The notes below the pieces were generated by a model. The model had not been told where the DNA came from. It was given only the letters and a program-made list of their open reading frames with translations, and made no database searches. A stretch of 42,802 bases of DNA from assembly GCA_017560765.1 (NCBI GenBank), contig JAFZEI010000132.1, positions 1 to 42,802 of the forward strand, given 5' to 3'. Below are positions 1 to 42,802 of this stretch, in pieces. The translations under genes and the position numbers were made by a program. Position 1 is the first letter of the stretch. Each line of letters begins with the position of its first letter. The DNA comes from Clostridia bacterium (GTDB taxonomy: Bacteria; Bacillota; Clostridia; UBA1212; UBA1255).

Positions 1-41
1 ACGAAAACATTTCGTCGAATACATTTAATAACATTAAAAGC

Positions 42-69
42 TTGCATTTTGCCACCATAGCTGTATAAT
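42..69 (+). promoter_or_regulatory. Probable sigma-A promoter of the aldolase gene
   Basis: TTGCAT at 42-47 and a perfect TATAAT at 64-69 are separated by 16 bases. Transcription would start near 76, giving a leader of about 50 bases before the ATG at 129. AAAGGAG at 112-118 is the ribosome site. No regulatory element is visible in this leader. Confidence 0.65.
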
Positions 70-128
70 AATAAGGATATTTAAAGTATCAATATAAATT
101 TAATTATGATTAAAGGAGTTGTTCATTC

Positions 129-1064
129 ATGCCATTGGTAACATCAAAGGAAATGTTTGAGAAAGCATATAAAGGCGGATACGCTATTGGTGCTTTTAAC
201 GTAAACAACATGGAAATTATTCAAGGAATCACAGAAGCAGCTAAAGAGGAAAATGCTCCTCTTATTCTTCAAGTTTCCGCAGGTGCAAGAAAATATGCTA
301 ACCACACATATCTTATAAAGTTGGTAGAAGCAGCTATCATTGAAACAGATCTTCCAATCTGTCTCCACTTGGATCACGGTGATTCATTTGAGCTTTGTAA
401 GTCTTGTATCGACGGTGGATTCACATCAGTTATGATTGACGGATCACATCATTCATTTGAAGACAACATCGCTCTCACAAAGAAAGTTGTTGAGTACGCT
501 CATGAAAGAGGCGTTACAGTAGAGGGTGAGCTTGGACGTCTTGCAGGAATCGAGGATGCTGTTAATGTATCAGCAGAAGATGCTTCTTATACAAGACCTG
601 AAGAAGTAGAAGAGTTCGTTTCAAGAACAGGTGTTGACTCTTTGGCTATCGCTATCGGTACAAGCCATGGCGCATATAAATTCAAACCCGGTCAAAAGCC
701 TCAGCTCAGATTTGATATTCTTGAAGAAGTAGAGAAGAAACTCCCCGGATTCCCGATCGTTCTTCACGGTGCTTCATCAGTTATCCCTGAGTATGTTGAG
801 ACAATCAACAAATTTGGCGGTAAAATGCCTGATGCTATCGGTATTCCTGAGGACATGCTCAGAAAAGCAGCTTCAATGGCAGTTTGTAAGATTAACATTG
901 ACTCTGACCTTCGTCTTGCTATGACAGCAGCAATCAGAGAGCATTTTGCAGAAGCTCCTTCTGACTTCGACCCCAGACAATATCTTAAGCCCGCAAGATC
1001 TAACATCAAAGCTTTGGTTAAACATAAGCTTGTTAACGTTCTCGGATGCAACGGTAAGGCTTAA
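129..1064 (+). CDS. fba: Class II fructose-bisphosphate aldolase
   Basis: This cytoplasmic glycolytic/gluconeogenic enzyme cleaves fructose-1,6-bisphosphate to dihydroxyacetone phosphate and glyceraldehyde-3-phosphate. The 311-residue protein has the usual class II layout. LDHGDS (D82 as catalytic acid, H83 as zinc ligand), VEGELG around E134, GTSHG (H180) and LHGASS (H213) supply the metal and phosphate sites, and KINIDSD lies near the C terminus. The ATG at 129 follows AAAGGAG at 112-118 with normal spacing. The gene has its own promoter, and its stop codon directly abuts the stop codon of the convergent gene on the other strand. Its probable terminator lies inside that neighbour at 1128-1160. 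Related sugar aldolases of the GatY/KbaY type share this fold, so sugar specificity is the only real uncertainty. Confidence 0.95.
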   Translation: MPLVTSKEMFEKAYKGGYAIGAFNVNNMEIIQGITEAAKEENAPLILQVSAGARKYANHTYLIKLVEAAIIETDLPICLHLDHGDSFELCKSCIDGGFTSVMIDGSHHSFEDNIALTKKVVEYAHERGVTVEGELGRLAGIEDAVNVSAEDASYTRPEEVEEFVSRTGVDSLAIAIGTSHGAYKFKPGQKPQLRFDILEEVEKKLPGFPIVLHGASSVIPEYVETINKFGGKMPDAIGIPEDMLRKAASMAVCKINIDSDLRLAMTAAIREHFAEAPSDFDPRQYLKPARSNIKALVKHKLVNVLGCNGKA

Positions 1065-2366
1065 TTATTTATTTCTTAACTTGTTGATAACAAAAATTAA
1101 AACGAGAAAAATTTCAAGAAGAATGAGCACCGATATCAAAATAAAGATATCGGTGTTTTCTTGTATTGTTTTATAAAATAAATTTATTGCTTTGTTGTCG
1201 GAATGCACGCTGTTGCCTGCTACTATGCTTACGGAATGTATGCTGCCGTCTTTTAGAAGGTAGTTTGCTGTTCCTATTATGCTGTCCTTCTCGATAGGAG
1301 CATCAAGATCCTCTAAAGTTACAGCATTGCCGGGAACTGTAGAAGTAGTGCTTTTTTGAGTGATATTGTAGCTGATATTTTCTACGTAATTGCTGACGTC
1401 AGCAGGTATCATGCAGTAACGCGTTTCGTTGGCATTAATAAGAAGGTCACTTCTGCCGACTTTGGTCGTGATTAAGGTATCTCCTTTTTTTACAATAGCT
1501 GTTTTTTTATAATTCAGGAAAACATTATTAATAAAATTAACACCAAATTCGTATGCGCTTTCCGGAGAGATGCCGCTTATTACCATAGTAAGCTTTACTG
1601 CCGGTGTGTTGTTTGTTTGAGTACTTACGAAATAAAGCATTGTAGTGGACAAGTTCTCTGCTGTGTTGTATACGGCGAGAGCACCGGAAGTTACTGATGC
1701 ATTTGCAAAAGCATTGTTTGAAACTAATTTACACTCATTTATAACTGCTGTGCCACCCCATATATGAGCAGCAGGATTGGCAGCAACATTGCGAAATTGC
1801 ACGTTTGACATAGCGTATGACAAGAAAACCGACATGTCATTTACGGTGGTACGTTGAAGTTCATCCGGACTGCCGTCGGGATTTGTGAAATATGTGTTTT
1901 TTAATCCTATTTCTATTGCTTTTTGATTCATAAGAGAAACAAAATACTCTTTGTTTGGATTGACTTTTTCTGCCAGAACACGTGCAGCATTGTCAGCATT
2001 GCACAAAATGACAGCTTTTAATAAGTGGTCAACCATATATTGGTTAGAAGCAGTAAGTGAGTAGCGGCCCGACAGTGAAGTGCTGTTTTCTGTAGGAGTT
2101 ACGTAATCTGTGACGGATAAAGAGGGATTTTCGTAGACAAGAAGACATGTCATCAGTCTTGCAAGTAATGAACAATCGGCAATAACTTCTGTGTTATGTT
2201 TTTCCAGTGTTTGTTTTGTGTCGCTTTCATATATTATGTATGAAATGCCTGTTGTGTCTGCCGCAAAAATATCACAAGAAAAACATTCTGAAAAAACAAT
2301 ACAGCATGTTATTAAAAATAATATAAAGTTTACAGCTTTGCTTTGCGCAAATTTATTTTTTTTCAT
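1065..2366 (-). CDS. D,D-carboxypeptidase-like membrane protein (S11/DacF fold) lacking the catalytic motifs
   Basis: This 433-residue protein has an N-terminal hydrophobic signal (about residues 12-36), a peptidase S11-like domain, a PBP5 C-terminal-type domain containing LDAPIEKDSIIG, and a final transmembrane helix before KLRNK. Family members are penicillin-binding D-alanyl-D-alanine carboxypeptidases that trim cell-wall peptides. All three active-site motifs appear lost. The SxxK block reads CSLLARLMT, so either the serine or the lysine is missing. The SxN block reads NAD within CNADNAARVLAE, and KTG reads TSG. I infer a catalytically inactive homologue outside the membrane, perhaps a binding or regulatory protein. 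GGGGAG lies just before the ATG. The 3' end carries the terminator of the convergent aldolase gene. Confidence 0.8.
   Translation of the reverse strand: MKKNKFAQSKAVNFILFLITCCIVFSECFSCDIFAADTTGISYIIYESDTKQTLEKHNTEVIADCSLLARLMTCLLVYENPSLSVTDYVTPTENSTSLSGRYSLTASNQYMVDHLLKAVILCNADNAARVLAEKVNPNKEYFVSLMNQKAIEIGLKNTYFTNPDGSPDELQRTTVNDMSVFLSYAMSNVQFRNVAANPAAHIWGGTAVINECKLVSNNAFANASVTSGALAVYNTAENLSTTMLYFVSTQTNNTPAVKLTMVISGISPESAYEFGVNFINNVFLNYKKTAIVKKGDTLITTKVGRSDLLINANETRYCMIPADVSNYVENISYNITQKSTTSTVPGNAVTLEDLDAPIEKDSIIGTANYLLKDGSIHSVSIVAGNSVHSDNKAINLFYKTIQENTDIFILISVLILLEIFLVLIFVINKLRNK
1128..1160 (+). terminator. Intrinsic terminator of fba inside the convergent gene
   Basis: A perfect 10-bp stem (1128-1137 with 1146-1155, arm CACCGATATC) has an 8-base loop and is followed on the plus strand by TTTTCTTGT. 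It lies wholly within the 3' coding part of the minus-strand S11-like gene. On the minus strand no T tract follows, so it should act only on fba transcripts. Confidence 0.75.
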
Positions 2367-2404
2367 ACTGAAACTCCCCGAAGGTTAATTAATGTAACAC
2401 AGTG

Positions 2405-2432
2405 AGTATAACACATATTTCTGTCTTTGCAA
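2405..2432 (-). promoter_or_regulatory. Promoter of the S11-like gene
   Basis: Read on the minus strand, TTGCAA (2427-2432) and TATACT (2405-2410) are 16 bases apart, upstream of GGGGAG and the ATG at 2366. It is one half of a divergent promoter region shared with the helicase gene. Confidence 0.5.
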
Positions 2433-2475
2433 AAAAGAATTATCATGGAAATATAAATGGGAAATACAAACAGCG

Positions 2476-2505
2476 TTGACTGTTTTTTTTATACGAGAGT
2501 ATATT
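2476..2505 (+). promoter_or_regulatory. Promoter of the UvrD-like helicase gene
   Basis: TTGACT (2476-2481) and TATATT (2500-2505) are separated by 18 bases. Transcription would begin near 2512, shortly before GAAGGAG at 2529-2535 and the TTG start at 2546. Confidence 0.55.
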
Positions 2506-2545
2506 AGCAAGCACATATACAAATATGTGAAGGAGCTGAAAATAA

Positions 2546-4195
2546 TTGAAATACTCTTTAGATGAAAATCAAGAAAAAATTGTCTCACATATTGATGGTC
2601 CTGCTCTTGTTTTAGCAGGACCGGGAAGCGGTAAAACAACTGTCTTGATAGAAAGAACGATAAGACTGGCAAGAAAAATCAAAATGCCTCAAAAAATATT
2701 GTGCGTTACATTTACAAATGCTGCGGCAAGGGAAATGGAAAAAAGATTTCTGCAATCACAAAATGAAACTGACGATAATTTTTCTCAAACTCCTGTTTTT
2801 AAAACTGTCCACAGTTTTTGCAACGAGGTCATAAAGGAGTACGAGCGTTCCGTAGGAGTAAAATATAGGAGGATAGAAGGAAACAGCGGAGAAAAGAGAA
2901 AAATTTTTAAGGATTTGTACAAGGAAATTAATGGGGAAGATGGAGAGGAGTATATAATTGACAAATTAAATGATTTTAATAAAAAAAGCAATACTGTACT
3001 TGAAATTAAAGGTTTTCGCAAAATTATGGCATCGTATGATATATATAAAAATAAATATTGTATGATAGATTTTGATGATATGATTACAATCGCATTGGGG
3101 ATTTTGTCTTCGCCTGAGAAAAACAAGCTGCGAATAAGGGAGTATTTCTGCAGTAGATTTGATTATATACAAGTGGATGAGGCGCAGGACCTTACATCTG
3201 AACAGTTTGCGATAATTGAGATGATAGGCAAACACGGAAATGTTTTTGTAGTGGCTGACGATGACCAGAGCATATACGGATTTAGAGGTGCAGCACCGGA
3301 GTGTTTATTTAAGTTTCAAAAGAATTTTTCTGATTGCCAAACATATTATTTGTCAAGAAATTACAGGTCAGTGGGGAATATCGTTGATTATTCTTGTAAA
3401 TTCATAGCGCAGAATAAAGACAGATTCAGCAAAAATCTCTACAGCAAAAACATAAAAGGTCCCGTACCAAGAATAAAATGTTTTAAAAACGGTATTAAGC
3501 AAGCGGAATTTGTTTGCAAAGAAACAAAAAAGCTTTTAAAAGTTAATAAAGACACGAAAATAGGTGTACTTTACAGGAATAATATTTCCGGATTATTACC
3601 AAGGGCTGTATTTGTTTGTGAAGGATATAATTTGAAATGCGGAGAAGACTTTTTTAAGACGAGAGAAATGGATTTTTTAGATGATATAATCTCCGTAATG
3701 AGAAGCATGGAAAGAAATTGCGTAGTAGTGCCGACTCCTTCTAAAATGTTGAGAACACTGAGAGAAGAGGGGCTAAGTAATAAATTAGAAAATTATTGCA
3801 GAAACTCCGGCAGAAATATATATTATAAGGAGATATTAAGCGAGTTTCTTGAGTTTTTATGTATGTACTCAGGCAGTGTGAAAAATATGGTGTCTTTATT
3901 GGACAAAATTGATGATAAAAATATAATTTCTCGGACAAGCAACACTTGCTGCGTTGAGTTATCAACAGTTCATTCCTCTAAAGGTCTTGAATATGATGTC
4001 GTTTTTTTGATTGATGTTGTAAGAGGCGAGTTTCCCGGACGGAATGCAACAGTCGGCAAAGCTTTAGAAGAGGAAAGGCGCCTTTTTTACGTCGCTATGA
4101 CAAGAGCTAAGGAATCTTTATATGTGCTGTACCCTCAACGACGAGGAGAAGAAAGTGCCTTTATTACTGAGCTGAAAAAATTAGCTGCTCTTTAG
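2546..4195 (+). CDS. UvrD/PcrA-type superfamily 1A DNA helicase, short form
   Basis: This is an ATP-dependent 3'-5' DNA translocase/helicase of the UvrD/Rep/PcrA family. Motifs appear in order: Walker A AGPGSGKT (residues 24-31), FTNAAAREM, Walker B VDEAQD (about 210-215), DDDQSIYGFRG (about 238), LSRNYRS, HSSKGLEYDVV (about 474) and RRLFYVAMTRAKESLYV near 510. At 549 residues it is shorter than a typical PcrA of roughly 730, mainly because the accessory 2B region is reduced. A repair or recombination role is likely, but the partner is unknown. The start is TTG at 2546, chosen because GAAGGAG at 2529-2535 is well placed and no ATG lies nearby in frame. The gene is monocistronic with its own promoter. 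Confidence 0.9.
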   Translation: MKYSLDENQEKIVSHIDGPALVLAGPGSGKTTVLIERTIRLARKIKMPQKILCVTFTNAAAREMEKRFLQSQNETDDNFSQTPVFKTVHSFCNEVIKEYERSVGVKYRRIEGNSGEKRKIFKDLYKEINGEDGEEYIIDKLNDFNKKSNTVLEIKGFRKIMASYDIYKNKYCMIDFDDMITIALGILSSPEKNKLRIREYFCSRFDYIQVDEAQDLTSEQFAIIEMIGKHGNVFVVADDDQSIYGFRGAAPECLFKFQKNFSDCQTYYLSRNYRSVGNIVDYSCKFIAQNKDRFSKNLYSKNIKGPVPRIKCFKNGIKQAEFVCKETKKLLKVNKDTKIGVLYRNNISGLLPRAVFVCEGYNLKCGEDFFKTREMDFLDDIISVMRSMERNCVVVPTPSKMLRTLREEGLSNKLENYCRNSGRNIYYKEILSEFLEFLCMYSGSVKNMVSLLDKIDDKNIISRTSNTCCVELSTVHSSKGLEYDVVFLIDVVRGEFPGRNATVGKALEEERRLFYVAMTRAKESLYVLYPQRRGEESAFITELKKLAAL

Positions 4196-4229
4196 AAAAA
4201 AGTATTTATTTAACCCAAATTTTACCATC

Positions 4230-4258
4230 TTGACGAAACGATTTATTAAGGTTATAGT
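4230..4258 (+). promoter_or_regulatory. Promoter of the NagPA-like gene
   Basis: TTGACG (4230-4235) and TATAGT (4253-4258) have the ideal 17-base spacing. The ribosome site AGAAGG follows at 4284-4289, before the ATG at 4299. Confidence 0.7.
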
Positions 4259-4298
4259 AGAAATTGTGATGACATATTATAAAAGAAGGTTTTGACGC

Positions 4299-5606
4299 AT
4301 GAAATACAAGATTAATTATTCAAAACACGGGAGCGAGCAAGTTGTGGATAGGCTTTGCGATTATATAGAAAAGTGGCAGAGCAGAAAGCAGAATGCCGCT
4401 TTTGTTCCCGTGAAAAAAATCCAAAGCAGAAGACCATCGAATATTAACAGAATTTCAGATGATAATATTGAAATAAAGCAACATAATGATGTCAAACGAG
4501 TGCAGAAACCGCAGAACACCAAGAAGAAAAATTCTGCTAAAACCGTTTTATCCAGGGTAGGCATCTCTTTTCTTACTTTTTTGTTGGCAATTGTTATGCT
4601 GGCTCTTTGTGCAGATATTATTGTGCTTCATGGTCCGTCAGAATCAGCAAGAGACAGATTTGTTCTGACTGTTACGGAAACAAGTGCAGCAGGCTTTTTG
4701 GCTACGTGGTTTTTGTCTGACGAAACGGTTGAAAGCATTATTAATAATAACGCTATAGTTGACAGCTCGGGACAAACAGACCCGACGCTTATTAAACTCC
4801 CTGATGGCGAAAACGATGAAAATAATGGGGATGAGCCCGTTGATATAAACAGTGTGCAACTGATTGATATTGAGGGAAAAACTTATAAAGGTAAACTTCT
4901 TATTGTGCAAAATCCAAAGAGAGTATACATAGGTACACCGGCAGCTTACGGAAACGATAAGGAGGGCGTTACCACGCTTAATATGGTAAAAAATGACAAC
5001 GCTCTTTACGGAATAAACGGCGGCGGCTTTTACGACACAGGTAAAGGCAACGGCGGTATTCCGACAGGTAGAGAAAACTCCTCAGGTATTGTTATATCAA
5101 AAGGTGTTCTTATGTACGGCAGCAAAAGTCGCGAGTACGAAGTAATCGGAATAAATAAGCAAGGCGTTCTGGTGCTGGGCAAAATGACGGCTCAACAAGC
5201 TTTGGACAGCGGTATTGTGGAGGCCTTGAATTTCGGACCGTATCTTGTAATGAACGGAAAGGCTTGCGAGGTAGGCGGCTTTACGGAGGCAGGGTTAAAT
5301 CCGCGTACTGCAATAGGACAAAGAGCAGATGGAGCAATGCTTTTGCTCACAATTGATGGCAGACAGCCTTCGAGCATGGGTGCAACTTATGAGGATTTAA
5401 TAGAAATTATGATGAATTACGGTGCTGTTAATGCGGCGAATTTAGATGGCGGTTCATCTACATATATGGCACAGAATCAGGAAAGCGAGAATAATCCGCA
5501 AATTATTACGCAATGCGCTTCTTTGTACGGACCGAGAAAAATGGCTACGTCAATTCTTGTGAGCAGAGCAGATCAGATTAATACTCAATATGAGCAAGGC
5601 AATTAA
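4299..5606 (+). CDS. Membrane-anchored phosphodiester glycosidase (NagPA-like) domain protein
   Basis: The 435-residue protein has a basic cytoplasmic N terminus of about 85 residues, one transmembrane helix (about 85-108), a spacer, and an extracellular NagPA-type domain from about residue 190. The hallmarks are GINGGGFYDTG, LNPRTAIGQ, DGRQPSSMG and NLDGGSSTYM, which match the family that removes N-acetylglucosamine from phosphodiesters. Bacterial members are often tied to wall polymer or exopolysaccharide metabolism, so action on a cell-surface phosphodiester is likely, though the substrate is not readable here. The next gene starts 18 bases downstream behind a strong GGAGGG, so the two probably form one operon and may work on the same surface structure. 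Confidence 0.8.
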   Translation: MKYKINYSKHGSEQVVDRLCDYIEKWQSRKQNAAFVPVKKIQSRRPSNINRISDDNIEIKQHNDVKRVQKPQNTKKKNSAKTVLSRVGISFLTFLLAIVMLALCADIIVLHGPSESARDRFVLTVTETSAAGFLATWFLSDETVESIINNNAIVDSSGQTDPTLIKLPDGENDENNGDEPVDINSVQLIDIEGKTYKGKLLIVQNPKRVYIGTPAAYGNDKEGVTTLNMVKNDNALYGINGGGFYDTGKGNGGIPTGRENSSGIVISKGVLMYGSKSREYEVIGINKQGVLVLGKMTAQQALDSGIVEALNFGPYLVMNGKACEVGGFTEAGLNPRTAIGQRADGAMLLLTIDGRQPSSMGATYEDLIEIMMNYGAVNAANLDGGSSTYMAQNQESENNPQIITQCASLYGPRKMATSILVSRADQINTQYEQGN

Positions 5607-5624
5607 TAATTGGAGGGTGTTATA

Positions 5625-7262
5625 ATGGGTAAAATTAAAGAACTTATAAAAAACTCTAAATTTTGGAAAATATATTTCTGCTCAATATGTGTTTTTGTTT
5701 GCTTGTTGGTTATAGGTGCGATTTTCTTTTCTTTTTGGTTGGCTGATTATGAGAGCAGTCAGAATACGGTAGAAGTAGACCGTATTATGTCGCTTTTTCA
5801 AGACAAAAAATATAACGAAATACTTGATAAAACAGATGTGGTAATGACAGGCTTTGTTTCTCGTGAGGATTACGAAGCGAAGCTTAAAGAGGCAATAGAG
5901 GGTAAGGAGCTTTCCTATGTTAAAGCATTCTCTTATGATAGATTTGAAAAGCCTGCTTTTACAATAAAAGCTGACGGAGAGGACTTGTGTAAGTTGACGC
6001 TTAAAAAATCTAAAGAAACAAGCACCTTCGGATTTAGTTTGTATGAGTTTGATTGTATTTCGGACTTTTCTTTTGCAGACATAAATGTTGTGATTCTTGC
6101 GCCTGAAACCACTACTCCTTTTGTTGACGGAAAGGCAGTTGGAGATGTATTTAAACAGGAAATTGCTAAGGACCAGCCGGCGAAAACAGAATATACGGTT
6201 GATGGTAATAAAAAAATATTCCGTTATGAGATATGCGGACTTTTGACAGCTCCGGAAAATATCGAAGTAAAGACATCAAACGGAGCGATTATTGATGTTG
6301 TAAATAATGCTGATAATGAAATCGTTGCTCGGTTGTCAGATGTTACCATAAATGCGCCTGCAGGCTTTGAGGTTACCGTAAACGGCACAAAATTAACAGA
6401 AAAATATTCAACGGGACAATCTCAAGAAAACAAATTTATGCAATATATGCTTAGTGAAGCGGATAAATCGTCACTTAAGACGATAAATACTTACGAGGTT
6501 CATCAGCTTATCGGAAAGCCGGAAGTTGTCGTTAAAGATAATAACGGTAATATTGTGGAATGTACTTATAATGCGCAAACAAAAACTTTCGATGTTGGTT
6601 TTAAGGTGTTTAATTTTGAGATTCCTTCAAATTATACTGTTGTTGTAAACGGCCAAGAAATTACTGCAAGTGATACTTGGAAAACAGAGCAGAATGTTAA
6701 AATAGATGAATTGGAAAATATTCCTACTGAATATTTTGCGTCGCCGGTAGTTAATAAATACAAAGCTGCAGTAGTTTCGGGAGAGCTTGATATTGTGGCT
6801 AAAAACTATAACGGAGATATTGTTCCTCTGCGTTATGACAGTGAAAGTATGACATATTACGGCGATTTTGCAGTTTCTGACAGCAATCAGAACAAGTACA
6901 AGGATATTGCAATAAGCGGGGCAAAAAAATACGCAGGCTTTATGTCAAATGATATTTCTATGAGCAACTTCCTCTCCGGAATCATAAAAAACACACAGAT
7001 GTACAAGGACATGAGCGAGTATCGCCAATATTGGTATACAGATCATAATTCCACTAAGTTTGAAAACACAGAAGCATACGACCTGAGAGTTTACGGTAGC
7101 GATTGTTTTTCTTGTGCTGTTTATTTTGATTATTGGATATACGGTCAAAGAGGAAAGCCTGATTTTAAACAAAAATTAGAGACAAATACAAGAATATGGT
7201 ACGTGAACAGAAACGGTACGTGGTATATGTCTGACATAGAAATTTTTGACAGGGAAAAATAA
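5625..7262 (+). CDS. Membrane-anchored extracellular protein with repeated beta-rich modules, function unknown
   Basis: I do not recognise the family. The 545-residue product has a short cytoplasmic segment, a transmembrane helix at about residues 17-38, and a long extracellular part. Three loosely similar modules recur. Each begins with a strand such as INVVILAP, VTINAPAGFEVTVNG or NFEIPSNYTVVVNG and ends near NGDIVPLRY or NGNIVECTY, separated by Tyr/Leu-rich linkers. The C-terminal 110 residues are a separate Tyr/Trp-rich domain ending in TWYMSDIEIF, which resembles an NTF2-like fold. I chose the ATG at 5625 because GGAGGG at 5612-5617 sits 7 bases before it; the upstream TTG at 5610 would put that site inside the gene. 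It is coupled to the NagPA-like gene, and its terminator lies inside tadA. Confidence 0.7.
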   Translation: MGKIKELIKNSKFWKIYFCSICVFVCLLVIGAIFFSFWLADYESSQNTVEVDRIMSLFQDKKYNEILDKTDVVMTGFVSREDYEAKLKEAIEGKELSYVKAFSYDRFEKPAFTIKADGEDLCKLTLKKSKETSTFGFSLYEFDCISDFSFADINVVILAPETTTPFVDGKAVGDVFKQEIAKDQPAKTEYTVDGNKKIFRYEICGLLTAPENIEVKTSNGAIIDVVNNADNEIVARLSDVTINAPAGFEVTVNGTKLTEKYSTGQSQENKFMQYMLSEADKSSLKTINTYEVHQLIGKPEVVVKDNNGNIVECTYNAQTKTFDVGFKVFNFEIPSNYTVVVNGQEITASDTWKTEQNVKIDELENIPTEYFASPVVNKYKAAVVSGELDIVAKNYNGDIVPLRYDSESMTYYGDFAVSDSNQNKYKDIAISGAKKYAGFMSNDISMSNFLSGIIKNTQMYKDMSEYRQYWYTDHNSTKFENTEAYDLRVYGSDCFSCAVYFDYWIYGQRGKPDFKQKLETNTRIWYVNRNGTWYMSDIEIFDREK

Positions 7263-7266
7263 AATA

Positions 7267-7728
7267 TTATTTATTTCTTAATTTTTCAAAGAAATCTTTG
7301 AGGAGCGACTGACAGTCGCTCTTTTTTATTCCGCCGAAAACCTTGACGTGAGGATAAAGAATATTGTAAACAGTGCCTGCTGCACCGTCACTGAGATTAT
7401 AGGCGCCAAAGTACAATTCTTCTATTTGTGCGGCACGTATTGCACCTGCACACATGGGACATGGTTCTAAAGTGACAAAAATTTTGCAACCTTGGAGTTT
7501 ATAACTGCCAAGAAGCTTTTCGGCTTCTTCTATTGCTTGAATTTCTGCATGACCTGTGACTTTACAATTGCTTTCTCTGCTGTTATAACCATAGGAAATT
7601 ATTTTATTATCTTTTACTATGACACAGCCTACCGGCACATCAAATGGATTGCTTGCGGCGGAGATTTTCGCATATTCTATTGCTTTGTCCATAAAGTTCC
7701 ATATATCTGACACAGTTTGTTTACACAT
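7267..7728 (-). CDS. tadA: tRNA-specific adenosine-34 deaminase
   Basis: TadA converts adenosine to inosine at the wobble position of tRNA-Arg(ACG), which is needed for decoding. The 153-residue product has the zinc cytidine-deaminase fold: DVPVGCVIV, then HAE with H60 as ligand and E62 as proton shuttle, and EPCPMCAGAI supplying C90 and C93. Length and motifs are normal. The annotated ATG at 7728 has AAGG directly against it, so initiation at an internal ATG (7692) is possible. The gene shares a compact divergent promoter with mazG and converges on the upstream operon with only 4 bases between stop codons. The neighbour's terminator is embedded in its 3' end. Confidence 0.93.
   Translation of the reverse strand: MCKQTVSDIWNFMDKAIEYAKISAASNPFDVPVGCVIVKDNKIISYGYNSRESNCKVTGHAEIQAIEEAEKLLGSYKLQGCKIFVTLEPCPMCAGAIRAAQIEELYFGAYNLSDGAAGTVYNILYPHVKVFGGIKKSDCQSLLKDFFEKLRNK
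7303..7327 (+). terminator. Intrinsic terminator of the NagPA-like operon inside tadA
   Basis: The hairpin GAGCGAC-TGACA-GTCGCTC (7303-7321) is followed by six T residues on the plus strand. It lies in the last part of tadA and encodes its residues around DCQSLL. It repeats the arrangement seen at the end of fba. Confidence 0.8.
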
Positions 7729-7752
7729 CCTTGTTATACTTATAAATAAAAT

Positions 7753-7803
7753 TTGCCCTCAGACATTTAATGTATTATAATCAATGTATGTGGCAATGCG
7801 CAA
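7753..7803. promoter_or_regulatory. Divergent tadA/mazG promoters with a shared palindromic -10
   Basis: Plus strand: TTGCCC (7753-7758), 17 bases, TATAAT (7776-7781). Minus strand: TTGCGC (plus-strand 7798-7803), 18 bases, TATAAT (plus-strand 7774-7779). Both -10 elements lie in the same palindrome ATTATAAT at 7774-7781, so polymerase could load in either direction but not both at once. Confidence 0.5.
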
Positions 7804-7838
7804 CATATTTTAATAACTTCAGAAATGACAGGTGCTTT

Positions 7839-8513
7839 ATGATACAAATTGAACCTAAGACAAAGGGAGAAAAATATTCCTTAGAGGAGCTTTATCATAT
7901 AATCGAACTTTTGCGTTCGCCGGAGGGTTGCCCTTGGGACAGAGTACAAACGCATGAAACTTTGATTAAACCCATGATAGAGGAGGCTTACGAGGCTGTT
8001 GATGCTATAAAAAAAGAGAGTACGGAGAAACTTTGCGAAGAGCTGGGTGATGTGCTTTTGCAAGTTATTTTCCACTCTATTTTAGCAAAAGAGGAAGGCA
8101 AATTTGAATTTAGCGATGTTACTGACAGATGTGCTAAAAAGATGCTTTTCAGACATACTCATGTATTTGGCGATGTTAATGTGCAAGATGAAAAAGAGGC
8201 GCTTGACAACTGGGAAAAAAGAAAGCTTACAGAGAAAGGCTTTTCTTCGTTACAGCAAGATTTAGAAGACATCCCGAATGTTTTTCCGGCTTTGATGAGA
8301 AGTCAAAAGGTTGCTAAAAAAATTCGTAAAGCAGGTATGAGCGAAAGCTTTCCGTCGGGAGAGGAGTTCGAAAAGGCCTCAGAAGAAGAAATCGGCGAAC
8401 TTTTGTATTCGATTTGCAGATTGGCGGATAATTCCGATGTGGATGCGGAGGTTGCATTGTCAAAGTACACAGACAAGGTTATTGCGGACATGAGGGATAA
8501 AGATGAGAATTGA
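7839..8513 (+). CDS. mazG: MazG nucleoside triphosphate pyrophosphohydrolase
   Basis: MazG hydrolyses nucleoside triphosphates, including abnormal ones, to monophosphates and pyrophosphate. The 224-residue protein has CPWDRVQTHETL, the metal-binding acidic helices EEAYEAVDAI and EELGDVLLQVIFHS, and RHTHVFGD. I chose the ATG at 7839, whose AGGTG site lies just upstream, because the longer reading frame from 7770 starts before the -10 box and would not be transcribed. Its last 11 bases overlap rqcP. The mazG-rqcP order matches the yabN-yabO pair of Bacillus, which supports both names. Confidence 0.92.
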   Translation: MIQIEPKTKGEKYSLEELYHIIELLRSPEGCPWDRVQTHETLIKPMIEEAYEAVDAIKKESTEKLCEELGDVLLQVIFHSILAKEEGKFEFSDVTDRCAKKMLFRHTHVFGDVNVQDEKEALDNWEKRKLTEKGFSSLQQDLEDIPNVFPALMRSQKVAKKIRKAGMSESFPSGEEFEKASEEEIGELLYSICRLADNSDVDAEVALSKYTDKVIADMRDKDEN

Positions 8514-8748
8514 TAAATTTTTAAAGGTTTCGAGAGTGATTAAACGCCGAACCGTTGCAAATGAAGCTTGCGATGGCGGCAGAGTATCTATAAACGGTAA
8601 GGCAGCTAAGGCAAGTGCTGCCGTTAAGCCGGGGGATATTGTGGAGATTGCTTTTGCAGGCGGCAAAACGAAATTTGAAATCCTCAGCGTGGCAGAAACT
8701 GTGCGTAAGGACGACGCTAAGGATATGTATAGAATTATTACGGAATGA
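8503..8748 (+). CDS. rqcP: S4-domain RNA-binding protein, ribosome quality control factor RqcP
   Basis: The 81-residue product is a single S4 domain beginning MRIDKFLKVSRVIKRRT, the characteristic start of the YabO/Hsp15 group. In Bacillus this protein binds 50S subunits carrying stalled peptidyl-tRNA and helps RqcH add C-terminal alanine tails. Length and basic character are typical. It overlaps mazG by 11 bases and is followed 14 bases later by the foldase gene, so all three may be cotranscribed. The rqcH partner is not in this window. Confidence 0.87.
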   Translation: MRIDKFLKVSRVIKRRTVANEACDGGRVSINGKAAKASAAVKPGDIVEIAFAGGKTKFEILSVAETVRKDDAKDMYRIITE

Positions 8749-8762
8749 TTACGGAGGCATGT

Positions 8763-11069
8763 ATGAATAAGTACATTAAGTTTATTGCATTGGTTTTATC
8801 TTTGGTTATGTTGACAGGCATTTTTTTTGGCTGTAACAAAAAGGCTGAAAACTGTATAGGAACTGTTAATGGAGAGAAAATTCCGGATGGCGTTTTTATA
8901 AATAATTTCTTTGATATTCTTGATAAAGAAAGTACAAGCGAAAATTGGTCAGAAGATTACAATGAACTTTATGGTAATAAGCTCTATGAAGCGCTTGTTG
9001 CAAAGAAGATGGACGGCAAAACATATTTTGATACAATTGTTGATAAGACAGTCGAAGAAAGTCGTATTTTCATGATTAAACATCTTGTTTTCTCTACAAA
9101 GGCAGAATGGCCTGATGAAGAAAAACGAAAAGAACTCAAAGAAAATGCAATTTCTTATATAGACCAGATGAATACTTATTACGGACCGTCTTTTGGTGTT
9201 AAAACTGTCGAGGAATTTGTAAAGGTTGCTTATTCTATGTCTTATGACCAGCTTGTGGATTATTTTGTAATGTCAGGCTGCATAGAGACGTATAAACAAA
9301 AACTTGAAGAGGGTGTAATGCCTACAGACGAGGAGCTTCTCAAGTATTACGAAGATAACTTCTCAAAGTTCAAAACTGTTCAGGTAAGACATTCTTTGCT
9401 TGAGTTACCTGATAAAGCTGATGATAAAGCAAAAGCAGAGCTTCGTGCGGAGGCTCAGACACTTGTAGATAAATATAATGCAGGCGAAATTACATTTGAC
9501 AATATTATGGAAAGATCAGATGATGTTGATGCAGAAGGCAAACCCAACAGTGATGGTTATTACGTTGTATATGATGGAACAGACTATGTAAAAGCTTTTG
9601 AAGAATGGGGATTAAAACAAACTGCAGCCTCGGATAAAATTGAAATAGTAGAGACAGAATACGGTTACCATATCATGATGTGTACAAAGATTTTAGATAC
9701 TTCTGATGATGAAGTACACGATAGGGTATACACAGCATATATGGATGAGAAGGTTAATTCAAAGGTAGAGGAAGAGATTGCATCTTACAAGAAAGACAAG
9801 AATTATAAAATAAAAGATTACAACAAAGAATATGCTTACGAGCTTGCTAAAAAGGTAATCCTCGGAGACGCAGAAGCAGCGGCTTCTGCTGACGCAACGG
9901 CTACAGCATCAGGTGCCACAGCAGATGCAAATGCGACTCCGACACCTACAGTCAGCGATGCGGCGGCAGATACTACCGTGGTCGCTAAGTATAAAGGAAC
10001 ACCCATATATAAGGCTTATTATACACAGTTCTTTTCTCAGGCTATGAATAACTGTTTCGCTGAATATGATTTTACGGAGCTTAATAAAATTGAATCAGAG
10101 AAAGAGTATTTTGAAGCTCTTAAAAAGGTATTCTACGAAGAATATAAAGACGGCAAGAATTATCTTGATTATTCAAAAGATGAGGCTTTGGATTTGATGC
10201 TTAATTTTTTTGCTGCAAAGGAAATGGCAATAGCGGCAGAAAAGGGATATTCAAAGGAAAAAACAGATAAGCTTCTCGGAGAGTTAGATACTCAGATTGA
10301 TTCTTTGTTGAGTTATTCAGGAGAACAATACGGGGTAAAAACACGAGATGAATTATTGAAAAAAATCATGAACATGAATGTAAATGACTATAAGACCGTT
10401 TATGTTGACCAAATGATGGTAAATGATTATGCCACTTCCATTATAGAAGAAATAAAACCTGAAGAAAGTGTGCTTTTCTCCCATTATCAAAAAGATCCTG
10501 ATAAGTACAGGATTGTTACAATCAGAATAATAACAAAATCTATATTGGGCGCAGATAAAAAAGAAGTCTCAGAAAAGGAACAAAATGATGTTTTAAACTT
10601 CTTAAAGATTCTTGAGGAAAAAATCAAAAACGGAGATTCTGCAGAGGCGTTGGCTATAGGATATTCTGATGATACTGATTCTGCTAATGGTTTGATGGAT
10701 TTAACAAAAGCAAAATCTGCTCTTGTGGGTGAGAAAATTGCTGATTGGGCGTTTAAACAAACGGAGGTTGGCGCTACAACTATTATAAAGACTGATTCAG
10801 CATATAAATTGGTTGTTATAGAAGGTTTAACTGATTATAACGGAACAAAAGGAATCACAACATCTTCGGATATTACTCATAAGGTTGTTCAAGACCAAGT
10901 GCAAACGGAGTATAAGAATTATGCGTATGAAGATCAAGTAGAAAAATACGTTAAAGACAATTCTCTTGCATTGTCCGATATTGATCAAACTGTTATACAA
11001 CAAGTTATAGAAGAGTATATTAATTACAACAGTGTAGAAGATAAAGAAGATAAAAAAGAGACTGAGTAA
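8763..11069 (+). CDS. Lipoprotein with two tandem SurA/PpiC-like foldase modules
   Basis: The start at 8763 follows ACGGAGG (8751-8757). The 768-residue product begins with a lipoprotein signal whose modified cysteine is C24 (FFGC), so it should sit on the outer face of the membrane like PrsA. Module one has a SurA-N-like helical part starting at IGTVNGEKIPDGVF, then a parvulin-like domain containing VQVRHSLLE, NSDGYYVVYDG and ETEYGYHIMMC. An Ala/Thr/Pro linker (about 368-404) leads to module two, which restarts with VVAKYKGTPIYKAYY and contains a second, more diverged parvulin-like domain (YRIVTIRIITK, YKLVVIEGL). PrsA-type foldases assist folding of exported proteins. The duplication roughly doubles the usual length. 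Prolyl isomerase activity cannot be judged from sequence alone. Confidence 0.82.
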   Translation: MNKYIKFIALVLSLVMLTGIFFGCNKKAENCIGTVNGEKIPDGVFINNFFDILDKESTSENWSEDYNELYGNKLYEALVAKKMDGKTYFDTIVDKTVEESRIFMIKHLVFSTKAEWPDEEKRKELKENAISYIDQMNTYYGPSFGVKTVEEFVKVAYSMSYDQLVDYFVMSGCIETYKQKLEEGVMPTDEELLKYYEDNFSKFKTVQVRHSLLELPDKADDKAKAELRAEAQTLVDKYNAGEITFDNIMERSDDVDAEGKPNSDGYYVVYDGTDYVKAFEEWGLKQTAASDKIEIVETEYGYHIMMCTKILDTSDDEVHDRVYTAYMDEKVNSKVEEEIASYKKDKNYKIKDYNKEYAYELAKKVILGDAEAAASADATATASGATADANATPTPTVSDAAADTTVVAKYKGTPIYKAYYTQFFSQAMNNCFAEYDFTELNKIESEKEYFEALKKVFYEEYKDGKNYLDYSKDEALDLMLNFFAAKEMAIAAEKGYSKEKTDKLLGELDTQIDSLLSYSGEQYGVKTRDELLKKIMNMNVNDYKTVYVDQMMVNDYATSIIEEIKPEESVLFSHYQKDPDKYRIVTIRIITKSILGADKKEVSEKEQNDVLNFLKILEEKIKNGDSAEALAIGYSDDTDSANGLMDLTKAKSALVGEKIADWAFKQTEVGATTIIKTDSAYKLVVIEGLTDYNGTKGITTSSDITHKVVQDQVQTEYKNYAYEDQVEKYVKDNSLALSDIDQTVIQQVIEEYINYNSVEDKEDKKETE

Positions 11070-11093
11070 ATGTTATAAAATAACATCTTTAAT

Positions 11094-11126
11094 AAAAAGC
11101 AGAATGCCTTGTGTATTCTGCTTTTT
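11094..11126 (+). terminator. Intrinsic terminator after the foldase gene
   Basis: A perfect 12-bp stem (11094-11105 with 11115-11126, arm AAAAAGCAGAAT) has a 9-base loop and its own terminal T run. It separates the foldase gene from the promoter of the next operon, which starts 5 bases later. Confidence 0.85.
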
Positions 11127-11130
11127 GTGT

Positions 11131-11159
11131 TTGACAATTCTGCTTGCATGTGTGATAAT
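11131..11159 (+). promoter_or_regulatory. Strong promoter of the mdh-fumC-hdr-flx-frd operon
   Basis: Consensus TTGACA (11131-11136), a 17-base spacer and GATAAT (11154-11159) with an extended TG at 11151-11152. No other clear promoter was found between the genes down to the terminator at 23866, so this may drive about 12.7 kb. I looked for a Rex-type redox operator and saw none. Confidence 0.75.
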
Positions 11160-11165
11160 ATCAGA

Positions 11166-11279
11166 GTGCGTGCAAAGGCATTTTTGCTATGTGCAAAAAC
11201 GCAAGAGTTCGTTATTTACAGCAAAAATACGCAGTATAATTTTGAAATTAAAAATAATTTTTTAGAAAAGAGGATGCAT
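11166..11279 (+). promoter_or_regulatory. Leader of the mdh operon with a small hairpin
   Basis: About 114 bases separate the expected transcription start from the ATG of mdh. TTTTTGC (11181-11187) pairs with GCAAAAA (11193-11199) around a 5-base loop, and a GCAAAAA-like stretch recurs at 11220-11227. I recognise no riboswitch class. AAAGAGG at 11267-11273 is the ribosome site. Confidence 0.35.
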
Positions 11280-12230
11280 ATGAGCAACAAGGTAACAATT
11301 ATCGGAGCAGGCAGTGTTGGTTCTACAATAGCTTATACTATGACAGTAAAAGGAATTGCTTCAGAAATCGTACTCATTGATATCAACCATGACAAAGCAG
11401 AAGGAGAGGCAATGGATATTCAGCAAGGAACACCTTTCTGTTGTCCTGTAACCATTTACGCAGGCACATACGAGGATGCTAAGGATTCTGATGTGGTGGT
11501 AATTTCTTCCGGACTTCCGAGAAAAGCCGGACAAACAAGACTTGATCTTGCACAAACTAACGTAAATATTATGAAGGAAATTGCACCTGAAATTGCAAAA
11601 TATGCTCCTGACGCGTTATATATTATAGTTAGCAATCCTGTTGATATTATGACATACGCTTTTATGAAGTATTCAGGTTTACCGGAAAATAAAATTATCG
11701 GTTCCGGTACAATTCTTGATACAGCACGTCTTCGTTATTATCTTTCTGATCACTTCGGTGTTTGCCAAAAGAACATACATGCGTACGTAATGGGCGAACA
11801 CGGTGATTCATCTTTTATACCTTGGTCTTTGGCAAAAATTGCCGCTATCGGTATAGAGGATTATTGCAAGGGAATTAAATACACAGGTAAAGATATCGTA
11901 ACACCACCTAACTATGATGAGGTTATTGAATATGTAAGAACATCCGGCGGTGAGATTATTAAGAATAAACAAGCTACTTATTATGCGGTTTCAGTTTCTG
12001 TGTGCAGCATTGTAGAATCACTCTTTACAGGTAAGGATTATATTATGACTGTTTCTTCAATGATGCATGGTGAATACGGACTAAGTGATGTATGCATCAG
12101 TCACCTTGTTGTTTTAGGTATTGACGGAGTAAAGGGTTGTGTAACACCTACACTTTTGGAGAGTGAGATTGAACTCATGCATAAGAGTGGCAATGTTCTT
12201 AAAGACCTTATTTCTAAACTTGAATTTTAA
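11280..12230 (+). CDS. mdh: Malate dehydrogenase of the LDH-like family
   Basis: This NAD-dependent 2-hydroxyacid dehydrogenase (316 residues) most likely reduces oxaloacetate to malate. The Rossmann motif IGAGSVGS and Asp34 in LIDIN point to NAD(H). The catalytic pair is D147 in DTARLR and H174 in GEHGDS; R150 binds the carboxylate. The specificity loop reads GLPRKAGQTRLDL. R81 occupies the position that is Gln in lactate dehydrogenases and Arg in malate dehydrogenases, while the rest of the loop (TRLDL) looks LDH-like. The fumarase gene 35 bases downstream and the fumarate reductase genes of the same operon support malate. I chose the start at 11280 because AAAGAGG precedes it by 6 bases. 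Lactate dehydrogenase is the alternative. Confidence 0.83.
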   Translation: MSNKVTIIGAGSVGSTIAYTMTVKGIASEIVLIDINHDKAEGEAMDIQQGTPFCCPVTIYAGTYEDAKDSDVVVISSGLPRKAGQTRLDLAQTNVNIMKEIAPEIAKYAPDALYIIVSNPVDIMTYAFMKYSGLPENKIIGSGTILDTARLRYYLSDHFGVCQKNIHAYVMGEHGDSSFIPWSLAKIAAIGIEDYCKGIKYTGKDIVTPPNYDEVIEYVRTSGGEIIKNKQATYYAVSVSVCSIVESLFTGKDYIMTVSSMMHGEYGLSDVCISHLVVLGIDGVKGCVTPTLLESEIELMHKSGNVLKDLISKLEF

Positions 12231-12265
12231 TTTTAATATAGACAATATTTTTGGAGGAAAAAGAC

Positions 12266-13630
12266 ATGGAATATCGTATAGAGCGCGATTCAATGGGTGA
12301 AATGCAGGTGCCTGCAGATCGTTATTGGGCTGCACAGACACAGAGAAGTTTTCAGAACTTCAAAATCGGCGGAGAAATAATGCCCCGTGAAATTACTCAT
12401 GCATTTGGTATTTTAAAAAAGGCCGCTGCAATTGCTAATTTTAATTTAGGCAAAATGGACGAAGAAAAGAAAAATGTTATCAGCCAAGCTTGTGATGAGG
12501 TTATAGCAGGTGATTTGAACGACCATTTTCCGTTAGTTGTTTGGCAAACAGGAAGTGGTACACAGTCTAATATGAATGCCAATGAAGTAATCGCAAACAG
12601 AGGTAATGAAATTTGCGGTAAAAAGCTTCTTCATCCTAATGACCATATTAATATGTCACAAAGCTCAAATGATACATTCCCTACAGCAATGCATATTGCA
12701 GCTGTTATTGGTATCGAAGATAAGCTCTTCCCTGCAATGGATACTTTTATTGCAACATTAAAGCGCCTTGAAGCAGAGAATGATGATATCGTAAAAAGCG
12801 GACGTACACACCTTCAGGATGCAACTCCCGTTAAGTTTTCTCAAGAAATCAGCGGTTGGAGAAATATGATAGAAAAAACAAAAGGTATGCTTGAAGCCGC
12901 TCTTCCGGGCCTTAAAGAACTTGCACTTGGCGGAACGGCAGTAGGTACGGGACTTAATGCTCCCAAGACTTTCGGAGCAGAGGTTGCAAAGGTTGTTTCT
13001 GACCTTACAGGTAAGAAATTTGAAACTGCAGAGAATAAATTCCACGCACTTACATCAAAAGATGAGCTTGTATTTGCTCACGGAGCACTTAAAGCTTTGG
13101 CGGCAGACCTTATGAAGATTGCTAACGACGTACGTTGGCTTGCAAGCGGCCCAAGATGTGGTCTTGGTGAGATTTTCATTCCGGAGAATGAACCCGGCAG
13201 TTCAATCATGCCCGGAAAGGTTAATCCTACACAGTGCGAGTCTATGACAATGGTTGCAGTACAGGTAATTGCAAATGATGTTGCAGTTGGTATGGCAGCA
13301 TCACAAGGAAACTTTGAACTTAATGTTTTCATGCCTGTTCTCATATATAACTTCCTCCAGTCAGTACGCCTTTTAGCAGACGGAATTCGTTCTTTCAACG
13401 ACAATTGCGTGGCCGGTATTACTGCTAACAGAGAAAAAATGAAACACAATCTTTATAATTCGCTTATGCTTGTAACAGCTTTGAATCCTTATATAGGATA
13501 TGACAATGCTGCAAAAACAGCTAAGAAGGCTTATAAAGAAAACATATCATTAAAAGAAGCTTGTGTGGCACTTGGTTTCCTCACTGCAGAGAAGTTTGAC
13601 GAAGTATTCAAGCCTGAACAAATGGTATAA
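12266..13630 (+). CDS. fumC: Class II fumarate hydratase
   Basis: Fumarase interconverts malate and fumarate without a metal cluster. The 454-residue protein is full length for FumC. It shows QTGSGTQSNMNANEV, SQSSNDTFPT, SGRTHLQDATPV with H182, and the superfamily signature GSSIMPGKVNPTQ, whose serines at 312-313 belong to the catalytic loop. The ATG at 12266 follows GGAGG (12253-12257); the TTG at 12251 would bury that site. In this operon the enzyme would dehydrate malate made by Mdh and hand fumarate to the reductase. Aspartase is a close relative, but the first segments and the neighbours fit fumarase better. Confidence 0.93.
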   Translation: MEYRIERDSMGEMQVPADRYWAAQTQRSFQNFKIGGEIMPREITHAFGILKKAAAIANFNLGKMDEEKKNVISQACDEVIAGDLNDHFPLVVWQTGSGTQSNMNANEVIANRGNEICGKKLLHPNDHINMSQSSNDTFPTAMHIAAVIGIEDKLFPAMDTFIATLKRLEAENDDIVKSGRTHLQDATPVKFSQEISGWRNMIEKTKGMLEAALPGLKELALGGTAVGTGLNAPKTFGAEVAKVVSDLTGKKFETAENKFHALTSKDELVFAHGALKALAADLMKIANDVRWLASGPRCGLGEIFIPENEPGSSIMPGKVNPTQCESMTMVAVQVIANDVAVGMAASQGNFELNVFMPVLIYNFLQSVRLLADGIRSFNDNCVAGITANREKMKHNLYNSLMLVTALNPYIGYDNAAKTAKKAYKENISLKEACVALGFLTAEKFDEVFKPEQMV

Positions 13631-13677
13631 AATTAATATTACAATAACTTAAATTTAAAACTGAAAGGAAAATGAAT

Positions 13678-14463
13678 ATGACTTACAGTTATTATCCCGG
13701 ATGTACATTAAAAACTAAAGCAAAAGAATTGGATCGTTACGCCAGAGTTTCAGCCGAAGCTCTCGGCGTTACGCTTGCAGAAATAGAAGATTGGCAATGT
13801 TGCGGTGCTGTTTATCCTTTGGCACTTGATGAGATTGCTACTAAATTATCTGCAGTACGTGCTCTTGACAGTGCAAAAAAAGAAGGCAGGGAATTACTTA
13901 CATTGTGTTCTGCTTGTCATCATGTTATAAAAAGAGTAAACAACGATATGCTTACAAATGATGATATCCGAATGAAAGTAAATAATTATCTTAAACTTGA
14001 CACGGATTACGTAGGCGAAACAAATGTTGTTCACTATCTTGAAATGTTAAGAGATGCTGTAGGCTTTGATAACCTTAAAGCAGCTGTTAAGAATCCTCTT
14101 AAAGGCAGAAAAATTGCAGCATATTATGGTTGCTTGTTGTTGAGACCTGCAAAAGTTATGCAGTTTGATAACCCCGAAAATCCTACAATTCTTGAGGATT
14201 TTATAAAAGCAATCGGTGCAACTCCCGTAATTACGGGATATCGTAATGAATGTTGCGGTGGTTATGTTGCTTTAGAGGATAAAGCCATTCCGCAAAAGCG
14301 TGCTAATATGATTCTTGAAGAAGCAGTATCAAAAGGTGCTGATACAGTTATTACAGCTTGTCCTTTGTGCTTGTATAATTTAGAAACAAACAGTACAATC
14401 GACAATAAACCGACTATCTGCTACTTTACAGAATTACTCGCCGAAGCACTCGGCTTGAAATAA
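13678..14463 (+). CDS. hdrB: HdrB-like subunit with two complete CCG domains
   Basis: In methanogens HdrB carries two non-cubane 4Fe-4S clusters that split the CoM-S-S-CoB disulfide. Here both cysteine sets are intact: C9, C41-C42, C77, C80 and C152, C192-C193, C228, C231, with spacings of the CCG family (31-39 residues before CC, 34 before CxxC). Length is 261 residues. I prefer the ATG at 13678 because AAAGGA (13664-13669) is only 2 bases from the alternative ATG at 13672. It starts the hdrBCA block directly after fumC. The natural acceptor in bacteria is often unknown; here fumarate reductase subunits are encoded in the same operon, so HdrB may act as an electron relay or as a thiol-disulfide partner. 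Confidence 0.9.
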   Translation: MTYSYYPGCTLKTKAKELDRYARVSAEALGVTLAEIEDWQCCGAVYPLALDEIATKLSAVRALDSAKKEGRELLTLCSACHHVIKRVNNDMLTNDDIRMKVNNYLKLDTDYVGETNVVHYLEMLRDAVGFDNLKAAVKNPLKGRKIAAYYGCLLLRPAKVMQFDNPENPTILEDFIKAIGATPVITGYRNECCGGYVALEDKAIPQKRANMILEEAVSKGADTVITACPLCLYNLETNSTIDNKPTICYFTELLAEALGLK

Positions 14464-14475
14464 GGAGGGATTTTT

Positions 14476-14868
14476 GTGACGGTAAACGAGAAAGAACTTG
14501 CAGAGCGCGTGATAAGAATCAGCGGTGTTAATACAAAAAAGTGTATGAAATGCGGTAAGTGCTCAGGTACATGTCCCTCATTTGAAGAGATGGAGTATCA
14601 TCCTCATCAATTTGTTTCTATGGTAGAAAAGGGACAAATAAAAAAATTGATGGAGTCTAAGTCAATCTGGACGTGTCTTTCATGCTTTGCATGTATTGAA
14701 AGATGTCCCAGAAGCGTAGAACCGGCAAAGCTTATAGAAGCTGTGCGTGTTTGCGTTATAAGACAGCAAGGCGAGAACCATCTTAAGGCGAATGCAGTGC
14801 CTGAAAAGTTGGACGAGAATATGCCACAACAGGCAATCGTAAGTGCATTCAGAAAATACAGTAAGTAA
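14476..14868 (+). CDS. hdrC: HdrC-like 4Fe-4S electron transfer subunit
   Basis: The 130-residue protein carries two CxxCxxCxxxCP motifs: CMKCGKCSGTCP near residues 23-34 and CLSCFACIERCP near 67-78. It would pass electrons from HdrA to HdrB in a soluble complex. The start is GTG at 14476 behind GGAGGG (14464-14469). No membrane segment is present, so this is the soluble HdrC type and not the HdrE-linked one. It lies 12 bases after hdrB. Confidence 0.9.
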   Translation: MTVNEKELAERVIRISGVNTKKCMKCGKCSGTCPSFEEMEYHPHQFVSMVEKGQIKKLMESKSIWTCLSCFACIERCPRSVEPAKLIEAVRVCVIRQQGENHLKANAVPEKLDENMPQQAIVSAFRKYSK

Positions 14869-14894
14869 ACAGATAAAGATTGGAAGTGAATAAA

Positions 14895-16880
14895 TTGCAA
14901 AAAATCGGAGTATTTGTTTGTTGGTGCGGCAGTAACATTGCAGGCACAGTAGATGTAGAAAGAGTAGCACAGGCTGTAGCGAATGAGCCGGGTGTTGTTA
15001 TATCAACAGACTATCAATATATGTGTTCCGAAGCCGGTCAGCTTAAAATCAGACAGGCTATAAAAGAATACGGCCTTACAGGCATTGTAGTATGTTCGTG
15101 TTCACCTCGTATGCACGAAGCTACATTCCGTAAGACAGCCCAGGCTGCAGGTCTTAACCCTTACATGGTAGAAATCGCCAATATTCGTGAGCAGTGCTCT
15201 TGGATACACAAAGATAAAGATGAGGGTACAGAGAAAGCAATTATTTTGGCGAAGGCGGCAATTGCCAAGCTTCACCTTAATACACCATTAAAGGCCGGCG
15301 AAAGTGCAGTAACGAAAAGAGCGCTTGTAATCGGCGGTGGTATTGCAGGCATTCAGACAGCACTTGACATTGCTGATGCAGGATATGAGGTTGATATAGT
15401 TGAGAAATCTCCTACCATCGGCGGTAAAATGGCTCAGCTTGATAAAACATTCCCCACACTTGACTGTGCGGCATGTATTTTGACACCGAAAATGGTGGAT
15501 GCATCAGCTCATGAGAAAATCAACCTTTTTACATACAGTGAGGTTGAGGGTGTATCAGGTTTCGTAGGTAATTTTAAAGTAAAAATCAGAAAAAAGGCAA
15601 GACACGTAAAAGCAGACCTTTGTACAGGTTGCGGTGTTTGTACCGAGAAATGTCCTTCAAGAAAAGCTCCCAATGAGTTTAACCAGGGACTTAATAAAAG
15701 AGGTGCGATTTATATACCTTTTGCGCAGGCTATACCTAATGTTCCTGTAATTGACACAGAGTATTGTGTAAAAATGAAAACAGGTAAATGCGGTCTTTGT
15801 GCAACTGTTTGTCCTTCAAAGGCTATTGATTTTGAACAGCAAGACGAAATAGTTGAGAGAGAGTATGGTGCGATTGTTGCAGCAACAGGTTATAAACTTA
15901 TTAATCTTGATAACTTTGAAGAGTTCGGATATGCTCAAAATAAAGACGTTATTACATCGTTAGAGCTTGAAAGACTTATGAATGCGGCAGGTCCTACAAA
16001 GGGTACACTTCTTCGTCCTTCTGACAATGAACATCCCCATGAGATAGTATTTATACAATGCGTAGGTTCAAGAGATGTTTCCGGTTGCGGTAAGCCATAT
16101 TGCTCAAAAATTTGTTGTATGTATACAGCAAAGCATGCAATGATGATTCGTGATAAATATCCTGACACAAAGGTACATGTATTCTATATTGATGTTAGAA
16201 CTCCCGGTAAGAATTTTGATGAATTTTACCGCAGAGCAGTTGAAGAATACGGTGTTGACTATATAAAGGGTATGGTTGGTAAAGTTGTAGAAAAAGACGG
16301 TAAGCTTCTTGTTCAAGGTTCTGACCTTATTGCCAATGAGCAAATTAAAATTGAAGCAGACCTCGTTGTTCTTGCTACAGCAATCGAACCTGATCCCAGT
16401 GTTAAAAATCTTGCTACAATGCTTACAGCAAGTATCGACACAAATAATTTCCTTACAGAGGCTCACGCAAAACTTCGTCCTGTAGAAAGTCCTACAGCAG
16501 GCGTGTTCCTTTCAGGCGTATGTCAAGGACCTAAGGACGTTCCGGAAACAGTCGCTCAGGCAAGTGCAGCAGCAGCTAAAGTTATTGGATTGCTTGCAAA
16601 AGACAAACTTACATGTAATCCTTGTGTTGCAAATTCAAATGAGCTTCTTTGTAACGGATGTTCGCAGTGTGCAAATGTTTGTCCTTACGGAGCAATAGAG
16701 TATATAAACAAAGAAGTAAATGACCACGGTAAGAGAGAAGTTCGCCGTATTGCTTTGGTTAATGAAGCAGTATGTCAAGGTTGCGGTGCTTGTACTGTAA
16801 CTTGTCCGTCAGGCGCAATGGATCTTAAGGGCTTTACTACAAGACAAATTATGGCGGAGGTTGACGCAATATGCAAATAA
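14895..16880 (+). CDS. hdrA: HdrA-like flavoprotein, probable electron-bifurcating subunit
   Basis: HdrA holds the FAD at which a hydride pair is split into a high- and a low-potential electron. The 661-residue protein has the N-terminal cysteine region (VFVCWCGSN, CSEAGQ, VVCSCSPRMHEATF), a dinucleotide fold VIGGGIAGIQTALDIADAGY (145-164), TLDCAACILTPKM, an inserted ferredoxin part with CTGCGVCTEKCP (243-254) and CGLCATVCP (299-307), and a C-terminal ferredoxin with CNGCSQCANVCP and CQGCGACTVTCP. I place the start at TTG 14895, five bases after GGAAGTGA (14882-14889); the TTG at 14880 would overlap that site. It overlaps flxD by 10 bases. It is probably cytoplasmic and reduces ferredoxin as the low-potential acceptor. 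Confidence 0.92.
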   Translation: MQKIGVFVCWCGSNIAGTVDVERVAQAVANEPGVVISTDYQYMCSEAGQLKIRQAIKEYGLTGIVVCSCSPRMHEATFRKTAQAAGLNPYMVEIANIREQCSWIHKDKDEGTEKAIILAKAAIAKLHLNTPLKAGESAVTKRALVIGGGIAGIQTALDIADAGYEVDIVEKSPTIGGKMAQLDKTFPTLDCAACILTPKMVDASAHEKINLFTYSEVEGVSGFVGNFKVKIRKKARHVKADLCTGCGVCTEKCPSRKAPNEFNQGLNKRGAIYIPFAQAIPNVPVIDTEYCVKMKTGKCGLCATVCPSKAIDFEQQDEIVEREYGAIVAATGYKLINLDNFEEFGYAQNKDVITSLELERLMNAAGPTKGTLLRPSDNEHPHEIVFIQCVGSRDVSGCGKPYCSKICCMYTAKHAMMIRDKYPDTKVHVFYIDVRTPGKNFDEFYRRAVEEYGVDYIKGMVGKVVEKDGKLLVQGSDLIANEQIKIEADLVVLATAIEPDPSVKNLATMLTASIDTNNFLTEAHAKLRPVESPTAGVFLSGVCQGPKDVPETVAQASAAAAKVIGLLAKDKLTCNPCVANSNELLCNGCSQCANVCPYGAIEYINKEVNDHGKREVRRIALVNEAVCQGCGACTVTCPSGAMDLKGFTTRQIMAEVDAICK

Positions 16881-17317
16881 ATGAAAATAATAAAGAATTT
16901 AAACCGTTGATTGTTGCATTTTGCTGTAATTGGTGTAGCTATGCCGGTGCAGACCTTGCAGGTTCAAGCAGACTTTCTTACCCTGCAAATGTAAAGGTTA
17001 TACGCGTTCCTTGTTCATGTCGTGTAAATCCTATGTTTATTTTAAGAGCTTTCCAAAGAGGTGCGGATGGTGTAATTATAGCCGGATGTCATCCGGGAGA
17101 TTGCCACTATACATCAGGCAACTACTTTGCAAGAAGAAGAATGACGCTTCTTTTCAGTATGCTGGATTATATGGGAATAGAAAAGGGCAGAACACGAGTT
17201 GAGTGGATTTCCGCAGCAGAGGGTGCTAAATTCTCAGCAACAATGAATGAATTTGTAGAAACTATCCACAATTTGGGACCCAATAAGAAATTGGAGGATT
17301 TGAGATGCAAAGAATAA
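16871..17317 (+). CDS. flxD: MvhD/FlxD-like [2Fe-2S] adaptor subunit
   Basis: The 148-residue protein shows FCCNWCSYAGADLAG, PCSCRV and GCHPGDCHY, the cysteine blocks of the MvhD family. MvhD brings electrons from a hydrogenase, formate dehydrogenase or NADH module into HdrA. Since the partner genes here are flx-like and no hydrogenase is present, FlxD is the better name. It overlaps hdrA by 10 bases and the next gene by 13 bases, so translation is likely coupled; GGAGG lies at 16856-16860. Confidence 0.9.
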   Translation: MQINENNKEFKPLIVAFCCNWCSYAGADLAGSSRLSYPANVKVIRVPCSCRVNPMFILRAFQRGADGVIIAGCHPGDCHYTSGNYFARRRMTLLFSMLDYMGIEKGRTRVEWISAAEGAKFSATMNEFVETIHNLGPNKKLEDLRCKE

Positions 17318-18303
17318 GCGAAGAAATTTTATCAAAATGCCGTGCATTATTGGAAGACGGTACAGCAGACAGAGTGATGGGCTGGGAAAACGGAGAATTT
17401 TATTATGATGTTACTCCTGCAGTTTTCACTAAAGATAATTTGGATAATATGATTTATGATGATTTCTGCGCTTCGAATCAGAGCAAATACTTCATACTTG
17501 AATCCAAAAAAGAAGGCAAAATCGTTGCGCTTTTAAAGCCTTGCGATACATACAGTTTTAATCAGCTTTTAAAGGAAAACAGAATTAATCGTGACAATGT
17601 GTACGTTTTGGGTATACCTTGCGACGGTAAAATTGATGTTCAAAAAGCAGCTCTGCTTGGCATCAAGGGTATTACAGGTGTTAAATCAGTAGGCGACGAA
17701 GTTGTTTTTGAGACAATTTACGGTGAAAAATCATGCGCTAAAAAAGATGTTCTTTTTGAAAAGTGTATGTCATGTAAGGGCAAAAAACATATGATATATG
17801 ATGCTCTTTCCAATGAAGAGCAAGAGCCTGAGACAGCCATTGCAAATGAGGATTTCGGTAACAGATTTGCGTATATCGAAAATCTTGAGCACATGACTCC
17901 CGATGAGAGATTTGATTTCTGGAGAGGGGAGCTTTCAAGATGTATTCGTTGTAACGCTTGTCGTAACGTATGTCCTGCTTGCTCTTGTCTTACATGTGTA
18001 TTTGACAACCCCAAATCAGGTGTAGACAGCAAAGCGAATACAGATGATTTCGAAGAAAATCTTTTCCACATTATAAGAGCTTTCCACGTAGCAGGCAGAT
18101 GCACAGACTGCGGTGAATGTACAAGAGTTTGTCCGCAGAATATTCCTCTTCACTTGCTTAATCGTAAGTTTATTAAAGATATTAATGAGCTTTACGGAGA
18201 ATATCAGGCAGGTGCGGATATTGAGCTGGGAATGCCTCTGACATCTTATACAAAACAGGATGCAGAGCCTAGTATTGTTTATGAGAGAGGCGGTAATAAA
18301 TGA
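17305..18303 (+). CDS. flxC: 4Fe-4S subunit of the Flx NADH module (FlxC-like)
   Basis: This 332-residue protein has an N-terminal FrhB/HydB-like region (LLKPCDTYSFNQLL, VLGIPCDGKI), an extra CxxC pair (C154, C157), and two ferredoxin motifs, CIRCNACRNVCP (C213, C216, C219, C223) followed by a CSC..C tail, and CTDCGECTRVCP (C266-C276). It should relay electrons between the flavin subunit and FlxD. It overlaps flxD by 13 bases and the following gene by an ATGA junction. Assignment of the letters B and C to the two related subunits is tentative; the role as an Fe-S relay is firmer. Confidence 0.75.
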   Translation: MQRISEEILSKCRALLEDGTADRVMGWENGEFYYDVTPAVFTKDNLDNMIYDDFCASNQSKYFILESKKEGKIVALLKPCDTYSFNQLLKENRINRDNVYVLGIPCDGKIDVQKAALLGIKGITGVKSVGDEVVFETIYGEKSCAKKDVLFEKCMSCKGKKHMIYDALSNEEQEPETAIANEDFGNRFAYIENLEHMTPDERFDFWRGELSRCIRCNACRNVCPACSCLTCVFDNPKSGVDSKANTDDFEENLFHIIRAFHVAGRCTDCGECTRVCPQNIPLHLLNRKFIKDINELYGEYQAGADIELGMPLTSYTKQDAEPSIVYERGGNK

Positions 18304-19352
18304 TGTATAAAATAGCTAAAAACCGTTTACCTGAATTATACGCGGCAGTTGCAGCAGTAAAAAATATTTATCTTCCTGTAGAGAGTGCAAACCAGTGCCT
18401 TTTTGAGCAGTGGACACCTGCAAGCAATGTGAATATTGACTGCCTTAAGACTGTAAAGTCAGCAAAAGAATTGTTTTTTCCTCAAAGTGAAAATCTTATT
18501 TCATTTAAAGTAACAGGAAAAAACATAGATATAATTGAGGATCGCGATCCGGCAGAACCTTTTGTGATTTTCGGAGTGCGCGCATGTGACGCTAAGAGCT
18601 TTGAAGTACTCGACAACGTATTTTTAAGCGAACCTGTTGACTCATTCTACAAAAACAGAAGAGAAAACGGCGTTATCGTTACAATGGCTTGTAATGAGCC
18701 CGAAGAGACTTGCTTCTGCGGTGCATTCGGAATAAATGCAGCTAACCCACAAGGTGGCGACGTAACTACTTGGTTGGTTGGAGATATTCTGTATTGGAAA
18801 GCAGAGACAGCAAAAGGAGAAGAGCTTACTAAAGCTCTTGCAGGCGTTTTGGAGAGCGCAGAAGATTCCGAAGAGGGAAAAGTTGAAGAAGCAAAGAGTG
18901 CAATAGAAAATATATTGGATAAGTTGCCTCTTAAGGACTTGGATCTTTCTTATTTCAGCGGTGAGCACTTAACTACTAAGCTTAATGATGTTTTCTATGC
19001 TGAACAATGGAAGGAACTTTACAAAGCTTGTCTTGGTTGCGGCACATGTACTTTTGTGTGTCCTACTTGCCAGTGCTACGATATAAGAGATTTTGATACG
19101 GGACACGGAGTAAAAAGATTCCGTTGCTGGGATTCTTGCATGTTCTCTGATTTTACAAAGTGTGCACACGGAAATCCACGTACAAGTCAAATGGAGCGTT
19201 TCCGTCAGCGCTTTATGCACAAGCTGGTTTATTATCCGGCTAATAATGACGGTTTGTATTCATGCGTAGGCTGTGGCAGATGTTTGTCAAAATGCCCCGT
19301 ATCTTTGAATATTGTAAAAGTAATTAAATCTTTCGGAGGTGAATCGAAATGA
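18300..19352 (+). CDS. flxB: HydB/AsrA-like 4Fe-4S subunit of the Flx NADH module (FlxB-like)
   Basis: The 350-residue protein matches the pattern of the sulfhydrogenase beta subunit and anaerobic sulfite reductase A: FGVRACDAKSFEVLDNVF, CFCGAFG, CLGCGTCTFVCPTCQC (C244-C254) and CVGCGRCLSKCP (C322-C332). Such subunits pair with an FNR-like NAD(P)H subunit, which is the next gene. Start codons at 18300 and 18303 are both possible; the first overlaps the previous stop as ATGA. A region rich in Glu/Lys at about 170-210 is an insertion with no motif. Family members also occur with hydrogenases and sulfite reductase, but the other parts of those enzymes are absent here. Confidence 0.8.
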   Translation: MMYKIAKNRLPELYAAVAAVKNIYLPVESANQCLFEQWTPASNVNIDCLKTVKSAKELFFPQSENLISFKVTGKNIDIIEDRDPAEPFVIFGVRACDAKSFEVLDNVFLSEPVDSFYKNRRENGVIVTMACNEPEETCFCGAFGINAANPQGGDVTTWLVGDILYWKAETAKGEELTKALAGVLESAEDSEEGKVEEAKSAIENILDKLPLKDLDLSYFSGEHLTTKLNDVFYAEQWKELYKACLGCGTCTFVCPTCQCYDIRDFDTGHGVKRFRCWDSCMFSDFTKCAHGNPRTSQMERFRQRFMHKLVYYPANNDGLYSCVGCGRCLSKCPVSLNIVKVIKSFGGESK

Positions 19353-20176
19353 ATCCCGATGCATTAATACCTCAGCTTGGTATAGTTACTGACATTCGTC
19401 AGGATACACCGGATGTTAAAACATTTCGTGTAAATGCTCCCGGTGGCGGTAAGTGCTTTGAGCATATGCCCGGACAGTGCGCAATGCTGTCAATTCCCGG
19501 AGTAGGTGAGGCGATGTTCTCAATAACTTCTTCGCCCACAAATAAAGAATTTATGGAATTCAGTATTAAGCGCTGCGGACAGCTTACTGATTGGCTCCAT
19601 CAAATGGAGGTAGGTCAGACAGTTACAATTCGCGGACCTTACGGACGTAATTTCCCGGTTGAAGAAGAGCTTAAAGGCAAAGACTTGCTCTTTATCGCCG
19701 GCGGTATTGGATTGGCACCGCTTCGTTCCGTAATCGATTACTGTCTTGCAAACCGTGCAAATTACGGTAAAATCGATATAGTTTACGGTTCTCGTTCAGC
19801 AGATGATTTGGTAGATTATGACCAAATTTGCAATGATTGGATGAAGGCAGAAAATGTAAATGTTCACCTTACCATAGACAGACCTCAAGAGGGTTGGGAA
19901 GGACATGTAGGATTTGTTCCTGCGTACGTAAAAGAGCTTAATTTTGATACCAACAAAACAGCGCTTCTTTGCGGTCCTCCGATAATGATTAAGTTTACAT
20001 TGGCATCTCTGCAGGAGATGGGCTACGATAAGACTCAGGTTTATACAACAATGGAGCTTCGCATGAAGTGCGGCATAGGAAAATGCGGCCGTTGCAATAT
20101 AGGATCGAAGTACGTTTGTAAAGACGGACCGGTATTCCGTTGCGACCAGTTGGATGAACTCCCGAATGAGTATTAA
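19349..20176 (+). CDS. flxA: FAD/NAD-binding oxidoreductase subunit with [2Fe-2S] site (FlxA-like)
   Basis: The 275-residue ferredoxin reductase-type protein should oxidise NAD(P)H and feed electrons into the Hdr complex. It has a flavin domain with MFSITSSP, the nucleotide motif AGGIGLAPLRSV, a CGPP motif, and a C-terminal [2Fe-2S] site of C241, C246, C249 and C257 (CGIGKCGRC, then YVC). This layout is shared with HydG of sulfhydrogenase, AsrB and PyrK-like proteins. It overlaps flxB by an ATGA junction. NADH is the expected donor by analogy with HdrABC-FlxABCD of sulfate reducers; NADPH is not excluded. Confidence 0.85.
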   Translation: MNPDALIPQLGIVTDIRQDTPDVKTFRVNAPGGGKCFEHMPGQCAMLSIPGVGEAMFSITSSPTNKEFMEFSIKRCGQLTDWLHQMEVGQTVTIRGPYGRNFPVEEELKGKDLLFIAGGIGLAPLRSVIDYCLANRANYGKIDIVYGSRSADDLVDYDQICNDWMKAENVNVHLTIDRPQEGWEGHVGFVPAYVKELNFDTNKTALLCGPPIMIKFTLASLQEMGYDKTQVYTTMELRMKCGIGKCGRCNIGSKYVCKDGPVFRCDQLDELPNEY

Positions 20177-20212
20177 TACTAATTATTTTTACAGAAAGTG
20201 AAGGCAAAAAAC

Positions 20213-20887
20213 ATGGAAAATATGGTAAATGTATTTATAATGGGCAAAAAGTATTCCGTACCGTCAGAGCTTACAATTATGGACGCTATGGAATATGCCG
20301 GATATCAGCTTGTACGCGGATGCGGATGCCGTAATGGCTTCTGCGGCGCATGTGCTTCGGTTTACAGAATAAAAGGCGACCCTGAGCTCAAGGTTTGTCT
20401 TGCTTGTCAAACAAAGGTAGAAGAAAATATGTACGTAGCACAAATTCCTTTCTTCCCGGTTGTTAAGCAAACTTATGATATTAATGAAATTCGCCCTACG
20501 GAGAGTATAATGATGCAGCTTTATCCTGAGATTTACAGTTGTATCGGCTGTAATGCTTGTACAAAGAGCTGTACACAGAGCCTTAACACGATGCAGTACA
20601 TAGCATACGCACAAAGAGGCGAATACGCAAAGTGTGCAGAGGAGTCTTTTGACTGCGTAATGTGCGGAATCTGTTCTTCACGTTGCCCGGCTCAAATTTC
20701 TCATCCTCAGGTAGCTCTTCTTGCAAGAAGACTTACAGGAAAGTATATTGCACCGACAGCAGAGCATCTTGAAAAAAGAGCAGCAGAAATTGCAAACGGT
20801 GATTTTGAACAGTCTATGAAAGAGCTTATGGCAAAACCAATAGATGAGCTTAAAGACATGTACAATCACAGAGATATAGAGAAATAA
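20213..20887 (+). CDS. frdB: Fumarate reductase-type iron-sulfur subunit with HdrC-like cluster domain
   Basis: The 224-residue protein has an N-terminal [2Fe-2S] domain (GCGCRNGFCGAC with C37/C39, C44, C47, then CLAC at C62/C65) and two complete CxxCxxCxxxC motifs at C110-C120 and C148-C158. Classical FrdB/SdhB has a [3Fe-4S] motif in third place; here the third motif is a full four-cysteine ferredoxin set as in HdrC and in the thiol:fumarate reductase subunit TfrB. Unlike TfrB, no CCG domain is fused to the C terminus. There is no membrane segment. I chose the ATG at 20213, 8 bases after GAAGG. It lies 13 bases before the flavoprotein gene, its obvious partner. Confidence 0.82.
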   Translation: MENMVNVFIMGKKYSVPSELTIMDAMEYAGYQLVRGCGCRNGFCGACASVYRIKGDPELKVCLACQTKVEENMYVAQIPFFPVVKQTYDINEIRPTESIMMQLYPEIYSCIGCNACTKSCTQSLNTMQYIAYAQRGEYAKCAEESFDCVMCGICSSRCPAQISHPQVALLARRLTGKYIAPTAEHLEKRAAEIANGDFEQSMKELMAKPIDELKDMYNHRDIEK

Positions 20888-20900
20888 GGAGGAAAGCAAA

Positions 20901-22529
20901 ATGAGCGATGCATTTTATACACAGGAGATGCTGGATTCAATAAAAAAGGTTGAAGCAAGTCGTGCTTCACGTATCGGTTTTGAACCAAGAAGAATGACAG
21001 CAGAGGAAAAGGAAGCTTTACTTGCAAAATTCCATCCGGATTATAAGAAAGAAAATTTTGCCACATTGGAAATGGGACCTAACAAAGGTGAACAAGTTCC
21101 TACCGAGCTTGCTGCATTGTTGCAGGCACACAGCCGCATAAATCCTGATGAAATCGATTTAAGCCATGCAGATTATGATGTTGATGTTCTCGTAATCGGC
21201 GGAGGCGGAGCAGGTTCTTCCGCAGCAGTTATGGCACATGAGAACGGTGCTAATGTTATGATAGTAACAAAGCTCCGTCACGGTGATGCAAACACTATGA
21301 TGGCAGAAGGCGGTATTCAGGCTGCAGATAAAGAAAACGACTCACCGATGACTCACTACGTTGACGCTTTAGGAGGCGGACACTTTAAAAACGTTCCTGA
21401 GTTATTATATAAACTTGTTACAGACGGCCCCGGCGCAGTTAAGTGGCTTAACGATTTGGGCGTTATGTTTGATAAAGAAGAAGACGGCACAATGGTTACA
21501 ACACACGGCGGCGGTACATCAAGAAAGAGAATGCACGCAGCAAAAGACTATTCCGGTGCTGAAATCATGCGTGTTCTTCGTGATGAAGTTATTAACAGAC
21601 AGATTCCTGTTGTTGACTATACAGCAGCAGTAGAGCTTATTCTTGACGAAAACGGCAAGGCAGCCGGCGCTGTTCTTATGAATATGGAGACACATGAAAT
21701 CCTTATTGCAAAAGCAAAGACAGTTGTTATTGCTACAGGTGGTGCAGGAAGACTTCACTATCAGGGATTCCCCACATCAAACCACTACGGTGCAACAGCT
21801 GACGGTCTTGTACTTGCATACCGTGTAGGCGCTCCTCTTTTGTATGCGTATACATTGCAGTACCATCCTACAGGCGTTGCTTTCCCCGCACAGATTTTCG
21901 GTGCTCTCGTTACGGAAAAGGTTCGCTCGCTCGGAGCAATGCTTATTAACGTAGAGGGCGAAGCATTTATGCATCCTCTTGAGACACGTGACGTTTCTGC
22001 TGCTTCTATTATTCGTGAGTGCAAAGAAAGAGGCAAGGGTGTACCTACTCCCGATGGCTACGGTATCTGGCTTGACACTCCTATGATTGAAGAGATTCAC
22101 GGAAAGGGCGCTATTGAGAAGAGAATTCCTGCTATGCTCCGTATGTTTATGAAATACGGTTATGATATGAGAGAAAAACCAATTTTGATTTATCCTACAC
22201 TTCACTATCAGAATGGTGGTATCAAAATAGGTGCAGACGGTATGTCTGACGTTGAAAACCTCTTTGTTGCAGGTGAGGCTGTAGGAGGAATCCACGGCGA
22301 AAACAGACTTATGGGTAACTCACTTCTCGACATTATCGTATTCGGACGCAATGCCGGTGTTCACGCTGCAGCTAAGGCAAAAACTGTTGGCGAAGTTGGT
22401 AAGTTGACTCTTGATCACGTTAAGAAATTTGACAAAGAGCTTGCTGATGCAGGCATAGTTACTGATAAAGTATCTCCTCAATTGTTGCCCAGATATACAC
22501 ATGGCAATCCTAAGTACGAGGCTAAGTAA
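20901..22529 (+). CDS. frdA: Soluble fumarate reductase flavoprotein subunit, non-covalent FAD type
   Basis: This 542-residue FAD protein belongs to the succinate dehydrogenase/fumarate reductase/aspartate oxidase family. The FAD fold is VLVIGGGGAGSSAAV (97-111). Catalytic residues are in place: H322 in HPTG, R363 in TRDVSAASI (proton donor region), H435 in HYQNGG and R469 in GENRL. The residue that carries covalent FAD in membrane FrdA/SdhA is N131 (NTMMAEGGI), so FAD should be non-covalent. About 90 residues precede the FAD fold, and the part after GNSLLD is short. There is no Tat signal. AAGGAGG (20886-20892) precedes the ATG. Operon context favours fumarate reduction; L-aspartate oxidase is a relative but lacks these neighbours. 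Confidence 0.85.
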   Translation: MSDAFYTQEMLDSIKKVEASRASRIGFEPRRMTAEEKEALLAKFHPDYKKENFATLEMGPNKGEQVPTELAALLQAHSRINPDEIDLSHADYDVDVLVIGGGGAGSSAAVMAHENGANVMIVTKLRHGDANTMMAEGGIQAADKENDSPMTHYVDALGGGHFKNVPELLYKLVTDGPGAVKWLNDLGVMFDKEEDGTMVTTHGGGTSRKRMHAAKDYSGAEIMRVLRDEVINRQIPVVDYTAAVELILDENGKAAGAVLMNMETHEILIAKAKTVVIATGGAGRLHYQGFPTSNHYGATADGLVLAYRVGAPLLYAYTLQYHPTGVAFPAQIFGALVTEKVRSLGAMLINVEGEAFMHPLETRDVSAASIIRECKERGKGVPTPDGYGIWLDTPMIEEIHGKGAIEKRIPAMLRMFMKYGYDMREKPILIYPTLHYQNGGIKIGADGMSDVENLFVAGEAVGGIHGENRLMGNSLLDIIVFGRNAGVHAAAKAKTVGEVGKLTLDHVKKFDKELADAGIVTDKVSPQLLPRYTHGNPKYEAK

Positions 22530-22551
22530 GAAAAGAGGCAAATTATAAGCA

Positions 22552-23838
22552 ATGGATATTATTGATAAAATATTTTCATTAGGTGCAGTTGGCAGTACAA
22601 CTATCGTACTTTGCGGTGCAATGTTGATAGCATTTATCGGTTATGCATTAGGCAGCATAAAAATCAAAGGAGTGTCCTTGGGAACAGCCGGTGTGTTTTT
22701 AATGGCTTTACTTTTTGGCTACTTGTTTACATTGCCGGTATTGAAGGATGTTCCGATTATAGGAAAATTCTTTATTGAAGATGCTGCAGCAGGTGCCGTA
22801 AGTAAATACAAGATGTTAAGCTCAATAGGCTTGGTATTGTTTGTTACGGCAGTAGGCTTTATAGCCGGTCCAAGCTTCTTTAAAAATCTTAAAAAGAATG
22901 CAAAATCTTACGTTCTTTTGGGAGTGTTGATTGTAGGTTCAGGCGCGCTTGTGTGTGCATTGTTCTCTTTGATAAAGGGAAGTGCTTACGGTACCGGAAT
23001 TATGTCAGGTGCATTAACAAGTACTCCAGGTTTCTCTGCATCACAAGAAGCCGTTTCAAGTTCAAATCCTGACCAATTGGGACTTGTTGCTTTAGGTCAT
23101 GCAGTTGCATATCCTTTCGGAGTGGTTGGTGTTGTGTTGTTTGTACAACTGATACCTAAATTCCTAAAAGCAGACATGGCAAAAGAAAGAGAACTTATGA
23201 AAGTAGGTACGGAGTCTGTCGTTGAAGAGAAAAAAGAAACTAAGAAGCTTTTTGAGCTTGACGAATTCGGACTTGGCGCATTTGGATTGGCTGTTGTTTT
23301 GGGAATTCTTCTCGGTTCAATAAAAATTCCTCTTTCCGGCTCAGGATATGCAGAGGGTGCAGCAACATTCTCTTTGGGTAACACGGGCGGTCCGCTTATA
23401 ATGGCGCTTATTTTGGGACACTTTGGCAGAATGGGCAAGTTAAGTTTAAAAGTACCGGAGAAAACTCTTAAAGTATTCCGCGAATTTGGCTTAATGCTTT
23501 TCTTGTTGGGTGCAGGAGTTGAAGGTGGAGTTGAGCTTGTTGACCAAATAAAGCAATCCTCTGACGGAGCAATGATTATTTTATATGGTTTTGTCAGTGG
23601 AGCGTTAATGACAATTATTCCTATGATTATCGGATACGTTGTTGCAAGAAAACTTCTCAAAATGAGTATGCTTAACGCATTGGGCTCAATTACAGGAGGT
23701 ATGACAAGTACACCTGCTTTAGGAACACTTATAAATGTTGCAGGTACAGATGATGTTGCAGCTGCTTATGCGTCAACATATCCTGTTGCCCTTGTTCTTG
23801 TAGTTCTTGCATCACAGCTTATAGCTGTACTCATATAA
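22552..23838 (+). CDS. AspT/YidE-family (AAEx) transporter, probable C4-dicarboxylate exporter
   Basis: The 428-residue membrane protein has two homologous hydrophobic halves. Each half has the family signature, GALTSTPGFSASQE in the first and GSITGGMTSTPALGTL in the second. The family (TC 2.A.81) includes the aspartate:alanine exchanger AspT and the succinate exporter SucE of Corynebacterium. Many members carry TrkA-C domains between the halves; here there is only a short charged linker (about 215-235), so the protein is compact. It is the last gene of the mdh-frd operon, 22 bases after frdA, and is followed by a strong terminator. Export of succinate, perhaps in exchange for another acid, is inferred from this position. 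Confidence 0.78.
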   Translation: MDIIDKIFSLGAVGSTTIVLCGAMLIAFIGYALGSIKIKGVSLGTAGVFLMALLFGYLFTLPVLKDVPIIGKFFIEDAAAGAVSKYKMLSSIGLVLFVTAVGFIAGPSFFKNLKKNAKSYVLLGVLIVGSGALVCALFSLIKGSAYGTGIMSGALTSTPGFSASQEAVSSSNPDQLGLVALGHAVAYPFGVVGVVLFVQLIPKFLKADMAKERELMKVGTESVVEEKKETKKLFELDEFGLGAFGLAVVLGILLGSIKIPLSGSGYAEGAATFSLGNTGGPLIMALILGHFGRMGKLSLKVPEKTLKVFREFGLMLFLLGAGVEGGVELVDQIKQSSDGAMIILYGFVSGALMTIIPMIIGYVVARKLLKMSMLNALGSITGGMTSTPALGTLINVAGTDDVAAAYASTYPVALVLVVLASQLIAVLI

Positions 23839-23865
23839 GTATTTGTATAAAAGTATTTTGTTTTT

Positions 23866-23903
23866 AAAAGCAGAGCTTGTCTTGTTGATAAGTTCTGCTT
23901 TTT
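23866..23903 (+). terminator. Intrinsic terminator of the mdh-frd-transporter operon
   Basis: A 13-bp stem with one G-U pair (23866-23878 with 23890-23902) and an 11-base loop ends in a T run. Its arm, AAAAGCAGA, nearly repeats the arm of the terminator at 11094-11126 in front of the operon. Confidence 0.85.
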
Positions 23904-23959
23904 GAATATGCGGCGTAATTTAACAACTTTTGGAGATAATAAAAAAGACAGGAGAAGCA

Positions 23960-24889
23960 ATGGAAGCAGCAAAAAAAGAACGATTAAAAAAAATATTGAT
24001 TTCATTCTTAATTGCCGTATTTATAACGGTTATTGTTGTTATACCATTGTTGACTGCAGTTGTTTACAATATTATTTTTGACAGACGATTTGAGCTTGAT
24101 GAAGAAAATGCATATTCCGTAGAAGATTTTAAAGACCTACGGGTAGATAATTGCAACTTTAATTCGGATAACGGGCAGAAGCTTGCAGGATATAAATACT
24201 ATAAAGAAAATAACAGCAAGGCAAAAGGCGTTATAGTTATTGCTCACGGAATGGGTTGCGGAGGGCAAAACGCTTTTATGGAAGTTGCGGATGCTTTTAC
24301 CTCAGCAGGTTATTTAGTGTTTTCTTATGACGCTACAGGTAACGGGGCCAGTGAAGGTGACGGAATAGGTGGGTTGCCTCAAGGTGTTGCCGATATGGAT
24401 TATGCACTGAAATTTGTAAAAAAACAGCAGGAATACAAAGATTTACCTATTATGTTATTTGGTCATAGTTGGGGAGCATATTCCGTATGTGCAGTGCTGA
24501 ATTTCCATAATGATATTGATGCGGTTATATCTGTAGCCGGCTTTAACCAATCGTCAGATTTGTTGGAACAACAAGGCGAAAAGTACACCGGCGCAGCCGT
24601 AAATTTGCTTTTACCATACGTTAAAGGATATGAGCGATTGATTTTTGGTAAATATGCAAGCTCTACAGCTATGGGAGGCTTTGAAAAGACAAATTCAAAA
24701 ATAATGATAATGCACAGTAAAGATGATGTTACTGTTCCTGTAAAATACGGTTATGAAAAGTATCGTGATATATACAAAAATTCTGACAGATTTGTTTTTG
24801 AACTTTTTGACGACAAAGGTCATTTTACGAAATTTGATGGTGAATTAATAGAAATCTTTATATCTTTTTATGATAAATCTCTTGAATGA
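23960..24889 (+). CDS. Membrane-anchored alpha/beta hydrolase
   Basis: The 309-residue product has an N-terminal membrane helix (about 12-36) and an outward-facing alpha/beta hydrolase domain. The oxyanion region is AHGMGCGG, the nucleophile is S170 in GHSWG, and the acid and base are D255 or D256 in HSKDDVTVP and H288 in KGHF, a complete triad. Substrates of such BAAT/lysophospholipase-like hydrolases vary widely and cannot be read here. The ATG at 23960 follows AGGAG (23950-23954). The operon terminator upstream isolates it; I found no clear promoter, although a GATAAT lies at 23935-23940 without a good -35. Confidence 0.8.
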   Translation: MEAAKKERLKKILISFLIAVFITVIVVIPLLTAVVYNIIFDRRFELDEENAYSVEDFKDLRVDNCNFNSDNGQKLAGYKYYKENNSKAKGVIVIAHGMGCGGQNAFMEVADAFTSAGYLVFSYDATGNGASEGDGIGGLPQGVADMDYALKFVKKQQEYKDLPIMLFGHSWGAYSVCAVLNFHNDIDAVISVAGFNQSSDLLEQQGEKYTGAAVNLLLPYVKGYERLIFGKYASSTAMGGFEKTNSKIMIMHSKDDVTVPVKYGYEKYRDIYKNSDRFVFELFDDKGHFTKFDGELIEIFISFYDKSLE

Positions 24890-24959
24890 GAATATTCGGA
24901 CTTTTTTGTTATTTTCTGCATAGAATATAAAAAACAGTTATTAAAGGGAGTTTTTTGTA

Positions 24960-25181
24960 ATGTATACAGAGAAAACAAAAGTGCGCGAAATAATGCATTT
25001 GCCGGGAATATTGCAAATTGTGGAAAAATACACCAAAAGAAGAATTAATATGGCAACATTGAAAATGGGTGCAAATCTTACGATAAAGACAGTAGGGGAA
25101 TATCTTCATTGGACGCAAGAGCAATTCAAAGAAGTTCTTACGGAGCTTAACAGTCTAAATAATCATTTAAATAATAAATAA
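24960..25181 (+). CDS. Small protein resembling the DUF1858/ScdA N-terminal fold
   Basis: This 73-residue soluble protein starts at ATG 24960 behind AAAGGGAG (24943-24950). Its pattern, VREIMHLPGILQIVEKY, then LTIKTVGEYLHWTQEQFKEVLTELN, resembles the helical DUF1858/ScdA-N family often seen with redox or iron-sulfur repair proteins. The cysteine common in that family is missing. It sits just before the iron-regulated feo promoter but outside its boxes, so a link to iron is possible, not shown. Confidence 0.55.
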   Translation: MYTEKTKVREIMHLPGILQIVEKYTKRRINMATLKMGANLTIKTVGEYLHWTQEQFKEVLTELNSLNNHLNNK

Positions 25182-25188
25182 AAAAGTG

Positions 25189-25241
25189 TTGACAAGGCAG
25201 TTAGGATGTGCTAACATATGGAATGGTTAGTTAAGACTAAC
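25189..25241 (+). promoter_or_regulatory. feoA promoter overlapped by two DtxR/IdeR-like operators
   Basis: TTGACA (25189-25194), 17 bases, TAACAT (25212-25217). Inverted repeat GTTAG-N6-CTAAC occurs at 25200-25215, covering the spacer and -10, and again at 25226-25241 over the expected start of transcription. The TTAG-N6-CTAA core equals the half-site layout of metal-dependent DtxR-family operators, so repression by an iron-loaded regulator is likely. Confidence 0.72.
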
Positions 25242-25295
25242 TGTGCTTTTGCAACTTGATGAGAAATTGATGATTTTATATGAGGAGGCTATGAC

Positions 25296-25517
25296 ATGTC
25301 TACATTAAGAGACGTGAAAATCGGTAAAACTGTCACTGTTGTTAAACTGTGGGGTGAAGGTGCCGTGAAACGCAGAATAATGGATATGGGCATTACGAAG
25401 GGAGTAAAAGTAACGGTTAGAAAAGTTGCTCCGTTAGGAGATCCGATTGAGGTAACTGTAAGGGGATATGAACTCTCAATAAGAAAAGCAGATGCTGAAA
25501 TGATTGAAGTACAGTAA
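25296..25517 (+). CDS. feoA: Ferrous iron transport protein A
   Basis: FeoA is a small SH3-like cytoplasmic protein needed for FeoB function. The 73-residue product has the typical MRRRIMDMGITKG-like block, here KRRIMDMGITKGVKV, then VAPLGDPIEVTVRGYELSIRKADA. GAGGAGG precedes the ATG. Expression should be iron-controlled through the two boxes upstream, and feoB follows 67 bases later behind a third box. Confidence 0.93.
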   Translation: MSTLRDVKIGKTVTVVKLWGEGAVKRRIMDMGITKGVKVTVRKVAPLGDPIEVTVRGYELSIRKADAEMIEVQ

Positions 25518-25530
25518 TTTTTTTGAAAAT

Positions 25531-25564
25531 AAGTTAGTTTTGGCTAACTTGATTTACATATAAT
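25531..25564 (+). promoter_or_regulatory. Third DtxR-like operator with a possible feoB promoter
   Basis: AAGTTAG-N6-CTAACTT (25531-25550) is the most complete of the three repeats, with 7-bp arms. A TATAAT at 25559-25564 follows, but only weak -35 candidates overlap the repeat. It suggests separate iron control of feoB. Confidence 0.6.
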
Positions 25565-25584
25565 AAAAAGAGAGGAAAATAAAA

Positions 25585-27927
25585 ATGAGTATAAAAATCG
25601 CTCTTGCAGGTAATCCGAACAGTGGAAAAACAACACTTTTTAATGCTTTGACCGGCTCAAACCAGTTTGTTGGCAATTGGCCCGGAGTAACGGTAGAAAA
25701 AAAAGAAGGCAAATTCAAAAAGGACAGTGACGTAATAATTGTCGATTTGCCCGGTATTTATTCTCTTTCTCCATATACGTTAGAAGAAGTTGTTGCGAGA
25801 AATTACCTTGTAGGAGAGCGACCTGATGCTATATTAAATATCGTTGACGGTACTAATATAGAAAGAAATCTTTATTTAACAACACAGTTAAAAGAATTAG
25901 GTATTCCTGTAGTTGTTGCAGTGAATATGATGGATATTGTCATAAAAAACGGAGATAAAATAAATATACCGGAGCTTTCAAAGGCTATGGGCTGCAAGAT
26001 AGTAGAGATTTCCGCCTTAAAAGAAACAGGTATAACAGAGGCTGCAGAAGAAGCAATAAAGGCAGCAAAAGGAACAAAGATTATTCCGCAGCATTGTTTT
26101 AGCGGAGAAGTGGAACATACACTGGCGCACATAGAAGAGGCGGCAGTTCACGGACTGCCTATAGAACAGCAGCGTTGGTATGCAATTAAAATTTTTGAAC
26201 GTGACAGCAAAGTTTTGGAGCAACTTAATCTTGATAAAGAAGTGATGCAACACATAGAGGAAGACATTCAGGCAACAGAGCAAGCAATGGATGATGATTC
26301 CGAAAGCATTATTACGAATGAGCGTTATACATATATAGAAGCAATTTTAAAAGGTTGTTATCATAAGAAAAATGCTGGCAAAATGACAATTTCAGACAAA
26401 ATTGACAGAATTTTAACGAATAGATTTGCCGCACTTCCCATATTTGCAATAATAATGTTTGCAGTTTATTTTATTTCGGTAACTACCGTTGGTGCTTGGG
26501 TGACAGATTGGACTAATGACGGATTGTTTGGTGATGGTTTCCATCTGTTTAACATAGGTGTTTCTGACTATGAAGCGGCAACAGACGAGTTTGCTGAAAT
26601 AATATGGGCGGACAAGACGGTTAATGATGCGGTAGATAAAGCGGTAAAAGATAAACTGCCCGGAGCAGAAGAAATTCAAAGTGCAATTGATAATAAAGAT
26701 TTTGCAGCTTTTGAAGAGGCGTATGGCTCTTACGGTGAAGTTATTGGTGAAACTTTTACGAGTGACGTAAACGCTCTTCTTGAGGGGGCACCAAATCCTG
26801 CGGATTATGGTGTGTGGGTGCCGGGCATACCTGTTTTGGCAGAAAAAGGTTTAAATGCTATCAATTGTAATGAAACTGTCAGTAGTCTTGTGCTTGACGG
26901 AATTATTGGTGGAGTAGGTTCGGTTTTGGGCTTCGTTCCTCAAATGTTGGTGCTCTTTATTTTCCTTGCTTTTCTTGAAGCTTGCGGATATATGGCCAGA
27001 ATCGCTTTCGTTATGGACAGACTTTTTTGTAAAATCGGACTTTCGGGTAAGTCGTTTATTCCTTTGCTTGTAGGAACCGGTTGCGGAGTTCCGGGTATAA
27101 TGGCTTCCAGAACTATTGAGAATGAACGAGATAGGAGAATGACAATAATTACAACAACATTCATTCCTTGCGGAGCAAAACTTCCTGTTATAGCGCTCGT
27201 TGCGTCTGCTCTTTTCGGGGGTGCTTGGTGGGTTGGACCCAGTGCGTATTTTATTGGAATGGCGGCTGTCGTCGTTTCCGGTATAATGCTGAAAAAGACA
27301 AAAATGTTTGCCGGCGAACCGGCTCCGTTTGTGATGGAATTGCCACCGTATCACATGCCCACATTCCGTAATATAATGCGCAGTATGTGGGAACGTGGTT
27401 GGTCTTTTATAAAGAAGGCGACAACAATTATTCTCCTTTCTACAGTTATTATTTGGGCTGCAGACTATTTCGGAATACTTGATCCGATTGGCAATGCTAT
27501 AAAATGGATTTTTGTTCCCTTGGGATTTGGCTCAGGTGAGGCAGGCGCTACTGCTTCCGTTGCTACGATAATGGGTCTGATTGCAAAAGAAGAGATTGTA
27601 GCAGTATTTGGTGTTACTGACATTATGGGTATGACAAAGCTGACTGCATATTCATTTTTGATTTTCAACTTGCTGTGTGCACCGTGTTTTGCGGCAATCG
27701 GGGCAATAAGAAGGGAAATGAACTCTGCAAAATGGACATTGTTTGCAATAGGATATCAGACATTGTTTGCGTATGCGATTTCTTTCATTGTGTATCAGTT
27801 GGGAATGCTGTTTGCGGGAAGCGGAAATATAATTTGTGCTATTATCGCTTTTGTACTTATTGCAGCTTTTGTATACATGTTGTTTAAACCATATAAAGAA
27901 AGTACAAAGCTTACGACAAAAATATAA
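25585..27927 (+). CDS. feoB: Ferrous iron transporter B
   Basis: FeoB takes up Fe(II) across the cytoplasmic membrane using an N-terminal GTPase. The 780-residue protein shows G1 GNPNSGKTT, the GNWPGVTVE switch, G3 DLPG, G4 NMMD and the helical spacer, followed by a polytopic membrane part with the conserved gate segments LGFVPQ, GCGVPGIMASRT and FIPCGAKLP. A roughly 120-residue hydrophilic insertion follows the first membrane helix (about residues 310-430); similar extracytoplasmic insertions are common in Clostridia. AGAGAGG (25569-25575) precedes the ATG. It is followed by the Cys-rich partner gene. Confidence 0.96.
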   Translation: MSIKIALAGNPNSGKTTLFNALTGSNQFVGNWPGVTVEKKEGKFKKDSDVIIVDLPGIYSLSPYTLEEVVARNYLVGERPDAILNIVDGTNIERNLYLTTQLKELGIPVVVAVNMMDIVIKNGDKINIPELSKAMGCKIVEISALKETGITEAAEEAIKAAKGTKIIPQHCFSGEVEHTLAHIEEAAVHGLPIEQQRWYAIKIFERDSKVLEQLNLDKEVMQHIEEDIQATEQAMDDDSESIITNERYTYIEAILKGCYHKKNAGKMTISDKIDRILTNRFAALPIFAIIMFAVYFISVTTVGAWVTDWTNDGLFGDGFHLFNIGVSDYEAATDEFAEIIWADKTVNDAVDKAVKDKLPGAEEIQSAIDNKDFAAFEEAYGSYGEVIGETFTSDVNALLEGAPNPADYGVWVPGIPVLAEKGLNAINCNETVSSLVLDGIIGGVGSVLGFVPQMLVLFIFLAFLEACGYMARIAFVMDRLFCKIGLSGKSFIPLLVGTGCGVPGIMASRTIENERDRRMTIITTTFIPCGAKLPVIALVASALFGGAWWVGPSAYFIGMAAVVVSGIMLKKTKMFAGEPAPFVMELPPYHMPTFRNIMRSMWERGWSFIKKATTIILLSTVIIWAADYFGILDPIGNAIKWIFVPLGFGSGEAGATASVATIMGLIAKEEIVAVFGVTDIMGMTKLTAYSFLIFNLLCAPCFAAIGAIRREMNSAKWTLFAIGYQTLFAYAISFIVYQLGMLFAGSGNIICAIIAFVLIAAFVYMLFKPYKESTKLTTKI

Positions 27928-27961
27928 AATTAATAATATAAAAAGGGAGGCGCTAAAAGAG

Positions 27962-28135
27962 ATGGAATTTATTAAAGCTTATGGTGGAACAATATTAGTG
28001 GCAGCTGTTGTTTTGGCAGTGGTGATTGCGGTTATCATAAAAATTATTAAAGATAAAAAATCCGGTAAAACCTCGTGCGGTTGCGGATGCGGTTGTAAAA
28101 ACTGTCCGTCTTCCGGTAGGTGCCAAGATAGATAG
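27962..28135 (+). CDS. FeoB-associated Cys-rich membrane protein
   Basis: This 57-residue protein has one membrane helix (about 10-28) and a cytoplasmic tail with CGCGCGCKNCPSSGRC, the pattern of the FeoB-associated Cys-rich family. The cysteines may receive or hold incoming Fe(II). It begins 34 bases after feoB, with AGGGAGG at 27944-27950 about 11 bases before the ATG, slightly long spacing. Confidence 0.85.
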   Translation: MEFIKAYGGTILVAAVVLAVVIAVIIKIIKDKKSGKTSCGCGCGCKNCPSSGRCQDR

Positions 28136-28159
28136 CAGGGGATTTCGTTGTTTATGAGT

Positions 28160-28188
28160 TTGACACACTTTTTTTTTATTGTTATAAT
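28160..28188 (+). promoter_or_regulatory. Perfect consensus sigma-A promoter
   Basis: TTGACA (28160-28165), 17 bases, TATAAT (28183-28188), with a T-rich spacer. It should give strong transcription of the lipoprotein gene and probably metF and the aldo/keto reductase gene behind it. Confidence 0.8.
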
Positions 28189-28226
28189 TTAATGAAGAAT
28201 TATGTGACAATAAGGAAGTGGGTTTT

Positions 28227-29420
28227 GTGGGAAACAACTCAAAAAGAAAAGTGACTGTAGTATTTGCTGTTATTGCAATATTTACTTTGCTGTTTACTTT
28301 TGCTTCATGTAAAAGTGATGCATTGCCAAAGAGTAATATAGAGGCAAAAGATGCTTGGGATTTTGTTAGTGCCGGGTTTAATAAGACTTCAGCAGCTAAA
28401 AGCTATAAAGTTATTTTTGAAACTCATAGTGATGCGGCTTTCGGTGAATTTTCATCTACTGACAGTTCAAAATACATAATGACAATAAGCGGTTTGGGTA
28501 CAGATGCTTTTACGGCAACAGCCGAAAAACATAATTCAGAAACGATACTTACAAATGAATATTTCTTTATGCCTGATAAGTTTTATTCGGTAGAGAAAGA
28601 TAGTGATACTGTTTCAATGCCTTGCTTGTATGTTTCAGATGATATTGATGTTATCGAAGAGGTAACAGGACTCAATGTTTTTGAAATTAACATGGAAGCA
28701 GTAAAAAAGGCAATCGAAAGCAGCAGAAGTATTGTTAAAGAGAAAGAAAAGAATTTGTCCTATATAAGATTTTCGCTCACATCAGAGGAATTGGTTGATG
28801 TTTTAGGTAGTTCCTATGAGGTCTTCAATGAAATGAAAAATTTCTCCGGTTTTATGTTTTTCTATGTAGACAGCGACGGATATCTTGTGAAATTCGGTTA
28901 TGATTCTTCTTACTCAGAAACGTATGATGAGCAGGAAACGTACGTTAAATTAAAAGCGGGTTATACTTTTTCTGACATAAACAGTGTTGAGAGCGTTTCT
29001 AAACCTCAGTGGGCATCTACATTAAAGCCGGAGTCTTACGATACAGTAAAATATATTAAAAACAATGTAGAATACTTCTTCTTATGTGAAAGACCGGATG
29101 ACGGGGCTGATTATTCCTACAAACTTTACGAAATAACAAATTTGGAGGATAAAGAGGCTTCTGTAAAATTTGCGGAAATTCCGGAAACCATAGAAGGTGT
29201 TCCTGTTACTGCGATAAGTGGTACAGCTATTGCATTTGGTAAGGGAGTGGAAACTTTAGTAATGCCCAAGTATATAAAAGAAGTTCCGTATCCTGAGAAT
29301 TCTACCCCCATGACTGTTTTTTGTAAATGTACTGAGTTGTTAGACGCGCCGCCGACAGAGGTGACGGTTTATTTGGCAGATGAATGGGAATATGTAGACG
29401 GTGTTCCTACCGCAAAATAA
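28227..29420 (+). CDS. Lipoprotein of unknown function with a short LRR-like C terminus
   Basis: The 397-residue product has a lipoprotein signal ending at the cysteine of FASC (about residue 28). The body resembles no family I can name; it is rich in alternating strands, like outer-surface LolA/LppX-type folds, but this is only an impression. The last part, IPETIEGVPVTAISG and VETLVMPKYIKEVP, looks like a degenerate BspA-type leucine-rich repeat. I prefer GTG 28227 to GTG 28218 because AAGGAAG (28212-28218) is then at normal distance. A perfect promoter precedes it and metF follows 28 bases later. Confidence 0.65.
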   Translation: MGNNSKRKVTVVFAVIAIFTLLFTFASCKSDALPKSNIEAKDAWDFVSAGFNKTSAAKSYKVIFETHSDAAFGEFSSTDSSKYIMTISGLGTDAFTATAEKHNSETILTNEYFFMPDKFYSVEKDSDTVSMPCLYVSDDIDVIEEVTGLNVFEINMEAVKKAIESSRSIVKEKEKNLSYIRFSLTSEELVDVLGSSYEVFNEMKNFSGFMFFYVDSDGYLVKFGYDSSYSETYDEQETYVKLKAGYTFSDINSVESVSKPQWASTLKPESYDTVKYIKNNVEYFFLCERPDDGADYSYKLYEITNLEDKEASVKFAEIPETIEGVPVTAISGTAIAFGKGVETLVMPKYIKEVPYPENSTPMTVFCKCTELLDAPPTEVTVYLADEWEYVDGVPTAK

Positions 29421-29448
29421 TTAATATAAAATTTATGGAGTGAATAAT

Positions 29449-30312
29449 ATGAAGTTGGATAATATTTTTGATAATAAACAAGTATTTTCTTTAGAGGTTT
29501 TTCCACCTAAAAGAGACATGCCTATTGATACAATATACAAGACTCTTGATGAGCTGTCTGAGATAAAACCTGCATTTATAAGCGTAACATACGGTGCGGG
29601 CGGCAGCGAGAATTGTGCCGCAACTTTAGAGATTGCATCTACTATAAAGAATAAATACGGTATAGAAGCTGTGGCACATTTACCGGGTATTAATCTCACA
29701 AAAGCAGATGTTGTTAATATGCTTGATGATTTTAAGAAAAACGGCATTCAAAATATTTTAGCTTTGAGAGGTGACGGCAATCCGGAGACGGAGCCTGTGG
29801 GAGATTTTAATCATGCAGATGAGCTTGTTAGATTTATAAAAGAACATGGCGATTTTCACGTTGCAGGCGCTTGCTATCCTGAGGGTCATGCAGAGTCGGA
29901 GAATTTAATAACAGATATAAAATATCTTAGGCAAAAAGTTGATGCAGGCTGTGATCATTTGATTTCTCAATTATTTTTTGATAATGATCATTTTTACAGA
30001 TTCAGAGAGCGTTGCGACTTAGCTGGCATAAATGTGCCCATAGAGGCAGGTATTATGCCTGTACTTAATAAAAAACAAATTGAAAGAATGGTTACAATGT
30101 GCGGTGCAAGCCTTCCGAATAAATTTGTGAAAATGATGGCAAGGTATGAGAACAACCCTGAAGCTTTGAAAGATGCAGCTATTGCGTATGCTGTAGATCA
30201 AATTGTGGATTTGGTATCGCAAGGGGTTGACGGTATACACCTATACACTATGAACAAACCTGATACTGCAAAGCGAATTTACAGTTGTGTGGCTTCACTT
30301 TTTAAATGTTGA
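29449..30312 (+). CDS. metF: 5,10-methylenetetrahydrofolate reductase
   Basis: MetF reduces methylene-THF to methyl-THF for methionine synthesis or the methyl branch of one-carbon metabolism. The 287-residue FAD barrel protein shows SLEVFPPK with the catalytic Glu, VTYGAGGS, ILALRGD and SQLFFD, all family landmarks. The ATG at 29449 follows GGAG (29437-29440). No metV, acetogenesis genes or methionine synthase are next to it, so the ordinary biosynthetic role is likelier than a bifurcating MetFV complex, although HdrA/FlxD-type partners are encoded elsewhere in this window. It continues into the aldo/keto reductase gene after 29 bases. Confidence 0.93.
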   Translation: MKLDNIFDNKQVFSLEVFPPKRDMPIDTIYKTLDELSEIKPAFISVTYGAGGSENCAATLEIASTIKNKYGIEAVAHLPGINLTKADVVNMLDDFKKNGIQNILALRGDGNPETEPVGDFNHADELVRFIKEHGDFHVAGACYPEGHAESENLITDIKYLRQKVDAGCDHLISQLFFDNDHFYRFRERCDLAGINVPIEAGIMPVLNKKQIERMVTMCGASLPNKFVKMMARYENNPEALKDAAIAYAVDQIVDLVSQGVDGIHLYTMNKPDTAKRIYSCVASLFKC

Positions 30313-30341
30313 CAGCTTGATAATATTAAGGAGGTTAAAAA

Positions 30342-31448
30342 ATGGTTTACAGAGATCTTGGCAATACCGGAGTGCGTTTGTCACCGCTGGGATTCGGAAT
30401 GATGCGTCTTCCTTCTGATGAGCGCGTTGTTACAAAAATGGTAAGAGATGCGATTGATGCAGGCGTTAATTATATTGATACGGCATACTGTTATTTGGAC
30501 GGTAAAAGCGAGTCCATTACAGGCAGAGTTCTTTCCGATGGTTACAGAGATAAGATTTATCTTGCTACAAAGTGTCCTGTGTGGCTGATAGAAAAAGATA
30601 CTGACTTTGACCGTATTTTAAACGAACAACTAAAAAGATTAAAAACAGAACAGATAGATTTTTATTTGCTTCACTCTCTTAATAAAAGCAGTTGGGAAAA
30701 TGTAAAGAAATTTGGATTATTGGAAAAAATGAAAGAAGCTCGTGAACAAGGCAAGATTTGTTACCTTGGTTTTTCTTTCCACGATACGTATGATTTGTTT
30801 CAAGAAATAGTAGATAGTTTTGATGAATGGGATTTTTGTCAAATACAGCTAAACTATTTGGATACGAAGTATCAGGCCGGTATTAAGGGAATGAAATACG
30901 CCGCAGAAAAGGGACTCGGTGTTATTGTAATGGAGCCGCTTAGAGGCGGATATTTGGCTAATGTTCCTCAAACAATACAGGATATATTCGGTAAGAGTAA
31001 AACGCCGATAGAGGGGGCTTTTGACTTCTTGTGGGATATGCCGGAAGTAGGCACAGTTTTGAGCGGTATGAGCACGCAAGCACAAGTTGATGAGAATATA
31101 AAATATGCAGAACGTTCTTCGGTAGGAATGTTATCAGAAGATGATAAAAAGATAATAGAAGCAGTAACAAAGGAATTCAAGAAGATGGGAACAGTTCCTT
31201 GCACCGGTTGTTCTTATTGCAATATTTGCCCGAAAAAAATAGCTATTCCTCAAAGTTTTGCTGCGTATAACAGTGCTTTGTTAGAAGATAATTTTGAGCA
31301 GGCAAAGCATCAGTATGTAGACTGGGTACCGCGTTTTGGCGCTCTTCCTTCAAACTGTATAAGTTGTCATAAATGCGAAGAAATATGTCCTCAACATATA
31401 AAAATCAGTGAATATATGCATAAAATACACGAATTCTTTCAAGAATGA
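30342..31448 (+). CDS. Aldo/keto reductase with C-terminal two-cluster ferredoxin domain
   Basis: The 368-residue protein has an AKR barrel with D46 and Y49 in DTAYCY, K77 in ATKCP, and a normal substrate loop, followed by CTGCSYCNICP (from about 287) and CISCHKCEEICP (from about 338). These should hold two 4Fe-4S clusters. This architecture is common in anaerobes, where the barrel is coupled to ferredoxin-like electron transfer; the substrate is unknown. AAGGAGG (30328-30334) precedes the ATG. It is likely cotranscribed with metF. Confidence 0.88.
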   Translation: MVYRDLGNTGVRLSPLGFGMMRLPSDERVVTKMVRDAIDAGVNYIDTAYCYLDGKSESITGRVLSDGYRDKIYLATKCPVWLIEKDTDFDRILNEQLKRLKTEQIDFYLLHSLNKSSWENVKKFGLLEKMKEAREQGKICYLGFSFHDTYDLFQEIVDSFDEWDFCQIQLNYLDTKYQAGIKGMKYAAEKGLGVIVMEPLRGGYLANVPQTIQDIFGKSKTPIEGAFDFLWDMPEVGTVLSGMSTQAQVDENIKYAERSSVGMLSEDDKKIIEAVTKEFKKMGTVPCTGCSYCNICPKKIAIPQSFAAYNSALLEDNFEQAKHQYVDWVPRFGALPSNCISCHKCEEICPQHIKISEYMHKIHEFFQE

Positions 31449-31471
31449 TTTTTGCTTTTTGGGGAGGTTAT

Positions 31472-33354
31472 ATGAGAAAGACAAAGCTCAAATGTATAAC
31501 TTTTTTGTTTTATGTTTGGTATGCGGTTGTGCAGATAGTAATCGATTAGGTAGCGGAACAAAAAATAAAACATATACTCAGGATGTATCGCTGCTTACCC
31601 AGCCTGTCTTTTCGGACAGAGGAGGTTTTTACAGTGATAATTTAAAATTGGAAATAACAATCCCTGAGAAGCTAAGTAATAATGCAAAAACCATAAGAGT
31701 AACATTTGATGGCAGTGAGCCTACCTCAAATAGTGATGAGTATAAAGGCAGCATTTTGCTGCCTGATGCCGGCTTTGTGAAAACCGGATTCGCTAAAAAA
31801 GAAGAGAATGTAAAAGTTTCCGTAGTGAGAGCTGCATGCTTTGATGATAATGGTAATGTAGTAGGTCAAATAGCTACAGCAACGTATATACAATTAGAGG
31901 AAAGCAATAGCGGCAGCGGAAAAACAAGATTTGATTTGCCGGTAATTTCCCTTGTGACGGATGACAGTAATTTAAACAGCCGCGATTACGGTATATTTAG
32001 AAATACAGATGGTCGCGGTTCGGAATGGGAACGGCCGGTTAATGTTTCTTTTTTTGAAACGGATGGTGATTTGGCCTTTGCACAAGATGCGGGAATTCGT
32101 TTGTTTGGTGGCAGTACAAGAAATTTGACACAAAAATCATTCCGCATTACAGCAAGAAAAGCAGATTATTTTCAAACTGATGTATATGATGGAGCAGGTA
32201 AGTTTAAGTATGCGTTGTTTAGTGACAGAAAAGATAGCCAAGGCAATATACTTGACAGATATGACAGCTTTGTTTTAAGAAACGGAGGAAATGACTCTAT
32301 CTTTTTTGCTGAGGATAGCTCTCGTATAACATTTTTAAGAGATGGTCTTGCGGCCAAAATAACTCAAATGGCAGCTCCCGAAGTAGATACAATGGATTAC
32401 AGACCTGTAGTTGTTTTCTTAAATGGTGAGTATTACGGTATAATGAATTTAAGAGAATATCAAAATAATAAATATATTCAAAACGTCTACGGTATTGATG
32501 ATAAAGACGGAATTACTGTTATTTCGACTGAAATGGACACCTCTTTGGGAGGCAGATATGATGGTAAATGGTTTTATTATAAGCAAGATGACGGACCGGA
32601 AGGTGAGTTGCAAGCTTTCTTGACACTTTTGACTGATATTACTTCAGGTAAGTACACTTATGAACAGGCTTGTGAAAAAATAGATATGGATAACTTTATG
32701 AAATATTGTGCATTGAATTTATTCTTGTGCAATACTGACTGGCCCCATAATAATGTAAAGCTTTGGCGCTATGCAGGTAACAATCCGGGAGGAAACGCAG
32801 ATGCAGCGGCAACTGACGGTAAATGGAGATTTATGCTTAAAGACGCAGATTTGGGGTTAGGAAGGTTTGTTTGTGCAGCAGAAAAGCGCCAATATCCTAT
32901 TGAACTTTATACAAAAGCAGATTGTCAAAGCATACGCTTTTTGCTTGCAAACTATATTTCTTTTGATAATAAGTCAGGTTATCCGTCTGTGAATAAAAAC
33001 ACATATCCTGATGCATTAAAAATTCAAGGGTTGTTTTATTTTTGTATGCAACATGATGAATTCGCTGATAAATTCTATGATTTTTGCAATACGCTCACTA
33101 CACAAATTTGTTCTTACGATACGCTTAAAGCCTTAATAGAAGAATCTTACAAGGAAATAGAAAACGAATTTGATAATTATTTAAATAAGGATTTCGGCAA
33201 TTGGCCGTGGGAAGGCAACACTACACTCAAACAGTGGAAATCGGCTGTATGTGACAACAAAGATTCGTTATTAACATGGGCAAAGGCAAGAACAGGCTCT
33301 GACGGAGAATTTATGAAACAGGTAACGGAGCTTAGGGATGTTCTCAACAGATAA
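31472..33354 (+). CDS. CotH-like kinase lipoprotein with a frameshift in the signal peptide
   Basis: A strong GGGGAGG (31461-31467) precedes ATG 31472, which opens MRKTKLKCITF and then stops at TAG 31547. The CotH frame, shifted by -1, supplies FVLCLVCGCADSN, a lipobox. Joining the two at T TTT TTG (31501-31507) gives an ordinary lipoprotein signal. Without a shift, the only start is ATG 31493, with no ribosome site and a 12-residue leader. After the signal come a chitobiase C-terminal-like domain (TFDGSEPTSNSDEY) and a CotH domain with VLRNGGNDS, FLNGEYYGIMNLRE, CNTDWPHNNVKLW and the metal motif DADLGLG. CotH proteins are secreted protein kinases, first known from spore coats. It leads an operon with the two genes below. 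Confidence 0.75.
31501..31507 (+). other. Slippery heptamer T TTT TTG at the frameshift
   Basis: In the frame of ATG 31472 the bases read ACT TTT TTG, so T TTT TTG fits the X XXY YYZ rule for -1 slippage. A seventh T at this place would also restore one open frame. Real frameshifting, phase variation and a sequencing error cannot be told apart here. Confidence 0.55.
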
Positions 33355-33371
33355 AAGTTAGAGGAGAGAAA

Positions 33372-34775
33372 ATGATGGTAAAAAGATTAATTTCTTTATG
33401 TCTGGCTTTGATTATTCTTTTAACAGGTATTTGTTTTTTTTATAATTCAAACAATATTACATTGATGGTAAAGAAAACTATGCTTGGCAACGAGGATTTT
33501 GAGAATCAAGATAGGGCAATAAACGCTTTTATAGATGCTTTTAACAATGAATATCCACATATAAGTGTGAAAATTAATTATGTAAATGAATATCCTGCGC
33601 ATTTAAATGAGACCGAGCTTATACTTTTTGGGGCAGACGAAATGTTGGAATATGCTCCAAATGATTTAAAAGTATTGACGGATATTGTTTCAACAAATAA
33701 TATGCCGGAAAAAATAGCTAACACGGGACGATTGGCTATTAAGAGTGATAAGAAAGATTTATATATGTTACCGTTTAATTATGATAGAGCTGTAGTATAT
33801 TTAGACAAAGAAGTATTTGATTTTTTAGGAGTAGATATACCAAGTGTTGATTGGACATACGAGGATTTTAAGGAAACAGCTCAAAATACAACAAGAAGGT
33901 ATTTTGATTATAAAGAATATAAAAACATTTTAGGTGTTCATTTGCCTATCGGAAAATCTTATGTGTGGAAATATTTTTATGATAATTTGGGAGATGAATG
34001 GCATAATGATTCTTTCCGAGTAGAATTTAATACTGATAAAAATCTTAAGGTTATGGAAGATGTACTCGGCTTATGCAAAAAAAACGGAAAATGCTATTCA
34101 ATGACGTTGAAAAGTTCAGCCCTTTTCTATGCTGAGACAGCTATGGCTTGGGTGAATGCGTGTCAGCCTGAATATGACGATTATAGAATCATATCAGACG
34201 AAGTTAGCGATTCTTTAGTTGGCAGAAGAGCAAAACAGCTTGCGGCGAATGGAAATCTTGTTTTACTGCCTCTACCAAGTGTTAACGGCACCAATATGAG
34301 TTACTCCAATACAGAATTTATAAAAGGTATAGGAATAAGCGCGTATATTTCTCATAGCAAAATGGAAAATGCTGTTAAGCTCGTACAATTTGCACAAACG
34401 TATAAGGGCAACAGTGCACTTAATTCATATTATGGAGGCATACCGTCTAACGAGAGTTTGTGGGGAGAGGAATATTGGAAAAAAGGCTGTCTGCAAGGAG
34501 AAAATGCAGACAATGTACTTATAGGTATTGAAAATGACAAAAGAGACGATTATGCAGATATTTTAATCAAAGACGAAGCAATATATGAGAAAAACTTGAG
34601 ATTAAGGGCAATAAGCGCAGGTTTGCTGCTCCAAGAGTTTAGGGAAACTCAAAGAAATATAAAGAACTTTGAAGAAATTATGAATCGTATGGCAAGATAT
34701 TTTAATATGACCATAAAGAATAGCGGTATACCTGATGGGTTTAATCGTGACATAATTGCAAGGGAGGAATCTTAA
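33372..34775 (+). CDS. Extracellular solute-binding protein (family 1), no permease nearby
   Basis: The 467-residue protein has an N-terminal membrane/signal helix (about 4-26) without a lipobox cysteine, so it may remain membrane-anchored. It then has the layout of ABC sugar-binding proteins: AFIDAFNNEYPHISVKINYV, a hinge region, DWTYEDFKETAQ and WGEEYWKKG near the end. Such proteins bind oligosaccharides for ABC importers, but no permease or ATPase gene lies anywhere in the window. It sits 17 bases after the CotH-like gene and 1 base before the GH99-like gene, so it probably serves those two. Ligand unknown. Confidence 0.72.
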   Translation: MMVKRLISLCLALIILLTGICFFYNSNNITLMVKKTMLGNEDFENQDRAINAFIDAFNNEYPHISVKINYVNEYPAHLNETELILFGADEMLEYAPNDLKVLTDIVSTNNMPEKIANTGRLAIKSDKKDLYMLPFNYDRAVVYLDKEVFDFLGVDIPSVDWTYEDFKETAQNTTRRYFDYKEYKNILGVHLPIGKSYVWKYFYDNLGDEWHNDSFRVEFNTDKNLKVMEDVLGLCKKNGKCYSMTLKSSALFYAETAMAWVNACQPEYDDYRIISDEVSDSLVGRRAKQLAANGNLVLLPLPSVNGTNMSYSNTEFIKGIGISAYISHSKMENAVKLVQFAQTYKGNSALNSYYGGIPSNESLWGEEYWKKGCLQGENADNVLIGIENDKRDDYADILIKDEAIYEKNLRLRAISAGLLLQEFRETQRNIKNFEEIMNRMARYFNMTIKNSGIPDGFNRDIIAREES

Positions 34776-34776
34776 A

Positions 34777-36714
34777 ATGAAATACTGTAAAGGAATTGCA
34801 GCATTATTACTTATATGCTGTATATGTTTTGGTAATATTGGTTCTTCTTATGCAGCAGATATACGAGATGTTAAGAATGATACATGGATTGCTACAGATG
34901 ATTTAGGCAGAGTTTTACCGCTCAATGATAAAACAGGTAATGTAAAAGAAGATAAATACGTAGGTATTTTTTATTTTCTTTTCCTTAATGGCTCACAAGA
35001 TGAAGCGATTTTAGACATAACACACTCATATAAACGCGGCGGAATTGAGGCTGTTTGGGAAGATTTACTTTATGGCAGCGGAACCTTTTTTTGGGCAGAA
35101 CCATATTTTGGTTATTATCGTAATAATGACGCTTGGGTATATGCTAAACATGCTCAGCTTTTGTGTGATGCAGGAGTAGACTTTGTGTTTTTAGATATAA
35201 CAAATCACTCTGCATTTTTTGAAGATGCATGGCAGCTGTTATTGGATGTTTGGTCTGATATAAGAGCAAAAGGAGGAAATACTCCTCAAGTGGTATTCCA
35301 TTGCGGAGACCAAGAGGCAACGGGAAAGATGCACATAGAATGGCTTTGGGATAAATTATACAAAGATGAGCTTCATAAAGAACTATGGTTTTACTGGAAT
35401 GGCAAGCCATTGATTTTAGGCAATACAAAAACACTTTCTGATGAGATAAAAAGTTTTTTTACCATCCGTCGTTCTTGGGCGTTTAATTCATGGACTTTGG
35501 AAACAGAAGGAAAAGGTAGATGGCCATGGATAGCACAATATCCTCAAGAACCGGGAAGAGATGAAGACGGCAATATAGAGCAGGTTGCAGTGTCTGCCGG
35601 CTTCCACGCAAATTCTTCAAAGGGAAGAAGTTATCACAAAGGAAAAAATGAAATGTCAGGGCGATTTGACTTTGGCTTTGGGCTCGAAACATCGGGGCTT
35701 GGTCTTGCTTTTGCAGAGCAATGGTCAAGAGTCTTTGAGTTGGATCCTAAACTTGTCATGATTACGGGCTGGAATGAATTTACTGCAGGTCGTTGGATAG
35801 ACCCTAATGCTAATACGCAGCTTGTGGCAGGTTCTTATGTGGTTACGCCCAATGACCCACAATTCAAATATGTTTATGTGGATTTGTTAAGCCCTGAATA
35901 CAGTCGTGATATAGAGCCTATCAGTGATTTTTTCAGAGATAACTATTATTATCAAATGGCATATTATATAAGGCTTTTTAAAGGAACTCGCGCAGGAGAA
36001 AAAGGTACGGGAAGTGCTGATATTGATATAAAAGGAGACTTGTCTGTATTGGAATCTGTAGGTCCGGAATATTTAGATAGCACGAATGATATTCTTCATA
36101 GAAATGCAGATGGTATTGGTGCAATATATACATACGTAAATGAAACGGGACGCAATGATATAGCTCTTGCAAAAGTGTCCAAAACGGGAAAATATACGTA
36201 TTTTTATGTAAAATGCGAATCTGATATCATAGAGGCAGAAGGTACAAATTGGATGAATCTTTATATTGACAGTGATCAATATTACTATACCGGCTGGGCA
36301 GGATATGATTTTGTAATCAACAGAAGCCATGGCGACGGAAAGGTTTCCGTGGAGAGATTCGTGGATAATTCTTGGAAATTTGAAAGTGTGGGCGAAGCAG
36401 AATACACTTTAAATGGCAAAGAGCTAATAATAAAGGTTAATTCTTCTCTGGTAGCGCTTGATGAGAGAGATAATTTTGATTTTAAATGGGCAGATAATTC
36501 TACAGTAACCGGAGAAGTTATGGAGTTTATGGACGTTGGTGACAGTGCGCCAAACGCCCGCTTTAACTATAGATATGAAAAAGCGGGCGGCATAATATCT
36601 AATGAAATATTATCATCAGAATCAAATATTAAATTAATTATAATAATTGGCGCAAGCCTTTTAATTTCGGCCTGCGCTGCAATCATCATTTCGAAAATTT
36701 ACCGGAAGAAATAG
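34777..36714 (+). CDS. GH99-like surface protein with C-terminal membrane anchor
   Basis: The 645-residue protein has a signal peptide cleaved near SSYAA, a barrel-like region (GIFYFLFLNGS, GYYRNNDAWVYAKHAQL, CDAGVDFVFLDIT, TGWNEFTAGRW near residue 331), a CBM9-like beta domain (from about 440, ending FMDVGDSAPNARFNYRY), and a final membrane helix before KIYRKK. The pattern resembles GH99 and GH99-like (WbsX) proteins, which act on mannan-type or other glycans; activity is not proven. AGGGAGG (34761-34767) precedes the ATG. It starts 1 base after the binding-protein gene, and its last 29 bases overlap the convergent CotH-RCC1 gene. Confidence 0.72.
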   Translation: MKYCKGIAALLLICCICFGNIGSSYAADIRDVKNDTWIATDDLGRVLPLNDKTGNVKEDKYVGIFYFLFLNGSQDEAILDITHSYKRGGIEAVWEDLLYGSGTFFWAEPYFGYYRNNDAWVYAKHAQLLCDAGVDFVFLDITNHSAFFEDAWQLLLDVWSDIRAKGGNTPQVVFHCGDQEATGKMHIEWLWDKLYKDELHKELWFYWNGKPLILGNTKTLSDEIKSFFTIRRSWAFNSWTLETEGKGRWPWIAQYPQEPGRDEDGNIEQVAVSAGFHANSSKGRSYHKGKNEMSGRFDFGFGLETSGLGLAFAEQWSRVFELDPKLVMITGWNEFTAGRWIDPNANTQLVAGSYVVTPNDPQFKYVYVDLLSPEYSRDIEPISDFFRDNYYYQMAYYIRLFKGTRAGEKGTGSADIDIKGDLSVLESVGPEYLDSTNDILHRNADGIGAIYTYVNETGRNDIALAKVSKTGKYTYFYVKCESDIIEAEGTNWMNLYIDSDQYYYTGWAGYDFVINRSHGDGKVSVERFVDNSWKFESVGEAEYTLNGKELIIKVNSSLVALDERDNFDFKWADNSTVTGEVMEFMDVGDSAPNARFNYRYEKAGGIISNEILSSESNIKLIIIIGASLLISACAAIIISKIYRKK

Positions 36715-37714
36715 TGGTTTTACCGATTTTATTTGAATTAGAACCTGTGCCGGATATTCCGTATTCGTTTTTACCCCAGACTGTAACGCTGCCGTCTTTG
36801 TTGAGAATGGCAGAGAACCATGAACCTGCGGCTCCCGTCTTAGCGCTGCTGCTTATGAGCTGCGGCGTGGAGAACGAAGATGCTGAAGATGAAGTAGAAA
36901 CTTGATTATAAGAATTAAGTCCCCAACCGTATATCTTACCGTCTTTTGTGACGATAATTGCGTGCTCATCTTGCATGCTGGCAGACGCAACATTAGACAT
37001 AACTTTGTGGAGTTGACCGTCACCCGCTCCGGTTGAGAAAGTTGAAGTACTTCTCCAACCGAAGTAATAAAGGTCTCCGGCGCTGTCTATACAGAAAGTT
37101 GAGTGCTCGCCGGCAAATACTTTAGTTATGGTTTTTGTTGAAATCTGAACAGGAGAGGTAAATACCTCTGTGCTGCTTGATGTAAGTTTTTTCCAACGAT
37201 TATCGCCCAATCCATACATTTTGCCGCCTTTTACGTATACGGTGTGACGCCTTCCTGCTGCCATAGATGTTACATTTGTGGCAATTTTTGTAAATGTTGT
37301 AACTTTGCCTTTGTAATTTGCAGAACCGAGCTGTCCTTTTTCGTTATTTCCAATGCCGTAAAGGTCGCCGTTCGTCATCAAAATCAAACTGTGGTCATAG
37401 CCGGCACTGATTTCCGCAATTGTTCCTGACGGAACCCCGCTTACAGGTCTTAACGTGTAATATTCATCGCCGGAGTAACCTGTTTGGTTGTAATTATTAT
37501 TGCCTACAGCATACAGCTTGCCATCAGCAGATAAAATTAATGTATGGGGATCGTCTCCTACATTTCCGCCTTGTGAAGTTGATACTTGTTTAACAGATGT
37601 CATAACGAGTGAAACAGGAAGAAGTGATGTGCCGGTGAAGATGCCTCCTTGTCCGTTTTCGCTGGCACCCCAAGCATATAAGTCTCCGTTGGATTTTAAA
37701 TAGAATATGGTCCT
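36686..37714 (-). repeat. RCC1 repeats encoded at the end of the CotH fusion
   Basis: About seven repeats of 45-55 residues cover residues 728-1069. The recurring core is xLYxWGxNxxGQLG: DLYAWGASENGQGG, KLYAVGNNNYNQTG, DLYGIGNNEKGQLG, KMYGLGDNRWKKL, DLYYFGWRS, KIYGWGLNSYNQVS and SVTVWGKNEYGISG. Seven blades make one closed propeller. Confidence 0.85.
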
Positions 37715-39895
37715 GGAACCTGCAACAAGAGCTTCTGACGCTGTGAAGCCGGTTTTGCGTGCAAGTACAGAAATTGTCATTTTTCCTGTTACAGTAATGG
37801 TAACAGAAGTGGAACTGTAAAATGTTTGCTTGCCGTCTGCTGTAGATATTGTTATGCCGGCAAAGGTGTAGCCGCTTTTTACAGTTGCTTTTAAGGTTAC
37901 TTTTTCACCTACGGAATATGCCACAGTGCTGCCGGAGGATACGCTCTTGGAGTTGATTGTTGCAGATGAAATACCATCTGAAAAAGTGATGCCGATATTA
38001 ATGGGAGCAAGATTAAAATACTCGTTAAATTGTTTTGTAGCATAATGAGTTCTGTTTTCAAGGAATGTCTTGATCTTGCTGATTTCGCTGTTCCATTTAG
38101 AAGTCGAAAAGCCCGAAGTAGACCAGCGCTGACTGTGGAGAGAAACGATGGGGCGAATCTCTTTTGACATATCGTCAAGCAAGGCTGTCATTTTATTTAC
38201 GGTAAAAATGTTTTTGGTTACGTAGTCAAATCTGTCAATGAATTTTTGCTTAAAACCATTATTAGCAAGGAGAGCATACATCAAGTCAGATAATATGGAG
38301 TTGTTATTAATACGATTCATCATATCGAATTTATAGTCGTTTGCATAACTGCATCCGTGATCCATATCAAGAAGCACAAAACGCCATTTTGTGTCAAGAC
38401 CGCTGGGATCCTCGGGGTTTTTGTTTCGCCAAACCTTAATGTTATTTGAGGGCCAGTCGATATTACAAAAGTAAAGGTTACAAATATAAAAGTCGATAAG
38501 ACTATCCACATCTACTTGATTGGCTACGTAATTATAGTATGTTGCATTTGATAAATCATGGTTTCTGGCATAAGAAACAAGATTGTTAAAAGGAACCTCG
38601 TCGCCGGGTAGACCGTCATTTACTTCGTATGGAGGTTTGCTGGTATTTGACTTTAACGGAGAGGGTGCTTCTAACATAACAAAATTTTCTTCAAGGACAC
38701 CATAGTGAGATTCGAAATACTTAGCATCATATCTTTCTCGAATATTGTAAAGCCCCCAGAATTCGCCGTTGATAAATACAGTTGCAGGTTGAGTCTCCAT
38801 ATAATCTACATTCATACCTTTGCAAATTCTTTGCATTAAAGCATCACGGAGCATGGAACATGTACAATCGTTGCCGGAATTTCTCAGCAACAAGCGTTTA
38901 TAAGAATCAATGTTCTCGTTAGAAGAATCATAAACTCTGCCTTCGAAAATGTCGTATTTAAGTTTTCCCGGATTATTCAGGACATCTGGATTTGCGTCTT
39001 TCTTAAAGTACATTCGGAAAGACTTTTGTTGATTACCTAAAGAACCGTTGCCATGCATAGAAAGCTCTATGTATTGACCTGCAACCTTTGAGCCGGATCT
39101 GTCAAAAAGTTCAAAGAAAGCTACTTTTCGTTCTTTTGTACCGAAAGGATCATTCATTACGCTTACATAGATACCGGAAGATGTTGCAAAATCAGTGGGT
39201 TTTATTGAAATTGAAATGCTTGGGAGATTGTAATTATTCGCGAAATCTGAAGAAACTATGTAGGTGTTGGTTACAGTATCAATTATATTGCTGCCGTTTT
39301 TTGCATAAGCCTTTATCGTTGTGCCTACTATTTGAGAAGAAGGCGCTGCGTATCTAAAAGATGAAGCAATACTTTGAGTCAAATAACCTACATTGCCTGT
39401 GCTTTCTTGGACCTTTATGGGGGAAGAATATTTCTTGCCGTTTGTTTTCGGGTCAGAACCGTCTGTGGTATAGTAAATAGTATATCCCGGGTCCGCCGTT
39501 AATTTTACCTCTAAGGCTTTTGAGTAAATGCCGCCGTTTGCAGAAAACTTAACAGTAGGGCCCTGAGGTGTGGGCGTGGGTTTTTCCGTAGGCTTTGCAG
39601 TCGGCTTGCTTGTTGGTGATGCAGTGGTACCGGAAACGGGTGCGTCTATTACGTTGGATGGTGTACTTGTGCCGCCCGGTGTTGGTGCCTCTGCTGATGT
39701 AATCGCCCCTGTGACGGAATCTGTCGGTCGGTTGCTGCTGGTTCCTGTGGATTGCGAAGAGGGGGTACTTAAAATTACATTTGTACTTGTAATTGTGTTT
39801 GTACTTTTGGGACTATTTGTTTGGTTTTCTTCTGCGCAACCAACAAATATAAAAAGTAGTACAACAGTGAAAAAAATTAAAAGTTTGCTTTTCAT
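36686..39895 (-). CDS. CotH-like kinase lipoprotein fused to an RCC1 beta-propeller
   Basis: The 1069-residue product has these parts in order: a lipoprotein signal with C20 (IFVGC); a Ser/Thr/Pro-rich stalk (21-112); a chitobiase C-terminal-like domain (113-213, YYTTDGSDPK); a CotH domain (about 220-630) with LLLRNSGNDC, FINGEFWGLYNIRE, CNIDWPSNNIKVW and DMDHG (D510, D512); an InlB-like beta repeat (about 633-713); and about seven RCC1 repeats. CotH kinases phosphorylate extracellular proteins, and RCC1 propellers usually bind partners. The ATG lies 1 base after the stop of the LacZ-like gene, with ACGGAGG inside that gene's end, so translation is coupled. The 3' end overlaps the convergent gene by 29 bases. 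Confidence 0.85.
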   Translation of the reverse strand: MKSKLLIFFTVVLLFIFVGCAEENQTNSPKSTNTITSTNVILSTPSSQSTGTSSNRPTDSVTGAITSAEAPTPGGTSTPSNVIDAPVSGTTASPTSKPTAKPTEKPTPTPQGPTVKFSANGGIYSKALEVKLTADPGYTIYYTTDGSDPKTNGKKYSSPIKVQESTGNVGYLTQSIASSFRYAAPSSQIVGTTIKAYAKNGSNIIDTVTNTYIVSSDFANNYNLPSISISIKPTDFATSSGIYVSVMNDPFGTKERKVAFFELFDRSGSKVAGQYIELSMHGNGSLGNQQKSFRMYFKKDANPDVLNNPGKLKYDIFEGRVYDSSNENIDSYKRLLLRNSGNDCTCSMLRDALMQRICKGMNVDYMETQPATVFINGEFWGLYNIRERYDAKYFESHYGVLEENFVMLEAPSPLKSNTSKPPYEVNDGLPGDEVPFNNLVSYARNHDLSNATYYNYVANQVDVDSLIDFYICNLYFCNIDWPSNNIKVWRNKNPEDPSGLDTKWRFVLLDMDHGCSYANDYKFDMMNRINNNSILSDLMYALLANNGFKQKFIDRFDYVTKNIFTVNKMTALLDDMSKEIRPIVSLHSQRWSTSGFSTSKWNSEISKIKTFLENRTHYATKQFNEYFNLAPINIGITFSDGISSATINSKSVSSGSTVAYSVGEKVTLKATVKSGYTFAGITISTADGKQTFYSSTSVTITVTGKMTISVLARKTGFTASEALVAGSRTIFYLKSNGDLYAWGASENGQGGIFTGTSLLPVSLVMTSVKQVSTSQGGNVGDDPHTLILSADGKLYAVGNNNYNQTGYSGDEYYTLRPVSGVPSGTIAEISAGYDHSLILMTNGDLYGIGNNEKGQLGSANYKGKVTTFTKIATNVTSMAAGRRHTVYVKGGKMYGLGDNRWKKLTSSSTEVFTSPVQISTKTITKVFAGEHSTFCIDSAGDLYYFGWRSTSTFSTGAGDGQLHKVMSNVASASMQDEHAIIVTKDGKIYGWGLNSYNQVSTSSSASSFSTPQLISSSAKTGAAGSWFSAILNKDGSVTVWGKNEYGISGTGSNSNKIGKTTISSGKFSK

Positions 39896-39896
39896 A

Positions 39897-42224
39897 TTAT
39901 GCCTCCGTTATTCCGGGTAAAGTACGACTTTCTCTTAATATGTCCGTACATTCTGTGAAAATAGGTTTTATTGTAAATGAGTAGAAGAATAGCTTGTCGT
40001 CAAGTGATTGATTGTAATCTATTCGGAGAAGAGAGCAAGGGTCGTTTGTGCTGTCTTGCTCGGCACTGAATCCTATCTCGGGCATACCTTTTATCATAAT
40101 TCCGCGGCCTTCTACATCATGCACCACAGCCCATTGTACACCAAAGTGATTTACTGAGTGGTGTGGGCAAATCTGAAGTGCGGATTCTTGGGCAACTGTC
40201 GATTGATAAATGCCTTTCTTGCAATGGTTTTTCATATTATAAAGTGATGAATACGGGCCATAACCGTAGTAACTTACGAACTTGTTATCTGCAGGCATTT
40301 TCACTTCAAGGCCAAAACGTGAGAAGTTGTGAGAATCGGGCTTAATCTCTGCTGTAACGCCTACGCCTATTTCTCCGCTGCCGTAAATTGCCCACAAAAC
40401 TGAAAATGTGACAAAAGGTTCAGCAGAAGGTGATGCTATTGAGTAAGAAGCCAACAGTGTTATATATTTACTTCCTTTAGATAATATTTTACAAGAACAT
40501 GGTTGCTGCAATAAAAGCTGTTGATTGTCTGATTGTGCTTTGCAAACTGAAAAGACGGGCATGGTATTTAACATTTCTATACCGTTGAAAATGATATTTG
40601 TAAATGTACCGGTTGCCATGTTAAAGCGGTAGGTGAAATCTTCGCCGTCTATTGACATTATGCCGCTCTCGTTCTTTTCTGAAAAGTGTACGCTGAAAGG
40701 AGGCATGGAGGAGGTTGTTTCCGTCTCGGGAACTGTTTGTAAAACAGGCAGCTTTATCTGCGAAAAACATACTTCATAACCGGCATGAGCCCACACAGTG
40801 TCTTTTTTTAATTTGCAGCTAAATTCAATGAAAAATTCTTCGAAGGAAAATTCCGGGAAAGTAAAATCTATGCTCTTGCTGACTGTATCATGAGGAGCAC
40901 ATTTTATATCTAAAACATCCTGAGCGAAAACTTGCGAAGGTGTTTTTATTGTATACATAATTGTAAAATCTTCCAGATTTGTGAAATCGCACGTGTTTGT
41001 GAAAGTATACGTTTGCTTTGTAAATGTCATTTCTTGTGCTTTGATGACAGCAGGAAAAAATATGTTTTTTAATATAAGCAAATCATTATTTGTGTAAATG
41101 TCAGAATTTACAGGATTTTTAATATCATCAATTATATAGAAACCCATCTCGTCGCACAGCTTAATAAAAGCCGGAGTATTAGGGTAGAAGGATGTTTTTA
41201 CACTGTTTATATTGTGTTTTTTGAGAATTAAAAGCTCTTGTATAATTTCGCGTAATGGTTTATATTGAAAAGCATCAATGTACATTTCGTGTTCGTTGAA
41301 GCCTTTAAGATTAACCGGCTGATTGTTTACAAGAAATTCTCCTTTTTCATTTACAGTAAAAATACGTAAACCGACTCTTATGGGAATAACTTCATTAAAA
41401 CCATGAACAAGGGCTGTATAAAGATAGGGACTTTCTGCTGTCCAATTTATGGGATTATCTATTTTGATTTCAAAAGATGCTTGGCTGTCCTTAATTATAG
41501 AGTCCTTTCTTACTATAAGTTGATTGTTATTGTCGTAAAGCTCAACCGTTGCGGCTCCGTTTTCTTTAGTCGCATCTATATCTATATATATAGTGTCAAG
41601 TGTTGTTTTTACTTTAATATCTCTTATATGCTCCTGCGTCCGTGCTAAAAGATATACGTCTCGAGATATACCTGATTTTGCTTGTGTTATCACAGTGACG
41701 GTGTTTTGACCTGCTTTAAGTAGGGGAGTAATACGGAATTCTGCTGCATGATTTTCACTGCAGTCGGCTCCTGCAAACTCATTATTAATATAAACACAGA
41801 AGAAGGCGTCAATGCCGTCAAAGTTAATATATACATCTCTGCCTGTCCATGCACCGGGGAGCGTAAATTCGCGTTGATAAATGCAGAAGGAATTTTCTGA
41901 AATAAGGGACGCGTTAAGATTTGAGGGAATCTTGATTTTTTGGGAATTCAATGTGTCAATGTCAGAACTGAAAATTTGCTCTGCCTCGTTCTTGCTATTG
42001 CAAAGAGTGAAAGACCAATCGCCGTTAAGCATTTTACGACGTGTGCTTTTTTCTGAAATTATGCCGGCGTAGGCAGATTCGGGGGTGTATCCGTTTAAAA
42101 CGCGAGCACCGGAAAGTGCATTACAACGGCAACTGTAAGGTATAAACCAAGTTCTTGAAGGCTCCTTATTAACAGAGCTTGCTCCCAGGTTTGAGAATAA
42201 TGAAAAATCAGGCATGGTTTTCAT
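39897..42224 (-). CDS. LacZ-like GH2 protein missing the catalytic half of its barrel
   Basis: The 775-residue protein has no signal peptide. It follows the LacZ domain order: sugar-binding domain (residues 60-195), immunoglobulin-like domain 2 (196-295), the first part of the barrel (VNLKGFNEHEM, then VKTSFYPNTPAFIKLCDEMGF at 342-362), a domain-4-like part from about 400 (QTYTFTNTCDFTNLEDF), and a C-terminal beta-galactosidase small-chain-type domain (YRFNMATGTFTNIIFNG, YYGYGPYSSLYNMK, FGVQWAVVHD). Between about 370 and 400 the rest of the barrel is absent, including the acid/base (NES) and nucleophile (CEYAHAMGN) segments. LacZ is about 1020 residues. AAGGAG precedes the ATG. It is probably inactive as a glycosidase and may bind sugar; coupled to CotH-RCC1. 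Confidence 0.82.
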   Translation of the reverse strand: MKTMPDFSLFSNLGASSVNKEPSRTWFIPYSCRCNALSGARVLNGYTPESAYAGIISEKSTRRKMLNGDWSFTLCNSKNEAEQIFSSDIDTLNSQKIKIPSNLNASLISENSFCIYQREFTLPGAWTGRDVYINFDGIDAFFCVYINNEFAGADCSENHAAEFRITPLLKAGQNTVTVITQAKSGISRDVYLLARTQEHIRDIKVKTTLDTIYIDIDATKENGAATVELYDNNNQLIVRKDSIIKDSQASFEIKIDNPINWTAESPYLYTALVHGFNEVIPIRVGLRIFTVNEKGEFLVNNQPVNLKGFNEHEMYIDAFQYKPLREIIQELLILKKHNINSVKTSFYPNTPAFIKLCDEMGFYIIDDIKNPVNSDIYTNNDLLILKNIFFPAVIKAQEMTFTKQTYTFTNTCDFTNLEDFTIMYTIKTPSQVFAQDVLDIKCAPHDTVSKSIDFTFPEFSFEEFFIEFSCKLKKDTVWAHAGYEVCFSQIKLPVLQTVPETETTSSMPPFSVHFSEKNESGIMSIDGEDFTYRFNMATGTFTNIIFNGIEMLNTMPVFSVCKAQSDNQQLLLQQPCSCKILSKGSKYITLLASYSIASPSAEPFVTFSVLWAIYGSGEIGVGVTAEIKPDSHNFSRFGLEVKMPADNKFVSYYGYGPYSSLYNMKNHCKKGIYQSTVAQESALQICPHHSVNHFGVQWAVVHDVEGRGIMIKGMPEIGFSAEQDSTNDPCSLLRIDYNQSLDDKLFFYSFTIKPIFTECTDILRESRTLPGITEA

Positions 42225-42265
42225 GTTATCTGCTTCTCCTTTTGATACGCTGAAAATCTTATAAT

Positions 42266-42293
42266 ATTATACCAATTTAAGAGCAAAAATCAA
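42266..42293 (-). promoter_or_regulatory. Promoter of the LacZ-like/CotH-RCC1 operon
   Basis: On the minus strand, TTGATT (plus-strand 42288-42293), 16 bases, TATAAT (plus-strand 42266-42271), about 40 bases before the ATG. No operator is evident. Confidence 0.6.
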
Positions 42294-42392
42294 GAAATAT
42301 TAACAAGATTTATTGCTGAGTGTTGATGTTGTGCTTGCCTTTTTATATTTGCTTTGGCAAAATGTGGCATGGTAGAAATTAAACAGACCGGA

Positions 42393-42464
42393 TAAAAATA
42401 AATTAAAAAAATTTTTTTATTTTCACAAAAAAGTGTTGACAAGCAGAGAAAATGTATGTATAAT
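42393..42464 (+). promoter_or_regulatory. Strong tRNA promoter with an A/T-rich UP-like element
   Basis: Perfect TTGACA (42436-42441), 17 bases, perfect TATAAT (42459-42464), preceded at about 42393-42424 by A and T tracts of the UP-element kind. Such promoters typically drive stable RNA genes. Transcription should begin near 42471, leaving a leader of about 30 bases to be removed by RNase P. Confidence 0.8.
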
Positions 42465-42500
42465 CATCAGCGTTGTCGCGCATGACGCACAGCGAGATTC

Positions 42501-42576
42501 GCTGGTGTAGCTCAGTTGGTAGAGCAGCTGATTTGTAATCAGCAGGTCGGGGGTTCGAATCCGTCCACCAGCTCCA
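42501..42576 (+). tRNA. tRNA-Thr (anticodon UGU)
   Basis: The 76-base cloverleaf has acceptor GCTGGTG/CACCAGC, D stem GCTC/GAGC, anticodon arm GCTGA-TTTGTAA-TCAGC with anticodon TGT, TTCGAAT T loop and an encoded CCA end (42574-42576). One T-stem pair is a G-G mismatch (third pair, GGGGG against CCGTC). Confidence 0.95.
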
Positions 42577-42600
42577 GCCGTTTTTTAACGGCTGTATTTT
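42575..42600 (+). terminator. Terminator-like hairpin between the two tRNA genes
   Basis: The 8-bp stem CAGCCGTT/AACGGCTG with a TTTT loop (42575-42594) is followed by TATTTTT. It begins in the CCA end of tRNA-Thr. It could stop part of the transcripts before tRNA-Tyr, or mark the 3' end for processing. Confidence 0.6.
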
Positions 42601-42606
42601 TAATAA

Positions 42607-42691
42607 GGGAGATTTCCAGAGCGGCCAAATGGGGCAGACTGTAAATCTGTTGTCTACGACTTCCATGGTTCGAATCCATGATCTCCCACCA
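42607..42691 (+). tRNA. tRNA-Tyr (anticodon GUA)
   Basis: The 85-base class II tRNA has acceptor GGGAGAT/ATCTCCC, anticodon arm CAGACTGTAAATCTG with anticodon GTA, a long variable arm (TTGTCTACGACTT region), T arm CCATGGTTCGAATCCATG and an encoded CCA (42689-42691). It has no separate promoter that I can see and probably depends on read-through from the tRNA-Thr promoter. Confidence 0.95.
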
Positions 42692-42698
42692 TATGAAG

Positions 42699-42750
42699 AC
42701 ACCATTGAGATATGAACCCTCAAGTTCAAACTCAATGGTGTTTTTATTTT
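42699..42750 (+). terminator. Intrinsic terminator after tRNA-Tyr
   Basis: An 11-bp perfect stem, ACACCATTGAG (42699-42709) with CTCAATGGTGT (42731-42741), has a 21-base loop and is followed by TTTTATTTT. The remaining 52 bases of the window hold no recognisable feature. Confidence 0.85.
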
Positions 42751-42802
42751 AAAACCCAGCATCTATGCGGCTTTTTGAGGCTGCATTTTCTTTTTGTCAG
42801 CT

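Follow-up and report, generated by a model that had tools for sequence, protein, structure and literature searches.

How can a surface lipoprotein be made if the start of its signal peptide lies in one reading frame and the remainder in another? This question is raised by a gene for a CotH-domain lipoprotein in the window, i.e., the whole stretch of 42,802 nucleotides analysed here, which is contig C128 of a Clostridia bacterium genome (2.19 Mb, 132 contigs, 95.75% complete). When the sequence was checked, a Shine-Dalgarno (SD) sequence was found to be followed by an ATG at 31472-31474, and the frame opened there (frame 0) encodes the peptide MRKTKLKCITFLFYVWYAVVQIVID, which begins with MRKTKLKCITF and is soon ended by a TAG (Table 1). 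Relative to this ATG, the CotH open reading frame is in the -1 frame; it is open from 31402 up to a stop codon whose last base is 33354, and it carries the hydrophobic core, the lipobox (LVCGC) and a CotH protein of 620 aa. While the basic n-region, core and lipobox of a lipoprotein share one frame, the n-region is here in frame 0 and the core and lipobox are in the -1 frame. A previous sequence-only reading had described this split, and it is confirmed by the sequence and its frames.

Table 1. Position of the split signal peptide and associated features in the window.
Feature	Position	Strand	Basis
Aldo/keto reductase-ferredoxin gene, upstream of the CotH gene	30342..31448	+	Profile search, synteny
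Shine-Dalgarno sequence GGGGAGG	31461..31467	+	Sequence
Frame-0 short ORF, MRKTKLKCITFLFYVWYAVVQIVID*, with basic signal-peptide start; TAG at 31547-31549	31472..31549	+	Sequence
Body of the CotH-domain lipoprotein (-1 frame, counted from its first ATG); core and lipobox FFVLCLVCGC, CHB_HEX_C_1/Fn3_assoc, CotH	31492..33354	+	Profile search
T6-G heptamer T_TTT_TTG in frame-0 phase; possible, unproven frame-break site	31501..31507	+	Sequence, heptamer counts
Lipobox end C-G-C; candidate lipidated Cys at 31528-31530	31522..31530	+	Sequence, lipobox scan

The CotH frame offers three start codons of its own near the lipobox (GTG 31408, TTG 31459 and ATG 31492), but all of them lack an SD sequence and would provide little or no net positive charge. 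The internal ATG 31492, from which translation would begin with MYNFFVLCLVCGC, was rejected as the true start for want of both an SD sequence and a basic residue. TTG 31459 was rejected as well, as no SD sequence precedes it and the real one would fall within the coding sequence.

Downstream of its start, the gene has the features of an ordinary CotH lipoprotein gene. Profile search assigns the body to the CotH kinase-like family (PF08757), with a match of 109 bits (cut-off 23.8, E 4.2e-31) covering positions 1-318 of the 322 positions of the profile, and a short Fn3_assoc/CHB_HEX_C_1 segment precedes the CotH domain. A PDB sequence search with the protein gave no match, and neither did a search of viral contigs and plasmids. 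The closest orthologue, in genome G001, shares 69% protein identity and is found just downstream of the same aldo/keto reductase 3' end (G001:C179:9092-9235). The gene shares with the CotH-domain lipoproteins of gut Clostridia the CotH domain, the Fn3_assoc/CHB_HEX_C_1 segment, the N-terminal lipobox and, in the case of G001, the upstream gene; however, only the window copy has its start and lipobox in different frames. The 28 related CotH loci compared comprise the own-genome paralogue L089 and 27 loci of other genomes, among which the same genome is in some cases represented twice. All 28 have start codon and N-terminal signal in one frame; for L019, where the automatic scan gave no lipobox, this was judged by visual inspection of the in-frame start and the hydrophobic stretch. 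None of the 28 carries TTTTTTG in its signal region. Such a T tract is likewise absent from the closest orthologues in G001, G003 and G004 (L007-L009), and in L017, another relative, the signal region contains a T8 run, which is in frame.

The body of the window gene contains no stop or frameshift across 620 codons. Since its three codon positions differ from those of the closest orthologue by 0.25, 0.13 and 0.55, respectively, the CotH protein has been under long purifying selection, at least until recently; selection was read from these codon-position differences only, dS to this orthologue being saturated. An intact body after long purifying selection fits a recent break. Taken together, we consider it very probable that this is an ordinary CotH lipoprotein gene with one small, unprogrammed, frame-breaking indel in its signal region, which is either a recent real mutation or an assembly or consensus error. 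It resembles other frame-disrupting indels of draft assemblies and recent pseudogenes in that the frame is broken once while the gene is otherwise intact and conserved, and we saw no notable difference from them. What counts against this explanation is that the heptamer stands exactly in phase where the signal peptide, plausible as a whole, is divided, and that the rest of the sampled assembly holds no comparable break.

The first of these points leads to recoding. Bacterial -1 programmed frameshifting uses heptamers of the form X_XXZ_ZZN, e.g., in IS3-family elements, and the sequence-only reading had recognised T TTT TTG as such a canonical slippery site. Its form and phase were verified, as six T residues (31501-31506) and a G (31507) are in the canonical phase for a tandem -1 slip, by which the lipoprotein would be produced. 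However, the window gene differs from programmed sites in other respects. The heptamer is not conserved in the orthologues, the signal region of all relatives being free of it, and it is common in the genome: ORFs of at least 250 aa, which total 271 kb, contain it in phase 26 times, and two of these occurrences are in other ordinary genes of the window, at 4003 and 4577. No stimulator was detected either: the 83 nt 3' of the heptamer fold no better than shuffled sequences (z = 0.39), no structure above shuffles was found across 31440-31600 (z 0.03), and the sequence 6-17 nt upstream (31485-31496) contains nothing SD-like, while 33 nt separate the end of the initiation SD from the heptamer. Without stimulators, even the three best heptamers reach a frameshifting level of only about 0.3% in E. 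coli (PMC4066793). Programmed frameshifting at this site, or transcript slippage, for which we found no support and which is unlikely on a tract of six bases, is thus an extremely improbable source of the lipoprotein.

Switching of the gene through changes in tract length, i.e., phase-variable surface display, had been proposed as well. In its favour, the frame is broken at the tract, whose lengthening or shortening would fuse the two parts of the gene or separate them. However, six bases are short for a phase-variable tract, the closest orthologues lack it, and the same genome encodes three other CotH lipoproteins (L086, L087 and L089) whose signal-peptide T6-T7 tracts are ordinary and in frame. 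Nothing we found supports phase variation, and we regard it as very unlikely. That the tract controls the display of the CotH lipoprotein at all, be it by -1 frameshifting or by tract-length switching, as a trait of recent origin confined to this species, is improbable too. A literature search revealed no lipoprotein case of this split-signal kind.

The unprogrammed indel was further examined against the rest of the genome. When about 340 kb were searched for lipoboxes preceded by a hydrophobic core, 32 candidates were obtained, from which evident internal and antisense matches were set aside. About 22 other clear lipoproteins have an in-frame, SD-preceded start and net positive charge, leaving the window gene as the one clear exception among about 23 genes; a recurring split-signal pattern was consequently rejected. 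The genome contains five CotH genes, i.e., the split gene and four others. A second, larger CotH lipoprotein of 1069 aa is encoded in the window itself (36686-39895, minus strand) and has an intact in-frame signal peptide, MKSKLLIFFTVVLLFIFVGC, with a T7 tract. Directly after the CotH gene follows a solute-binding-protein-like gene (33372-34775; PF01547, weak match), whose product has no canonical lipobox and may be anchored in the membrane by an uncleaved signal. Directly after both lies a gene for a secreted protein of 652 aa (34756-36714), which begins with a signal and has a hydrophobic segment plus a basic tail at its C-terminus; a Pfam search with it gave no match at 0.001.

Frame breaks in general were surveyed with a dicodon model that allows frameshifts, applied to 244 genes (292 kb of coding sequence). 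The model proposed nine frameshifts, all of which proved on inspection to be ordinary gene junctions. Because only 67 of 121 planted deletions were found inside genes (about 55%) and 2 of 20 within the first 100 nt, the survey says only that internal breaks are rare, and its failure to find a genome-wide error pattern is a bound rather than an exclusion. An isolated assembly error at the CotH signal is possible.

Such an error, with cells carrying an intact gene, has in our view somewhat less than an even chance. It is favoured by the draft state of the genome, by the low-complexity, T-rich nature of the stretch, by the purifying selection on the CotH body and by the fact that every related gene is in frame. 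Against it stands the lack of any other frame break in the 292 kb surveyed, at the sensitivity given above and despite the presence of about 830 A/T runs at least 6 long in the sample; furthermore, the gene that follows has a T8 tract (33434-33441) within its N-terminal hydrophobic stretch, and this tract is in frame. Since the genome is a draft of 132 contigs and its relatives are gut Clostridia MAGs, no finished sequence backs the base count.

The other form of the unprogrammed indel is a real one, in which one T or a core segment of 3k+1 nt would have been lost and the gene would be either a minor allele or recently inactivated. The clean remainder of the assembly argues for it, as do the four other CotH genes, with which a loss could be tolerated. 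The shape of the joined signal points in the same direction. If the two halves are joined at the T tract, the uncharged stretch before the Cys comprises 12 residues, compared with 13-20 in the 23 own lipoproteins sampled and 16-20 in 13 relatives, and the joined signal, with 19 residues, is among the shorter ones in a range of 17-30. The alignment with G001 shows a 19-nt gap at the T tract, G001 being the longer sequence. Because the joined core is short and this gap exists, a lost segment rather than one lost base is suggested. However, the alignment of the signal region is loose (about 72% DNA identity), and only one strain entered the comparison. A real indel comes close to an even chance, and the two forms are roughly balanced against each other.

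A lost segment of 3k+1 nt may thus explain the break at least as well as one lost T, and the T tract is not necessarily the site of the lesion. It lies at the break and in the right phase, as the sequence-only reading had pointed out; its role as the cause is nevertheless not secured, given the 19-nt gap and the fact that the frame would be broken in the same way by loss of 3k+1 nt at any point of the signal region. Of the four causes then listed, sequencing error stands in part, in that an assembly error or plain indel is the best account, while its assignment to the T tract is not secured.

With one small indel within the signal-peptide region breaking the frame, ribosomes that start at 31472 of the gene as assembled would make a peptide of 25 residues and stop, leaving the cell with little or no CotH protein anchored in its membrane. 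The indel itself would be a recent real mutation, either fixed or one allele in a mixed population, or an assembly or consensus error. The recent age of the break and the absence of the protein are inferences, whereas the break itself, the intact body, the in-frame relatives and the lack of recurrence in the sampled genome were observed directly.

If the unprogrammed indel is the true explanation, its significance would be small, as it would concern one out-of-frame gene in one draft genome, and annotators would have to treat the N-terminus of this CotH gene with care. If, in contrast, switching or recoding were true, the locus would represent an unusual on/off control of the lipid anchoring of a surface protein in a gut Clostridium.
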